A stretch of 50,266 nt of DNA from contig NZ_JAHOPH010000027.1 in the NCBI RefSeq assembly GCF_019798055.1, forward strand, positions 1 through 50,266, given 5' to 3'. The position numbers were made by a program, and so were the translations under genes. The first letter of the stretch is position 1. The number at the start of each line of letters is the position of its first letter. Source of the DNA: Salsipaludibacter albus (GTDB lineage Bacteria > Actinomycetota > Nitriliruptoria > Nitriliruptorales > Nitriliruptoraceae). This document shows positions 1 to 50,266 of this stretch, in pieces. Below the pieces are notes generated by a model that searched no databases, was not told the DNA's origin, and saw nothing but the letters and a program-made list of their open reading frames with translations.

Positions 1-60
1 CTCCCACTCGTCCCCCGCCCACCGCGAGCAGCGCACCCACCGGCGCACCAGGAGCTTGCC

Positions 61-1248
61 ATGGCCACCTCCCCGTCCACGGGCGACCCGCACCGTCCGG
101 GTCGCCGCCACACGTCCCGCACCGCCCCGGTGATCCCACCGATCTACCAGACGACCACGTTCGAGCTGGACGACCGGGCCTATGCCGACATCCAGGGCAC
201 CGGCGGCCTGCACGAGACGTGGTACTCGCGCTTCTCGAACCCGACCGTGTCGGCGGCCGCCGAGGAGGTCGCACGGCTGAACGACGCGACCCACGGGCTC
301 GCCACCGCCAGTGGGATGGCCGCCATCGCGACCACCCTGCTGACGCTGCTGCGGGCCGGCGACACGATCGTGGCGTCGCGCCAGGTCTACGGCGACACCG
401 GCGACCTCCTCGAGCGCGACCTGACCGGACTGGGCATCACGGTGGTGCGGGTCGACACCTTCGACACCCCGGGCTGGCTCGCCGCGATCGCCGAGCATCG
501 CCCCCGGGTCGTGTACGGCGAGACCCTGTCGAACCCCCAGCTGCGGGTGATGGACATCCCGACCGTGGCGGCCGCCGCACACGAGGCCGGCGCCACCGTG
601 GTCGTCGACAACACCTTCGCGACGCCGTACTGCACGCGTCCGCTGGAGCTCGGCGCCGACGTCGTGGTCGAGTCGGCGACGAAGTTCCTGGCCGGCCACT
701 CCGACGTGGTCGCCGGCACGATCGGGACGCGGGACGTCGCCCTGCACGAGAAGATCCAGCGCCGGATCATCACCTTCGGCGGGTCGCTGGACGCCCACGC
801 CGCGTTCCTGGTCTGGCGTGGCCTGCGGACCTTCCGGGTGCGGCTGGCCGAGTCGGTCGCGGTCGCGACCCGGCTGGCCGACGACCTCGCCGGGATGGAG
901 GACGTCACGGCCGTCATCCACCCCAGCCGGGCCGACCACCCCGACGCCGACGTGGTGCCGACCGTGCTGACGGGCGCGCCCGGGGCGATGCTGACCTTCG
1001 TCGTCGAGGGCGGCGACGAGCGCGCCCTGCGACTGGTGCGTGCCCTGGAGGTGGCGGTCGAGGCGACCAGCCTGGGCGGGGTCGAGACCCTGGCCAGCCT
1101 CCCCTTCAACTCCTCCCACTTCAACATGACCGACGACGAACGGCTCGCGGCCGGGATCCTGCCGGGGATGGTCCGGCTCGCGATCGGGCTCGAGGGCCAC
1201 GACCTGCTGCTCGAGGACCTCACCCGCGCCATCAAGGCCAGTTCCTGA
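61..1248 (+). CDS. PLP-dependent trans-sulfuration enzyme (Cys/Met metabolism family)
   Basis: A 395-residue cytoplasmic enzyme of the Cys/Met-metabolism PLP family (cystathionine gamma-synthase/lyase, O-acetylhomoserine sulfhydrylase, methionine gamma-lyase). The PLP lysine is K208 in the motif SATKFLAGHSD. The substrate-side YSRFSNPT motif near residue 56 and the VVVDNTFATPY strand before the lysine are both present, and the length is normal for the family. The ATG is preceded by AGGAG at a good distance. Members share this fold and cannot be split by eye, so whether it makes or degrades cystathionine, homocysteine or methionine is not settled. It stands alone: no met or cys partner is adjacent, and a 50-bp palindrome begins two bases after its stop codon. 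Confidence 0.9.
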   Translation: MATSPSTGDPHRPGRRHTSRTAPVIPPIYQTTTFELDDRAYADIQGTGGLHETWYSRFSNPTVSAAAEEVARLNDATHGLATASGMAAIATTLLTLLRAGDTIVASRQVYGDTGDLLERDLTGLGITVVRVDTFDTPGWLAAIAEHRPRVVYGETLSNPQLRVMDIPTVAAAAHEAGATVVVDNTFATPYCTRPLELGADVVVESATKFLAGHSDVVAGTIGTRDVALHEKIQRRIITFGGSLDAHAAFLVWRGLRTFRVRLAESVAVATRLADDLAGMEDVTAVIHPSRADHPDADVVPTVLTGAPGAMLTFVVEGGDERALRLVRALEVAVEATSLGGVETLASLPFNSSHFNMTDDERLAAGILPGMVRLAIGLEGHDLLLEDLTRAIKASS

Positions 1249-1250
1249 GC

Positions 1251-1300
1251 GTCGAGTGTGCGCATCGACCCCGCCCCGTGGAGCGGACGGCACACTCGAC
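1251..1300. repeat. 50-bp palindromic intergenic element, copy 1
   Basis: Perfect 10-bp terminal inverted repeat, GTCGAGTGTG and CACACTCGAC, bounding a 50-bp unit. The left end continues as GTCGAGTGTGCGCATCG, shared base for base with copies at 17523-17572 and, on the other strand, 7166-7215. It starts two bases after the stop of the PLP enzyme and lies upstream of a gene on the same strand. The loop is long and there is no T-run, so an ordinary intrinsic terminator is only one possibility. Confidence 0.85.
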
Positions 1301-1341
1301 ACCGATCGATGTCGTCCCGCCACCCGTCCCGGAGCCGTCCC

Positions 1342-1758
1342 GTGCCCGACGTCCCACGCTTCCACCTCGCCGTCCCGGTCGACGACCTGGACGCCGCCCG
1401 CGACTTCTACGGCGGCGTGCTGGGCTGCGATCCCGGGCGCAGCACCGACACGTGGGCGGACTGGGACTTCCACGGTCACCAGCTGGTGACGCACGTCGCC
1501 CCGCGCGGTGACGCGGCCCACAACCCCGTCGACGGCCACGACGTGCCGGTCCCCCACTTCGGGCTGTTGTTGGAGGTGGACACGTTCCACGAGCTGTCGG
1601 AGCGGCTGCGGGCCGCCGACACCACGTTCGTGATCGAGCCCTACCTGCGCTTCGCGGGCGAACCCGGCGAGCAGTGGACGATGTTCCTCCACGACCCGGC
1701 CGGCAACGCCATGGAGTTCAAGGCGTTCGCCGACGACGCGGACGTGTTCGCCACGTGA
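1342..1758 (+). CDS. VOC family (glyoxalase/bleomycin-resistance-like) protein
   Basis: A 138-residue vicinal-oxygen-chelate protein. The N-terminus FHLAVPVDDLDAARDFYGG and the C-terminal FLHDPAGNAMEFKAF are the two halves of the classic beta-alpha-beta-beta-beta repeat, with His and Glu positions typical of the metal site. VOC proteins include lyases, dioxygenases and resistance proteins, and the substrate cannot be told from the sequence. The GTG at 1342 is chosen because GGAG lies 7 bases before it and the conserved domain begins at once. The frame stays open upstream to 1258, but that would put the start inside the palindromic repeat and add 28 unconserved residues. Confidence 0.85.
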   Translation: MPDVPRFHLAVPVDDLDAARDFYGGVLGCDPGRSTDTWADWDFHGHQLVTHVAPRGDAAHNPVDGHDVPVPHFGLLLEVDTFHELSERLRAADTTFVIEPYLRFAGEPGEQWTMFLHDPAGNAMEFKAFADDADVFAT

Positions 1759-1798
1759 CCCGCACCGCGGACCGACGCCCCGCCGCCGGCCCGTGCCC

Positions 1799-2587
1799 TC
1801 AGGCGCCGCGAGCCGTCCGGCGACGGGCGCGGTGGCACTCCACGACGTAGGGCATCGCGACCCTGGTCCGTCCGGCCAGCGACGGATGGTCCTCGGCGAG
1901 CCGGCGGATCGCGTCCAGCAGCACCGCCCGGCGCTCGTCGTCCAGCGCGATCGTCCACGACCGCGAGGCCGCCAGCGCCACCAGGTCGTCGGGCAGCGCG
2001 AGCTCGTGGCCGTGCTGGAAGGTGGCCGTCTGCCGGTCGGTGAAGGCCGACCCGAAGGTCGGACCATCGTCGGCGGTGAGCAGCTTGCGACCGGTCGGGT
2101 GGGCCTGCTCCTCGGCGATCGCGGACCACCGTTCGACCCAGTCGACCGACTCGTCACGCGAGTTCCACACGGCTGCGACCGTGCCGCCCGGACGCAGCAC
2201 CCGGGCGACCTCGCGACCGACGGCCTCCTGGTCGAACCAGTGCCACGCCTGGCCCGCCACGACCGCGTCGAGACTGTCGTCCTCCAGTGGCAGGTCCTCG
2301 GCCGAGCCCCCGTGCACCTCCAGCGCCGGGTCGTCGCCGAGATGGTCGACCAGCCGGGCGAGCATGGACTCGTCGGGCTCCACGGCGACCACCCGGTGTC
2401 CGGCGGCCAGCAGCACGGCGGTGAGCTTGCCGGTCCCGGCGCCCAGGTCGGCGACGGTCAACGGTTCCGTGGGATCGTCCAGGCACCACGCGACGGCGTC
2501 GTCCGGGTACGTCGGGCGGGTGCGGTCGTAGACGTCGACCGCCTGCCCGAAGGCCTGCCGTCGTCGTGCGAACTCCTGGTCGTCCAT
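1799..2587 (-). CDS. Class I SAM-dependent methyltransferase
   Basis: A 262-residue methyltransferase of the Methyltransf_11 type. Motif I reads VADLGAGTGKLTAVL (acidic residue plus glycine-rich SAM loop). It is followed by VVAVEPDESML (motif II acidic residue) and VVAGQAWHWFDQEAVGREVARVLRPGG, the usual post-SAM region of small-molecule methyltransferases related to YdaC/UbiE-like enzymes. The ATG at 2587 gives MDDQEFARRRQAFG, the normal beginning for this family. A longer frame would run into the upstream region of the divergent engB. The substrate is unknown. It converges with the VOC gene. Confidence 0.85.
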   Translation of the reverse strand: MDDQEFARRRQAFGQAVDVYDRTRPTYPDDAVAWCLDDPTEPLTVADLGAGTGKLTAVLLAAGHRVVAVEPDESMLARLVDHLGDDPALEVHGGSAEDLPLEDDSLDAVVAGQAWHWFDQEAVGREVARVLRPGGTVAAVWNSRDESVDWVERWSAIAEEQAHPTGRKLLTADDGPTFGSAFTDRQTATFQHGHELALPDDLVALAASRSWTIALDDERRAVLLDAIRRLAEDHPSLAGRTRVAMPYVVECHRARRRTARGA

Positions 2588-2676
2588 GCCTGCGCCTTCC
2601 CACCCACGCGACGTCACCGCGACCTGCGGCGACGTCGGCCCCGACCGTACGCACCCACGTCCCGTACCGTCGCCCC

Positions 2677-3300
2677 ATGGACGACATCCCCGACAACCAT
2701 CCGCTCCGACTCGCCTTCGTGACGTCGGCCACCGACCACCACGACCTGCCTCCCACGCGGGCGGAGGTCGCCGTGGTCGGCCGTTCCAACGTCGGCAAGT
2801 CCTCGCTGCTCAACGCCGTGGCGGGCCAACGTGGGCTGGCGAGGACCTCCAAGACACCCGGCCGCACCCAGCTGCTCAACCTGTTCGCGGTCGACGACGG
2901 CGACAACGACCTGCAGCCGTCGAGCGCCGGCACCGTGGTCGACTGCCCGGGCTACGGCTACGCCAAGTCCTCGCGCGCCGACCGCAACCGGTGGCAGGAC
3001 ATGGTCGACCGGTACCTGCTCGACCGCGACGGCCTCGTCATGACGCTGGTGCTGGTCGACGGCGCCGTCGGGCCGACCGCCCTGGACGTCGAGATGCTCG
3101 ACTGGTTGCGGGACTCGGGCATCCCGTTCACCGTGGTCGCGACCAAGCACGACAAGGTCAAGTCCTCGAAGCGGACCCGGCGCCGGCGTGACCTCGCAGC
3201 GGGCTGCGGCGTGGACGAGCGGGCCGTCGTGTGGACCTCCGCCGACCGCAACGTCAACGTCGGCATGCTCCGCGGGCTCGTCCGTGCCTGGCTGACCTGA
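2677..3300 (+). CDS. engB: Ribosome biogenesis GTPase EngB (YihA/YsxC)
   Basis: A 207-residue TRAFAC GTPase that acts in assembly of the large ribosomal subunit. The P-loop GRSNVGKSS is at about residues 35-43, the switch TSKTPGRTQ follows, G3 is DCPGYG, G4 is ATKHDKVK and G5 is in TSADRNVNV. The ATG at 2677 matches the family's short N-terminus. In-frame codons upstream would add residues unlike the family. A short insertion between the switch and G3 (DDGDNDLQPSS) is not typical. It lies alone and converges on the carbonic anhydrase gene. Confidence 0.93.
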   Translation: MDDIPDNHPLRLAFVTSATDHHDLPPTRAEVAVVGRSNVGKSSLLNAVAGQRGLARTSKTPGRTQLLNLFAVDDGDNDLQPSSAGTVVDCPGYGYAKSSRADRNRWQDMVDRYLLDRDGLVMTLVLVDGAVGPTALDVEMLDWLRDSGIPFTVVATKHDKVKSSKRTRRRRDLAAGCGVDERAVVWTSADRNVNVGMLRGLVRAWLT

Positions 3301-3362
3301 TCCGGTCCACCACGCGGGAGCCCTGGTCCGACCCTCGGCGAACCGGGACGTCGCCGATCGGG

Positions 3363-3860
3363 TCAGGCCGCGACCGGGGTCAGCCGTCCGCTCTCGACGT
3401 CCAGCACGAACCCGTGCACGTCGTCGGTGTGACGCAGGACCGCCGAGGCACGCAGCCGCTGCACGCCGGCCGCCACGCCGTCCTCGACCGTGGCCATCGA
3501 GCCCAGCGGGTAGTCCGGCCGGACCCCCCGCTGCTGCTCGACCCGTGCCAGGGTGGCGTCCTCGTCGTGACCCAGCAGGCCGCAGTCGGTGTGGCCGACC
3601 ACCAGCACCGACGTGGTGCCCAGCGCGTACTGCGACAGCAGGACCGAACGCTCGACGTCGTCGGTGACGATCGCGCCGGCGTTGCGCACCACGTGCGCCT
3701 GGCCGACCTGCAGGCCGAGCTGGGCCGGCGCGTCGATCCGCGCGTCCATGCAGGTCACCACGGCCACCTGCCGGGTCGGCCGCTTCTCCGCGGGCACGTC
3801 CGGCCCCCGCAGCATCCACAGTTCGTTGTTGGCCAGCAGGTCCGTCACCAGGTCCGACAT
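3363..3860 (-). CDS. Beta-class carbonic anhydrase
   Basis: A 165-residue cytoplasmic enzyme that interconverts CO2 and bicarbonate. The zinc ligands of the beta class are visible: Cys in CMDARID near residue 38 with its Asp-Arg dyad, and the His-x2-Cys of VVGHTDCGL. It is shorter than plant-type enzymes but normal for the small actinobacterial group. The ATG at 3860 is favoured because GAGGAG precedes it by about six bases; a GTG six bases upstream would sit on that ribosome site. It is transcribed away from the phosphatase gene across a 188-bp divergent region. Confidence 0.92.
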   Translation of the reverse strand: MSDLVTDLLANNELWMLRGPDVPAEKRPTRQVAVVTCMDARIDAPAQLGLQVGQAHVVRNAGAIVTDDVERSVLLSQYALGTTSVLVVGHTDCGLLGHDEDATLARVEQQRGVRPDYPLGSMATVEDGVAAGVQRLRASAVLRHTDDVHGFVLDVESGRLTPVAA

Positions 3861-4048
3861 CGTCACTCCTCGATCGCGTCGGCCACGAGCCTACGAGGCG
3901 CTCCCGGGCCGCCACCCCCGCGTCCCGTCCCGCGCGCGCCCGGGGTCGCGGCGACCACGCGAGTGGCGACGACCGCCGGGCTCCGCCATCCTGTCGCACC
4001 GGCGGACGTCGTTCGACCTCCGTCCCCCGCGACCCGATCGGCGCCCCC

Positions 4049-4528
4049 GTGACCACCCGGATCCTGACCGTCTGCCTCGGCAACATCTGCCGCTCGCCGG
4101 TCGCCGAGGCGGCGATCCGGGAGGCCGCCGCGGCCGCCGACGTGGACGTCGAGGTCGACTCGGCCGGCACCGGCGCCTGGCACGTTGGCAACCCACCCGA
4201 CGAACGCATGCAGGCGGCCGGGGCGGAGTCCGGGCTCGACGTCGGGGGCCGTGCCCGCCAGGTCACCCCGGCCGACCTCGACCACCACGACCTCGTGGTG
4301 GCGATGGACGCGTCCAACCTCGCGGACCTGCAGGCGATGGCGGACCAGCACGGCGCGAGCGCGACGATCCGGCTGTTCCGCAGCTTCGACCCCGACGCCG
4401 GGGACACCGACCTCGACGTGCCGGACCCCTACTACGGCGGGCCGGACGGGTTCTCGCGGGTGGTGGAGATGATGCGTCCGGCCGCAGCCGGGGTCGTCGA
4501 CTGGGCGGCGAAACGCGACGGGGACTGA
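4049..4528 (+). CDS. Low-molecular-weight protein-tyrosine phosphatase
   Basis: A 159-residue phosphatase. The catalytic P-loop C-x5-R is at the very N-terminus (CLGNICRSP, Cys9 and Arg15). The general-acid Asp is in DVPDPYYGG near residue 124, as in Wzb/PtpA-type enzymes. These remove phosphate from tyrosine or arginine on proteins, but no partner kinase or capsule cluster is nearby, so the role is open. It starts with GTG, with the P-loop at the usual distance from the first residue. A 114-bp gap separates it from the peptidase gene. Confidence 0.92.
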   Translation: MTTRILTVCLGNICRSPVAEAAIREAAAAADVDVEVDSAGTGAWHVGNPPDERMQAAGAESGLDVGGRARQVTPADLDHHDLVVAMDASNLADLQAMADQHGASATIRLFRSFDPDAGDTDLDVPDPYYGGPDGFSRVVEMMRPAAAGVVDWAAKRDGD

Positions 4529-4642
4529 CCCGCCCGGCGGTGCGCAGGCGCCCGTGCGGCCGGCGACCGGGCCGCGCCGAGGCCGGCTCGACGAGCGGGC
4601 ACGACGCCTAGCGTGGCCGCGACCGACGACCCGGGAGCTCCC

Positions 4643-6688
4643 GTGCAGCCCGACGACATCCGCCACGTCCACACCCTCGACGACCCTCGGCTGCACCCGG
4701 ACGGGGTCCGGGTCGTCTTCACCGTGTCACGACCCGACCTCGACGAGGACCACACGGACAGCCGGTTGTGGCTGTGGGACGGGCAGGCGGCGCGAACCTT
4801 CACCCACGGCCCCCACGACAGCCGCCCCCGGTGGTCGCCGGACGGCCGACACCTGGCCTTCCTGCGTCGTGAACCGGGCGACGACACCCATCCGCAGGTC
4901 ATGGTCATGCCGGCCGACGGTGGCGAGGCCAGCGCCGTCACCGACTTCCCGTTGGGGGCCGGTGAGGCGGAGTGGTCCCCGGACTCGCGCCACCTGGCCG
5001 TCACCGGGTCCGAGTGGATCGACGCCCTCGCCGGCCTCGATGCCGACGAGCGCGCCCGACGCCCCCGCCGTCACACCACCTTCCCGTACCGCGAGGACGA
5101 CCAGGGCTGGGTCGGCGACCGGCGGACCCACGTGTACGTCGTGGCACGCGACGGCTCCGACTCCCGACGTCTGACGCACGGCGACTTCCGCGACAGCACG
5201 GTGTCGTGGCATCCCGACGGCGCCTCGGTGGCGTTCCTCGCGGCGCGCCATCCCCGGGCCGGCCTGGAGGCGACCAGCCAGCCGCTGGCGGTCGACGTCG
5301 CCGACGGCGAGGTCCGCGAGCTCGGGCCACCCGGGATGTGGGACTGGCTGGGCCACGCACCGGACGGGACGGTGCTGCTGGGCGGACTGCGTGACCCGAT
5401 GGACTGGCCGGCCCCGCTGCGGTACTGGCGACTGGACGACGGCGAGCCGGTCGACCTCCATCCCCGGCTGGACCGCACCACGACGGGGCTGCAACCACCC
5501 GCGCCGCTGTCCGTGGCCGACGGGATGCTGGTGGGACTGGAGGACCGCGGGACCGTGCGCCTGGTCGGCGTGCCCGGCCCCGACGTCGACGACGTGGGGC
5601 CCGAGGCCGCCCACGACATCGTCGCCGGGCACCTGGTGGTCACCGCGGCCACGGCCTCCGCCGACACCACCATCGACGGCTCCGACGGCGCGGTGTACGC
5701 GGTCGTCGCGGACCCGGGATCGCCGGGCGAGCTCGAACGGGTCGTCGCTGGTCGGCGCGAGCGGCTGACCGACCTCAACGCCGACCTGGCCGACGTCGGG
5801 CTGCGGCCGGTGGAGCGCTTCCCGGTCGCACGAGACGACGTCGAGCTGGACGCGTGGGCGGTGCTGCCGGACGGCGACGGTCCGTGGCCGGTGCTGCTCA
5901 ACATCCACGGCGGGCCGACCGCGCAGTACACCAACGCCTTCTTCGACGAGTTCCAGGTGTACGCCAGCGCCGGCTACCTGGTCGTGGGCACGAACCCGCG
6001 GGGCTCGTCCGGTCGTGGCAGGGACTGGTGCCGTGCGGTCGTGGGGGCGTGGACGGACCCGGACTCGGTCGACATGCTCGACCTGCGCTCCGTGGTCGAC
6101 GCTGCCCTGGAACGCTTCGACGCCGCCGACCCCGACCGGATCGGGATCATGGGCGGCTCCTACGGCGGGTTCTCGACCGCCCGGATCATCGCCCGCGACC
6201 ACCGGTTCTCCTCGGCCGTCGTCGAGCGGGGGCTGCTGGCCTGGGCGTCGTTCGGTGGCACGTCCGACATCGGCCCGTTCTTCGACCGGATGTTCCTCCA
6301 GGCGACGCTGCCGCACGACTGGGAGGCGTTGCGTGCGGCCAGCCCGCTGGCGCTCGCCGACGACGTGACCACGCCGACGCTGGTGGTCCACTCCCAGGAG
6401 GACTGGCGCTGCCCGGTCGAGCAGGCCGAGCAGTACTGGGTCGCCCTGCTGCGGGCCGGGGTCGACACGGAGTTCCTCCGCTTCCCCGGCGAGGGCCACG
6501 AGCTCACCCGGTCCGGGTCGCCCCGACACCGGGTCGAGCGCTTCGAGGCGATCCTCGACTGGCACGCCCGCCACCTCGGCGGAGCGCCACCGGCCGGTCA
6601 CGCGGCGGTCGGTGGGGAGGGGTCGGGAGGCGACGTCGACGGGCCCCCCGACCCGCAGCGTGCGCCATCGGCGCCGGGAGTGGGCTGA
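4643..6688 (+). CDS. S9 family prolyl oligopeptidase / acylaminoacyl-peptidase
   Basis: A 681-residue serine peptidase. Residues about 1-400 form a WD40-like beta-propeller (repeats such as PRWSPDGRHLAFLRR and VSWHPDGASVAFLA). Residues about 410-660 form the alpha/beta-hydrolase domain. The nucleophile Ser506 is in GGSYGG, the acid is in VVHSQEDWRCPVEQAEQ, and the His is in PGEGHELTR. No signal peptide is present, so it acts in the cytoplasm on short peptides. GTG 4643 is preferred because GGGAG precedes it; the frame is open to 4613. The stop is one base before the start of the NUDIX gene, so the two are probably co-transcribed. Confidence 0.9.
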   Translation: MQPDDIRHVHTLDDPRLHPDGVRVVFTVSRPDLDEDHTDSRLWLWDGQAARTFTHGPHDSRPRWSPDGRHLAFLRREPGDDTHPQVMVMPADGGEASAVTDFPLGAGEAEWSPDSRHLAVTGSEWIDALAGLDADERARRPRRHTTFPYREDDQGWVGDRRTHVYVVARDGSDSRRLTHGDFRDSTVSWHPDGASVAFLAARHPRAGLEATSQPLAVDVADGEVRELGPPGMWDWLGHAPDGTVLLGGLRDPMDWPAPLRYWRLDDGEPVDLHPRLDRTTTGLQPPAPLSVADGMLVGLEDRGTVRLVGVPGPDVDDVGPEAAHDIVAGHLVVTAATASADTTIDGSDGAVYAVVADPGSPGELERVVAGRRERLTDLNADLADVGLRPVERFPVARDDVELDAWAVLPDGDGPWPVLLNIHGGPTAQYTNAFFDEFQVYASAGYLVVGTNPRGSSGRGRDWCRAVVGAWTDPDSVDMLDLRSVVDAALERFDAADPDRIGIMGGSYGGFSTARIIARDHRFSSAVVERGLLAWASFGGTSDIGPFFDRMFLQATLPHDWEALRAASPLALADDVTTPTLVVHSQEDWRCPVEQAEQYWVALLRAGVDTEFLRFPGEGHELTRSGSPRHRVERFEAILDWHARHLGGAPPAGHAAVGGEGSGGDVDGPPDPQRAPSAPGVG

Positions 6689-6689
6689 G

Positions 6690-7163
6690 GTGGCGATCGA
6701 CAGCCATGCCCTGGTGCTGTGGCGTCGTCGCGGCGACACCGTCGAGGTCCTGGTCGGGCACATGGGTGGGCCCTTCTGGGCACGCAAGGACCTCGGGGCC
6801 TGGTCCTTCCCCAAGGGACTCGCGGAGGCCGGCGACGCCGACGGGCTGGCCACGGCCGAGCGCGAGTTCACCGAGGAGCTCGGCCAGCCACCTCCCCCGG
6901 CCGATCCGGACGTCCCCGACCTCGACCTGGGTTCCCACCGGGCCGGTGGCAAGCAGATCCACGCCCGTGCCCGCCACGGCGACCTCGACCCGGCAGCGGC
7001 CACCGGGGGGACGTTCACGATGGAGTGGCCACCCAGGTCGGGCCGTGAGCAGGAGTTCCCGGAGGTCGATCGTGCCGAGTGGATGCCCCTGCACGAAGCC
7101 CGCGAGGCACTGGCGAAGAACCAGCGGATCTTCCTCGACCGCCTCGCCGACGCCGCCACGTGA
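6690..7163 (+). CDS. NUDIX hydrolase (COG4119-like)
   Basis: A 157-residue NUDIX protein of the group with an N-terminal VLVGHMGGPFWARKD and GAWSFPKG. The box is GLAEAGD then REFTEELG: the catalytic REFTEE core is intact, while the preceding conserved Glu is Asp. Related proteins are predicted nucleoside-triphosphate or dinucleotide-polyphosphate hydrolases, and the substrate here is unknown. The GTG lies one base after the peptidase stop. Its own stop codon is the first three bases of a long hairpin that also contains the stop codon of the convergent gatB. Confidence 0.88.
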   Translation: MAIDSHALVLWRRRGDTVEVLVGHMGGPFWARKDLGAWSFPKGLAEAGDADGLATAEREFTEELGQPPPPADPDVPDLDLGSHRAGGKQIHARARHGDLDPAAATGGTFTMEWPPRSGREQEFPEVDRAEWMPLHEAREALAKNQRIFLDRLADAAT

Positions 7164-7165
7164 CC

Positions 7166-7215
7166 GTCGAGTGTGCTGGTCGCGGCCACCCACGGCCGCG
7201 ATGCGCACACTCGAC
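7166..7215. repeat. 50-bp palindromic intergenic element, copy 2 (reverse orientation)
   Basis: Same 10-bp ends as copies 1 and 3 and the same 50-bp length. The shared GTCGAGTGTGCGCATCG end is on the minus strand, so this copy is inverted. Flanking bases extend the stem to 16 bp (7161-7176 with 7205-7220). An inner 8-bp stem (TCGCGGCC with GGCCGCGA) sits inside a symmetric 3+3 internal loop. It fills the whole space between the convergent NUDIX and gatB genes, whose TGA stop codons form the outermost three pairs of the stem. A bidirectional terminator role is plausible for this copy. Confidence 0.88.
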
Positions 7216-7217
7216 GG

Positions 7218-8684
7218 TCAGGGGGTGATGGCGGCGCGGAGGAGCTCGTTGGTGGCCCGAGGGTCGGCCTGGCCCCGGGTCTCCTTCATGACCTGCCCGA
7301 CCAGGGCGCCGATCGCCTTGGTGTTGCCGTCGCGGATGGTCGCGACGGTGTCGGGGTTGTCGGCGACGACCCGGTCGACGATGGCCTGCAGCTCGTCGGT
7401 GTCGGAGACCTGCTGGAGGCCCTCCTCCTGGGCGACGACGGCCGGCGAGCGACTCCCCCGGTCGGCGACCAGGTGCTCGACGACCTGCTTGGCGAGGTTG
7501 TTGGACAACGTCCCGTCGTCGACCAGGGCGACCAACTGGCCGACGTGCGCGCCGGTGATGCCCGAGTCCGCGAAGTCCACCTCGGCGGTGGACAGCTGGC
7601 CCGCGACGTCACCGACCAGCCAGTTCGCGACGGTGCGGGGGTCGGCCCCGGTCGCGACGGCCTCGTCGAAGGCGGCCAGCATGCCGGAGGTGCCGACCAG
7701 CGCGGCGGCCTGGGCCTCGTCGACGCCGGCGTCGGTCAACCGGGCGCGGGCCGCGGCCGGCAGCTCGGGCAGCTCGGCCCGGATCTCGTCGACCCAGTCG
7801 GCCGGGCAGTGCACCGGCACCAGGTCGGGGTCGGGGAAGTAGCGGTAGTCGGTGACCGTCTCCTTGACCCGCAGCGTCTCGGTCCGACCGGTCGACTCGT
7901 CCCAGTGGCGGGTCTGCATGACGATCTCGCCGCCGTCCTCGAGCACCTCGATCTGGCGCTGGGCCTCGTAGGCGATCGCGCGACCCAGCGACCGGACCGA
8001 GTTGAGGTTCTTGATCTCGGTGCGGATGCCCAGTGGCTCGCCGGGACGACGCACCGAGACGTTGGCGTCGACCCGCATGGAGCCCTGGTCCATCCGTGCG
8101 TCGGAGACACCCAGCGTCTCGACGATCCCCTGCAGCTCGCGGACGTAGGCCTGGGCCGTCTCCGCGTCGTGGATGTCGGGGTGCGACACGACTTCCATCA
8201 GGGGCACACCGGCACGGTTGTAGTCGATCAGGGAGGTGTCGGCGCCGTGCAGGCGGCCACTTCCCCCCAGGTGGGTCGACTTGCCGGTGTCCTCCTCCAT
8301 GTGAAGTCGCTCGATGCCCACCGTCACGGGTGAACCCTCGACCTCTAGTTCAAGGTGACCCTCGGAGCAGATCGGGACGTCGTACTGCGAGATCTGGTAG
8401 TTCTTGACCAGGTCCGGGTAGAAGTAGTTCTTCCGGTGGAACTGGGAGGTCTCGTTCACCGAGCAATTGATCGCCAGGCCGATCAGGGCCGCCGCACGCA
8501 CCGCCGCGCCGTTGACCACGGGCAGCGAACCCGGCTGGCCGGTGCAGACGGGACAGATGTTGGTGTTGGGCTCCTCCCCGAAGTGGGTGAGGCAGCCACA
8601 CCACATCTTCGTGGTGGTGACGAGCTCGACGTGGACCTCGAGGCCCACGACCAGCTCCCAGCCCTCCTTGACGGTGGTCACCAT
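7218..8684 (-). CDS. gatB: Aspartyl/glutamyl-tRNA amidotransferase subunit B
   Basis: A 488-residue subunit B of the GatCAB complex, which converts Glu-tRNA(Gln) and Asp-tRNA(Asn) to the amidated forms. The N-terminal GLEVHVEL signature, a CxC...CPVCTGQPG zinc-binding set, KNYFYPDLVKNYQISQYD and FYPDPDLVPV-type motifs are all present, followed by the C-terminal YqeY-like tail. It is the last gene of gatC-gatA-gatB, 12 bases after gatA, so translational coupling is likely. The stop codon lies inside the extended stem of the palindromic element. Confidence 0.95.
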   Translation of the reverse strand: MVTTVKEGWELVVGLEVHVELVTTTKMWCGCLTHFGEEPNTNICPVCTGQPGSLPVVNGAAVRAAALIGLAINCSVNETSQFHRKNYFYPDLVKNYQISQYDVPICSEGHLELEVEGSPVTVGIERLHMEEDTGKSTHLGGSGRLHGADTSLIDYNRAGVPLMEVVSHPDIHDAETAQAYVRELQGIVETLGVSDARMDQGSMRVDANVSVRRPGEPLGIRTEIKNLNSVRSLGRAIAYEAQRQIEVLEDGGEIVMQTRHWDESTGRTETLRVKETVTDYRYFPDPDLVPVHCPADWVDEIRAELPELPAAARARLTDAGVDEAQAAALVGTSGMLAAFDEAVATGADPRTVANWLVGDVAGQLSTAEVDFADSGITGAHVGQLVALVDDGTLSNNLAKQVVEHLVADRGSRSPAVVAQEEGLQQVSDTDELQAIVDRVVADNPDTVATIRDGNTKAIGALVGQVMKETRGQADPRATNELLRAAITP

Positions 8685-8696
8685 GGTGGTCTCCTC

Positions 8697-10211
8697 TCAG
8701 GCCGGCGCGACGGCGTTGGCGCCGGACGGCACGGGGTCGAGCCCCAGGTCGGCCTCGAGCGCCCGCGCCACCCGGAAGCAGCGGTCGTCGCCCAGCAGCG
8801 GACCCATCACCTGCAGCCCGGTCGGCAGTCCCTCCGCGCCACGGCCGTTGGGCACCGAGACCGCCGGGACGCCGGCCAGCGACGCGGGCACCGTCGCGAC
8901 GTCGTTGAGGTACATCGCGAGCGGGTCGTCGGTCTTGTCCCCCAGCGGGAACGCGACGCTCGGCGACGTCGGCGAGACCAGCACGTCGACCTGCTCGAAG
9001 GCGGTCGCGAAGTCGTTCGCGATGAGTCGTCGGACCCTCGACGCCTGGTTGTAGAACGCGTCGTAGTAGCCCGACGAGAGCGCGTGCGTGCCGATCATGA
9101 TCCGGCGCCGCACCTCCGGACCGAACCCCGCCCCACGCGTGGCGGCGTTCATCTCCTCGGCGGTCGGCGCGTCGACCCGCAGGCCGTAGCGAACACCGTC
9201 GAACCGGGCGAGGTTGGACGACGCCTCGGACGGGGCCACCAGGTAGTAGGCCGGCAGGCCGTACGACGCGTGCGGGATCGACGCCTCGACGACCGTCGCC
9301 CCGAGGGCCTCGAACCGTCGCAGCGAGTCCTCGAAGGCCGCCAGCACGCCGGGCTCGTAGCCCTCGCCCTGCAGTTCGGTGACCACGCCGATGGTCAGCC
9401 CCTCGACGCCGGCATCGAGGTCGGCGAGCAGGTCGGGCAGGTCACGGCCGACCCGCACGGGGTCGATCGAGGTGGAGTCCCGCGGGTCGTGTCCCTGGAT
9501 CACCGACTGCAGCAGGGCGGCGTCGGTCACGCTGCGCGCGAACGGTCCGGCCTGGTCCAGCGACGAGGCGAACGCGACCATCCCGTAGCGGGACACGGCG
9601 CCGTAGGTCGGCTTGGACCCCACCAGCCCGCACAGGGCGGCCGGCTGGCGGATCGAGCCACCGGTGTCGGTGCCCAGCGACAGCGGGGCCTGGAGGGCGG
9701 CGACGGCGGCCGCGGAGCCACCGGACGAACCTCCGGGAACGCGCCCGAGGTCCCACGGGTTGCGGGTCGGTCCGTAGGCCGAGTTCTCGGTCGACGAGCC
9801 CATCGCGAACTCGTCCATGTTGGTCTTGCCGAGCACGATCACGTCGGCGGCCCGGAGCTTCTCGGTGACGGTGGCGTCGTAGGGCGGGACCCAGCCCTCG
9901 AGGATCCGCGACCCGACCGTGGTCGGGGCGCCACGCATCGTGAACAGGTCCTTGAGTGCCAGCGGCACGCCCGCGAGCGGACCGAGGTCCCGACCCGTCA
10001 CGCGCCGCTGGTCGACGTCGTCGGCGTGGCGGCGGGCGGTGTCGGCGACGACGGTCAGGAAGGCGTGGACGTCGGTGTCGGACGTCCCGTCACCGTCGGT
10101 CGCCTCGATCCGGTCGAGGTGGGCGTCCACGACCTCGCGCGCGGAGACCTCGCGCGCGGCCATCCGGGCGGCGAGCCCGGCAGCGGTGTCGGTGAGCAGG
10201 TCGGACGTCAT
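8697..10211 (-). CDS. gatA: Glutamyl-tRNA(Gln) amidotransferase subunit A
   Basis: A 504-residue amidase subunit that releases ammonia from glutamine for GatB. The amidase-signature triad can be placed at Lys87 (LALKDLF), Ser162 ([10 protein letters not shown]) and the nucleophile Ser186 ([11 protein letters not shown]), with the 24-residue Ser-Ser spacing of characterised GatA enzymes. The motif [15 protein letters not shown] distinguishes it from general amidases, and linkage to gatC and gatB confirms the assignment. ATG start; 63 bases separate it from gatC. Confidence 0.95.
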
Positions 10212-10274
10212 CGGTGGGGTTCCTTCGACAGGTCGTGCCCGGGGCGGACGCGAGACGCGGCCGTGACGGGAGGT

Positions 10275-10571
10275 TCAGGCGTCCTCGGCGACGATCCGCG
10301 GCACGGCGAACCGGTCCTCGCGCGCGTCGGGTGCCTGGGACAGGACCTCGTCGCGAGGCAGGGACGCAGCCGGGTGGTCGTCGCGCATGACGTTGGTCAC
10401 CGGGAACGGGTGGACCATCGGTTCGACGTCGTCGGCGGCGACCTCGCCGACCTGCTCGGCGTACTCCAGGATCTGGGACAGTTGCGGGGCCAGTTCGGCC
10501 ACGTCGTCGTCGGACAGGTCGAGTCGGGCCAAGCGCGCGACGTGGCGGACCTCGGCTTCGGACAGGGCCAT
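10275..10571 (-). CDS. gatC: Glutamyl-tRNA(Gln) amidotransferase subunit C
   Basis: A 98-residue stabilising subunit of GatCAB. It begins MALSEAEVRHVARLARLDLS, the standard GatC opening, continues with a helical LSQILEYAEQV segment, and ends with the conserved LPRDEVLSQAPDAREDRFAVPRI motif. The ATG at 10571 fits the family; the frame is open further upstream only with low-complexity sequence. First gene of the gat operon, facing away from the secreted protease gene. Confidence 0.94.
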   Translation of the reverse strand: MALSEAEVRHVARLARLDLSDDDVAELAPQLSQILEYAEQVGEVAADDVEPMVHPFPVTNVMRDDHPAASLPRDEVLSQAPDAREDRFAVPRIVAEDA

Positions 10572-10739
10572 CTCGGACACCCTTCTGCGGGACGGACGGC
10601 GCACGACGGCGCCTCCGGGAAGGCTACCGAGCCGGGGCTGGGACCCACGAGCCGCCCCGGGGCACCTCGCCGTGCCCGCGTCGGTGTCCGGTGGGCGGAC
10701 ACGACCGGGGACCCCGCCCGCGGCGTCGCAGCACGTGGC

Positions 10740-10745
10740 TAGATT
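10740..10745 (+). promoter_or_regulatory. Candidate -10 element (TAGATT) of the metalloprotease gene
   Basis: An A/T-containing hexamer fitting TAnnnT in a very GC-rich intergenic stretch, 70 bases before the GTG start. No clear -35 is visible. Assigned by position and composition only. Confidence 0.3.
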
Positions 10746-10815
10746 CCGGACCGGCAGCCCGCCGATCGTCGGCGCGGTCGCCAGGTCCCCCCGATCCCGT
10801 CCCACGAGGCACTCC

Positions 10816-12801
10816 GTGCACGCTTCCCCCCGATCCCTGCGCTCCCTCCTGCTCGTCGTGGCCGGCAGCGCCCTGCTGGCCGTCCCGGCCATCGGCGCCT
10901 CCGCCGCGCCACCGGGCCAGGCCGGCCCACCCGACGGCAGCCGCGGCCAGCAGGCCATCGCCGAGCTGGGTGACCGGCTGCCCGCCGTCGCCCGCGACAA
11001 CGGCATGTCGGCCGCACGCCTGCGCACCCTGCTGCGGACCGACGACACCCTGTTCGTCGACGACACCGACCGCCTGTTCTACGTCCGTCCCGAGGCGCCC
11101 CGCGAGGTCCGTGCAGACGTCGGCGAGGCCCAGGCCGTCACCGCCCTCGCGCAGAGCTTCGAGCTGCACTCGCGCCCGGGCGCGAACCGGACGATCTTCC
11201 TCGACTTCGACGGCTACCAGTTGCCGGACGGCACGGCATGGTCCCGCAACGGCTACTTCGCCGACCCCTACGACACCAACAACAACCCCGGCACCTTCTC
11301 GTCCGCCGAACTGGCGGTCGTCCAGTCCGTGTGGGCACGGGTCGCCGAGGACTACGCCCCGTTCGACGTCGACGTGACCACCGAGGACCCCGGCATCGAC
11401 GCCATCCGCCGCTCCAGCAGCGGTGACCAGGTCTACGGCACCCGGGTCGTCATCACCGACGAGGGCACCAACTGCGGGTGTGGCGGGGTCGCCTACCTCG
11501 GCGTGTTCGACGTGACCGGGTCGACCCACGACTACTACCAGCCGGCCTGGGTCTACACCCAGGGCGTCGGGGACGGCGCGCACAACATCGCCGAGGCCGC
11601 GTCGCACGAGGCCGGGCACAACCTCGGCCTGAACCACGACGGCACCTCGAACCAGGGCTACTACATCGGCCACGGCGCATGGGCCCCGATCATGGGCGTG
11701 GGCTACTACGAGCCCATCACCCAGTGGAGCCGCGGCGAGTACGCCGACGCCAACAACACCGAGAACGACTGGTCCGTGATGGCCAGCAACGGTGCACCGC
11801 CACTGTCCGACGACCACGGCACCCGGACCTCGCCGACCGACCTCGGTGGCAGCGGGACCATCGACGCCAGCGGGATGATCACCCCGCAGTACACCGGTTC
11901 GACGCCCAACGACGTCGACGCCTTCGCCTTCACTGCCGGCGCCGGGGCCGCGACGTTCACGGCCAGCCCGTCGGAGGTCCTGCCCAACCTCGACATCGCG
12001 CTGACCCTGCGCACCTCGTCCGGCACGGTCGTCGCCACGGCGGACCCGGTGTCCACCCAGGTCAGCGGGGACCGGGCCGATGGCCTGGCCGCATCGCTGT
12101 CGGTCGACCTTGCCGCGGGGAACTACGTGCTCGAGGTCGACGGCGTCGGGGCGCGCAACCCGTCCACGACCGGCTACAGCGACTACGGCAGCGTGGGCCC
12201 CTACACGCTGACCGGTTCGCACGTCGCCGGCGGCGGGGGGACCCCGGACAACCAGGCACCGACCGCGGCCGCGTCCGCCAGCCCCTCGTCCGGGACCGCC
12301 CCGTTGGCGGTGACCCTGTCCGCAGCCGGGTCCAGTGACCCGGACGGCTCGATCGTGTCGACGTCCTGGGACTTCGGCGACGGCTCGTCGGGCAGCGGCA
12401 CGACCGTGTCGCACACCTACGGGGTCGGCACCTTCACCGCGACGGTCACCGTGACCGACGACGACGGTGCCACCGACACCGACAGCGTGACGATCACCGC
12501 GACCACGGGTTCCACCGGCCCACCGGCGGCGCCGTCGAACGTGACCGCCACCGAGTCGGGTCGTCGCGAGGCGACCGTCTCCTGGACCGACAACGCCACC
12601 AACGAGACCGGCTTCGTGGTCGAGCTGGAGAAGCAGCGTGGCAACGGGAGCTGGGGTGAGCAGGGCACGGTGCAGGTCGGCGCGAACACCACGTCGACCG
12701 TCGTGTCGGGTGGTCGCGGGACCTACCGCTTCGTCGTGCGCGCCGTGAACGGCGACGGCAGCTCCGCCGGGGTGACGTCCAACGTCGTCGAGTTGAGCTG
12801 A
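10816..12801 (+). CDS. Secreted zinc metalloprotease (metzincin) with PKD and Fn3 domains
   Basis: A 661-residue exported protease. The N-terminus is a Sec signal peptide (RSLRSLLLVVAGSALLAVPA, cleavage near SAA-PPG, residue ~30), followed by a pro-region. The catalytic domain has HEAGHNLGLNHD, with zinc ligands His264, His268 and His274 and Glu265 as base, and a Met-turn in PIMGVGYY about 20 residues on. A jelly-roll pre-peptidase-C-like region (~345-475), one PKD domain with the WDFGDGS signature (~480-570) and one Fn3 domain (~575-660) follow. PKD and Fn3 modules usually bind polymers or surfaces. GTG 10816 is chosen because it places the signal peptide at the start. A strong terminator follows at 12821. 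Confidence 0.88.
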   Translation: MHASPRSLRSLLLVVAGSALLAVPAIGASAAPPGQAGPPDGSRGQQAIAELGDRLPAVARDNGMSAARLRTLLRTDDTLFVDDTDRLFYVRPEAPREVRADVGEAQAVTALAQSFELHSRPGANRTIFLDFDGYQLPDGTAWSRNGYFADPYDTNNNPGTFSSAELAVVQSVWARVAEDYAPFDVDVTTEDPGIDAIRRSSSGDQVYGTRVVITDEGTNCGCGGVAYLGVFDVTGSTHDYYQPAWVYTQGVGDGAHNIAEAASHEAGHNLGLNHDGTSNQGYYIGHGAWAPIMGVGYYEPITQWSRGEYADANNTENDWSVMASNGAPPLSDDHGTRTSPTDLGGSGTIDASGMITPQYTGSTPNDVDAFAFTAGAGAATFTASPSEVLPNLDIALTLRTSSGTVVATADPVSTQVSGDRADGLAASLSVDLAAGNYVLEVDGVGARNPSTTGYSDYGSVGPYTLTGSHVAGGGGTPDNQAPTAAASASPSSGTAPLAVTLSAAGSSDPDGSIVSTSWDFGDGSSGSGTTVSHTYGVGTFTATVTVTDDDGATDTDSVTITATTGSTGPPAAPSNVTATESGRREATVSWTDNATNETGFVVELEKQRGNGSWGEQGTVQVGANTTSTVVSGGRGTYRFVVRAVNGDGSSAGVTSNVVELS

Positions 12802-12820
12802 GCCGAACCGACCAGCACGT

Positions 12821-12851
12821 GCGGGCCGGGTCGACCATCGACCCGGCCCGC
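12821..12851. terminator. Bidirectional hairpin terminator
   Basis: A perfect 14-bp stem (GCGGGCCGGGTCGA with its complement) around a CCA loop. It starts 20 bases after the protease stop and ends 17 bases before the stop of the convergent YCII gene. There is no T-run on either side, as is common in high-GC actinobacteria. Confidence 0.8.
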
Positions 12852-12867
12852 CGGCGTGCGGCGACGT

Positions 12868-13257
12868 TCAGGCGTCCGGACCCCTCTGCGATCGCAGGTC
12901 ACCCGTCGCGGCGAAGGGACGGACCTCGATGGGCACCCCGAGGCACGACGTGACCCGATCGGCCCAGCCCAGCGCCTCGTCGAGGTCCGCGGCCTCGATC
13001 ACGTAGAAGCCCGCGATGTGCTCCTTGGACTCCGCGAAGGGGCCGTCGGTGGTGACCAGCCGGCCGCTGTCGCGCCGCAGCACCGTGGCGTCGTCGGGGC
13101 CGGTCAGGCCACCGCTGAAGACCCACGTGCCGGTGACCTGCATGTCGTCCTCGACCTCCACGAGGGTGCGGAACCCGGCCTGGCGCTCCTCCGGGGACGG
13201 CTCGTGGTCCGAGGGTGGGTCGTCGGAGGTGTGGACGGCAAGCAGGTAGTGCGGCAT
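12868..13257 (-). CDS. YCII-related (DGPF-domain) protein
   Basis: A 129-residue protein of the YCII/DGPF superfamily. The signature TDGPFAESKEHIAGFYVIEA and the following DLDEALGWADR helix are clear, and the start MPHYLLAVH is typical. Members are dimeric ferredoxin-like proteins with a conserved His-Asp pair and mostly unknown activity; many sit beside ECF sigma factors, but none is here. The ATG at 13257 has GAGGAG about seven bases upstream, which rejects longer starts. Confidence 0.88.
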   Translation of the reverse strand: MPHYLLAVHTSDDPPSDHEPSPEERQAGFRTLVEVEDDMQVTGTWVFSGGLTGPDDATVLRRDSGRLVTTDGPFAESKEHIAGFYVIEAADLDEALGWADRVTSCLGVPIEVRPFAATGDLRSQRGPDA

Positions 13258-13428
13258 GGGTTGCTCCTCGGGCGTCGGGCGGGCATCTCCCGCCTCACCA
13301 TGGACGACGATCGACCCGGGGCCAGTCTCGACATTTCCATGGACGGCGACCGGTCGTGAGCGTCTGGCGCCCGCAGGTGCGCGCTGCGGCCCGGGGCCGA
13401 GCGGCGCAGGAACCGAGTGTCGCAGACC

Positions 13429-13434
13429 TATCCT
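13429..13434 (+). promoter_or_regulatory. Candidate -10 element (TATCCT) of the ion channel gene
   Basis: TATCCT fits the actinobacterial TAnnnT -10 form and lies 41 bases before the ATG at 13475. No recognisable -35 is seen. Confidence 0.35.
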
Positions 13435-13474
13435 CGCACGACGACCCGACCTCCGAGCACCGACGGGAGCACCC

Positions 13475-14356
13475 ATGGCGTCCCCGCCGACCTCGTCCGC
13501 GGCCCCGTCCGACGAGGCGACCCTCCGCGAGCGGCTCCGCCGGATCATCTTCGAGGCGGACACCCCGGCCGGCAAGGCCTTCGACGTCGTCCTGCTGGTG
13601 TTGATCGTCGCCAGCGTGCTGTTGGTCATGTGGGAGACGGTCCCGGGGGTACGCGAGGAGAACCGCCAACTGATCGTGGCACTCGAGTGGGTCGTCACGG
13701 CACTGTTCACGCTCGAGTACCTGGCCCGGCTGTGGACCGCCCCGTCCGCACGCGGCTACGCGCGCAGTTTCTTCGGTGTCATCGACCTGCTGTCGGTCCT
13801 GCCGGTCTACCTCGCCCTGGTCGTGCCGGGTGCACAGTCCCTGCTGGTGGTGCGGTCGCTGCGGCTGATGCGGGTCTTCCGGGTCTTCAAGATGGCGCAC
13901 TTCCTGCGCCAGGCCAACTTCCTGCTGGACGCGGTCCGGTCCTCGGCGCGCAAGATCGCGGTGTTCCTCCTGTCGGTCGTGCTGATCAACGTCATCGTCG
14001 GGTCGACCATGTACGTCATCGAGGGCGCCGCCAACGGTTTCGACTCGATGTTCCGCGGGGTGTACTGGTCGATCGTGACGATGAGCACGGTCGGCTTCGG
14101 CGACATCGCCCCCCAGACGGGCCTGGGCCAGGTGCTGGCGGCCGCACTGATGATCATGGGCTACAGCGTCATCGCCGTGCCGACCGGGATCGTTTCGGCC
14201 GAGGTGGCGTCGGCGCGGGCCCACGACGCGCCCCAGCCGACCTGCCCCGCCTGCGGGTGGGACGACCACGACGTCCGCGCAGTCCACTGCCAGCGCTGTG
14301 GTGCGGTGTTGCACACCGCACCAGCAGCGGACAGGTCACCAGCCGCCGACGACTAG
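13475..14356 (+). CDS. Voltage-gated-type potassium channel with C-terminal zinc ribbon
   Basis: A 293-residue membrane protein of the ion_trans family. It has six predicted membrane segments. The S4-like segment VVRSLRLMRVFRVFKMAHFLR carries regularly spaced arginines, and the pore loop has the K+ filter TVGFGD at residues 205-210. After S6 the tail holds Cys257-x2-Cys260-x11-Cys272-x2-Cys275, a zinc-ribbon pattern that is not a usual part of bacterial Kv channels. GGGAG lies seven bases before the ATG. The stop codon overlaps the stop of the convergent small gene by four bases. Confidence 0.9.
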   Translation: MASPPTSSAAPSDEATLRERLRRIIFEADTPAGKAFDVVLLVLIVASVLLVMWETVPGVREENRQLIVALEWVVTALFTLEYLARLWTAPSARGYARSFFGVIDLLSVLPVYLALVVPGAQSLLVVRSLRLMRVFRVFKMAHFLRQANFLLDAVRSSARKIAVFLLSVVLINVIVGSTMYVIEGAANGFDSMFRGVYWSIVTMSTVGFGDIAPQTGLGQVLAAALMIMGYSVIAVPTGIVSAEVASARAHDAPQPTCPACGWDDHDVRAVHCQRCGAVLHTAPAADRSPAADD

Positions 14357-14688
14357 AGACCGAAGAACTCCAGCAGGCTGGCACAGTCCGTCCACGGGAC
14401 CCCGGGGAACGGCGCGACCGGCACCACCGCGTGGCCTCCCTTGTCGCCCAGCGCCGCGCCGGCAGTCCCGAAGTGCAGGTGGTCGTGCTGGGCGTTCAAC
14501 CGCAGGGCCTGGTTGGCGGCGAGGTCGACGCATCGATCGACGCTGATCGGCGTCTCCGTCTCCTCGTCGAACTCCAGCCCGATGACCAGCACGTGCGGAT
14601 GCTTCGGCAACTCGTGCTCGTCGGCTCCGGCAACCGTGCCCAGGAACATCAGCACGAGCGCGCCGAGCAGTATCGTGAACTTCTTCAT
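14353..14688 (-). CDS. Small exported protein of unknown function
   Basis: A 111-residue protein that I do not recognise. Residues 1-23 form a clear signal peptide (MKKFTILLGALVLMFLGTVAG, cleavage near AGA-DEH), so the mature part is about 88 residues outside the membrane. It has several histidines (HELPKHPHVLVIG, NAQHDHLHFG) and two cysteines, one in VDRCVDLA and one in TDCASLLEFF, which could form a disulfide; the histidines could bind metal. GAGGGG stands before the ATG at 14688. It is a lone gene, tail-to-tail with the K+ channel. Confidence 0.7.
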   Translation of the reverse strand: MKKFTILLGALVLMFLGTVAGADEHELPKHPHVLVIGLEFDEETETPISVDRCVDLAANQALRLNAQHDHLHFGTAGAALGDKGGHAVVPVAPFPGVPWTDCASLLEFFGL

Positions 14689-14820
14689 GGTTGGACCCCT
14701 CACGAGACGCGCCTCGTCCCCCCGACCCCCTGTCGACGGCGGTACCCGCTCGTCGGACCACCCTGCCACGGTCCGGAGCCCGTTGTCAATAGCACGTGAC
14801 ACCCAGCCCGGATGGGCCAC

Positions 14821-16254
14821 TCAGGTCCGGGCGAGCTTGGCGCGGATGTGGTCCCGGACCGTCGCGAGGTCGGCCGGGAGCACGGCCAGTCGCTCCTCCC
14901 GGTCGTACAGGTCCGACAGGTGCGGCGGCAGGGCCGGTCGCACGCCGGTGGCCCGCTCGACCGCCGTGGGGAACTTCGCGGGATGGGCCGGGCCGAGCAC
15001 GACCATCGGCACCCCCGGGTCGGGTCGACCCTGTCGGTCCTCCCGAGCCGCGTGGAAGCCCACTGCCGTGTGGGGGTCGACCTGGAAGCCGGTCTCGTCG
15101 AACACCGCACGGATGGCGGCCAGCGTCTGGGCCTCGTCCGCACGGTGGGCCCCGAACAGGGATCGCACGTCGTCCAGCAACGCTTCGTCGACGGTGAACA
15201 CGCCGTCGCGCGCCAGGGCCTCCATGTCGGCCGTGACGCGGTCGCCGTCACGTCCGTGGATGTCGAACAGGAGCCGCTCGAAGTTCGACGACACCTGGAT
15301 GTCCATCGACGGCGAGATGGTCGGGGTGACGTCCTCGAGCTCGTGGCGGCCGGTGGCCAGGAACCGCGCCAGGATGTCGTTGTCGTTCGTGGCGATCACC
15401 AGCCGGCGGATCGGCACACCGATCTGGCGGGCGACGTACCCGGCGAAGATGTCCCCGAAGTTGCCGGTCGGGACGCTGAAGCTGACCTCGACGTCGGGCG
15501 CACCCAGCGACGACGCCGCCGTGGCGTAGTAGACGACCTGGGGCAGGACCCGGGCCCAGTTGATCGAGTTGACCCCGCTCAACGCGACCTCGTCGCGGAA
15601 CTGCCCGTCGTTGAACAGCTCCTTGAGGATCCGCTGGCAGTCGTCGAAGGTGCCCTCGATCGCGATGTTGTGGACGTTGGGTGCCTGCACCGTCGTCATC
15701 TGGCGACGCTGCACCTCGGTGGTGCGCCCGTGCGGGTGCATGATGAAGATGCTGGAGCGGGTCGAGCGGCGCACCGCCTCGATGGCCGCCGACCCCGTGT
15801 CGCCGGAGGTCGCACCGATCAGGGTGATGTGGCGATCGTGGAACCGCAGCACGTGCTCGTACATCCGCCCGAGCACCTGCATCGCGACGTCCTTGAACGC
15901 CAGCGTCGGCCCGTGGTAGAGCTCCAGCAGCCACTCGTCGGGCCCGGTCTGGAACAGCGGGGCGACCGAGTGGTGCACGAAGCTGGCGTAGGCCTCGTCG
16001 AGCAGGGTGTGGAGGGTCGCGTCGCTGATGCCGCGGTCACCGGCGTCCCCGGCGGACCCCCCGTGGACGAACGGGCGCATGACCTCCCACGCCGCCTGGC
16101 TGTAGGGCATGGACCGCAGGCTGCGGATCAGGTCGGGTGACAGCGTCGGCCACTCGTCGGGCACGTACAGGCCACCGTCGTGGGCCAGGCCCGTCATCAG
16201 GGCACCGAAGAAGTCGGTCGGTTCTGCGCGACCCCGCGTGCTGACGTACTGCAT
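14821..16254 (-). CDS. thrC: Threonine synthase
   Basis: A 477-residue PLP enzyme that converts O-phosphohomoserine to threonine. It begins MQYVSTRG, the hallmark start of the longer threonine synthase class. The PLP lysine is K121 in YHGPTLAFKDVAMQ, and the phosphate-binding loop is in LIGATSGDTGSAAIEA. The C-terminal extension with HTAVGFHA fits this class. The frame is open to 16302, but residues before MQYVSTRG have no counterpart in the family. Other threonine biosynthesis genes are not adjacent. Confidence 0.94.
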   Translation of the reverse strand: MQYVSTRGRAEPTDFFGALMTGLAHDGGLYVPDEWPTLSPDLIRSLRSMPYSQAAWEVMRPFVHGGSAGDAGDRGISDATLHTLLDEAYASFVHHSVAPLFQTGPDEWLLELYHGPTLAFKDVAMQVLGRMYEHVLRFHDRHITLIGATSGDTGSAAIEAVRRSTRSSIFIMHPHGRTTEVQRRQMTTVQAPNVHNIAIEGTFDDCQRILKELFNDGQFRDEVALSGVNSINWARVLPQVVYYATAASSLGAPDVEVSFSVPTGNFGDIFAGYVARQIGVPIRRLVIATNDNDILARFLATGRHELEDVTPTISPSMDIQVSSNFERLLFDIHGRDGDRVTADMEALARDGVFTVDEALLDDVRSLFGAHRADEAQTLAAIRAVFDETGFQVDPHTAVGFHAAREDRQGRPDPGVPMVVLGPAHPAKFPTAVERATGVRPALPPHLSDLYDREERLAVLPADLATVRDHIRAKLART

Positions 16255-16356
16255 GATCAACTTCCGGGTGAACGATTCCGGGCCCGTGACGAGCACCGTC
16301 ACGCCGCGACGACGCTACCGGCTCCGCGCACCGCCAACGCCCCCGCCAGGGGTGGC

Positions 16357-16818
16357 TCACCGCGGGGCGTCGTCTTCCGGGTGACCCGACGGCCCCGGAT
16401 CGACCAGCCGCGCGGCGTGCCGGGCGATGGTGTCGGCCTCCTCGGCCGCCTCGGGCGGGTGGAAGCCGTAGTTGATGCCCAGCCACGCGGTCTTGGCCCA
16501 GCCGTAGCCCAGCACCGGGACGGCGGCGTTGACCACGATCCCCGCCACGGTCACGCCCACCCAGGGCACGTCGGGCCAGAAGGCCATGATCCCCCCGACC
16601 GAGACCACCGCGAAGACGACCAGGACCACGAACACGATCACCGTGACCGAGCCGAGCCAGTAGCCCTCCTCGCGCTCGAAGTGGAGTCCACAGCTCGGGC
16701 AGTCCTCGCGGATGTCCAGTGGCGAGACGAACAGGCCGCCGCCCCCGCAGCGGGGGCAGTGGCCGATCAGCCCACGGCCGATCACGTCCCAGTGCGGGAG
16801 CTGCTCGTCGGCCGACAC
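16357..16818 (-). CDS. DUF983 membrane protein
   Basis: A 153-residue protein of the DUF983 family. A cytoplasmic zinc-ribbon part (CPRCGGGGLFVSPLDIREDCPSCGL, about residues 21-45) precedes two hydrophobic segments (VTVIVFVVLVVFAVVSVGG and VGVTVAGIVVNAAVPVLGYG). The function is not known; in other bacteria such genes occur near cytochrome oxidase or biosynthetic genes, neither of which is here. GTG 16818 is chosen for the GAGGAG six bases before it. It is divergent from the nicotinamidase gene. Confidence 0.85.
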   Translation of the reverse strand: MSADEQLPHWDVIGRGLIGHCPRCGGGGLFVSPLDIREDCPSCGLHFEREEGYWLGSVTVIVFVVLVVFAVVSVGGIMAFWPDVPWVGVTVAGIVVNAAVPVLGYGWAKTAWLGINYGFHPPEAAEEADTIARHAARLVDPGPSGHPEDDAPR

Positions 16819-16879
16819 GCTGCACTCCTCGGGGCGTCCTCGAGGCGACCCCACGCCCGGCCAGCCTATCCCCGGGACC

Positions 16880-16885
16880 TACACT
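16880..16885 (+). promoter_or_regulatory. Candidate -10 element (TACACT) of the nicotinamidase gene
   Basis: TACACT fits TAnnnT and lies 47 bases before the ATG at 16933, inside the 114-bp divergent region shared with the DUF983 gene. The -35 is not clear. Confidence 0.35.
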
Positions 16886-16932
16886 TCCGACCTGTACCGA
16901 CCGTCGTCCAGGCCCTCGTCCGGAGCACCCCC

Positions 16933-17490
16933 ATGACCACTGCCTTCCTCGCCGTCGACGTCCAGAACGACTTCTGCGAGGGGGGGTCGCTGCCCGTCGA
17001 CGGTGGCGGGGACGTCGCCCGGGCGATCAGCCGCCACCTCGCCGAGGCGGACTACGACCTGGTGGTCGCCACGCGCGACTTCCACGTCGATCCGGGTGGG
17101 CACTTCTCCGACGACCCCGACTTCGTCGACTCGTGGCCACCGCACTGCCGGGTCGACACGGCCGGGGCCTCGTTCCATCCCGGGCTGGACGTGCTGGCAC
17201 TGGACGCGATCGTGTCCAAGGGCGAGCACGAGGCCGCCTACAGCGGCTTCGAGGGCACGACCGACGACGGCACGACGCTGGCCGACCTGCTCGACCACCA
17301 CGGGATCGACCGGGTGGTCATCGGCGGGCTGGCCACGGACCACTGCGTGCGTGCCACCGCCCTGGACGCCGCCGCCCACGACCTCGACACGACCGTCGAC
17401 CTGTCGCTGGCCGCCGGGGTCGCCCCCGACACCACGGCCAAGGCCCTGGACCAGCTCCGCGCCGCCGGCGTCACCCTCCTCCACGCCTGA
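16933..17490 (+). CDS. pncA: Nicotinamidase (isochorismatase superfamily)
   Basis: A 185-residue enzyme that hydrolyses nicotinamide to nicotinate for NAD salvage. The catalytic triad can be placed at Asp9 (AVDVQNDF), Lys96 (VSKGEHEAAYSGF) and Cys138 (ATDHCVRATA). The metal site is Asp49, His51 and His57 in TRDFHVDPGGHF. The length and the GTDxxxxAYSGF-like block match PncA rather than general isochorismatases. One of the 50-bp palindromes follows 32 bases after the stop. Confidence 0.92.
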   Translation: MTTAFLAVDVQNDFCEGGSLPVDGGGDVARAISRHLAEADYDLVVATRDFHVDPGGHFSDDPDFVDSWPPHCRVDTAGASFHPGLDVLALDAIVSKGEHEAAYSGFEGTTDDGTTLADLLDHHGIDRVVIGGLATDHCVRATALDAAAHDLDTTVDLSLAAGVAPDTTAKALDQLRAAGVTLLHA

Positions 17491-17522
17491 CGTCCGTCCA
17501 CCCCCACCGCTCCTGCGACCAC

Positions 17523-17572
17523 GTCGAGTGTGCGCATCGGGGCCACCGGTGACCGCGAACCGCACACTCGAC
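17523..17572. repeat. 50-bp palindromic intergenic element, copy 3
   Basis: Ends GTCGAGTGTG and CACACTCGAC. The arms pair for 12 bp here (GTCGAGTGTGCG with CGCACACTCGAC). The left 17 bases equal those of copy 1 and of copy 2 on its minus strand. It lies between the convergent nicotinamidase and NTF2-like genes, 28 bases before the stop of the latter. Confidence 0.87.
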
Positions 17573-17600
17573 GCATCGGGGTCCGGCGGCATGGTGCGCG

Positions 17601-18008
17601 TCAGTCGCCGCCCCAGGCGTCCAGCGAGCCGTCCTCGCGCTCGGTGGCGGTCGAGGTCCACGACGCGATCCGGCCGCCTGCCAACACCACCCGGGACGTG
17701 CCGTCCCGGCGGTAGCTGGTCGAGTCCGCCCGCAGCCACAGGGTCCAGTCGACCTCCCAGTGATCCCTGTCGGGCCCGTCGTCGGCCGGACGCGCAGCCT
17801 GCACCTCGAACACCTCGCGCCAGCCACCGTGGGCCAGGAAGTGGCCCACGACCTCGTCGACGCCGTCCAGCCGCTCGTCGTCGTCCACCCAGGCGACGTC
17901 GTCGGTGACCACGTCCTCGATGGCGTCGGCGTCCCCCTCGAAGGCACGACCGACCCCCGCCAGCAGGCCTGCCAGCGGGGGTGGGATCGGCGGATCGGAG
18001 GAGGTCAC
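17601..18008 (-). CDS. NTF2-like / SnoaL-like protein
   Basis: A 135-residue protein with a SnoaL/NTF2-like cone fold by pattern. It opens with a helix ending in AFEGDADAIEDVVTDDVAWVDDD, then LDGVDEVVGHFLAH, and later strands FEVQAARP, WEVDWTLWLRA, SRVVLAGGRIASWTS. That fold serves as enzymes, binding proteins or sigma-factor domains, and no specific function is visible. The GTG overlaps the transaldolase stop by four bases (GTGA), so it is co-translated with tal. Confidence 0.65.
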   Translation of the reverse strand: MTSSDPPIPPPLAGLLAGVGRAFEGDADAIEDVVTDDVAWVDDDERLDGVDEVVGHFLAHGGWREVFEVQAARPADDGPDRDHWEVDWTLWLRADSTSYRRDGTSRVVLAGGRIASWTSTATEREDGSLDAWGGD

Positions 18009-19114
18009 CGGAGCTTGTCGGCCTCGCTGGCCACGTCGTCGACGACCTCGTCCCAGGAGGTGATGAACTTCTCGACGCCCTCGCGCTCGAGCACCACCAT
18101 GACGTCGTCGTAGTCGACGCCGACGGCCTCCATGCGCTCGAGGGTCTGGTGGGCCTCGGCGATCTCCTCGGGTCCGAAGGCGACCGGGAAGTCCCCGTGG
18201 TCCTGGTAGGCCTCGATCGTCTCGAGCGGCATCGTGTTGACCGTGTTCGGCGCGACGAAGGCGTCGACGTAGAGGGTGTCCGGGTAGTCCGGGTCCTTGG
18301 TCGACGTCGATGCCCACAGCGGACGCTGTGCACGGGCGCCGGCGGCGGCCAGCTCCTGCCACTGCTCCCCGCGGTAGGTCTCGAGGTAGGCCTCGTAGGC
18401 CAGGCGGCCGTTGGCGATCGCGGTCGTGCCGCGCAGTGCCATGGCCTCGTCGGTCCCGATCTCGTCCAGGCGGCCGTCGACCTCGACGTCCATCCGCGAG
18501 ATGAAGAACGACCCCACCGAGGCGATGGTCGACAGGTCGAGCCCGTCGGCGTGCGCGCGCGCAAGGCCGGCCAGGTGGGCCTGCATCACGGCGCGGTAGC
18601 GCTGGAGCGAGAAGATCAGGGTCACGTTGACCGAGATCCCCTCGGCGATGAGCTGCTCGATCGCGGGCAGCCCCTCCTCGGTGGCAGGGATCTTGACCAG
18701 CAGGTTGGGGCGGTCGATCGTCTTGGCCCAGTGCCGGGCCTCCTCGATCGAGGCCTCGGTCTCGTGGGCCAGGGTCGGCGTGACCTCGACCGACACGAAC
18801 CCGTCCCGACCGTCGGACTGGTCGTACAGCGGGCGCAGCACGTCGCAGGCCCGGCGCAGGTCGTCGGCCATGAGCGTCTGGATCAGCTCGGTGGGCTCGG
18901 CGCCACGACCGGCCAGCTCGGACACCTGGTCGTCGTAGTCGCTGGAGCCGGTGATGGCCTTGGCGAAGATGGAGGGGTTGGACGTCACCCCACGGATGGC
19001 GTCCTCGGAGACGTGTCGTTCCAGGTCACCCGCGTCGAGCATGCGACGCGAGATCTGGTCGACCCAGGGCGAGACCCCGGCGGTGTGCAGGCGGTGGAGC
19101 GGAGAAGTGTTCAT
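18005..19114 (-). CDS. tal: Transaldolase
   Basis: A 369-residue pentose phosphate pathway enzyme of the long actinobacterial transaldolase type. The Schiff-base lysine is K141 in NLLVKIPATEEGLPAI. Signatures GVTSNPSIFAKAI near residue 42 and VNVTLIFSLQRY are intact, and SVGSFFISRMDVEVD is typical. ATG 19114 gives the standard beginning; the frame is open further but codes for unconserved sequence. Transketolase and zwf, its common neighbours, are not in this window. Confidence 0.95.
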   Translation of the reverse strand: MNTSPLHRLHTAGVSPWVDQISRRMLDAGDLERHVSEDAIRGVTSNPSIFAKAITGSSDYDDQVSELAGRGAEPTELIQTLMADDLRRACDVLRPLYDQSDGRDGFVSVEVTPTLAHETEASIEEARHWAKTIDRPNLLVKIPATEEGLPAIEQLIAEGISVNVTLIFSLQRYRAVMQAHLAGLARAHADGLDLSTIASVGSFFISRMDVEVDGRLDEIGTDEAMALRGTTAIANGRLAYEAYLETYRGEQWQELAAAGARAQRPLWASTSTKDPDYPDTLYVDAFVAPNTVNTMPLETIEAYQDHGDFPVAFGPEEIAEAHQTLERMEAVGVDYDDVMVVLEREGVEKFITSWDEVVDDVASEADKLR

Positions 19115-19199
19115 GCCCACAACGGTAGCCGGACGATGCGGGGCGTCGACCCGCCCCGACGGCGGGGGCCGTGTCGTGCGCACCCGGACGTGTCGTCGG

Positions 19200-19901
19200 T
19201 CAGGACGCTGCCGAGGGCTCCGCCGTGGTCGGCAGGTCGGCCAGCGTGAACCAGCCGAGGAACAGCTGTGCCAGCGGTCCGATCGCGAGGGCGAACGCGA
19301 CCGTGCCGATGCCGACCGTGCCGCCGAGCAGCCATCCGCAGGCCAGCACCACCAGCTCGATGCCGGTGCGCACGGTCGACACCGGGTACCCGCGTGCGGC
19401 CAGTCCGGTCATCAGCCCGTCACGTGGTCCCGGCCCGAGTCCGGCCCCGATGTACAGGCCCGTCGCGAGGCCGTTGAGGACGACCCCGCTGACCATCAAC
19501 GACCACTGGGAGGCAGTCGTGGTGGCGGGCGGCAGGACCTGCAGCGTGGCGTCGACGACCAGCCCGATGACGATCGCGTTGGCGATGGTCCCGATCCCGG
19601 GTCGTTCCCGCAGCGGGATCCACAACAGCAGCACCGCGACGCTGGCCACGATGACGATCGTGCCGAACGACCACGCCGTGCGCAGCGCCAGTCCCTGGTG
19701 GAGGACGTCCCACGGCCCGACCCCGAGCCCGGCCTGGACCATCATCCCCAGGCTGATGCCGAACAGCAGCAGCCCGACGAACAGCAGCACCAGCCGGCGA
19801 CCCATGCGGTCGCGCAGGAACGGCCGCGGTGCGGGCCGTGGCGGCGTGGAGGTGGGGGTGGACACGACGTTCCGGGGTCGACGTGGCCGCAGTGTGACCA
19901 C
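19200..19901 (-). CDS. YczE/YitT-like integral membrane protein
   Basis: A membrane protein of up to 233 residues with about five hydrophobic helices. The segment FGISLGMMVQAGLGVGPWDVLHQGL and the partner GAGLGPGPRDGLMTGLA form the internal repeat (GxGPxDxL) of the YczE/YitT group. Members are uncharacterised transport-like proteins. The start is uncertain: GTG 19901 or GTG 19865 are both possible, neither has a convincing ribosome site, and the conserved part begins about 34 residues in. Confidence 0.8.
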   Translation of the reverse strand: MVTLRPRRPRNVVSTPTSTPPRPAPRPFLRDRMGRRLVLLFVGLLLFGISLGMMVQAGLGVGPWDVLHQGLALRTAWSFGTIVIVASVAVLLLWIPLRERPGIGTIANAIVIGLVVDATLQVLPPATTTASQWSLMVSGVVLNGLATGLYIGAGLGPGPRDGLMTGLAARGYPVSTVRTGIELVVLACGWLLGGTVGIGTVAFALAIGPLAQLFLGWFTLADLPTTAEPSAAS

Positions 19902-20007
19902 GTACGGCCGACGACGTCCATCCGGGGCGGGAAAACCTCACCTCGTCACCGCCAAACGGTCGCCGACCGCACGACCAGGCCCAGGTTCGCCCCACCGGCA
20001 TGGCCGG

Positions 20008-22726
<2,719 letters not shown>

Positions 22727-22892
22727 GGCGGTGCTCCTTCCCCCGAGCGCCGTGTCGGTCCGGGACCGCCTGCCCACTCCCGGAAACCACCGACGACATC
22801 CTGCCCGGTCGGCCGCCGGTGTGCCAGCAGGTGCGACGACTGCCGGATGGGCTGCGGGGTGACGGACGGCCGCCGACCGCCGGCCGCGGCCC

Positions 22893-22898
22893 TACCGT
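22893..22898 (+). promoter_or_regulatory. Candidate -10 element (TACCGT) of the mycothione reductase gene
   Basis: TACCGT lies 35 bases before the GTG start, in the divergent region between the acetyltransferase and mtr. The spacing is right for a short leader, but there is no clear -35. Confidence 0.3.
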
Positions 22899-22933
22899 GC
22901 ACCACCCGATCGACGACCGACCGGCAGGTTCGC

Positions 22934-24286
22934 GTGACCACCCACGACCTCATCATCATCGGGTCCGGCTCCGGCAACTCGCTGCTGACCCCCGACTACG
23001 ACGATTGGCACGTCGCCCTGGTCGAGGACGGGCCGCTCGGAGGCACCTGCCTCAACCGGGGCTGCATCCCGTCCAAGATGCTCGTGCACACCGCGGACCG
23101 GGCGCGGATCGCCGCGACCTCGGACCGGTTCGGGATCGACACGAGCTTCGCGGGGGCGGACTGGCCGGCCATCCGCGACCGGATCTTCGGGCGCATCGAC
23201 CCGATCGCCGCGTCCGGCGAGGTCTACCGCGAGCAGGCCGACAACGTCGACCTGTTCAAGACCCACGGACGCTTCGTCGGCCACAAGGACCTGGCCGTCG
23301 ACGACCAGGTCATCAGTGCCGACACGATCGTCCTCGCGGCCGGAGCCCACGTGCACGTGCCGGCGATCCCCGGCCTGGCCGACGTCGACTTCCACACCTC
23401 CGACACGATCATGCGTGCCGACGAGCTTCCCGCCCGCACGACGATCATCGGCGGCGGCTTCGTCGGGGTCGAGATGGGCCACGTCCTGGCGGCACTGGGC
23501 AGCGAGGTGACGATGCTGGTCCGACGTGCGGGCCTGGTGACCGACGAGGATCCGGAGGTGAGTCGTCGGATCACCGCTGCCTACGGCCGCCGGCTCGACC
23601 TCCGACTGGGCACGTCCCTGGTGGAGGTGGAGCAGCGCGGCGACGAGGTCGTCGTGATCACGGGTGACGGGGAGGTCGTGGGCGACGCGCTGCTGGTCGC
23701 CACTGGTCGCACGCCCAACGGCCGGGACCTGGGAGTGGAGCGGACCGGGGTCGAGCTGGACGGCGAGGGCTACGTGGTGGTCGACGACCACGGGCGGACC
23801 ACCGCGGACGGGATCTGGGCACTGGGCGACATCTCCAGTCCCCAGCAGCTCAAGCACAAGGCCAACGCGGACGCGCGACTGGTGGCCCACAACATCGTCC
23901 ACCCCGAGGACCTACGGTCGCTGGACCTGGGCCCGGTCCCCCACGCCGTCTTCGGCGACCCGCAGGTGGCGTCGGTGGGGATGACCGAGCCCGAGGCGCG
24001 CGCCGCCGGGATCGACTGTGCCATCGTGGTGCACGACTACGCCAGCACGGCCTACGGCTGGGCGATGGAGGACACGAGCAGCATCGTCAAGCTGCTCGCC
24101 GACCGTGACACGCACCTGCTGGTCGGGGCCCACGTGATCGGTCCGCAGGCGTCGACCCTGATCCAGCAACTGATCCAGGGGATGCGGTTCGGCCAGACCG
24201 TCGAGCAACTGGCCCGCGACCAGTGGTGGATCCATCCGGCCCTGCCCGAGGTCGTCGAGCAGGCCCTGCTGGCCTTCGACTGGTGA
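22934..24286 (+). CDS. mtr: Mycothione reductase
   Basis: A 450-residue flavoprotein that uses NADPH to reduce mycothiol disulfide. The FAD loop IIGSGSGNS is the Mtr form (GxGSGNS). The redox pair is Cys39/Cys44 in GGTCLNRGCIPSKM. GRIDPIAASGEVYR, YGWAMEDTS and the C-terminal base region WWIHPALPEVVEQALL agree with the mycobacterial enzyme and not with lipoamide or glutathione reductases. This makes mycothiol use likely, and hence an actinobacterial host. An 18-bp palindrome follows 20 bases after the stop. Confidence 0.93.
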   Translation: MTTHDLIIIGSGSGNSLLTPDYDDWHVALVEDGPLGGTCLNRGCIPSKMLVHTADRARIAATSDRFGIDTSFAGADWPAIRDRIFGRIDPIAASGEVYREQADNVDLFKTHGRFVGHKDLAVDDQVISADTIVLAAGAHVHVPAIPGLADVDFHTSDTIMRADELPARTTIIGGGFVGVEMGHVLAALGSEVTMLVRRAGLVTDEDPEVSRRITAAYGRRLDLRLGTSLVEVEQRGDEVVVITGDGEVVGDALLVATGRTPNGRDLGVERTGVELDGEGYVVVDDHGRTTADGIWALGDISSPQQLKHKANADARLVAHNIVHPEDLRSLDLGPVPHAVFGDPQVASVGMTEPEARAAGIDCAIVVHDYASTAYGWAMEDTSSIVKLLADRDTHLLVGAHVIGPQASTLIQQLIQGMRFGQTVEQLARDQWWIHPALPEVVEQALLAFDW

Positions 24287-24306
24287 GACCAGGCGATCCG
24301 TGCGGA

Positions 24307-24324
24307 CCGTGACAGATGTCACGG
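24307..24324. promoter_or_regulatory. 18-bp palindrome upstream of the ABC transporter/two-component operon
   Basis: CCGTGACA and TGTCACGG face each other across a 2-bp centre, perfect over 8 bp per arm. It lies 20 bases after the mtr stop and 77 bases before the ATPase ATG. The tiny centre makes a poor RNA hairpin, so a dimeric protein site is more likely. The operon's own NarL/LuxR-type response regulator is the first candidate to bind here. Confidence 0.5.
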
Positions 24325-24401
24325 GGCAGAGGTGACGGGCTGGACTGTGCCACGACGGCGTGGTCGGCCACGGTGGTGATCGACCCACCGAGGAACCGAT
24401 C

Positions 24402-25376
24402 ATGCACACCCCGCTCCACGTCCACGGGCTGTCCCACCGCTACCCCGGGGCCACACGCCGAGCACTCGACGACGTCGACCTGTCGGTGCGACCCGGGGAG
24501 TGCCTGGCGCTCCTGGGTCCCAACGGCGCCGGCAAGACCACCCTGATCCGGGCGGCGACGGGACTGCTCGTCCCCGACGGCGGCACCGTGACCGTCGCCG
24601 GTGGGGACCCTCGCCATGCCGACGTCCGGGCACGCCTGGGGGTCATGCTCCAGGCCACGGCCTTCCCGAGCCACCTGACCGTGCGGGAACTGGTCGTCGG
24701 TGCCGCGCTGCGGGCCGGTCGCACCACGGCCGATGCGGACCGGATGCTGGCCGACCTCGGCATCGATGACCTGGCGGGGCGCCGGACCCGGACGTTGTCC
24801 GGCGGCCAGCAGCGTCGACTCCAGCTCGCCCGGGCGCTGGTGACCGACCCGGACCTGCTGGTCCTGGACGAGCCGACCGAGGGGCTCGACCTGGCGAGTC
24901 GGCGTGCCACCTGGGAGCACCTGGCCGCGCGTCGGGAGCGCGGGACCGCGATCCTGCTGACCACCCACCTGGTGGCCGAGGCCGGGACCGTGGCCGACCG
25001 GGTGGCGGTCCTGTCGGCCGGCCGGATCGTGGCCGACGCCACCCCGACGGTCCTGACCGACCAGTTGCCGGACCGCACCATCCACGTGCACACGACCGTG
25101 GCCACCGCCAGCCTGGCGGCCCTCCCCGGCGTGCTCACGATCGACCGCGCGCCGGCCGACGACCCGGACCCGGCACGGCGTGATCGCACCAGCATCGTGA
25201 CCCGCCGACCCGAGGACGTCCTGCGCCAACTGCTGGTCCTCGACCCGGCCGCACATGGCCTGCGTGTCGTCGGGGCCAGCCTCGAGGACGCCGTCGCCAC
25301 GCTCGGCGGCGCCGGGGACGCGCGCGGCCCACGTCCGACCTCCACCACCCACCACGACCGGAAGGACGCGGCATGA
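24402..25376 (+). CDS. ABC transporter ATP-binding protein (drug/antibiotic exporter type)
   Basis: A 324-residue ATPase subunit. Walker A is GPNGAGKTT, the Q-loop is in MLQATAFPSHLTV, the signature is LSGGQQRR, and Walker B with the following Glu is LLVLDEPTEGLD. The H-loop is TTHLVAEA. The last ~90 residues form a regulatory extension of the DrrA/CcmA-like exporter group. An AGGA stands eight bases before the ATG. First gene of a four-gene operon with overlapping starts and stops. Confidence 0.92.
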   Translation: MHTPLHVHGLSHRYPGATRRALDDVDLSVRPGECLALLGPNGAGKTTLIRAATGLLVPDGGTVTVAGGDPRHADVRARLGVMLQATAFPSHLTVRELVVGAALRAGRTTADADRMLADLGIDDLAGRRTRTLSGGQQRRLQLARALVTDPDLLVLDEPTEGLDLASRRATWEHLAARRERGTAILLTTHLVAEAGTVADRVAVLSAGRIVADATPTVLTDQLPDRTIHVHTTVATASLAALPGVLTIDRAPADDPDPARRDRTSIVTRRPEDVLRQLLVLDPAAHGLRVVGASLEDAVATLGGAGDARGPRPTSTTHHDRKDAA

Positions 25377-26170
25377 CCGCGACGACCACCCCCATGGTCG
25401 GGTCCGGCGCCACGGCGCGTTCCCGACCGTCCCTGCCCACCATGCTGGCCCTGGAGGTCCGCGACGAGATGCGGATGATCCGACGCGAGCCGGCCACGCT
25501 GTTCTTCAGCATCGTGATGCCGGTGGCCTTCTTCGCCCTGTTCGTCGGCATGTTCGGCGCCGAGACGACCGGTGACGGCCTGCCCGCCGGCACGGTCATG
25601 CTCGCGACGTTCGGTGCCTACGGCGCCATCGCCGCGACGATGTCGACCCCGGGCATCGGGCTGGCGACGATCCGCGAGAACGGCTGGCTGGAGGCCGTGA
25701 AGGTCTCGCCGGTCCCGGTGGGTGTCAGCCTCGCCGCCAAGGTGATCGCGACGGTGCCCTACGTCGTCGGGATCCTCGGTGCCATGACCGTGACCTCCGC
25801 GGCCATGGGCGTGCTCGACATCACGCTCGGCCAGTGGCTCCTGCTGGTGGTTGCACTGATCGTCGGGTGCCAGGTGTTCGCCCTGCTCGGCCTGGCGGTC
25901 GGCGCGATCGCGTCGCCCAACGCCACGACCGCCATCCTCAACGCGATCCTGCTGCCGTTGGCGATCGCCGGCGGTCTGTGGTTCCCCCTGGAGTCACTGC
26001 CGGACTTCGTCGCCACGATCGCGCCCTGGCTGCCGACCTACCATCTTGCGAAGTTGGCGGCCGCACCCCTGGGAGGTGGACCATGGCTGGGTCACCTGGT
26101 CGTGCTCGTGGTCGCCACCGGGATCGCCGGGCTGGTCGCGAGGTGGACCTGGACCCGGTCGCACCGGTGA
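25373..26170 (+). CDS. ABC-2 type transporter permease
   Basis: A 265-residue permease with six hydrophobic segments, starting with ATLFFSIVMPVAFFALFVGMF and ending with LVVLVVATGIAGLVARWTW. The LPLAIAGGLWFPLESLPDF segment is a typical ABC-2 export element. Its ATG overlaps the ATPase stop (ATGA). Together they form an exporter, most likely for a lipid, peptide or antibiotic. The substrate is not deducible. Confidence 0.9.
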   Translation: MTATTTPMVGSGATARSRPSLPTMLALEVRDEMRMIRREPATLFFSIVMPVAFFALFVGMFGAETTGDGLPAGTVMLATFGAYGAIAATMSTPGIGLATIRENGWLEAVKVSPVPVGVSLAAKVIATVPYVVGILGAMTVTSAAMGVLDITLGQWLLLVVALIVGCQVFALLGLAVGAIASPNATTAILNAILLPLAIAGGLWFPLESLPDFVATIAPWLPTYHLAKLAAAPLGGGPWLGHLVVLVVATGIAGLVARWTWTRSHR

Positions 26171-27318
26171 CCGACGCGCAGCACACGACGTCACCCTCGG
26201 CAGCGGTCGCTGTCGGGGGTGGCGACATGACGCACCATCGGCGCCCCACGCCCCCGATGTCGACGTGGATGCCGGCGGGCGAGTACGTCCACCTCCTGTA
26301 CCTGTTCAACCTGCTGTGGCAACCGTTCTTCGACGAGAGCGCCGACTGGGTCGACTGGCTCGTGGTCGTTGGCGTGGTCGTGCTGTTCGTGCCGATCTAC
26401 GTCCTGGCCCACCACCCCGATCCCCGCTTCAAGCGGATCGCCCTGGCCGCCACGATCGCGCTCGGCACGGTCGCGACGATGTTCAACATCGGCGCATCCG
26501 TCCTGTTCGTGTACGCGATCGCCAACGTCGCGTGGGTCGACCGTCGCCGGGTCGTGTGGTGGCAGGCCGGCCTCACCGGGCTGTGCGGCCTGCTGGTGCT
26601 GGTGTCGCCCGTGCCGTGGCCGTTCCGCCTCTACGGCATCCTGCCCTCGGTGGTGTTCATCTGGGTCATCGGGTGGCTCGTGACGGCCGACGCGCGCCGC
26701 CACGACGAGGCCCAGCGACTGCGCATCGACAACGTCCGCATCGAGCAGCTCGCCACCGCCGACGAGCGCGAACGCATCGCGCGGGACCTCCACGACCTGG
26801 TCGGCCAGAGCCTCACCGGCCTGGTCGTCAAGGCGCAACTGGTGCAGAGCCTGCTGCCGAGCGATCCCGACACCGCCACGGCCCAGGCGGCCGACCTCGA
26901 GACCAGTGCGCGTGATGCACTGGCCCAGGTCCGCGCGGCCATCGACGGACTGGGGCAGGTGTCACTGGTCGACGAGGTCGACACGGCGGCACGGACGCTG
27001 GGCGCCGCCGGCGTCGACCTGTCGGCAGACGTCACCGCCGCCGGCCAGCCGGGCCCGCTCGTCGAGCGCATCCTGGCCCTGGCCCTCCGCGAGGCGACGA
27101 CCAACGTCGTCCGCCATGCCCGCGCGTCGCGGTGCACCGTCACCCTCGACCGCGTCACGGACCAGTGGGTGCTGGTGGTCGTCGACGACGGCGTCGGTGG
27201 CGGGACCGAGGAGGGCAACGGCCTGCGTGGCATGCGCGAACGGGTGCTGGCGGTCGGTGGCGTCGTGCACCGCGACGTGACCAACGGCACCCGGCTGACC
27301 GTGGAGGTACCGGCATGA
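26167..27318 (+). CDS. Sensor histidine kinase (NarL/DesK type)
   Basis: A 383-residue kinase. Four to five membrane helices cover about residues 35-175, without a large extracellular domain, as in DesK-like membrane sensors. The HisKA_3 box ERIARDLHDLVGQSL places the phosphorylated residue at His209. The ATPase N-box is ALREATTNVVRHARA and the G-box is DDGVGGGTEEGNGLRGMRERV. The GTG overlaps the permease stop (GTGA); an ATG at 26227 with a G-rich site before it is an alternative that would trim 20 residues. Coupling with the exporter suggests it senses membrane state or the exported compound. Confidence 0.9.
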   Translation: MTDAQHTTSPSAAVAVGGGDMTHHRRPTPPMSTWMPAGEYVHLLYLFNLLWQPFFDESADWVDWLVVVGVVVLFVPIYVLAHHPDPRFKRIALAATIALGTVATMFNIGASVLFVYAIANVAWVDRRRVVWWQAGLTGLCGLLVLVSPVPWPFRLYGILPSVVFIWVIGWLVTADARRHDEAQRLRIDNVRIEQLATADERERIARDLHDLVGQSLTGLVVKAQLVQSLLPSDPDTATAQAADLETSARDALAQVRAAIDGLGQVSLVDEVDTAARTLGAAGVDLSADVTAAGQPGPLVERILALALREATTNVVRHARASRCTVTLDRVTDQWVLVVVDDGVGGGTEEGNGLRGMRERVLAVGGVVHRDVTNGTRLTVEVPA

Positions 27319-27923
27319 GCGTCGTCCGCGTGGTGGTGGTCGAGGACGAACGGATGATCCGCGACGCCTTCGCGCAGCTGCTCGACCTGCAGCCCGACGT
27401 CGAGGTCGTGGGTCGCGCGCCCGATGGCCGGGCGGGACTGGACATGGTCCGCGAGTTGGGGCCCGACGTCGTGGTCACCGACGTCGAGATGCCCCACATG
27501 TCCGGCCTCGAACTGGCCACCGCGATCCGCGACGAGGGACTGCCCAGCCGCGTGCTGGTGGTGTCGACCTTCGCCCGCACCGGCTACCTGCGACGCGCGA
27601 TGGAGGCAGGCGTCGCCGGGTACGTGCTCAAGGCCGCCCCGGTCGCGGAGCTCGTCGACGCCCTGCGCACGGTCCGCGACGGCGGTCGGGTCGTCGCGCC
27701 GGAGCTGGCCGTGCAGGCGTGGGACACCCCCGCCGGGCTGACGGAACGCGAGCGCCAGGTCCTCGCGCTGGCCGGCGACGGCCTGCCCAACCGCGACATC
27801 GCCGCACGGCTCCACCTCGCCGAGGGCACCGTGCGCAACTACCTGTCGTCGGCCATGACCAAGCTGCACGCCCGCAACCGCACCGAGGCGGCCGCCACGG
27901 CCCGCGACCGCGGCCTCCTGTGA
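27315..27923 (+). CDS. NarL/LuxR-family response regulator
   Basis: A 202-residue regulator. The receiver's phosphorylated residue is Asp56 in VVVTDVEMPHMSG, with the acidic pair VEDER near the start and Lys in GYVLKAAP. The C-terminal GerE helix-turn-helix is LTERERQVLALAGDGLPNRDIAARLHLAEGTVRNYLSSAMTKL. Its ATG overlaps the kinase stop (ATGA). The operon is probably autoregulated through the palindrome at 24307. Confidence 0.93.
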   Translation: MSVVRVVVVEDERMIRDAFAQLLDLQPDVEVVGRAPDGRAGLDMVRELGPDVVVTDVEMPHMSGLELATAIRDEGLPSRVLVVSTFARTGYLRRAMEAGVAGYVLKAAPVAELVDALRTVRDGGRVVAPELAVQAWDTPAGLTERERQVLALAGDGLPNRDIAARLHLAEGTVRNYLSSAMTKLHARNRTEAAATARDRGLL

Positions 27924-28014
27924 CTCCAACCCAGGCTCTACGGTCTGGCGTACGGCCGCCCTGGCTGCCCGACGCGACGACGGGCGGAGACCGCCGGACC
28001 GGGCGGAGGAGAAC

Positions 28015-28449
28015 ATGGACGACTGCACGTTCTGCCGGATCACGGAGGGGTCGCTGACGGCCCACATCGTCCACGAGGACGCCGTGGTGATGGCCTTCCT
28101 CGACACCACGCCGATCAATCCCGGACACACCCTCGTCGTCCCCAGGGTCCATGAACCGGACTTCCACCACCTGCCGCCCGCCTCGTACCGGGCGCTGATG
28201 GACGTGGTGAGGACGATCGCCACCGTGATCGACGAGGTCCACCGGCCGACGAAGGTGGGACTGGTCGTCGCCGGTTGGGACCAGCCGCACGCCCACGTCC
28301 ACGTCGTGCCGATGCACGACTACCACGACATCACGTCGCGGGCCCTCCTCGACGGCCACCGAAACCGCACAACTCCCCGGGAGCTGGAGCGGGTGGCCAC
28401 ACACCTGCGTGGAAGTCTCGCCACCCGCGACGCGTCGGGTGATGCCTGA
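28015..28449 (+). CDS. HIT family protein
   Basis: A 144-residue histidine-triad nucleotide-binding protein. The triad HAHVHVVP has His92, His94 and His96. An N-terminal CTFC pair (DDCTFCRITEG) resembles the zinc-binding Cys set of Hint proteins. These hydrolyse nucleoside phosphoramidates or adenylated compounds. GGAGG precedes the ATG, and a TACGGT hexamer at 27939 could be its -10. It marks the end of the compact core-gene part of the window. Confidence 0.92.
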   Translation: MDDCTFCRITEGSLTAHIVHEDAVVMAFLDTTPINPGHTLVVPRVHEPDFHHLPPASYRALMDVVRTIATVIDEVHRPTKVGLVVAGWDQPHAHVHVVPMHDYHDITSRALLDGHRNRTTPRELERVATHLRGSLATRDASGDA

Positions 28450-28547
28450 TTGCCCCCAGGCCGTCTCGTGGCGCAACGGACATGCTGCCAGTTGACCGGG
28501 ACGGTGATCGCATGTTCAGTGGTCGTTCACGGCGACGAGGATTTGCG

Positions 28548-28691
28548 ATGCCGGCTCCTGAGAAGCGCCTCCCAGGTCAGCGGAACGCCGACCACGACGG
28601 GCCAACGCCAGACCCGAACGCGGACTTCGCCGGGACAGCCTCCCTGTATGGCGGCGGTGATCCGACGTGGGCATGCGATTGGTCCGGGTGA
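28548..28691 (+). CDS. Possible 47-residue small protein
   Basis: A short frame starting at an ATG with GAGGA six bases upstream, in an otherwise empty 310-bp gap (28450-28759). The predicted peptide is polar, with a Gly-rich end (LYGGGDPTWACDWSG). I know no family for it. Only the ribosome site and the tidy stop before the next gene support it. The rest of the gap shows nothing. Confidence 0.3.
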   Translation: MPAPEKRLPGQRNADHDGPTPDPNADFAGTASLYGGGDPTWACDWSG

Positions 28692-28759
28692 TCAAGGACT
28701 GGTCGAGTCGGCGGCGAGGAAGGTGACCGACCCGGGCGAGCAACCGAGGGCGAGACGTC

Positions 28760-29257
28760 GTGGGGAATGAAGCCCACCCATCCGACCTGGCGGCGATGGC
28801 TCGCGAGGTGCTGGACGAGGTCCGCTACGTGGTGCTCGGCACGATCGACGAGGACGGGCAGACCCGCACCTCACCGGTGTACTTCGTGCCACACGGCTAC
28901 CAGGACCTCTACTGGGTGTCGGACCCGAACACGCACCATTCACGCAACCTCGAGCGCGACGACCGGGTCAGCGGGGTGGTCTTCGACTCGACCGTGCCCC
29001 CGGGACCCCGACAGCGAGCGGTCTACGTGACCGGCACCGCGAAGGAAGTCCAGGCCGACGAGATCGCGCAGCACCTGCCCAAGGCCTTCGACCCGGGACG
29101 AGGAGGCCGAGCCTTCGCCGCCGAGGAACTGACGGGCGACGCCGACCTCCGACTGTGGGTGCTCAACGTCCACACGTGGGAGGTGCACATCAGGGCCGGT
29201 GACCCGATCCATGGTTCCGGCACGGACCGGCGGGTGGCCGTCGACCCACGGGCATGA
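28760..29257 (+). CDS. PPOX-class (pyridoxamine 5'-phosphate oxidase-like) protein
   Basis: A 165-residue split-barrel flavin-binding protein. VVLGTIDEDGQTRTSPVYFVPHGYQDLYWVSDPNTHHSRNL matches the PPOX family opening, in which Arg and Thr bind FMN or F420 phosphate; RAVYVTGTAKEV is the next conserved block. Actinobacterial members often use F420, but the cofactor cannot be read here. GTG start, no close operon partner. A hairpin repeat lies 64 bases after its stop. Confidence 0.85.
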   Translation: MGNEAHPSDLAAMAREVLDEVRYVVLGTIDEDGQTRTSPVYFVPHGYQDLYWVSDPNTHHSRNLERDDRVSGVVFDSTVPPGPRQRAVYVTGTAKEVQADEIAQHLPKAFDPGRGGRAFAAEELTGDADLRLWVLNVHTWEVHIRAGDPIHGSGTDRRVAVDPRA

Positions 29258-29321
29258 GACGAGGACCCTGATCGCCCAGAGCCCCCCGGGCTCGCCGCTG
29301 CCGCGGAAGCGCCGGAACCAT

Positions 29322-29367
29322 GTCGTGTGCTCTTCTCGTGCGCTCATGCGCGGGACCAGCACACGAC
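29322..29367. repeat. 46-bp hairpin element, shortened relative of the 50-bp palindromes
   Basis: Arms GTCGTGTGCT and AGCACACGAC pair perfectly over 10 bp, with an inner GCGC-TCAT-GCGC stem. Each arm equals that of the 50-bp family minus two bases, giving 46 instead of 50 bp. It lies between convergent genes (PPOX protein and lipoprotein). Its left 31 bases also align with 37546-37576 at 25 of 31 positions. Confidence 0.65.
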
Positions 29368-29509
29368 CGGGGCACCGGCGACCGCCACGTGGAGTCGACC
29401 CGCTCACCAGAGTGGATGTCTGGGTCGCCTGCCGATGAGCCGTCGAGACGGGAGCCTCAAGACCAGCACTCATGCTGCCTGTTGGCCCGATGGTGCAGGA
29501 TCACCACGG

Positions 29510-29965
29510 TCATTCGGTGGTCACGGCCACCACCCATTCCGCCTGGGTGCCTGGTCCATCGATCACCGGGACGACCTCCAGCGAACTCGGGCTCGTCGCG
29601 AACGAACGTTGGAGGTCGTGCTGGCGGCCATCGCAGACAAGCGCCTCGGTTTCATCGTCGGGCATGCCCTGCTCCTCGATGAGCGCGATGTCCGCGTCGC
29701 CGAGGCAACGGACGTGGATGGTGACATCGGTACCAAGCCCGGTCGACGACGACACCCTGCCTGGGAGACCGTCTCCGCCTGCCGCGACCACCAGCGTCCC
29801 GGAGCCAAGATCCAGGTTGGCTTCGGGTGGACCGTCGAGGTCGATCGTCTCGGCTTCGGTGGGACCGGTCGACGCAGCGGGCGTCGCGGACGGTGCCGTG
29901 CAGCCCGTAGCCACCAGCACGAGCACGATGAGTGGCGAGAAGAGCCCCCTTCGGACCTGCACCAG
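29510..29965 (-). CDS. Putative lipoprotein of unknown function
   Basis: A 151-residue exported protein. A short basic N-terminus (VQVRRG) and hydrophobic stretch LFSPLIVLVLVATGC end in a lipobox (VATG-C), so it should be lipidated and held on the outer face of the membrane. The mature region is acidic, with a low-complexity Ala/Ser/Thr linker followed by a beta-rich part and two further cysteines (VRCLGD, LVCDGR) that may form a disulfide. I recognise no family. GTG 29965 is preferred because AAGGA lies six bases before it. Confidence 0.72.
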   Translation of the reverse strand: MVQVRRGLFSPLIVLVLVATGCTAPSATPAASTGPTEAETIDLDGPPEANLDLGSGTLVVAAGGDGLPGRVSSSTGLGTDVTIHVRCLGDADIALIEEQGMPDDETEALVCDGRQHDLQRSFATSPSSLEVVPVIDGPGTQAEWVVAVTTE

Positions 29966-30108
29966 TCGTCCTTCACCATTGCGTACGAGGACCACCGTAG
30001 GCCCACGTCATGCAAGCTTCCGGTTCGCGCCCGCCAGGTGTCCAAGAACCGAAGGAACGAGTGCAGCGCGCCTGCTGACCTCTCGCCAGTGTTTGCCGGA
30101 TCGACCGG

Positions 30109-30809
30109 CTACCACTGGCTCTCGGCGATGTACTGAGCCACGGTCACCTCGCGGGACTTCCATGGCACGCGCTGGCGGAGCGTTCGTCCGTCGCCGTAGA
30201 AGTCCGGATCGTCGACAGCGATGCCGAGCGCAGCCAGGTAGTCGACCAGGAGTTCGCGGTCGAAGCGATCACGGATGCGACGCGCGTCGTAGCGCTCCAC
30301 CTGCTCCCATGGCTGTGGGTCGCCGCTGGCGTGCCAGCTCCATCGGCCGTCGGTGGTGACAGCCGACAACGTGCGGATGTACGCAGCGGTGGCTCACCGG
30401 ACGGGCCGTGCAGCCAGAGCTGGGTGCTTGCCTCGGCCAGCCCATGGCGCGGGTGGTGGCCGACGGTGACGTGGCGGGCGTCCAGGCGTTCGGCCAGGAC
30501 CGACGCAGACGCCGTCGGGTCGCCCCCGCCGATGAAGTTGTTCAGGTAGGCCGTCCAGCTCCCACAATCGACCACCACCTCGACCGTCCACGGAGCCTGC
30601 ATCGGGTCCAGGTCATCCAGGCACTGACGGAGTGGTTGCATGGCGGTCAACGAGTAGTCCCTCGCCCCGACCTGCGAACGAAACGTGGACAAGACCTCGA
30701 CAACGTCATCCAGAGGTTTGTCGATGAAGTCCACCCAACACCCGATCGGGCGCGCTGACCCGCCGAGGAGCACCGGCCAGGACAGACCGTGCATCGGATC
30801 TGTCGTCAT
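30109..30809 (-). pseudogene. Frameshifted gene of an uncharacterised actinobacterial family
   Basis: Two frames make one protein. The first, from ATG 30809, reads MTTDPMHGLSWPVLLGG, then WTVEVVVDCGSWTAYLNNF, SVLAERLDARHVTVGHHP and LWLHGPSGEPPLR near 30385. The second frame continues directly with YIRTLSAVTTDGRWSWHAS, QPWEQVERYDARRIRDRFD and LVDYLAALGIAVDDPDFYGD, ending at 30109. The joined protein of about 233 residues resembles a family common in Streptomyces and relatives whose function is unknown. One base change near 30381-30387 would restore it, so it is either a recent pseudogene or a sequencing error. Confidence 0.75.
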
Positions 30810-31021
30810 GGTCATCCACCACTCGGCCCAGCAGCGAGACTGCGACGGGTAGCGCCTCGTCCTGTAGGAGCACGCCGCTTGACATCTGCAGCCAGGCAAG
30901 CACGTCACTGGTGTCTCTCGCTGACAGACAAGATCCACCGTAGGGGAGCCGTGGTCGGGCACGTACCAGGACGAGGCCACCGGCGGGGCACTGCGACTGT
31001 AGGAGTGTCGAGATCCGGTGG

Positions 31022-31309
31022 CTACCGCATGGTCGGGGAGCGACTCGACCGGGCGTCGTGGATGCTCACGACCACGACCCGGTCGGATGATTCGTCGTGG
31101 GTGCAGACAATGATCATCCAGCGCCACGGGCCGAGCACGAAACGCATGCCGTTCCAGCGGCCTGCCAGTTCCGGGCCCAGGCGAGGGAACTCGACCAGGG
31201 GAGCCAGCGTGACCCGCACCCGTCGCCGAGTGTCGGCCGGGAGGCTGTGAGTGGCGATCAGCCTGTCGAGGTCTTCGACCGCGGTCTTGGCGAGTTCGAC
31301 GGTGGCCAC
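31022..31309 (-). CDS. RelE/ParE-like toxin of a type II toxin-antitoxin module
   Basis: A 95-residue basic protein of the RelE/ParE fold. It begins VELAKTAVEDLDRLIATHSLP, the usual first helix, and ends with strands RWNGMRFVLGPWRWMIIVCTH and RVVVVSIHDARSS, where RelE-type toxins place their basic and aromatic active residues. The predicted antitoxin gene is upstream in the same direction with a 4-base gap. Whether it is an mRNA interferase or a gyrase poison is not clear. Confidence 0.82.
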   Translation of the reverse strand: MATVELAKTAVEDLDRLIATHSLPADTRRRVRVTLAPLVEFPRLGPELAGRWNGMRFVLGPWRWMIIVCTHDESSDRVVVVSIHDARSSRSPTMR

Positions 31310-31313
31310 TCCG

Positions 31314-31565
31314 TCACAGGTCCTCGAGGGCGACGGTGTCCCCGGTACGGGCTTGGTCGATGCCCTGCTGGGCCCGTTCCCAGGCCCCGTCGATGCCGTC
31401 GAGCACGGCGACGACGTTGTCGGGATCAGGGTCGGCGTCGTCGATGGCCGACGACAGCAGGGACCGGGCGAGCGTGCCCTCGTTGACGTGCACGCGCGCC
31501 GCGAGCTGCGCCAGCTTCGAGGCGTGCTCGCCGTCCAGGGTGATGTTGAGGCGTTGGCTGCTCAT
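31314..31565 (-). CDS. Ribbon-helix-helix-type antitoxin
   Basis: An 83-residue protein. The N-terminal SSQRLNITLDGEHASKLAQLAARVHVNEGTLARSLL has the strand-helix-helix pattern of a CopG/RHH DNA-binding domain. The acidic C-terminus (AIDDADPDPDNVVAVLDGIDG...) would wrap the toxin. It precedes the RelE-like gene and is divergent from a lipoprotein gene across 201 bp, where autoregulation would act. Confidence 0.8.
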   Translation of the reverse strand: MSSQRLNITLDGEHASKLAQLAARVHVNEGTLARSLLSSAIDDADPDPDNVVAVLDGIDGAWERAQQGIDQARTGDTVALEDL

Positions 31566-31766
31566 TCCGCGAGACTACACGCTGCGACACGATTCGTGCA
31601 CTTCATGCTCAACGGCGGTTTCGACCGACTCAGTCCGGTCCCCTGCCCATGCGAGAAAGGTGGTTTCAAAGATCCCGAGCGGTACTCGGTCGGACTCCGA
31701 TGTTGCTCGGCTGAGTAGGGTGCGCGTGCTGGTGCGGCCGGTCAGGTCGCCGCTGCTGGAGTCGCC

Positions 31767-32378
31767 TTGTCCACGGCCAGATTCGTTGCTGCGGCCACCA
31801 TGAGTGCGATGTTGTCGGCGACGGCGATGTTGTCGGCGTGCGCGCCCCAGCCAGGTACCGGTGTGGCACTGCGAGAGCCGCCGCCTCACGGCTGGTCGAT
31901 CGCCGTCGAGGTCGACCAGCCCTTCACCGACGGATTGGAAGTGCTGACCATCGCCGACAACGGCGGGCCGGTGACGCTGGACCGTGTCGACATCATCGGG
32001 AGTGAGAATCTCGAAGTGGTCGGGTTCCAACTGGCGCTGCCAGAACGCGAACTGGGGGCGGTGCAGTTCTTCGAGGCGTTCCCACCCGAGCTGGTCACCA
32101 ACGCCGAGGACCGACAGTCCCTGGCGTCGATCGAGCCGATCGACGTCGAGCCACCGATGGTCGTGCCGGATCACCCCGACGGTGCCGAGCTGCTGTTGGG
32201 GCTGGTCGCCACCACCACGGGCCGCCTGGAGCGATCGGCGATCCGTGTGGTGTACACCCGCGAGGGGGTGACCCAGCAGCAGATCTACCCGGCCGAACTC
32301 ATCGTGTGTGCGAGCCCACGGGTCGACTCACGCACCGACTGCCCGCTCGAAGGCTCTCCGACGCCGACGGCGAGCTGA
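31767..32378 (+). CDS. Putative lipoprotein of unknown function
   Basis: A 203-residue exported protein. The signal FVAAATMSAMLSATAMLSAC ends in a lipobox (MLSA-C). The mature part has beta-sandwich-like strands (WSIAVEVDQPF, VLTIADNGGPVTLDRVDIIG, LEVVGFQLALPE) and two late cysteines (LIVCASP and TDCPLEG). I do not recognise a family. A TTG at 31767 has GGAG five bases upstream and is used; ATG 31800 would still leave a usable signal. The opposite strand is also open but has no sensible N-terminus or motifs. A 5-bp GC hairpin at 32382-32394 follows the stop. Confidence 0.7.
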   Translation: MSTARFVAAATMSAMLSATAMLSACAPQPGTGVALREPPPHGWSIAVEVDQPFTDGLEVLTIADNGGPVTLDRVDIIGSENLEVVGFQLALPERELGAVQFFEAFPPELVTNAEDRQSLASIEPIDVEPPMVVPDHPDGAELLLGLVATTTGRLERSAIRVVYTREGVTQQQIYPAELIVCASPRVDSRTDCPLEGSPTPTAS

Positions 32379-32576
32379 CATCGGGCCACGCCCGTCGCCA
32401 CCTCCAGGAGGTGTCGGGACCGGTGGGTCTCCGAGGGCTTCGCCAGCGTCCTCGAGGGTGGCGAGTGCGGGTGTTCTCCGATGCCCCGTCAGCGGGCGGG
32501 TTCCGGTTCCCGGGGCGGTGATTCGGACAGTTCCTGGTCGACTGTCGTGTCTGCTGCCGGGGCGGCAGCATCGATG

Positions 32577-32594
32577 TGTACGCGATGATGTACA
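32577..32594. promoter_or_regulatory. Palindromic operator of the Phd/YefM-RelE module
   Basis: TGTAC and GTACA, separated by eight bases, lie 8 bases before the antitoxin ATG. YefM-type antitoxins are known to bind TGTACA-centred repeats at their own promoters, so autoregulation is the likely use. The stretch is also less GC-rich than its surroundings, as expected at a promoter. Confidence 0.55.
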
Positions 32595-32602
32595 TTGCCC
32601 CC

Positions 32603-32884
32603 ATGCCAAAGACCGTGCCTGTCCGAGAGTTCCGTAGCCACCTCGCTGACCTCCTCGACGAGGTGGCTGATCGCCGCGAGCACGTGACCATCACCCGCCA
32701 CGGTCGGCCGTCGGCCGTTGTCGTCCCGGTGGACGAATACCACGCGCTGGAAGAGACCGCCGAGATCCTTTCTGACGACGTCACCCTCGCGGCGATCCAA
32801 CAGGGGTTGGAGGACCTGGCAGCCGACGATGTCGTGGCCCTCGAACAGGTCCGTCAGGAGCACGTGACCCGCGAGTCACAGTAG
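32603..32884 (+). CDS. Phd/YefM family antitoxin
   Basis: A 93-residue antitoxin. MPKTVPVREFRSHLADLLDEVADRREHVTITRHGRPSAVVVPVDEYHALEET is a full match to the Phd/YefM DNA-binding domain, and the acidic C-terminal part would bind the toxin. ATG 32603 is used; upstream in-frame codons lie within the operator palindrome. The stop codon shares its last base with the toxin GTG. Confidence 0.92.
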   Translation: MPKTVPVREFRSHLADLLDEVADRREHVTITRHGRPSAVVVPVDEYHALEETAEILSDDVTLAAIQQGLEDLAADDVVALEQVRQEHVTRESQ

Positions 32885-33144
32885 TGGCAAAGGTCGTCCT
32901 TGCGCGCACGACCCGCGATGCCCTCGGCCAGTTGGACTACCTGCTGGCGGCGGCCATCCTCGACGCCCTCGGTGTGCTGGAACGCGATCCAACGGTGGGG
33001 TACCGACTGCGCGGGCGCCTCACGGGCCTGTGGTCGTATCGGGTCGGCGTCTACCGGATCATCTATGAGTTCCGCGACGACACGACAGTCCGGGTCGTCG
33101 CGATCCGGCACCGAAGTCAGGCCTACGGCACGGATCCTCGATAG
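32884..33144 (+). CDS. RelE family toxin
   Basis: An 86-residue RelE-type mRNA interferase. VGYRLRGRLTGLWSYRVGVYRIIYEFRDDTTVRVVAIRHRSQAY contains the Arg/Tyr-rich strands of the active site and the C-terminal HRxxxY ending. It starts with a GTG overlapping the antitoxin stop by one base and is therefore translated with it. Confidence 0.92.
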   Translation: MAKVVLARTTRDALGQLDYLLAAAILDALGVLERDPTVGYRLRGRLTGLWSYRVGVYRIIYEFRDDTTVRVVAIRHRSQAYGTDPR

Positions 33145-33474
33145 GGCCAGGGCGGGGGATCGACCCAGGCGCTGAGGCCATTCGCCAGCGGCTCCGCAGA
33201 GTGGCGAGAACGGTGGATAGCAGAGGGCGCCAGTTGCTGATCAGTCCGCTACGGAACGATCGTTGCGACGTCGAGGAGGACTCGGACCCACCGTCGTGCG
33301 GGCCCGAGACAAGGGCTCTCACAACCGATCATGGGGTCGCCACTTCATCAGGACCGCACCAGCCAACCCGGCCCTCCGCCTCCCTCGCTCCATGAGGAAC
33401 CGTCGTTGTCGCCTGCGCTGCCATGGCGCAGGTGGCGCAGATGCAGGCCCGAGCCACGTGGAGCTACACCGGGT
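33145..33474. other. 330-bp gap without a recognisable gene
   Basis: No frame here has family features or a convincing ribosome site on either strand, and no hairpin stands out. It lies after the RelE toxin and beyond the end of the TrkA-C membrane protein gene, i.e. between two convergent genes. Confidence 0.5.
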
Positions 33475-34248
33475 TCAGGTTTCGCCCGCGGCTCGTTCGC
33501 CTTGCTGTTGCTCCTCGACCAAGGTGTCGTGGCGGGCCTGTGATGCATCGTGCGCGTCATCGCCCGAGGCCCCCGCCTGTCGACGATCGAGCTCATCGAT
33601 GGTGCGGTCCTGTCCGTAGAGAAGCACCGTGTCGCCGGGGTGCAGGCGCGTGCTGGGCCTCGGTGCCCCGACGTAGCGGCCGTCGGCGCGTTGCACGCCC
33701 AGCACCACGACCCCTTCCTCGGGCAGGTCGAGGTCCTCGAGGGGCACGCCGACGATCCAGTCGCCTTCCTCGATGTGCAGCTCGCCGACCTTCCAGTCGT
33801 CCGACAGGTGCAGCAGATGTTCGTAGTCGCGGACCTCCAGCTCGGTGAACCGGTCCAGCAGCCACTCGATGAGCCGCGAGACCCAACGGTCGACCACGCG
33901 ACTACCACCGATGGCCCACAACGCCGCGACCCCACCGACGAGCGCGACCGGGACGGCCCCGGCGGCGCCCTGCTCGAGACGGGACAACGACACCACCAAC
34001 GTTGCGAGCGAGGTGACCAGCCCGGCACCGCCCAGCAGGATCAGCAGCATCACGATCCGGCGACGCACCGGGTGGTTGACCACCCACTCGGCCTCGCCTG
34101 TCGTGAACCCCGCACCCGAAAACGCCGACCGTGCCTGGAACCGCGCTGCCTGGCGGGACAGGCCCGTCATCGTCAGCGCAACGGTCGCGGTCCGGGTCAC
34201 CACCATGGACAACGCCACTGCCGTGAGGAAGTACATGACCGTCCGCAT
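33475..34248 (-). CDS. Membrane protein with TrkA-C (RCK_C) domain
   Basis: A 257-residue protein with four predicted helices (about residues 4-25, 65-90, 100-115 and a weaker one), then a cytoplasmic TrkA-C domain (VGELHIEEGDWIVGVPLEDLDLPEEGVVVLGVQRADG...STRLHPGDTVLLYG). The loop ARSAFSGAGFTTGEAEWVVNHPVRRRIV resembles the pore-loop region of TrkH/KtrB K+ transporters, but no TVGYGD filter is present. TrkA-C domains bind ligands such as cyclic dinucleotides and control ion transport, so an ion-transport role is likely. ATG 34248 is preferred to 34254 because GAAGGG then has the right spacing. The His/Asp-rich C-terminal tail is low complexity. Confidence 0.78.
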   Translation of the reverse strand: MRTVMYFLTAVALSMVVTRTATVALTMTGLSRQAARFQARSAFSGAGFTTGEAEWVVNHPVRRRIVMLLILLGGAGLVTSLATLVVSLSRLEQGAAGAVPVALVGGVAALWAIGGSRVVDRWVSRLIEWLLDRFTELEVRDYEHLLHLSDDWKVGELHIEEGDWIVGVPLEDLDLPEEGVVVLGVQRADGRYVGAPRPSTRLHPGDTVLLYGQDRTIDELDRRQAGASGDDAHDASQARHDTLVEEQQQGERAAGET

Positions 34249-34615
34249 CGCCATCCCTTCGATCCACCACTAGACCGGCACGCTAGAAGCGCACAGAGCC
34301 CCAGGTCACCAGCTCACGTCCGTCACACGCCGCACACCCGACCGTGGCTGAAACCACCGAGGGTCCTGGCATGTCGAACGTGGTCGCAAAGCACTGGGCA
34401 CGTCACGGCCGCTTCGGAGTGCTCATCCTGAACGGCCAAGAGGGTCGGGAGCGGGTGGATCTCCGAGGTCACGCCTACGATTCGAGACTGTTCAGAGCGG
34501 GTTGCTCTCCGAGGTTTCGGCCCTACCGCCGAAAGTGTCGAGAGCGGTGGTTACCCGACGCTTGTGGGTGTCGCGGAAACCGTCCGCTGGGACGACCGCC
34601 CGGGGTCGCGGGGCG
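34249..34615. other. Gene-free 367-bp gap containing a hairpin
   Basis: No gene is recognised. A perfect 7-bp stem (TTTCGGC with GCCGAAA, loop CCTACC) at 34515-34534 lies about 80 bases after the corA stop, reading on the minus strand, and is a possible terminator, without a T-run. Confidence 0.4.
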
Positions 34616-35611
34616 CTACAGCCAGCCGGTTCGCTTGAAGGCCCGGTACAGGCCGAACGCGATCGCGACCATCAGGCCCAGCGCCACGAAGTACCCGTAG
34701 CGCCACTCGAGCTCCGGCATGTGCTCGAAGTTCATGCCGTAGATCCCGGCGACCATCGTCGGGACGGCCACGATCCCCACCCAGGCCGAGATCTTGCGCA
34801 TGTCCTCGTTCTGGCGCAGGCCGATCTGGGCCACGTTGGTCGCCAGCGCGTCCGACAGCAAGTCGTCCAGGACCGTCAGGCGTTCGTGCGAGCGGAGGAC
34901 GTGGTCGTGCACGTCGCGCATGTAGGGCCGCAGTGCCGGGTCCACGTGCAACGGTGGTTCCCTGCCGGCGAGCTGGCTGGAGACGTCGCCGAGTGGGGCC
35001 ACCGCGCGGCGGATCGTCTGGACCTCTCGCTTGGCGTGGTAGAGCCGCTCGGCGAGGTCGTGGCGGCCGGGCGCGAACACCTGCCGCTCGATGTCCTGCA
35101 CGTCGGGTGCCAGGTCGTCGAGGACGACCTCGTAGGCGTCCACGACACGGTCGGCGACGCTGTGCAGCACGGCTCCGGCTCCCGTGCGCAGCATCCGTGG
35201 CTCGTCCTCGAGTCGCTGCCGGATGTCGCTCAGCCCGGTGAAGGACCCATGCCGAACCGTGACGATGAACCCGTCCCCGAGGAACACCATGATCTCGCCG
35301 ATGTGGAGTTCGTCGTCCTGGGCCTGCTCGAAACCCACGGTCTTCATCACGAGGAAGATCGAGTCGCCGTAGCGTTCGAGCTTGGGCCGCTGGTGGGCCT
35401 TGACGGCGTCCTCGACTGCGAGGGGGTGCAGCTCGAAGACCCGCGCGATCTCCTCGAACTCGGCGTCCTCGGGCTCGAACAGGCCGACCCAGACGAACGC
35501 GTCGGGGTTGTCGCGACCACGCTCGACCATCTCCGCCAGGTCGGGCTCACCCTGAACCCGACGCCCGTCGTCGTAGAGCGCAGCATCGATGATCACGTGG
35601 GCGTCCAACAC
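34616..35611 (-). CDS. corA: CorA family magnesium/cobalt transporter
   Basis: A 331-residue divalent cation channel. The long N-terminal cytoplasmic funnel (FVWVGLFEPEDAEFEEIARVFELHPLAVEDAV...) leads to two C-terminal helices. The selectivity signature is GIYGMNFEHMPE, holding the GMN motif. A basic tail (RAFKRTGWL) ends the protein as usual. GTG start with GAGG eight bases before it. No operon partner; the 352 bp upstream are empty apart from the sigma-factor promoter region. Confidence 0.94.
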   Translation of the reverse strand: MLDAHVIIDAALYDDGRRVQGEPDLAEMVERGRDNPDAFVWVGLFEPEDAEFEEIARVFELHPLAVEDAVKAHQRPKLERYGDSIFLVMKTVGFEQAQDDELHIGEIMVFLGDGFIVTVRHGSFTGLSDIRQRLEDEPRMLRTGAGAVLHSVADRVVDAYEVVLDDLAPDVQDIERQVFAPGRHDLAERLYHAKREVQTIRRAVAPLGDVSSQLAGREPPLHVDPALRPYMRDVHDHVLRSHERLTVLDDLLSDALATNVAQIGLRQNEDMRKISAWVGIVAVPTMVAGIYGMNFEHMPELEWRYGYFVALGLMVAIAFGLYRAFKRTGWL

Positions 35612-35963
35612 TCGGCAGACCTCGGAGACTAGGTGCTACCCCGTGGCCAGGCGCCCCACGATTTCAAGCACCCACCCCCGCGGATCCGACCACGGCCCCA
35701 GGGTCGCGGGATCGGAGAGATCTCCTCGGTTCAACATCCCCGACGGTTCAGTCCGCCACTTCCCGAGTCCGCGGCGTTCGGATGTGGTGGTCGTCACCGC
35801 TGCAGCCATGACGATGTTGGGTCCGTACCGGGGCGCGCGCAGTGTTGGTGTGGATTGGATGTGAACCTGGTGGGGTCGTCGTGCGTCGTTGTGGGTGAGG
35901 ACGCCGATGAGCAGGGGCGCCGTCCTGATGCCCAGGGCACGGCGATCGACGAGCGGAGGCTGG
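35612..35963. other. 352-bp divergent region between corA and the sigma-factor operon
   Basis: No gene is recognised on either strand. It must hold the promoters of both flanking transcripts. The part nearest the sigma gene (about 35835-35960) is GT-rich on the plus strand, but I cannot pick a reliable -10/-35 pair. Confidence 0.45.
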
Positions 35964-36581
35964 ATGCGGACTGATCCGGCGCTGGAGCGGTTCGTGGAGG
36001 ATCGGTATGCCACCGTGGTCGGGATGTTGACGTTGTACGTCGGGCAGCGCCACGTTGCGGAAGAGCTCGCACAGGATGCCTTGGTCAAACTCGTCCGTCA
36101 CTGGGATGAGGTCGCCGCGATGGACAATCCCGAGGGGTGGCTGACGACGGTGGCGTTCAACACGGCACGGTCGTGGTGGCGGCGCCGCTACGCCGAGCAA
36201 CGCGCACGTCGGCGTCATGGTGCCTCGGACAGCGTTGATGTTGCGCCCGACACCTCGACGGCGGTGGTGGTGCGTGAGGCGGTGGGTGACCTGCCGCCCC
36301 GACAGCGCCAGGTGGTGGTCCTGCGCTATTTCGTGGGCTGTTCGGTGGCCGAGACCGCCGAGGTGATGGGCTGTGCCGAGGGCACGGTCAAGTCGTTGAG
36401 CAGTCGTGCCCGCCAGGCGCTGCGGCGTCGGGACCTGGGGATCCCCGACGTCGATGTCCGCCGGCCTGGGCACGGACATCGGGGCACGACCGGGTCCCCA
36501 CGACGACGCCTCGACGGACCGGTCGCCGATGACACGGACCAGACCGGCCACGGTTCGACCCGACCGGGAGCTGACCAATGA
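35964..36581 (+). CDS. SigE-family RNA polymerase sigma-70 factor
   Basis: A 205-residue ECF-type sigma factor of the actinobacterial SigE (SigE70) group. Region 2 is FVEDRYATVVGMLTLYVGQRHVAEELAQDALVKLVRHWDEV...NPEGWLTTVAFNTARSWWRRR. Region 4 is VVREAVGDLPPRQRQVVVLRYFVGCSVAETAEVMGCAEGTVKSLSSRARQALRR. A Gly/Arg/Asp-rich tail of about 45 residues follows region 4 and is disordered by composition. GGAGG precedes the ATG at 35964. The stop overlaps the start of the next gene (ATGA). The downstream membrane protein is the natural candidate for its regulator. Confidence 0.9.
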   Translation: MRTDPALERFVEDRYATVVGMLTLYVGQRHVAEELAQDALVKLVRHWDEVAAMDNPEGWLTTVAFNTARSWWRRRYAEQRARRRHGASDSVDVAPDTSTAVVVREAVGDLPPRQRQVVVLRYFVGCSVAETAEVMGCAEGTVKSLSSRARQALRRRDLGIPDVDVRRPGHGHRGTTGSPRRRLDGPVADDTDQTGHGSTRPGADQ

Positions 36582-37258
36582 TCGACCTGCGAGATGCCCT
36601 GCACGAAGCCAGCTCGACCGACGACCTGACCATGCCGGACGTCCGCGACCTGCAGCGGCGCGCCGACCGAGCCGATCGCGTGCGCCGGATCGGGATGGGC
36701 GCCACCGTGACGGCGGTCGCGGCAATGGTCGCGCTGGTGGCCCTGCAGCTGGCCGACGACGCCACGCCCACGGTCGACATCGCTGCCGAACCTCCCGCCA
36801 CGACCGATGCCGGGCCGGACACGGCCGCGGCGTCGCCGGACGACCCGGCAGGCTACGCCGCGTGGCGTGCCCGCTGGCAGGAGCGGCTCGAGGCCGACCT
36901 CGAGGCCGCCACCGACGCACAGCAGCCCGCCCTGGCCGACGGAACCATCACCGAACAGGAATGGTTGACGGCCAGCGCCGACTGGCAGGGCTGTGTCCAG
37001 GCGGCGGGCTATGACTTCGACCTGCACCGCGAGGACCCTCCGCCCGGCGCACCCCCCGCATGGTCCTACGACTACCCCGCCATCCCCGAACAGGACATGG
37101 CCGCGTTCGACGCGACCGTCGCGGACTGCTTCCACGACCACCTTCGCGCCATCGAAGCACTGTGGCGCGAACAACAGACCAACCACGTCACCTGGTGGAA
37201 CACCCTGCAACGCTGGGAAGCCGACCAAGGCGACACCCCGACCGAGGAAACCCCATGA
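36578..37258 (+). CDS. Single-pass membrane protein, possible sigma-factor regulator
   Basis: A 226-residue protein. Residues 1-38 are cytoplasmic and charged (DVRDLQRRADRADRVRRIG), residues about 39-58 are a membrane helix (MGATVTAVAAMVALVALQL), and the rest is extracytoplasmic and acidic. That outer part has a helical region with two cysteines (DWQGCVQAAGYDF and VADCFHDHLRAIE), probably a disulfide. There is no zinc-type anti-sigma HxxxCxxC motif and no recognised family. Overlaps with both neighbours (ATGA on each side) argue for co-translation with the sigma factor. An anti-sigma role is inferred from position only. Confidence 0.7.
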   Translation: MIDLRDALHEASSTDDLTMPDVRDLQRRADRADRVRRIGMGATVTAVAAMVALVALQLADDATPTVDIAAEPPATTDAGPDTAAASPDDPAGYAAWRARWQERLEADLEAATDAQQPALADGTITEQEWLTASADWQGCVQAAGYDFDLHREDPPPGAPPAWSYDYPAIPEQDMAAFDATVADCFHDHLRAIEALWREQQTNHVTWWNTLQRWEADQGDTPTEETP

Positions 37259-37461
37259 CACCATGGATCATCATCACCCTGTTCGTTGCCGCCGTCATCT
37301 GCCTCGCCTGGGTGCTGGGTCGCCGGGAAACCGACGGTTCGTTCGACGTCGGACCAGGCTCAGCGTCACGACCCGGACTCAAGCGCCTGTTCGACTTCGG
37401 GCCCGGCGGCTGGTCCGACGACGGCATCCGCCAACGGCCCGCCCCCCCCGACGACGAATGA
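37255..37461 (+). CDS. Small single-pass membrane protein
   Basis: A 68-residue protein starting at an ATG that overlaps the previous stop. Residues 3-20 (PWIIITLFVAAVICLAWVL) form one membrane helix, followed by a cytoplasmic or extracellular polar tail (GRRETDGSFDVGPGS... LKRLFDFGPGGWSDDG). No family is known to me. Its overlap with the sigma-factor operon is the main reason to accept it. Confidence 0.6.
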   Translation: MTPWIIITLFVAAVICLAWVLGRRETDGSFDVGPGSASRPGLKRLFDFGPGGWSDDGIRQRPAPPDDE

Positions 37462-38248
37462 ACCCACCGGCCTGACGTACATCCAGGACGTCGCACCACC
37501 CGTCGGCACTGACGCTGACCGGGCATGGCTGATGTTCCGAGCCCCGTGTGCTCCTGCCGTGCGCTCGCGCACGGGATCGGTCCACGAGCACGATCAAGTC
37601 ATCAGGAACGCTCGGTTCCCGCGCCTCCTCGACGCCTGGACCGGCCGCCCCGCGGCCACAGAAGATCCCGTAGCTCCCAGGAGTCTTGACGCCGGCAACG
37701 AAAGTGGCGCTATCCCGTCCTCCCAGAGGGTTCGTGGCCGTTCGTGGAAGTGTCTAGATCCTCCCGCCGGAATCGGTAAGCGGGCGTCGCCGATCAGGAA
37801 GTGGTGAGTCTCGGGATGTCCGAATTCCATGACCGTCCGTCGCTGTGCTGGTCACTCGCGATTCACGGGGGTTCAGGATCCCGGCGCCGGCGTCGGCCCT
37901 GCCCGGCAAGGGTTCGCCACCGCTGCAGGAGCAGCGACACGAGCATGCGCTGCCCGACGTCGACACGGCGCTGGCCGATGCCGGGTCAGCGGATGCTGGT
38001 GCACGGCCGCCAGCGCACGGCGTCGCGCGCGGGCCCGTCTCGGAGGCTCCGTGGGGGCGGTCCTCGTCGCTCCCGGACATGCGGCCGCATCGGACTTGGG
38101 CGTGACGCGTACATCCTCGACCGCGGCCACCACCTCGTCGCCGCCAGCATGGCCCGAGCAGGTCCCGTCCGCCCATCCCTGCACGGACGGTGCCCATGAC
38201 GGCGCGCTCCGGACCGTGACCGCAGCGCGGTCGCGGGCGACGCCCCAC
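37462..38248. other. 787-bp gap without a recognisable gene
   Basis: Several frames are open because of the high GC content, but none has a family motif, sensible composition and a ribosome site together. It holds a hairpin at 37546-37591 and separates the sigma operon from the convergent lodB gene. It may contain decayed sequence. Confidence 0.5.
37546..37591. repeat. Hairpin element related to the one at 29322
   Basis: The first 31 bases align with 29325-29355 at 25 positions (shared GTGTGCTC, CGTGCGCTC and CGGGA blocks). The inner arms CCGTGCGC and GCGCACGG form an 8-bp palindrome, and outer GTGCTC/GAGCAC pair over 6 bp. It lies 84 bases after the last gene of the sigma-factor operon, where a terminator would be expected. 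Confidence 0.55.
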
Positions 38249-39418
38249 TCACCCGGCGGCGGCAATGGTGGGAGCGGCCGGTGGCCGCGACCCGACAACC
38301 GCCAGCCGGCGCCGCCAGAACGTCGTGTCGAACCGCCGCTCCGTCGCGTAGAGGGCGGCTCGCTCGGCGAGGTGGACGGTGGTGTCGGCGTCGAGTGCCC
38401 GTTCGTGGGCAACCAGTGCGGACTCGCGGCCGTCGTGACCGTCGTCCCCGGCGGCGCCCAGCAGGCGCAGCACGACGTCCGCGCCGGCCATCCCGGTTCG
38501 CAGCGCGCGCACGATGCCGCTGCCGGCGATCGGGTCGACCGCCAGGGCGGCGTCCCCGACGGCCAGCCATGGTCGCCAGTCGCCGCGACGGTCCGACCGA
38601 TGCGTCGCGGCTGTCACGGTGGACGGCCCCCATGCCGGATCGGCGGCCGACCCGCTCGGTGCGATCCACCTGGTCGCCGCGACGGCGTCGGACCATGCGG
38701 GCAGCCGACTCAAGCCCATGCGCGCACACACGTCGGCGTCCGTCAGCAGGACGACGGCGTCACGTGACCTGCCGGCGGGGGCCCGGTACCACCAACCGTC
38801 CGGCGCGGTCTCCACCAGCACGGCACCGGCCTCCGCGGGCGCGCGTCGGGGCACGTGGGAGGCCACCGCCACGAGCCGGTCGAAAGCCCGACGGGTCGCG
38901 CCGAGGCGGCGGCCGACCAGGGCACGACGGCCGGTCGCGTCCACGACGACGTCCGCCGCGACTCGTGACGTTCGCCCGCGGCCGGAACCGGCACGCACGG
39001 CCACGTCCCAGCCGCCGCTTCCGCCGACCACGTCCGTGACGCCACGGCCGCAGACGACGGTGGCCCCGGCGTCGGACGCCCAGGACCGCAACATCCGGTC
39101 GAAGGCGCCCCGGTCGACGTGCCAGCCCCGTCCGGTCGGAGTCACCAGGTGGGAGTGGCGCAGGATCTCCGGCCCACCCCACGCACTGGCCGTGCCGCCG
39201 GACGGAACCGGGTCGAGCGCGCGGAAGCCCGTCCAGGCACCCAGTTCGACGAGCAGCGGTTCGACCTCGGGCGCCAGCGACTCCCCGACACGCGGCCGCG
39301 GGCCCCCGTCCCGCTCGAGCACCACCACGTCGGCCCCGGCCCGTGTGAGCAGGCACGCCGTGACGGCACCGGCCGGGCCGCCGCCGGCCACCACCACGTC
39401 GAACCGGCCATCAGCCAT
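38249..39418 (-). CDS. LodB-like FAD-dependent oxidoreductase
   Basis: A 389-residue flavoprotein of the tryptophan-halogenase/geranylgeranyl-reductase-like group. The FAD Rossmann motif is VVVAGGGPAGAVTACLLTRAG at the N-terminus, followed by ERDGGPRPRVGESLAPE. The second FAD motif is WLAVGDAALAVDPIAGSGIVRAL. LodB-type flavoproteins are needed to form the cysteine tryptophylquinone in the adjacent LodA-type oxidase, and this gene overlaps the lodA-like stop by eight bases, so that role is the natural reading. It would act in the cytoplasm before the oxidase matures. Confidence 0.85.
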   Translation of the reverse strand: MADGRFDVVVAGGGPAGAVTACLLTRAGADVVVLERDGGPRPRVGESLAPEVEPLLVELGAWTGFRALDPVPSGGTASAWGGPEILRHSHLVTPTGRGWHVDRGAFDRMLRSWASDAGATVVCGRGVTDVVGGSGGWDVAVRAGSGRGRTSRVAADVVVDATGRRALVGRRLGATRRAFDRLVAVASHVPRRAPAEAGAVLVETAPDGWWYRAPAGRSRDAVVLLTDADVCARMGLSRLPAWSDAVAATRWIAPSGSAADPAWGPSTVTAATHRSDRRGDWRPWLAVGDAALAVDPIAGSGIVRALRTGMAGADVVLRLLGAAGDDGHDGRESALVAHERALDADTTVHLAERAALYATERRFDTTFWRRRLAVVGSRPPAAPTIAAAG

Positions 39419-41972
39419 CGCCGAGCCGCACTGTCGCCTCACGTGCGAAGGGCGTTCCGACCGGCGACACGCCGGTGAGGCGGAGCCTGCCGACCACGGC
39501 CGGCGCGGCGCCCGCAGGGACTCGGGCCTCGAACGTGGCGTCGTCGACCGGTTCGAGATCGTGCTCGACGACGCGGCCGGCACGGCCGCGCCACGCAAGC
39601 CACGCGTCCGGCCGCGGCGCCCCGGCGGGCAGGTCGACCGCGAGCCGGATCGTGGCCGACGTGCCGTGCCGGTCGACCGCCACGGCAGGTGTCGGGCCGC
39701 CGGCCACGACGGCGACCACGTCACATCCGAGCGCGGGTCCGTCGGTCGGATCGCCCCTCGACGGTTGCAGTGCCATCCTGCCGATGCCGCCGTCACCCAT
39801 GCCTTCCAGGACGGTCGGGTCGGTCCCGTCCTCGGACCCGTCCGTCCGTGCGTCGCACGGGCGCCCCTGCCGGACCAGCACGTGCCACACGCCACGACGT
39901 TCCTCGCGGCCCTCCGGCCCGAACGGCAGGCGAATACCAAAACGCGTGGACTCGGCGTCGCGACGATGCAAGAGGCGATCGTCGGCCGCTGCGGCCCAGG
40001 GTTCGAGCAGGCGGCCGAGCGGGGACTGGACCCGGACGTCGAAGCGCTCCGGGTCGGCACTGCGAACGACCACCTCCACGTGGTCGTCGAGTTCGGTCAC
40101 GAACACCGGAAGGCGCTGCAGGACACCCACCGGCACGCGACCCCGCACGATCGTGGCCACCGGGCGTCCGTCGGCCAGGCGCGACACCCAGCGATGCAGC
40201 GCCAGGTCGTCGGCTGGAGCGCCTTCCTCGGGCACGGACCCGGGCGTGGGCCCCGACGCTGACGGCACGGCGACGGTGACGGGCCATCGGGTCCGGCTGC
40301 CGCGGTCCACGACGACCACCGTCTCGGTCCTGGCACGACCGCCACGATCCACCTCCACCGGCACGACCACGCGCCGCACCGCACCGGACCAGCCCTGCAC
40401 CATCCGGGCCCGGCGGCCTCGGACGCGCCGGGTGCGCTCGATCTCCAACGTCACGCGATGGTCGCCGCCGTCGGCGGCGATGACGTCGAACGCCACGGTT
40501 GTTTCGGCAGGTCCCCCGGTGTCGCCGCCCAGTGCAAGCAGGTGGGAGGAGTGCGGGAAGAGGATCGGCTGCGTGCACACCTCCCGCTCCACGTGGGCGT
40601 CGCCCTCGTGGAGCACGAAGCCTCGCCGGTCCCACGTCCGCAGCATGTGGCCGTAGTCGTTGACGGGCACCCAGGGATGGGACGTCGTCGCGCCCGGGGC
40701 ACGGACGTCGTCGGGACGGGGTACCGGCCACCAACTGCCGGCACAGGCGGCGAAGTCGGCCTGCCACGGCAGCGCCATGCCGCGGATGAGGTCGCCGGGG
40801 ACGAGCGCACGGACGTCCAGGCGGAACGGTTCGACGTACTTGGTGTCGTCCACGACAGGGGCGAGTCCGTGATCGGGCAGCCCGCCTGCCTCAATCCCCG
40901 GGAAGAAGGGTCCTCCGACGCAGGCCTCGAGCGCAGCGCGGGTCAGCCCGTCCGGCGTGACGGGCCACTGCGCCTCCGGCGGGCCCTGCCAGTCGTCGAC
41001 GAACTGGCCGGCGTGCCAGCGCTCGAGGTGGGTGTACTGCACCTGGGTCACCCTCGCATCGCGCTTGGACAACTTCGGCATCACGTTGAACGACGCCGGG
41101 CTCGACGGCGCCGTGATCCACGAGAAGACGTGGTTGCGCTGGTCGAGGCTCGTCATCGGCTCCACCCACCACGTCGGGTCGCTGTGGTGGTCCCCGATGT
41201 CGTGGACCCAGGCGATGTCGCGGGCGCGCTGCAGGATCGGGTGCACGTCGCGGGTGTACGACGTGGTGGCGGGCATCGGCACCATGCCGCAGGCGACCAT
41301 CTCGGCCAGGACACGGTCGTACAGGGTCGTAATGCTGTCCTGGTCCGGCGCGAACTTCGGCGGCCCGACGATCACCCAGGCAGGGGCGGCAGCGGTCCAG
41401 TCGGTCGTGCCCTTGCGCCGGAGCCGCGCGCTCACCGGGCCGTCGCTGACGTCGTCCCACCAGCACGAGTTGTACCAATAGCTGCCCATCCCCTCGTGTG
41501 CCGGCGAACCGGCCGCGCCGCGCCCCCCGAGTACGTACAGACGTGCGACGCCGTCCGTGAGCAACTGGCCCAGCGACACGGGCACCGTCGGCTGGCCGTC
41601 GAACGTGATCTGCCCGCCGTCCAGCGGCACCTGGCCGGCCGGCCCGTCGATCCGCTTGCGCCCGGGGTCGATGGTCAGGTCGGCCGCGGACCCCGCGTTG
41701 CCGCGTGCCGGGTGGGCGGCCTTGGCGTTGGCCACGTGCACCGACCATTGGATGTCGTGGTCCGCGCCGGACACCTCCACGGCCGTTCCGTCGTCGAAGT
41801 GTTCGAAGATGCGGAACCTTGCGGCCTGGCGCTTGACCCGGCACTTGTCGTCCTTGAACCCGCCTTGGGGGTTTGGGCGACCGCCCACGAGTTCGGGCCC
41901 CACGAACCACTCCGGGCTGTTGCCGACCCGCGCGATGCCGATCGCGGGATGGATCCGGAAGGTGCTGGCCAC
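39411..41972 (-). CDS. LodA/GoxA-like quinoprotein amino-acid oxidase with C-terminal extension
   Basis: An 853-residue protein. The N-terminus RIHPAIGIARVGNSPEWFVGPE is the LodA/GoxA signature. These oxidases use a cysteine tryptophylquinone made from a Cys and a Trp of the chain, and release hydrogen peroxide. The likely Cys is C410 in WQADFAACAGSWW, with Asp406 four residues before it as in LodA, and the likely Trp is W447 in TWDRRGFVL; both are inferred. The LodA-like part ends near residue 480. The other ~370 residues (starting around AFDVIAADGGDHRVTLEIE) are beta-rich and lie outside the usual 680-730-residue length. GTG 41972 has GGAGGGAG before it. No signal peptide is visible. The substrate (lysine, glycine or other) is unknown. 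Confidence 0.85.
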   Translation of the reverse strand: MASTFRIHPAIGIARVGNSPEWFVGPELVGGRPNPQGGFKDDKCRVKRQAARFRIFEHFDDGTAVEVSGADHDIQWSVHVANAKAAHPARGNAGSAADLTIDPGRKRIDGPAGQVPLDGGQITFDGQPTVPVSLGQLLTDGVARLYVLGGRGAAGSPAHEGMGSYWYNSCWWDDVSDGPVSARLRRKGTTDWTAAAPAWVIVGPPKFAPDQDSITTLYDRVLAEMVACGMVPMPATTSYTRDVHPILQRARDIAWVHDIGDHHSDPTWWVEPMTSLDQRNHVFSWITAPSSPASFNVMPKLSKRDARVTQVQYTHLERWHAGQFVDDWQGPPEAQWPVTPDGLTRAALEACVGGPFFPGIEAGGLPDHGLAPVVDDTKYVEPFRLDVRALVPGDLIRGMALPWQADFAACAGSWWPVPRPDDVRAPGATTSHPWVPVNDYGHMLRTWDRRGFVLHEGDAHVEREVCTQPILFPHSSHLLALGGDTGGPAETTVAFDVIAADGGDHRVTLEIERTRRVRGRRARMVQGWSGAVRRVVVPVEVDRGGRARTETVVVVDRGSRTRWPVTVAVPSASGPTPGSVPEEGAPADDLALHRWVSRLADGRPVATIVRGRVPVGVLQRLPVFVTELDDHVEVVVRSADPERFDVRVQSPLGRLLEPWAAAADDRLLHRRDAESTRFGIRLPFGPEGREERRGVWHVLVRQGRPCDARTDGSEDGTDPTVLEGMGDGGIGRMALQPSRGDPTDGPALGCDVVAVVAGGPTPAVAVDRHGTSATIRLAVDLPAGAPRPDAWLAWRGRAGRVVEHDLEPVDDATFEARVPAGAAPAVVGRLRLTGVSPVGTPFAREATVRLGDG

Positions 41973-42099
41973 GACGCTCCCTCCTCTGACGCGGGCCAAG
42001 GGGCCCAGCACGCACCCTAGGTGGCCGGGACCGGGTGCAAGTCGGGTCGCGGCCGGCGATCTGCGGACGACAGACAGGTCGCGTGCGGACCCTTCAGGC

Positions 42100-42406
42100 C
42101 GTGTCGACGAGGAGTCGTGATCGTCGTGGAAGGCGAACTGGACTTCCGACTCGGGGACGAGCGTGGGAGGCTTCAGCCCGGTGGCTGCTGTGGATGCCCA
42201 GGCAACTGCCGCATGCGGTCGCGAACCTGTCCGAAGGAGCCTGCAGGTTCTTCACGATCGTCACGACGGCAGGCATCCAAGACTTCTTCCGTGCCCAGCG
42301 TGACTACCTGGAGTCGCTTCCGGTGGGCCAGGCGCCCGATCCTGTGGAGCTCGCGAGTGTGCCCGGAGCCCGACAACGACGAGTGGTCGGCCTGCCTCTG
42401 TCCTGA
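42100..42406 (+). pseudogene. Remnant of a cupin-domain gene, with frameshifts
   Basis: Cupin sequence is split between frames. VDEES, then VIVVEGELDFRLGDERGRLQPGG, then LLWMPRQLPHAVANLSEGACRFFTIVTTAGIQDFF and YLESLP...PDPVELASVPGARQRRVVGLPLS read as one small cupin only if shifts near 42115 and 42186 are allowed. The part before VDEES, where the first metal histidines would be, is missing. It lies head-to-head with lodA and next to the IS110 element. Confidence 0.7.
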
Positions 42407-42674
42407 CTGGCGGCGGTGCTTGGCCGAGGGTCGCAGCCGCGAAACGTCGTGGAACGCGGCTTCCGCCATGACGCATACGTCGCACCCCTGCAGCCCAGGG
42501 CCGGCCCCGGGTATTCAGATCGGACCCTCTCTCTGTCAAGACCGGGTCTCGCTGTCTGATTCGCTGGGCATGGAAGGACTGTCCGTCGCCGATGGATCCG
42601 GTGCGGACTAGGGTTGAGGGCGGCGGTTCGGGATGTGACTTGAACCAAGCGCCGGTGTCAGGGATGCAAGCCGG
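42407..42674. other. 268-bp region between the cupin remnant and the IS110 transposase
   Basis: No gene is recognised. It should hold the right end of the IS110 element. IS110 ends have no inverted repeats, so the border cannot be set by eye. Confidence 0.4.
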
Positions 42675-43742
42675 TCACGCGGCCTTCGGGCTCGTTCCCT
42701 GGTGTCCATCCCGGACCGTCTCACGTCGAGCGTCGGCGACCATGCGCCGATGGCTCACGTCCGACAGCTGCCGTTTGAGCGACCGGACCGCTTCGCCGTG
42801 GCTCTTGTGCTGGGCGATCTTGCGGTCGTAGTGGGCCCGACCCTTGGCGCCGTGACGAATCTGGCTGATCGCGGCGGCGTGGATGACCTTGTTGAGCTGA
42901 CGGTTGCCGCCCCGGTTCAACCGATGGCGGTGCTGGTCGCCAGACGAGGCGTCCAGCGGCGCGGTGCCGTTGAACGACGCGAAGTGACCCCGGGTGGGGA
43001 ACCGTCCGATGTCATCGACAATCGCGACGATGGTGGCCGCGCCCGTTTCGGCGATCCCAAAGACTTCGGTCAGGCTGGACCCGTGGACGCCAAGCGCCTG
43101 GCGGACCCGCGCCTCGGCGGTCCTGATCCGGCTGTTGAGCCAGCGCCATTCCGCCAGCAGGTCCTTGACGGCCTGACGACGCGCGGCATCCGCGGGGTTG
43201 TCGGTGCGGATACGGCGCAACGCCGCCGAGGCCCGTTTGACCGTCAGGGCCTTCTTGGCGCCGCCTTCGGACAGTTCGGTGAGCCGGACGTGGAGCCGGC
43301 AGATCACCTGCTGGCGGCGTGACACCAGATGCCAGCGGCTATCCAGCAGCACCCGCAGCTCCGCCGGCGCGTCGTCGCGGCAGACCTGCCGGAGCCGGGC
43401 GTGGGTGGCGCCGACGATCGCGACCGCGCGGGCATCGAAGCCCTCGGTCTTGCGACCCGAATGGCCCGACAGCCGCCGCGTCCGGGCGGTCATCGTGGCC
43501 GGAACGTCCACCACGGTCTCGCCGGCGGCGACCAACTGTTGGCCCAGCAGCCGACCCAACCCGCTGACGTTCTCGATCGCGAAGATCCGGTCCGGCCACC
43601 GGTCGGCCCAGGCCAGCAGCCGGACCAGTTGTCGCCGGTCCGCAGCCAGACGCAGTTGATCGTGGATCTCGTCGTGGGCATCGAGCACCACCGCGGTGTG
43701 GGACCGTTTGTGGGCATCGATGCCGATGATGGTTGCAGCCAT
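42675..43742 (-). CDS. IS110 family transposase (DEDD recombinase)
   Basis: A 355-residue recombinase. The RuvC-like N-terminal domain opens with TIIGIDAHKRSHTAVVLD (catalytic Asp9) and has Glu57 in FAIENVSGLG. The C-terminal Transposase_20 domain has VFGIAETGAATIVAIVDDIG, FASFNGTAPLDASSGDQ and RLNRGGNRQLNKVIHAAA, including the serine region required for strand exchange. It appears full-length. GAGGAGG is placed before the ATG at 43742. An 86-bp internal piece of this gene recurs exactly at 50181-50266. Confidence 0.93.
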   Translation of the reverse strand: MAATIIGIDAHKRSHTAVVLDAHDEIHDQLRLAADRRQLVRLLAWADRWPDRIFAIENVSGLGRLLGQQLVAAGETVVDVPATMTARTRRLSGHSGRKTEGFDARAVAIVGATHARLRQVCRDDAPAELRVLLDSRWHLVSRRQQVICRLHVRLTELSEGGAKKALTVKRASAALRRIRTDNPADAARRQAVKDLLAEWRWLNSRIRTAEARVRQALGVHGSSLTEVFGIAETGAATIVAIVDDIGRFPTRGHFASFNGTAPLDASSGDQHRHRLNRGGNRQLNKVIHAAAISQIRHGAKGRAHYDRKIAQHKSHGEAVRSLKRQLSDVSHRRMVADARRETVRDGHQGTSPKAA

Positions 43743-44050
43743 GTCGACCTCCTCGTCGAGGGCAAGGGACGTCGCGGTCGACAGACCTGATGTGAGCCAG
43801 CGCTCCGCAATCCTCTCTCGAGTCAGACCGCGACCAGGACAGGCCCTGCCGGGCGACATTCCGATCCGGAGTCAGCCCTCACGAGGGCGACAGGTGGATA
43901 CAGAGTCAGCCCGACAGGACCCCGAGCACAACGAGTCGCGAACCCGCTGCACCTACCCCCACCTAACCATCAGGTGGCTATCCGAGGCAGTTGGCGGATG
44001 ATCACGAGAGGCGTCGGTCAATGGGCGAGGTTCACGCAGGTTGATGTACC
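43743..44050 (-). ncRNA. Candidate IS110 bridge RNA region
   Basis: IS110-group elements encode a bridge RNA in the non-coding end upstream of the transposase, and its loops pair with donor and target DNA. This stretch lies in that position and has no gene. On the minus strand it shows a GCCCTC/GAGGGC hairpin (43876-43889), a GCCC/GGGC hairpin at about 43842-43853, and three copies of CTGACTC (43820-43826, 43869-43875, 43903-43909). The exact RNA ends are not known. Confidence 0.45.
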
Positions 44051-44218
44051 CATCATGTCCTGTTGAGTCCCCTCCGTCTCGGAGGCACGCCCTGGGAGCA
44101 GTCCGTTGTGGGCGCGCGCGAATAGCCGTTCAGCGCGCGGATGTCTGGGCGACAGGTGGTGTGAGCGCTGCGAAGGTGTGTCTTCTCCTGACTGATCGAG
44201 TCCAATAGCCTCGGTTGT

Positions 44219-45730
44219 GTGGCTGACGACGTGCCGAGGTGGGGGACGACGACGGTGTACCGACGCTTTTCCGGCCACGCAGAGACCATGGGTATCGTCC
44301 GGTTCGAAGGGCGCGCGGTCCTCGGCTGGGGGGCGCTGCTGCTCGGAGCCGGGCCGTTCCTCTTGCTCTGGTTGTTGGTGGAGGCGTGGCCGCCCATGGC
44401 TCGTCTGGACGAACGTGTCGCGGATGGCCTCAATGCGGCTGTCAGCGGCAGTGGCGTGGTCGTGTCGGCGTTGTCTGCGGTCACCGATCTCGGTGGAACG
44501 GGCACGGCCGTCCTGCTGATGACGCTCGCCACCGTGTTCCTGTTGATCCGTCGGCGGCGGCGTCTGGCGACGTTCGTCGTCACCACGGGTCTCGGGCTCG
44601 CGGCGCTGGGGCCCGCGACAAAGGCGATCGTCGACCGGGCACGTCCGATGGTGGACGTGCCGATCGTGCAGACGCCTTCGAACGCGAGCTTTCCGAGCGG
44701 GCACTCGATGACCGCCGTGGTCGTGTACGGGGCGCTGCTGTTGGTGGCGCTGCCCTCCGTGCGCCGTCGTGTGCGCCCGTGGTTGATCGCTGGCGCCGTC
44801 CTGGTGATGGTCGCGGTCGGCCTGACCCGCCTGGCGCTGGGTGTGCACTTCGTCTCCGACGTCCTGGCCGGATGGGCGCTGGGCGTGGGGTGGCTCGCGA
44901 TCACGGGCGGGGCCTTCCGAGCATGGCAGCACGATCTCGACCAGGAGTCCGACGAGCCGCTCGACCCGCTGGACGGGGCACCGGGCGAGGTGGCGCGCCC
45001 AACGACCGGAGCCGGGTCGGCGCTGCCGGGCTGGCAGAGTGCCGGGCGGCCGCTGCTGGTCGCCGCGGGGACGCTGTTCGCCGGGTTCACCGGGCTCGGG
45101 CTGCTGGTCACGGCCGTCCTCGGGCAGGGCTGGCTCGCGAGCGCGGACCGCGGCGTGGTCCGGTGGCTGCTAGAGCGCCGGACATCCGAGCTGACCACCG
45201 TCCTGGACACGGTCGGCATGGTGTCGGGCACACCTGGCTTCATCGCTGCGACGCTGACGATGGTCGTTGTGGGACGGGCGTTCACGGCGACCTGGCGGCC
45301 AGCGCTGTTCGCCGTGGTCGCCGTCATCGGCGAACTTGCGCTGTACCTCGCCACGTCGCAGGTGGTCAGCCGCGCCCGCCCGGCCATCGCCGACCTGACG
45401 GCGGGCCTGCCCACCGCTGCCAGCTTCCCGAGCGGGCACGCGGCCGGCGCAGCGGTCCTCTACGGCGCTGTGGCGGCGCTGGTGGTGGTCTACACCCGAC
45501 CCCGGCGGCGGTGGCTGATCCTGTCCCTGCCGCTGCTGACAGCCCTGGCCGTCAGCGTGTCCCGGCTGTACGTCGCGGCGCACTACCCCACCGACGTGCT
45601 GGCCGGCATGCTGCTGGGCAGTCTCTGGGTGCTCGCGTGCGCCCGCTACCTGCTGCCGGATCCCGACGCCGAACCATCCTTGGCCGGCGAGGTCCGCGCC
45701 GCGGCCGTCGGGGACGAGTTGGACCCATGA
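44219..45730 (+). CDS. Tandem PAP2-domain phosphatase (two phosphatase units in one chain)
   Basis: A 503-residue membrane protein with two complete PAP2 units of about 210 residues. Unit 1 has KAIVDRARP, NASFPSGHSM (His162) and RLALGVHFVSDVLAGW. Unit 2 has SRARPAIADL, AASFPSGHAAG (His407) and RLYVAAHYPTDVLAGML. Both carry all three catalytic motifs, and each is set among five or six helices. PAP2 enzymes dephosphorylate lipids such as undecaprenyl diphosphate, phosphatidate or phosphatidylglycerol phosphate. The GTG at 44219 is used; GTG 44255 and ATG 44288 are alternatives, since all known features start after 44300. It overlaps the next gene by four bases. Confidence 0.85.
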   Translation: MADDVPRWGTTTVYRRFSGHAETMGIVRFEGRAVLGWGALLLGAGPFLLLWLLVEAWPPMARLDERVADGLNAAVSGSGVVVSALSAVTDLGGTGTAVLLMTLATVFLLIRRRRRLATFVVTTGLGLAALGPATKAIVDRARPMVDVPIVQTPSNASFPSGHSMTAVVVYGALLLVALPSVRRRVRPWLIAGAVLVMVAVGLTRLALGVHFVSDVLAGWALGVGWLAITGGAFRAWQHDLDQESDEPLDPLDGAPGEVARPTTGAGSALPGWQSAGRPLLVAAGTLFAGFTGLGLLVTAVLGQGWLASADRGVVRWLLERRTSELTTVLDTVGMVSGTPGFIAATLTMVVVGRAFTATWRPALFAVVAVIGELALYLATSQVVSRARPAIADLTAGLPTAASFPSGHAAGAAVLYGAVAALVVVYTRPRRRWLILSLPLLTALAVSVSRLYVAAHYPTDVLAGMLLGSLWVLACARYLLPDPDAEPSLAGEVRAAAVGDELDP

Positions 45731-46767
45731 CCGTGCGGTGGACAGTCAGCGCGGTCTTGGGCGCGGTCGCGGCTGCCGGAGTCGGCGTCGCGGCTCGGCT
45801 GTCCTGGGCTCGGCGTCGCGCACGGGCGGTGACCGGCGAGCGACCGGCGGTGACCACCGACGACGGGGTGCAGCTGCACGTGGAGGTGGACGGGCCGACC
45901 GACGCGACGACCACGGTCGCGTTCGTCCATGGCTTCGCCGCCGATGCCGGGATGTACGAACCGCAGTGGACGGCCCTGCGCAGCCGGTGCCGCGTCGTGC
46001 GGTTCGACCAGCGCGGCCACGGTCGCAGCGGTTGGGCCGGCTTCCGCTCGGCGACGTTCCAGCGCCTCGGCCGCGACCTCGAGCAGGTGATCGACCGGGC
46101 GACGGACCGGGGACCGGTCGTCCTGGTCGGTCACTCGATGGGCGCGATGGGACTGCTGGCGTTGGCCGGACAACGGCCGGAGCTGTTCGGTGCACGGGTG
46201 GCGGGCGTCGCGCTGATGTCGACCGAGGCCGGGCCACTTGTCGGGCAAGGGTCCGGTGTGGTCCCCAGGGTGCGCCAGCTCGCGGCGGTCGCGGGCGCTG
46301 GTCTGCTCTGGCTGGCCGCGCCGCTGCTCCATGCCCTGCACCCGTTCGAGACCGCACCGGTGCGGCGGCTCCTGCTGCGGCGCCTCTTCGACACCGACCC
46401 GCCCGACGCAGCCGTACGCAGCGTCATCCGCACGTGGCAGCGCACGCCCGCCGCCGTCATGACCGCCTACCTGCCGGATCTGACCCAGGTCGACCAGCGG
46501 GCCGCGGCCGCGGCACTGCGCGACGTCCCCGTGCTGGTGCTGGCCGGCGACGCCGACGAGACCATCGACCCGGGCGCGGCACGGCGTCTGGCCGAGCGGA
46601 TCGGTCCCTCCGCCCGGTTGGTCGTGGTCGACGGCGCCGGCCACATGGTCACGCTCACCCACGCCGAGGAGGTCAACGCAGCGCTGCTGGACCTGGTCGC
46701 CGTCCTCGACCGGACCGAACGTTCGAGCGACGCAGGCCCACGCCAGGACTGGCAGACGAAGGGATAG
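45727..46767 (+). CDS. Alpha/beta hydrolase, membrane-anchored
   Basis: A 346-residue hydrolase. Residues about 3-24 (RWTVSAVLGAVAAAGVGVAARL) form an N-terminal membrane helix or uncleaved signal. The domain has VAFVHGFAADAGMYEPQW (oxyanion region), the nucleophile Ser137 in VLVGHSMGAMG, acid in VLVLAGDADETIDP and His in DGAGHMVTLTH. An insert of hydrophobic and basic residues (about 175-225) forms a lid. The lipid context (PAP2 before it, ATGA overlap) suggests a membrane lipid ester, by inference only. Three bases separate it from the phosphoesterase gene. Confidence 0.85.
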   Translation: MTVRWTVSAVLGAVAAAGVGVAARLSWARRRARAVTGERPAVTTDDGVQLHVEVDGPTDATTTVAFVHGFAADAGMYEPQWTALRSRCRVVRFDQRGHGRSGWAGFRSATFQRLGRDLEQVIDRATDRGPVVLVGHSMGAMGLLALAGQRPELFGARVAGVALMSTEAGPLVGQGSGVVPRVRQLAAVAGAGLLWLAAPLLHALHPFETAPVRRLLLRRLFDTDPPDAAVRSVIRTWQRTPAAVMTAYLPDLTQVDQRAAAAALRDVPVLVLAGDADETIDPGAARRLAERIGPSARLVVVDGAGHMVTLTHAEEVNAALLDLVAVLDRTERSSDAGPRQDWQTKG

Positions 46768-46770
46768 GCC

Positions 46771-47652
46771 GTGAAGCACTGGCTCGCCCGCATCGCGATC
46801 GCGATCGGCACCCTTGTCGTCGTGGTCCTGGCCTACGGGATCCTGGTCGAGCCGCGACTGATCCTCGACGAGGAGCACCTCGAGGTAGCGCTGCCCAACC
46901 TCGACCCCGAGGCGGCGGGCACCCGGGTCGCAGTGCTGTCGGACTTCCAGTTGGGCATGCGATTCGCCAACGAGGGCATGGTCGCACGCGCCGTCGAGAC
47001 CGCCGTGGCGGCCGACCCGGACCTCGTGCTGCTGGGCGGTGACTTCCTCTACAGCACGACACCGGACGTCGACGCACAGGTCGACAGGGTGCTCGAGCTG
47101 CTGGACCCGCTGCTGGCCTCTGGTATCCCGACCTACGCGGTGCTCGGCAACCACGACTACGCCGCCGGCGGCGCCGACGAGGTCGCCCGGGCCCTGGAGG
47201 GCGTCGGTGTCCAGGTGCTGCGCAACCAGGCCGTGGCCGTGCCCGGCCCGACACCCGATGCCGACCAGCAGCTGTACGTCGTCGGGGTCGGTCCCGACCG
47301 GCCGGACCTGGTCGACATCGACGCCGCGCTGGCGGACGTCCCCGACACCGCCCCGCGGATCGTCCTGATGCACAACCCCACCGTCTTCAACCGCATGCCG
47401 GCCGGCACGGCCCCCCTCACGATGGCCGGCCACACCCACTGCGGTCAAGTGGCGATGCCCCTGATGCCGCACTGGTCCTACCTGGGACTGACCGCGGAGG
47501 AGGCGATCGTCGCCGACGGCTGGGCACCGGACGACCTCGGTGCCACGGGCAACCGCCTGTTCGTGACCTGCGGCATCGGCTTCAGCATGATGCCCCTGCG
47601 CATAAATGCGCCGCCGCAGGTAGCGTTCTTCGACCTCCGACCGGCCACGTAG
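46771..47652 (+). CDS. Metallophosphoesterase (YaeI/YkuE-like), membrane-anchored
   Basis: A 293-residue phosphoesterase. An N-terminal helix (LARIAIAIGTLVVVVLAYGILV) is followed by the calcineurin-like blocks: SDFQLG, LLGGDFLY, LGNHDY and MAGHTHCGQ. The usual first motif is D-x-H; here it reads D-x-Q, so one metal ligand is changed. YaeI-type enzymes act at the membrane on UDP-sugar lipids or similar phosphate esters. The GTG has an AAGGGA site. As third gene of the operon it completes a group of membrane-bound esterases. Confidence 0.85.
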   Translation: MKHWLARIAIAIGTLVVVVLAYGILVEPRLILDEEHLEVALPNLDPEAAGTRVAVLSDFQLGMRFANEGMVARAVETAVAADPDLVLLGGDFLYSTTPDVDAQVDRVLELLDPLLASGIPTYAVLGNHDYAAGGADEVARALEGVGVQVLRNQAVAVPGPTPDADQQLYVVGVGPDRPDLVDIDAALADVPDTAPRIVLMHNPTVFNRMPAGTAPLTMAGHTHCGQVAMPLMPHWSYLGLTAEEAIVADGWAPDDLGATGNRLFVTCGIGFSMMPLRINAPPQVAFFDLRPAT

Positions 47653-48015
47653 CCGGACTGGGTCGACGGGCCGCCGTCGTCGGCGGGTGCCCGTGCTGTC
47701 CGCGGTCGGCCAGCAGGGCTTGGACCTCGACCGCACGGTCCTCGACCGTCGGCGAGAGAACTCGACAGGCATCGACGCGGGCGGCGGCGTCCGGAGCCCT
47801 GGCGGAGCTCGTCTCCGGAGCTGTATCCGACTCCAGTCGGGTCGCCGTAGAGATGCATGGCCCGCCATCGGTATCCCGTAGTTGTCCGAGGTCCCTGGGG
47901 CGCCGCGAAGGGTCCTGAACCGGTGGACACCCGAAGACCAGGGCCTTGGGCCGACAGATTCGAGATCGTCGAGTTTGAGCATCGTCAGGGCTTGCTGCGA
48001 TGCGGCGGTGACCGG
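47653..48015. other. 363-bp gap without a recognisable gene
   Basis: Lies between convergent genes. Frames on both strands lack family motifs. A CCGGAG/CTCCGG pair near 47792-47818 could form a weak hairpin after the phosphoesterase gene. Confidence 0.45.
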
Positions 48016-48768
48016 TCAGTCCCGGAGGTCGTGGTGGACCCAGACGTTGGGCTCGATGTAGGTCACGCGGTCGGCCTCGAGATCGACCATGACGGGAGCC
48101 AGTGCCTCCGGCACCTCGACCTCGCCGTCATGGTCGAAGTCCACCCCGGTCCACTCGTGCCACTGCTCGGGCGTCCCCTCGATCACCATCGACTCGGGGG
48201 CGACCTTGACGATCGTGGCCCCTGCACGAGCATGCACGCGCAGCCACGGATCGGCGGGCAGCCCTTCGTCGGTCCGTCGAGCCAGGTAGTCCGCCATCGA
48301 CTCGCGCTGGTGGGCGTGCTTGCCCGAGGGCCGGACCGGCGCGACGAGGTCCACCAGTCCCAGCTCGGCCACCGCGCGACGCATGTGATCGAGCATGACC
48401 GTGCTGAGGCCCAGCCCACGAGCGGCCGGGGCCACCATGATCTCCAGCGCCGACGCCATCGTCGGCGCACGGCCCGCATCGTGGTCGGCGATCCCTCGCT
48501 CGACGATCGCGTCCCAGCCGCGGTCGGGCAGGTCGTCGACGGAGCCGGTCACCGGCAGGAAGCACGCCTTCGCGATCACCTCGTCACCGGGCGTGATCGC
48601 CATCAGGCACAGGTCCCCCAGGTCACGCTCGAGCCGGGGGTAGTACAGGTTCCCGACAGGATCGTGCATCATGAAGGCCGGCCAGCCCTCGTCCGTGGCG
48701 GCCCACATGGGATCGGCCAGGTCCGGCCGGTCCGACAGGCGCACGACCTGCAGTGACGACACGTCCAT
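48016..48768 (-). CDS. GNAT-like acetyltransferase-fold protein
   Basis: A 250-residue protein. The middle part has ASALEIMVAPAARGLGLSTVMLDHMRRAVAELGLVDLVAPVRPSGK, in which AARGLGLS fits the acetyl-CoA loop (R-x-x-G-x-G/A). A domain of about 90 residues stands before it (ATDEGWPAFMMHDPVGNLYYPRL) and a longer tail of beta strands after it. Acceptor unknown. Its ATG at 48768 is three bases after the stop of the PPOX-like gene, so the two form an operon. Confidence 0.7.
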   Translation of the reverse strand: MDVSSLQVVRLSDRPDLADPMWAATDEGWPAFMMHDPVGNLYYPRLERDLGDLCLMAITPGDEVIAKACFLPVTGSVDDLPDRGWDAIVERGIADHDAGRAPTMASALEIMVAPAARGLGLSTVMLDHMRRAVAELGLVDLVAPVRPSGKHAHQRESMADYLARRTDEGLPADPWLRVHARAGATIVKVAPESMVIEGTPEQWHEWTGVDFDHDGEVEVPEALAPVMVDLEADRVTYIEPNVWVHHDLRD

Positions 48769-48771
48769 GGC

Positions 48772-49269
48772 TCAGGCCCCTCGTCCGGACGACGCGTGCC
48801 ACGACAACGGCTCGCCGCGACCCTGCAACATCACCGCGCCCGGCATGACGCGCAACCTGGTCGGCGCCAGCCGCAGACCGGCGAACGTGGCGGCGGTGGG
48901 CTCGGTCCACGCCGGCACGACCGAGGGGTCGTAGCCGACCGGTGCCGGCGCTGTCGCGAACCGCTCCCACAGGTCCTCTCGGCCCTGGTCGTCGAGCACC
49001 CAGGCCGTGTCGCACTCGGCGGTGCAGGTGTCCTGGGTGTCGTCCCAGTACGTCACCGACACCGCCGGCGTGGCATCGAGGTCGGCACGCTTGGGGGACT
49101 GCGGGCTGGTCGCGATCCACCCGACCAGCGAGGACCCGTCCCACTCCCAGTACGGGTGCAGGATGCGCGTACGTGGCCGTCCTTCAGGTGTGACCGTCGC
49201 CACCGTCGCCCACACGATCCGGTGGGCGATCTCGACGAAGGCCGGTGCGACGCGGTCGAGGTCGTGCAC
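48772..49269 (-). CDS. PPOX-class split-barrel protein
   Basis: A 165-residue protein of the pyridoxamine-phosphate-oxidase-like fold. RIVWATVATVTPEGRPRTRILHPYWEWDGSSLVGWIATSPQSPKRADL matches the flavin/F420-binding opening, VSVTYWDDTQDTCTAECDTAW the third strand set, and FAGLRLAPTRLRVMPG the end. GTG 49269 is chosen for AGGAG six bases upstream. It shares a transcript with the GNAT-like gene. Confidence 0.8.
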   Translation of the reverse strand: MHDLDRVAPAFVEIAHRIVWATVATVTPEGRPRTRILHPYWEWDGSSLVGWIATSPQSPKRADLDATPAVSVTYWDDTQDTCTAECDTAWVLDDQGREDLWERFATAPAPVGYDPSVVPAWTEPTAATFAGLRLAPTRLRVMPGAVMLQGRGEPLSWHASSGRGA

Positions 49270-49348
49270 GTCTGGCTCCTGGGTTGGGGGACACCTGGGC
49301 GCCGAAGGTCGTCGGCGCGCAGAGGTCGGCGGCGCGCATTCGGGACGA

Positions 49349-50180
49349 TCATGCCACGGATCGGCCATCCGCGTGCGGCGCCACCTCGACCCGGCCGTCG
49401 GACACCAGCCACGTCGTGGTCGTCGTCGCGGCCGCCAGCGCCCGGTCGTGGGTCACCAGCAGCAGGGCCCCCTCGTAGTCGACCAGGGCCTCCTCCAGGC
49501 GCTCGATGGCCTCGACATCCAGGTGGTTCGTGGGTTCGTCGAGCACCACCAGCGGACGCGGCCGGACGAGCAGTTCGGCCAGGACGAGCTTGCGGGTCTC
49601 CCCCGGCGACAGGTCGTCGCTGTGCAGCACCCGGTCGGGGTCGACCCCGAGGTGGTCCACGACGGCCAGGGTCCGCGAGCGGTCGTCACCCGCCAGCAAC
49701 TCGGCTCGCCGCTCCGGGTCGACGCGCTCCTCCTGGGCCAGCAGCCCGACTCGCTGGCGCAGGTCGCGATCCATGGACTCGAGCACGGCGCGGACGAGCG
49801 TGGACTTGCCCGCCCCGTTGTCGCCGTGCACCCGCACCCGGTCGTGGGGGCCGAGCACGAGGTCGACGTCGACCAGCACCGGATGGCTGCCCGCCCGCAC
49901 GACGTCACGACGGACCTCCGCCAGCACGTCACGGCGGCTGGCGGACCCGGCGACGGACACGGCATCGCCGCGACGGCGGTGCACCGCGGTCTCGGCCACG
50001 GCGCGCTCGGCCCGGTCCCGTGCGCTCGTCCTGGCCCCGACCTGGCCGCCCAGGCTCTTCGCCGCGTCCATGGCATGGGTCTTGGCCGCCATCGACGCGG
50101 CGTCGTGGTCCTTCGGGCCGGCGTCGCGGCGGGTCGCGGCGGCACCCCGCTCGATCCCGCGCTGGCGGGTGCGCACGTCG
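49349..50180 (-). CDS. ABC-F family ATPase, C-terminal part (5' end missing)
   Basis: About 277 residues of an ABC-F protein (cytosolic duplicated ATPases acting on ribosomes, including antibiotic-protection and Uup/EttA-type factors). The linker region (ERGAAATRRDAGPKDHDAASMAAKTHAMDAAK) is followed by the second ATPase: Walker A VHGDNGAGKSTL, signature LSPGETRKLVLAELL, Walker B LVVLDEPTNHLD and H-loop LVTHDRAL. The N-terminal ATPase should continue at higher coordinates, but sequence from 50181 on is the IS110 transposase. Either the gene is broken by a rearranged IS110 or the window end is chimeric. Confidence 0.85.
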
Positions 50181-50266
50181 GCCAGCAGGTGATCTGCCGG
50201 CTCCACGTCCGGCTCACCGAACTGTCCGAAGGCGGCGCCAAGAAGGCCCTGACGGTCAAACGGGCC
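50181..50266 (+). mobile_element. IS110 transposase fragment at the window edge
   Basis: These 86 bases are identical to the complement of 43230-43315, inside the IS110 transposase gene (part coding for QQVICRLHVRLTELSEGG). Similarity stops abruptly at 50180/50181, in mid-gene. The orientation is opposite to the other copy. The rest of the element, if any, is outside the window. Confidence 0.88.

What the first reader, a model, noticed from the sequence alone, without database searches (positions are those of the whole stretch)
43743..44218. Likely bridge-RNA locus upstream of the IS110 transposase
The 476-bp non-coding flank on the 5' side of the transposase is where IS110-group elements encode the RNA that guides insertion. 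It contains two small hairpins and a thrice-repeated CTGACTC on the transposase strand. A second, partial copy of the element in the window gives a chance to compare sites.
Basis: partly seen in the sequence, partly recalled or inferred. Interest (0 to 1): 0.5.

Follow-up and report, generated by a model that had tools for sequence, protein, structure and literature searches.

The report
Bridge RNA gene of an IS110 element
The stretch in front of this jumping gene encodes a two-loop guide RNA whose loops match both the element's own ends and the DNA it is inserted in, so it is a clear new example of a known RNA-guided jumping gene; some relatives aim such guides at the guide-RNA genes of other jumping genes.

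Summary
The finding is right in substance and too wide in extent. The element is an IS110-group insertion sequence in a Nitriliruptorales-like genome. Its left end lies at 43971-43973, so only 43743-43973 of the 476 bp belongs to it; the rest is flank. On the transposase strand, 43770-43953 folds into a 5' stem-loop, a target-binding loop and a donor-binding loop. Forty-two pairs are supported by strong covariation in 12 homologues. A covariance model built on these finds the same RNA just upstream of the transposase in 72 of 77 further loci. In the window the left target guide matches the left flank at 8 of 9 bases, the right target guide includes a 7-base exact match to the right flank, and both donor guides match the element ends at 8 of 8. 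Across 84 flanks the left target guide fits its own flank far better than other guides do (0 of 20,000 permutations). The thrice-repeated CTGACTC opens three of the four guide strands; its GAC closes the loop against a GTC and covaries. This copy's transposase has Glu where nearly all relatives have Asp at a predicted catalytic site. In passing: about a dozen relatives sit inside the donor-binding loop of another IS110's bridge-RNA gene.

The parts
42675..43742 (-). IS110-family DEDD transposase/recombinase, 355 aa
   Evidence: Pfam DEDD_Tnp_IS110 E 1.5e-17 and Transposase_20 E 1.6e-18. Residue 100, by position a DEDD residue, is Glu (codon at 43443-43445, read) where 91 of 95 matched rows have Asp.
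43925..43953 (-). 5' stem-loop of the bridge RNA
   Evidence: Helix 1 of alignment A3, 84.7% of cells paired, 5 of 10 pairs with double changes.
43841..43923 (-). Target-binding loop (TBL): outer stem, LTG strand, inner hairpin, RTG strand
   Evidence: Helices 2 and 3 of A3, 92.8% and 95.2% of cells paired; model R1 hit 43770-43923, 143.5 bits.
43892..43900 (-). Left target guide TATCCACCT
   Evidence: 8 of 9 match to the left flank plus core TAGCCACCT at 43972-43980; 7 of 100,516 9-mers in the window match as well.
43857..43870 (-). Right target guide strand TCCGGATCGGAATG
   Evidence: Its reverse complement contains TCCGATC, present at the right junction at 42518-42524; 5 of 100,520 7-mers in the window are TCCGATC.
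43770..43835 (-). Donor-binding loop (DBL)
   Evidence: Helix 4 of A3, 95.1% of cells paired, 8 of 12 pairs with double changes.
43808..43819 (-). Left donor guide GAGAGAGGATTG
   Evidence: GAGAGAGG occurs twice in the whole window: here (43812-43819) and at the element's right end 42526-42533.
43784..43793 (-). Right donor guide ACATCAGGTC
   Evidence: Complementary to ACCTGATG at the left end 43968-43975; these are the only two places in the window.
43903..43909 (-). CTGACTC copy 1: opens the LTG strand; GAC pairs with the GTC that follows the RTG
43869..43875 (-). CTGACTC copy 2: opens the RTG strand; GAC pairs with the GTC that follows the LTG
43820..43826 (-). CTGACTC copy 3: opens the LDG strand; GAC pairs with the GTC that follows the RDG
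43972..43973 (-). Left core dinucleotide CT at the left end
   Evidence: End of homology with the C9 copy and junction of LTG and RDG matches.
42523..42525 (-). Right end and core, fixed only to one or two bases (TC, or GT one base inward)
   Evidence: Homology with the C9 copy reaches 42517; junction of LDG and RTG matches.
42534..42539 (-). TTGACA directly before the left donor sequence; candidate -35 box of a circle-junction promoter
   Evidence: TTGACA within 8 nt before the donor match at 61 of 74 right junctions. No conserved -10 box was established.

Best explanation
Window 43766-43971, read on the minus strand, is the bridge-RNA (seekRNA) gene of an IS110-group insertion sequence that spans about 42525-43971 plus core bases. 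The RNA is transcribed ahead of the recombinase, most likely from a promoter made when the excised circle joins right end to left end (inferred). It folds into a 5' stem-loop, a target-binding loop and a donor-binding loop. The donor loop pairs with the element's own two ends, the target loop with the two sides of the insertion site, and a recombinase tetramer exchanges strands at a CT-like core (inferred from IS621). Shown here: fold, covariation, location, guide complementarity, element ends. Inferred: transcription, recombinase binding and recombination. CTGACTC is repeated because one loop-closing motif opens the LTG, RTG and LDG strands. This copy may be catalytically weakened by an Asp-to-Glu change.
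For: Homology ends with the C9 copy; five identical copies of a relative at five different sites in G007 give its ends. Consensus fold of 12 homologues: 42 pairs, 92% of cells paired, 23 pairs with double changes, 0 of 500 shuffles, slid controls 35-49%. Model R1 hits just upstream of the transposase in 72 of 77 wider relatives at E <= 1. Left target guide: own 5.31 of 7 against 2.10 for other guides, 84 flanks, 0 of 20,000 permutations; with one element per distinct guide 5.07 against 2.48, n = 44, 0 of 20,000. Right target guide: own 4.87 against 3.41, n = 63, 0 of 20,000. In the window all four guides match. The GRC/GYC loop-closing pairs covary at all three CTGACTC sites in 72 sequences.
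Against: No expression data. No empty site was found in 35 genomes of the family. The right core reads TC or GT, not CT. Guides do not fit their flanks in every copy: the remnant L135 scores 2 of 7 for its left target guide, C9 and L036 4 of 7 in the fixed register (6 contiguous if shifted one base, read by eye), and 18 insertions score under 5. Five of 77 relatives gave no model hit. The window transposase has Glu100. Rfam has no match at gathering score.
Confidence: 0.95

Rival explanations
1. The region is only a structured 5' leader or attenuator of the transposase mRNA, with no guide role.
For: It lies directly upstream of the start codon on the same strand and folds strongly.
Against: Loop sequences match the element ends and genomic flanks, and vary with the flank across elements; the fold is the two-loop form described for IS110 bridge RNAs.
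Confidence: 0.02
2. CTGACTC is a DNA-level repeat, for example recombinase binding sites at the left end, rather than part of an RNA.
For: Three short direct repeats near one end resemble iterons.
Against: Each copy sits at the same structural position in the RNA and its GAC covaries with a distant GTC (GAC/GTC to GGC/GCC) in 72 sequences; no copy lies at the right end.
Confidence: 0.03
3. An IS1111-type element with the guide RNA downstream of the transposase.
For: The right non-coding end is long, about 150 bp.
Against: The right ends of 9 relatives give no consensus fold (4 pairs, -0.81 kcal/mol); the guide RNA is found upstream.
Confidence: 0.01
4. A bridge-RNA gene of an element copy that can no longer move.
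For: Glu at residue 100 in place of the Asp of nearly all relatives.
Against: The RNA scores 143.5 bits against the model (it is a member by construction) and all four guides still match.
Confidence: 0.35

Closest known systems
IS621 and IS110-group bridge RNAs (Durrant et al. 2024, PMC11208160; structural paper PMC11208158)
   Same: RNA in the left end, 5' stem-loop plus two internal-loop hairpins; 5' strand of each loop matches the left side, 3' strand is complementary to the right side; CT-type core; pseudo-symmetric TBL and DBL are described in PMC11208158.
   Different: Guide and stem sequences; the GRC-TC loop-closing motif is repeated at three guide strands at sequence level; a 150-bp right end in this clade; right core not CT.
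seekRNA of IS1111 and IS110 elements (Siddiquee et al. 2024, PMC11187229)
   Same: The same RNA under another name; longer non-coding region upstream in the IS110 type.
   Different: The IS1111 type has it downstream and has subterminal inverted repeats; the guide RNA here is upstream.

Membership tests
IS110-group element with bridge RNA | DEDD RuvC-like domain (PF01548) plus C-terminal PF02371 | tested here: met
   Both Pfam models above their cut-offs; one DEDD position is Glu in this copy.
IS110-group element with bridge RNA | Longer non-coding end upstream of the transposase, holding the RNA | tested here: met
   About 230 bp upstream against about 150 bp downstream; convincing model hit upstream only.
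IS110-group element with bridge RNA | 5' stem-loop plus two hairpins with internal loops | tested here: met
IS110-group element with bridge RNA | First loop matches the target, second loop the donor ends | tested here: met
IS110-group element with bridge RNA | Core dinucleotide (CT or NT) shared by target and donor | tested here: inconclusive
   Left core CT; right core TC or GT, register not fixed.
IS110-group element with bridge RNA | Promoter rebuilt across the right end-left end junction | tested here: inconclusive
   TTGACA before the donor end at 61 of 74 right junctions; no conserved -10 box established.
IS110-group element with bridge RNA | RNA expressed and bound by the recombinase; RNA-dependent recombination | not testable with these tools
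   Needs experiments.
IS1111 group | Guide RNA downstream of the transposase | tested here: not met
   No consensus structure in the right ends; guide RNA upstream.
IS1111 group | Subterminal inverted repeats of 7-17 bp | not tested
   No dedicated search of the two ends was run.

The most novel reading that the evidence does not exclude
Relatives of this element have turned their bridge-RNA guides on other IS110 elements. In 11 loci the insertion point splits the left-donor-guide strand (both halves present) of another IS110 element's bridge-RNA gene. In 8 of these 11 all three marks are present: victim transposase on the opposite strand to the left, victim target-binding loop antisense to the right, and the split guide. 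Three kinds of victim are hit and the inserted element's right target guide follows the victim (TCATAG or TGATAG, TCAAGAG, TTGATAGG). An RNA-guided mobile element thus uses the conserved guide frame of competitors as its landing site and breaks the competitor's guide gene. The window element itself is not nested.
Probability: 0.85. Interest if true: 0.6.

Novelty: new member of a known kind. Interest (0 to 1): 0.38.

Why it matters
It adds a Nitriliruptoria branch of IS110 bridge RNAs with four readable guides, a covariance model and natural guide-target pairs across many actinobacteria. The nested relatives, if confirmed, would be RNA-guided elements that target the guide-RNA genes of other RNA-guided elements, a directly testable case of competition between mobile elements.

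Tried and rejected
Empty sites of the window and C9 insertions were sought in 35 genomes of the family and none was found. The G007 target was tested as a repeated element: one exact match and 24 with one mismatch, against 4 for the control pattern, so not a highly repeated REP-like family. The 150-bp right end was tested for a second structured RNA: no consensus fold. A second bridge-RNA-like structure near the window element was sought with filters off: nothing convincing, next best E 0.093. Rfam at gathering scores gave no match. A first alignment used a wrong strand for one sequence and was discarded. The NEST tag printed uses too loose a pattern and was not used; nested loci were judged by the split guide strand (TGRC...ATAG or AAGAG, then GGAG or GGGG), the opposite-strand transposase and the antisense model hits. 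Searches of the open-access library for 'bridge RNA' + IS110 + nested (0 papers), 'another IS110' (18 papers hold at least 4 of 5 terms, 0 occurrences of that phrase in any) and 'within another IS' (7 papers hold at least 3 of 5 terms, 0 occurrences) gave no report of nested insertion; most subscription papers are not covered.

Rows dropped before counts. The left-guide test started from 91 elements (86 model-hit loci plus five G007 copies); 85 had enough upstream sequence and a right-donor match of 6 of 8 or better, and 84 had distinct flanks. The right-guide test used 63 distinct right junctions out of 79; some of those right junctions are probably misplaced (those without TTGACA). The junction was placed by the donor guide, not by the target guide that was tested.

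Full report
What is there. The window is the whole of contig C20 of a genome of 79 contigs. The closest named relative among the loci fetched is a Nitriliruptorales MAG (L046). On the minus strand, 42675-43742 encodes a 355-aa transposase with both IS110 Pfam domains. A second copy on contig C9, 76% identical, aligns from window 42517 to 43972, which places the element at roughly 42525-43971.

Ends. In a related genome held as one contig (G007), five identical copies of a 47% relative sit at five different sites; they share one block and differ outside it. Their ends (CT-GATGG on the left, TTGACACACAGAGGG on the right) correspond to those of the window element (CT-GATGG at 43967-43973, TTGACAGAGAGAGGG at 42525-42539). 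The left core is CT. The right core cannot be fixed to the base (TC or GT).

The RNA. Twelve homologues were aligned. RNAalifold gives a 5' stem-loop and two hairpins with large internal loops. Counting 42 pairs of that structure: 92% of cells paired, 23 pairs with changes on both sides, 0 of 500 shuffles reaching any of the five observed measures, slid versions 35-49% paired. A covariance model of the two hairpins (R1) finds a match on the transposase strand just upstream of the transposase in 72 of 77 further actinobacterial loci at E <= 1, all but one of them at E below 1e-4. On 72 matches aligned by the model, 95.6% of cells pair and 29 of 35 pairs have double changes; that alignment leans to the model.

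The guides. In the window the LTG (TATCCACCT) matches left flank plus core TAGCCACCT at 8 of 9. The reverse complement of the RTG strand contains TCCGATC, found at the right junction. The LDG GAGAGAGG matches the right end at 8 of 8 and the RDG is complementary to the left end ACCTGATG at 8 of 8; each of these two 8-mers occurs in the 50-kb window only at its end and in the RNA. Across elements, the junction was placed by the donor match and the target guide was then scored at a fixed offset. Over 84 flanks the left target guide matches its own flank at 5.31 of 7 against 2.10 for other guides, 67 of 84 at 5 or better, 0 of 20,000 permutations. With one element per distinct guide (n = 44) it is 5.07 against 2.48, again 0 of 20,000; among the 12 aligned elements 5.33 against 3.18, 0 of 20,000. 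The right target guide is weaker but clear: 4.87 against 3.41, 38 of 63 at 5 or better, 0 of 20,000. Results against: the remnant L135 scores 2 of 7, C9 and L036 4 of 7 in register, and 18 listed insertions score under 5.

What CTGACTC is. The three copies open the LTG, RTG and LDG strands. In each case GAC pairs with a GTC at the far side of the loop: LTG-side GAC with the GTC after the RTG, RTG-side GAC with the GTC after the LTG, LDG-side GAC with the GTC after the RDG. Across 72 sequences the middle pair is G-C in 40, 56 and 57 and A-T in 9, 11 and 14. The LTG-side pairs were not part of the model used for alignment. At the outermost LTG-side pair 19 sequences have no standard pair and seven have a gap; at the middle LTG-side pair two are unpaired and 19 have a gap. 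The window thus carries GGGCTGACTC-guide-TGTCGCCC twice in the target loop. Pseudo-symmetry of the two loops is already described for IS621 (passages of PMC11208158), so this is a sequence-level form of a known structural feature, not a new mechanism.

How it most likely works. As IS621: the excised circle joins right end to left end and may rebuild a promoter (TTGACA lies directly before the donor end at 61 of 74 right junctions; a -10 box was not established). The RNA is made, is bound by the recombinase, pairs through the donor loop with the circle junction and through the target loop with the site, and strands are exchanged at the core. Transcription, binding and exchange are inferred from PMC11208160 (abstract and sections 5, 6, 7 and 12 read) and PMC11208158 (passages). 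The window transposase has Glu at position 100; of 95 matched rows (redundant loci included) 91 have Asp, three are the window itself, and one (L113) has Asn; 13 further rows did not match the search motif and were not scored. By position this is one of the DEDD residues (IS621 numbering recalled), so this copy may be weakened.

Clade feature. In most compact relatives the transposase stop codon TGA lies inside TTGACA at the very end of the element, whereas in the window's clade about 130-155 nt separate the stop codon from the donor end. No conserved RNA fold was found in this extension.

Nested relatives. The model also gave antisense matches just right of the right end in 12 loci (L012, L059, L060, L063, L068, L071, L077, L081, L082, L112, L116, L119), the best at E 4e-7 and several above 0.01. 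A second IS110-type transposase lies on the opposite strand left of the element in 11 loci (L012, L059, L063, L068, L071, L077, L079, L081, L106, L112, L116). Joining the flanks shows both halves of a left-donor-guide strand meeting at the insertion point in 11 loci (L012, L063, L068, L071, L077, L079, L081, L082, L112, L116, L119); L059 and L060, from one strain, show only one half. Eight loci have all three marks. Victims are of three kinds and the inserted element's right target guide follows the victim's sequence. The library searches named in Tried and rejected found no report of this.

Verdict. The finding is a real bridge-RNA gene, a new member of a known kind. The by-product, guide RNAs aimed at other elements' guide-RNA genes, is the more surprising part and deserves its own study.

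Noticed in passing
L012, L063, L068, L071, L077, L079, L081, L082, L112, L116, L119 (also L059, L060, L106): IS110 elements inserted inside the donor-binding loop of another IS110 element's bridge-RNA gene; the inserted element's right target guide follows the victim's left donor guide.
   Followed up: partly
window 43443-43445: Transposase codon 100 is Glu where 91 of 95 matched rows have Asp, by position a DEDD catalytic residue.
   Followed up: partly
window 50181-50266: 86 bp identical to the transposase interior (43230-43315) joined to an ABC-ATPase-like reading frame at the contig end; a truncated copy or an assembly chimera (the gene name is by eye).
   Followed up: no
L135 (G001:C40:4061-4684): Internally deleted remnant with both ends and an intact-looking bridge RNA, 87-90% identical to the window element in its three matched pieces; its left target guide does not fit its left flank (2 of 7).
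   Followed up: partly
right junctions of L048-L125: In most compact relatives the transposase stop codon TGA lies inside TTGACA, which is also the candidate -35 box and directly precedes the left donor sequence.
   Followed up: partly
L045 and L012: Right donor guide and left end change together (CATGAGG with CCTCATG in L045; AATTCAGG with CCTGACTT in L012), which looks like natural donor reprogramming.
   Followed up: no
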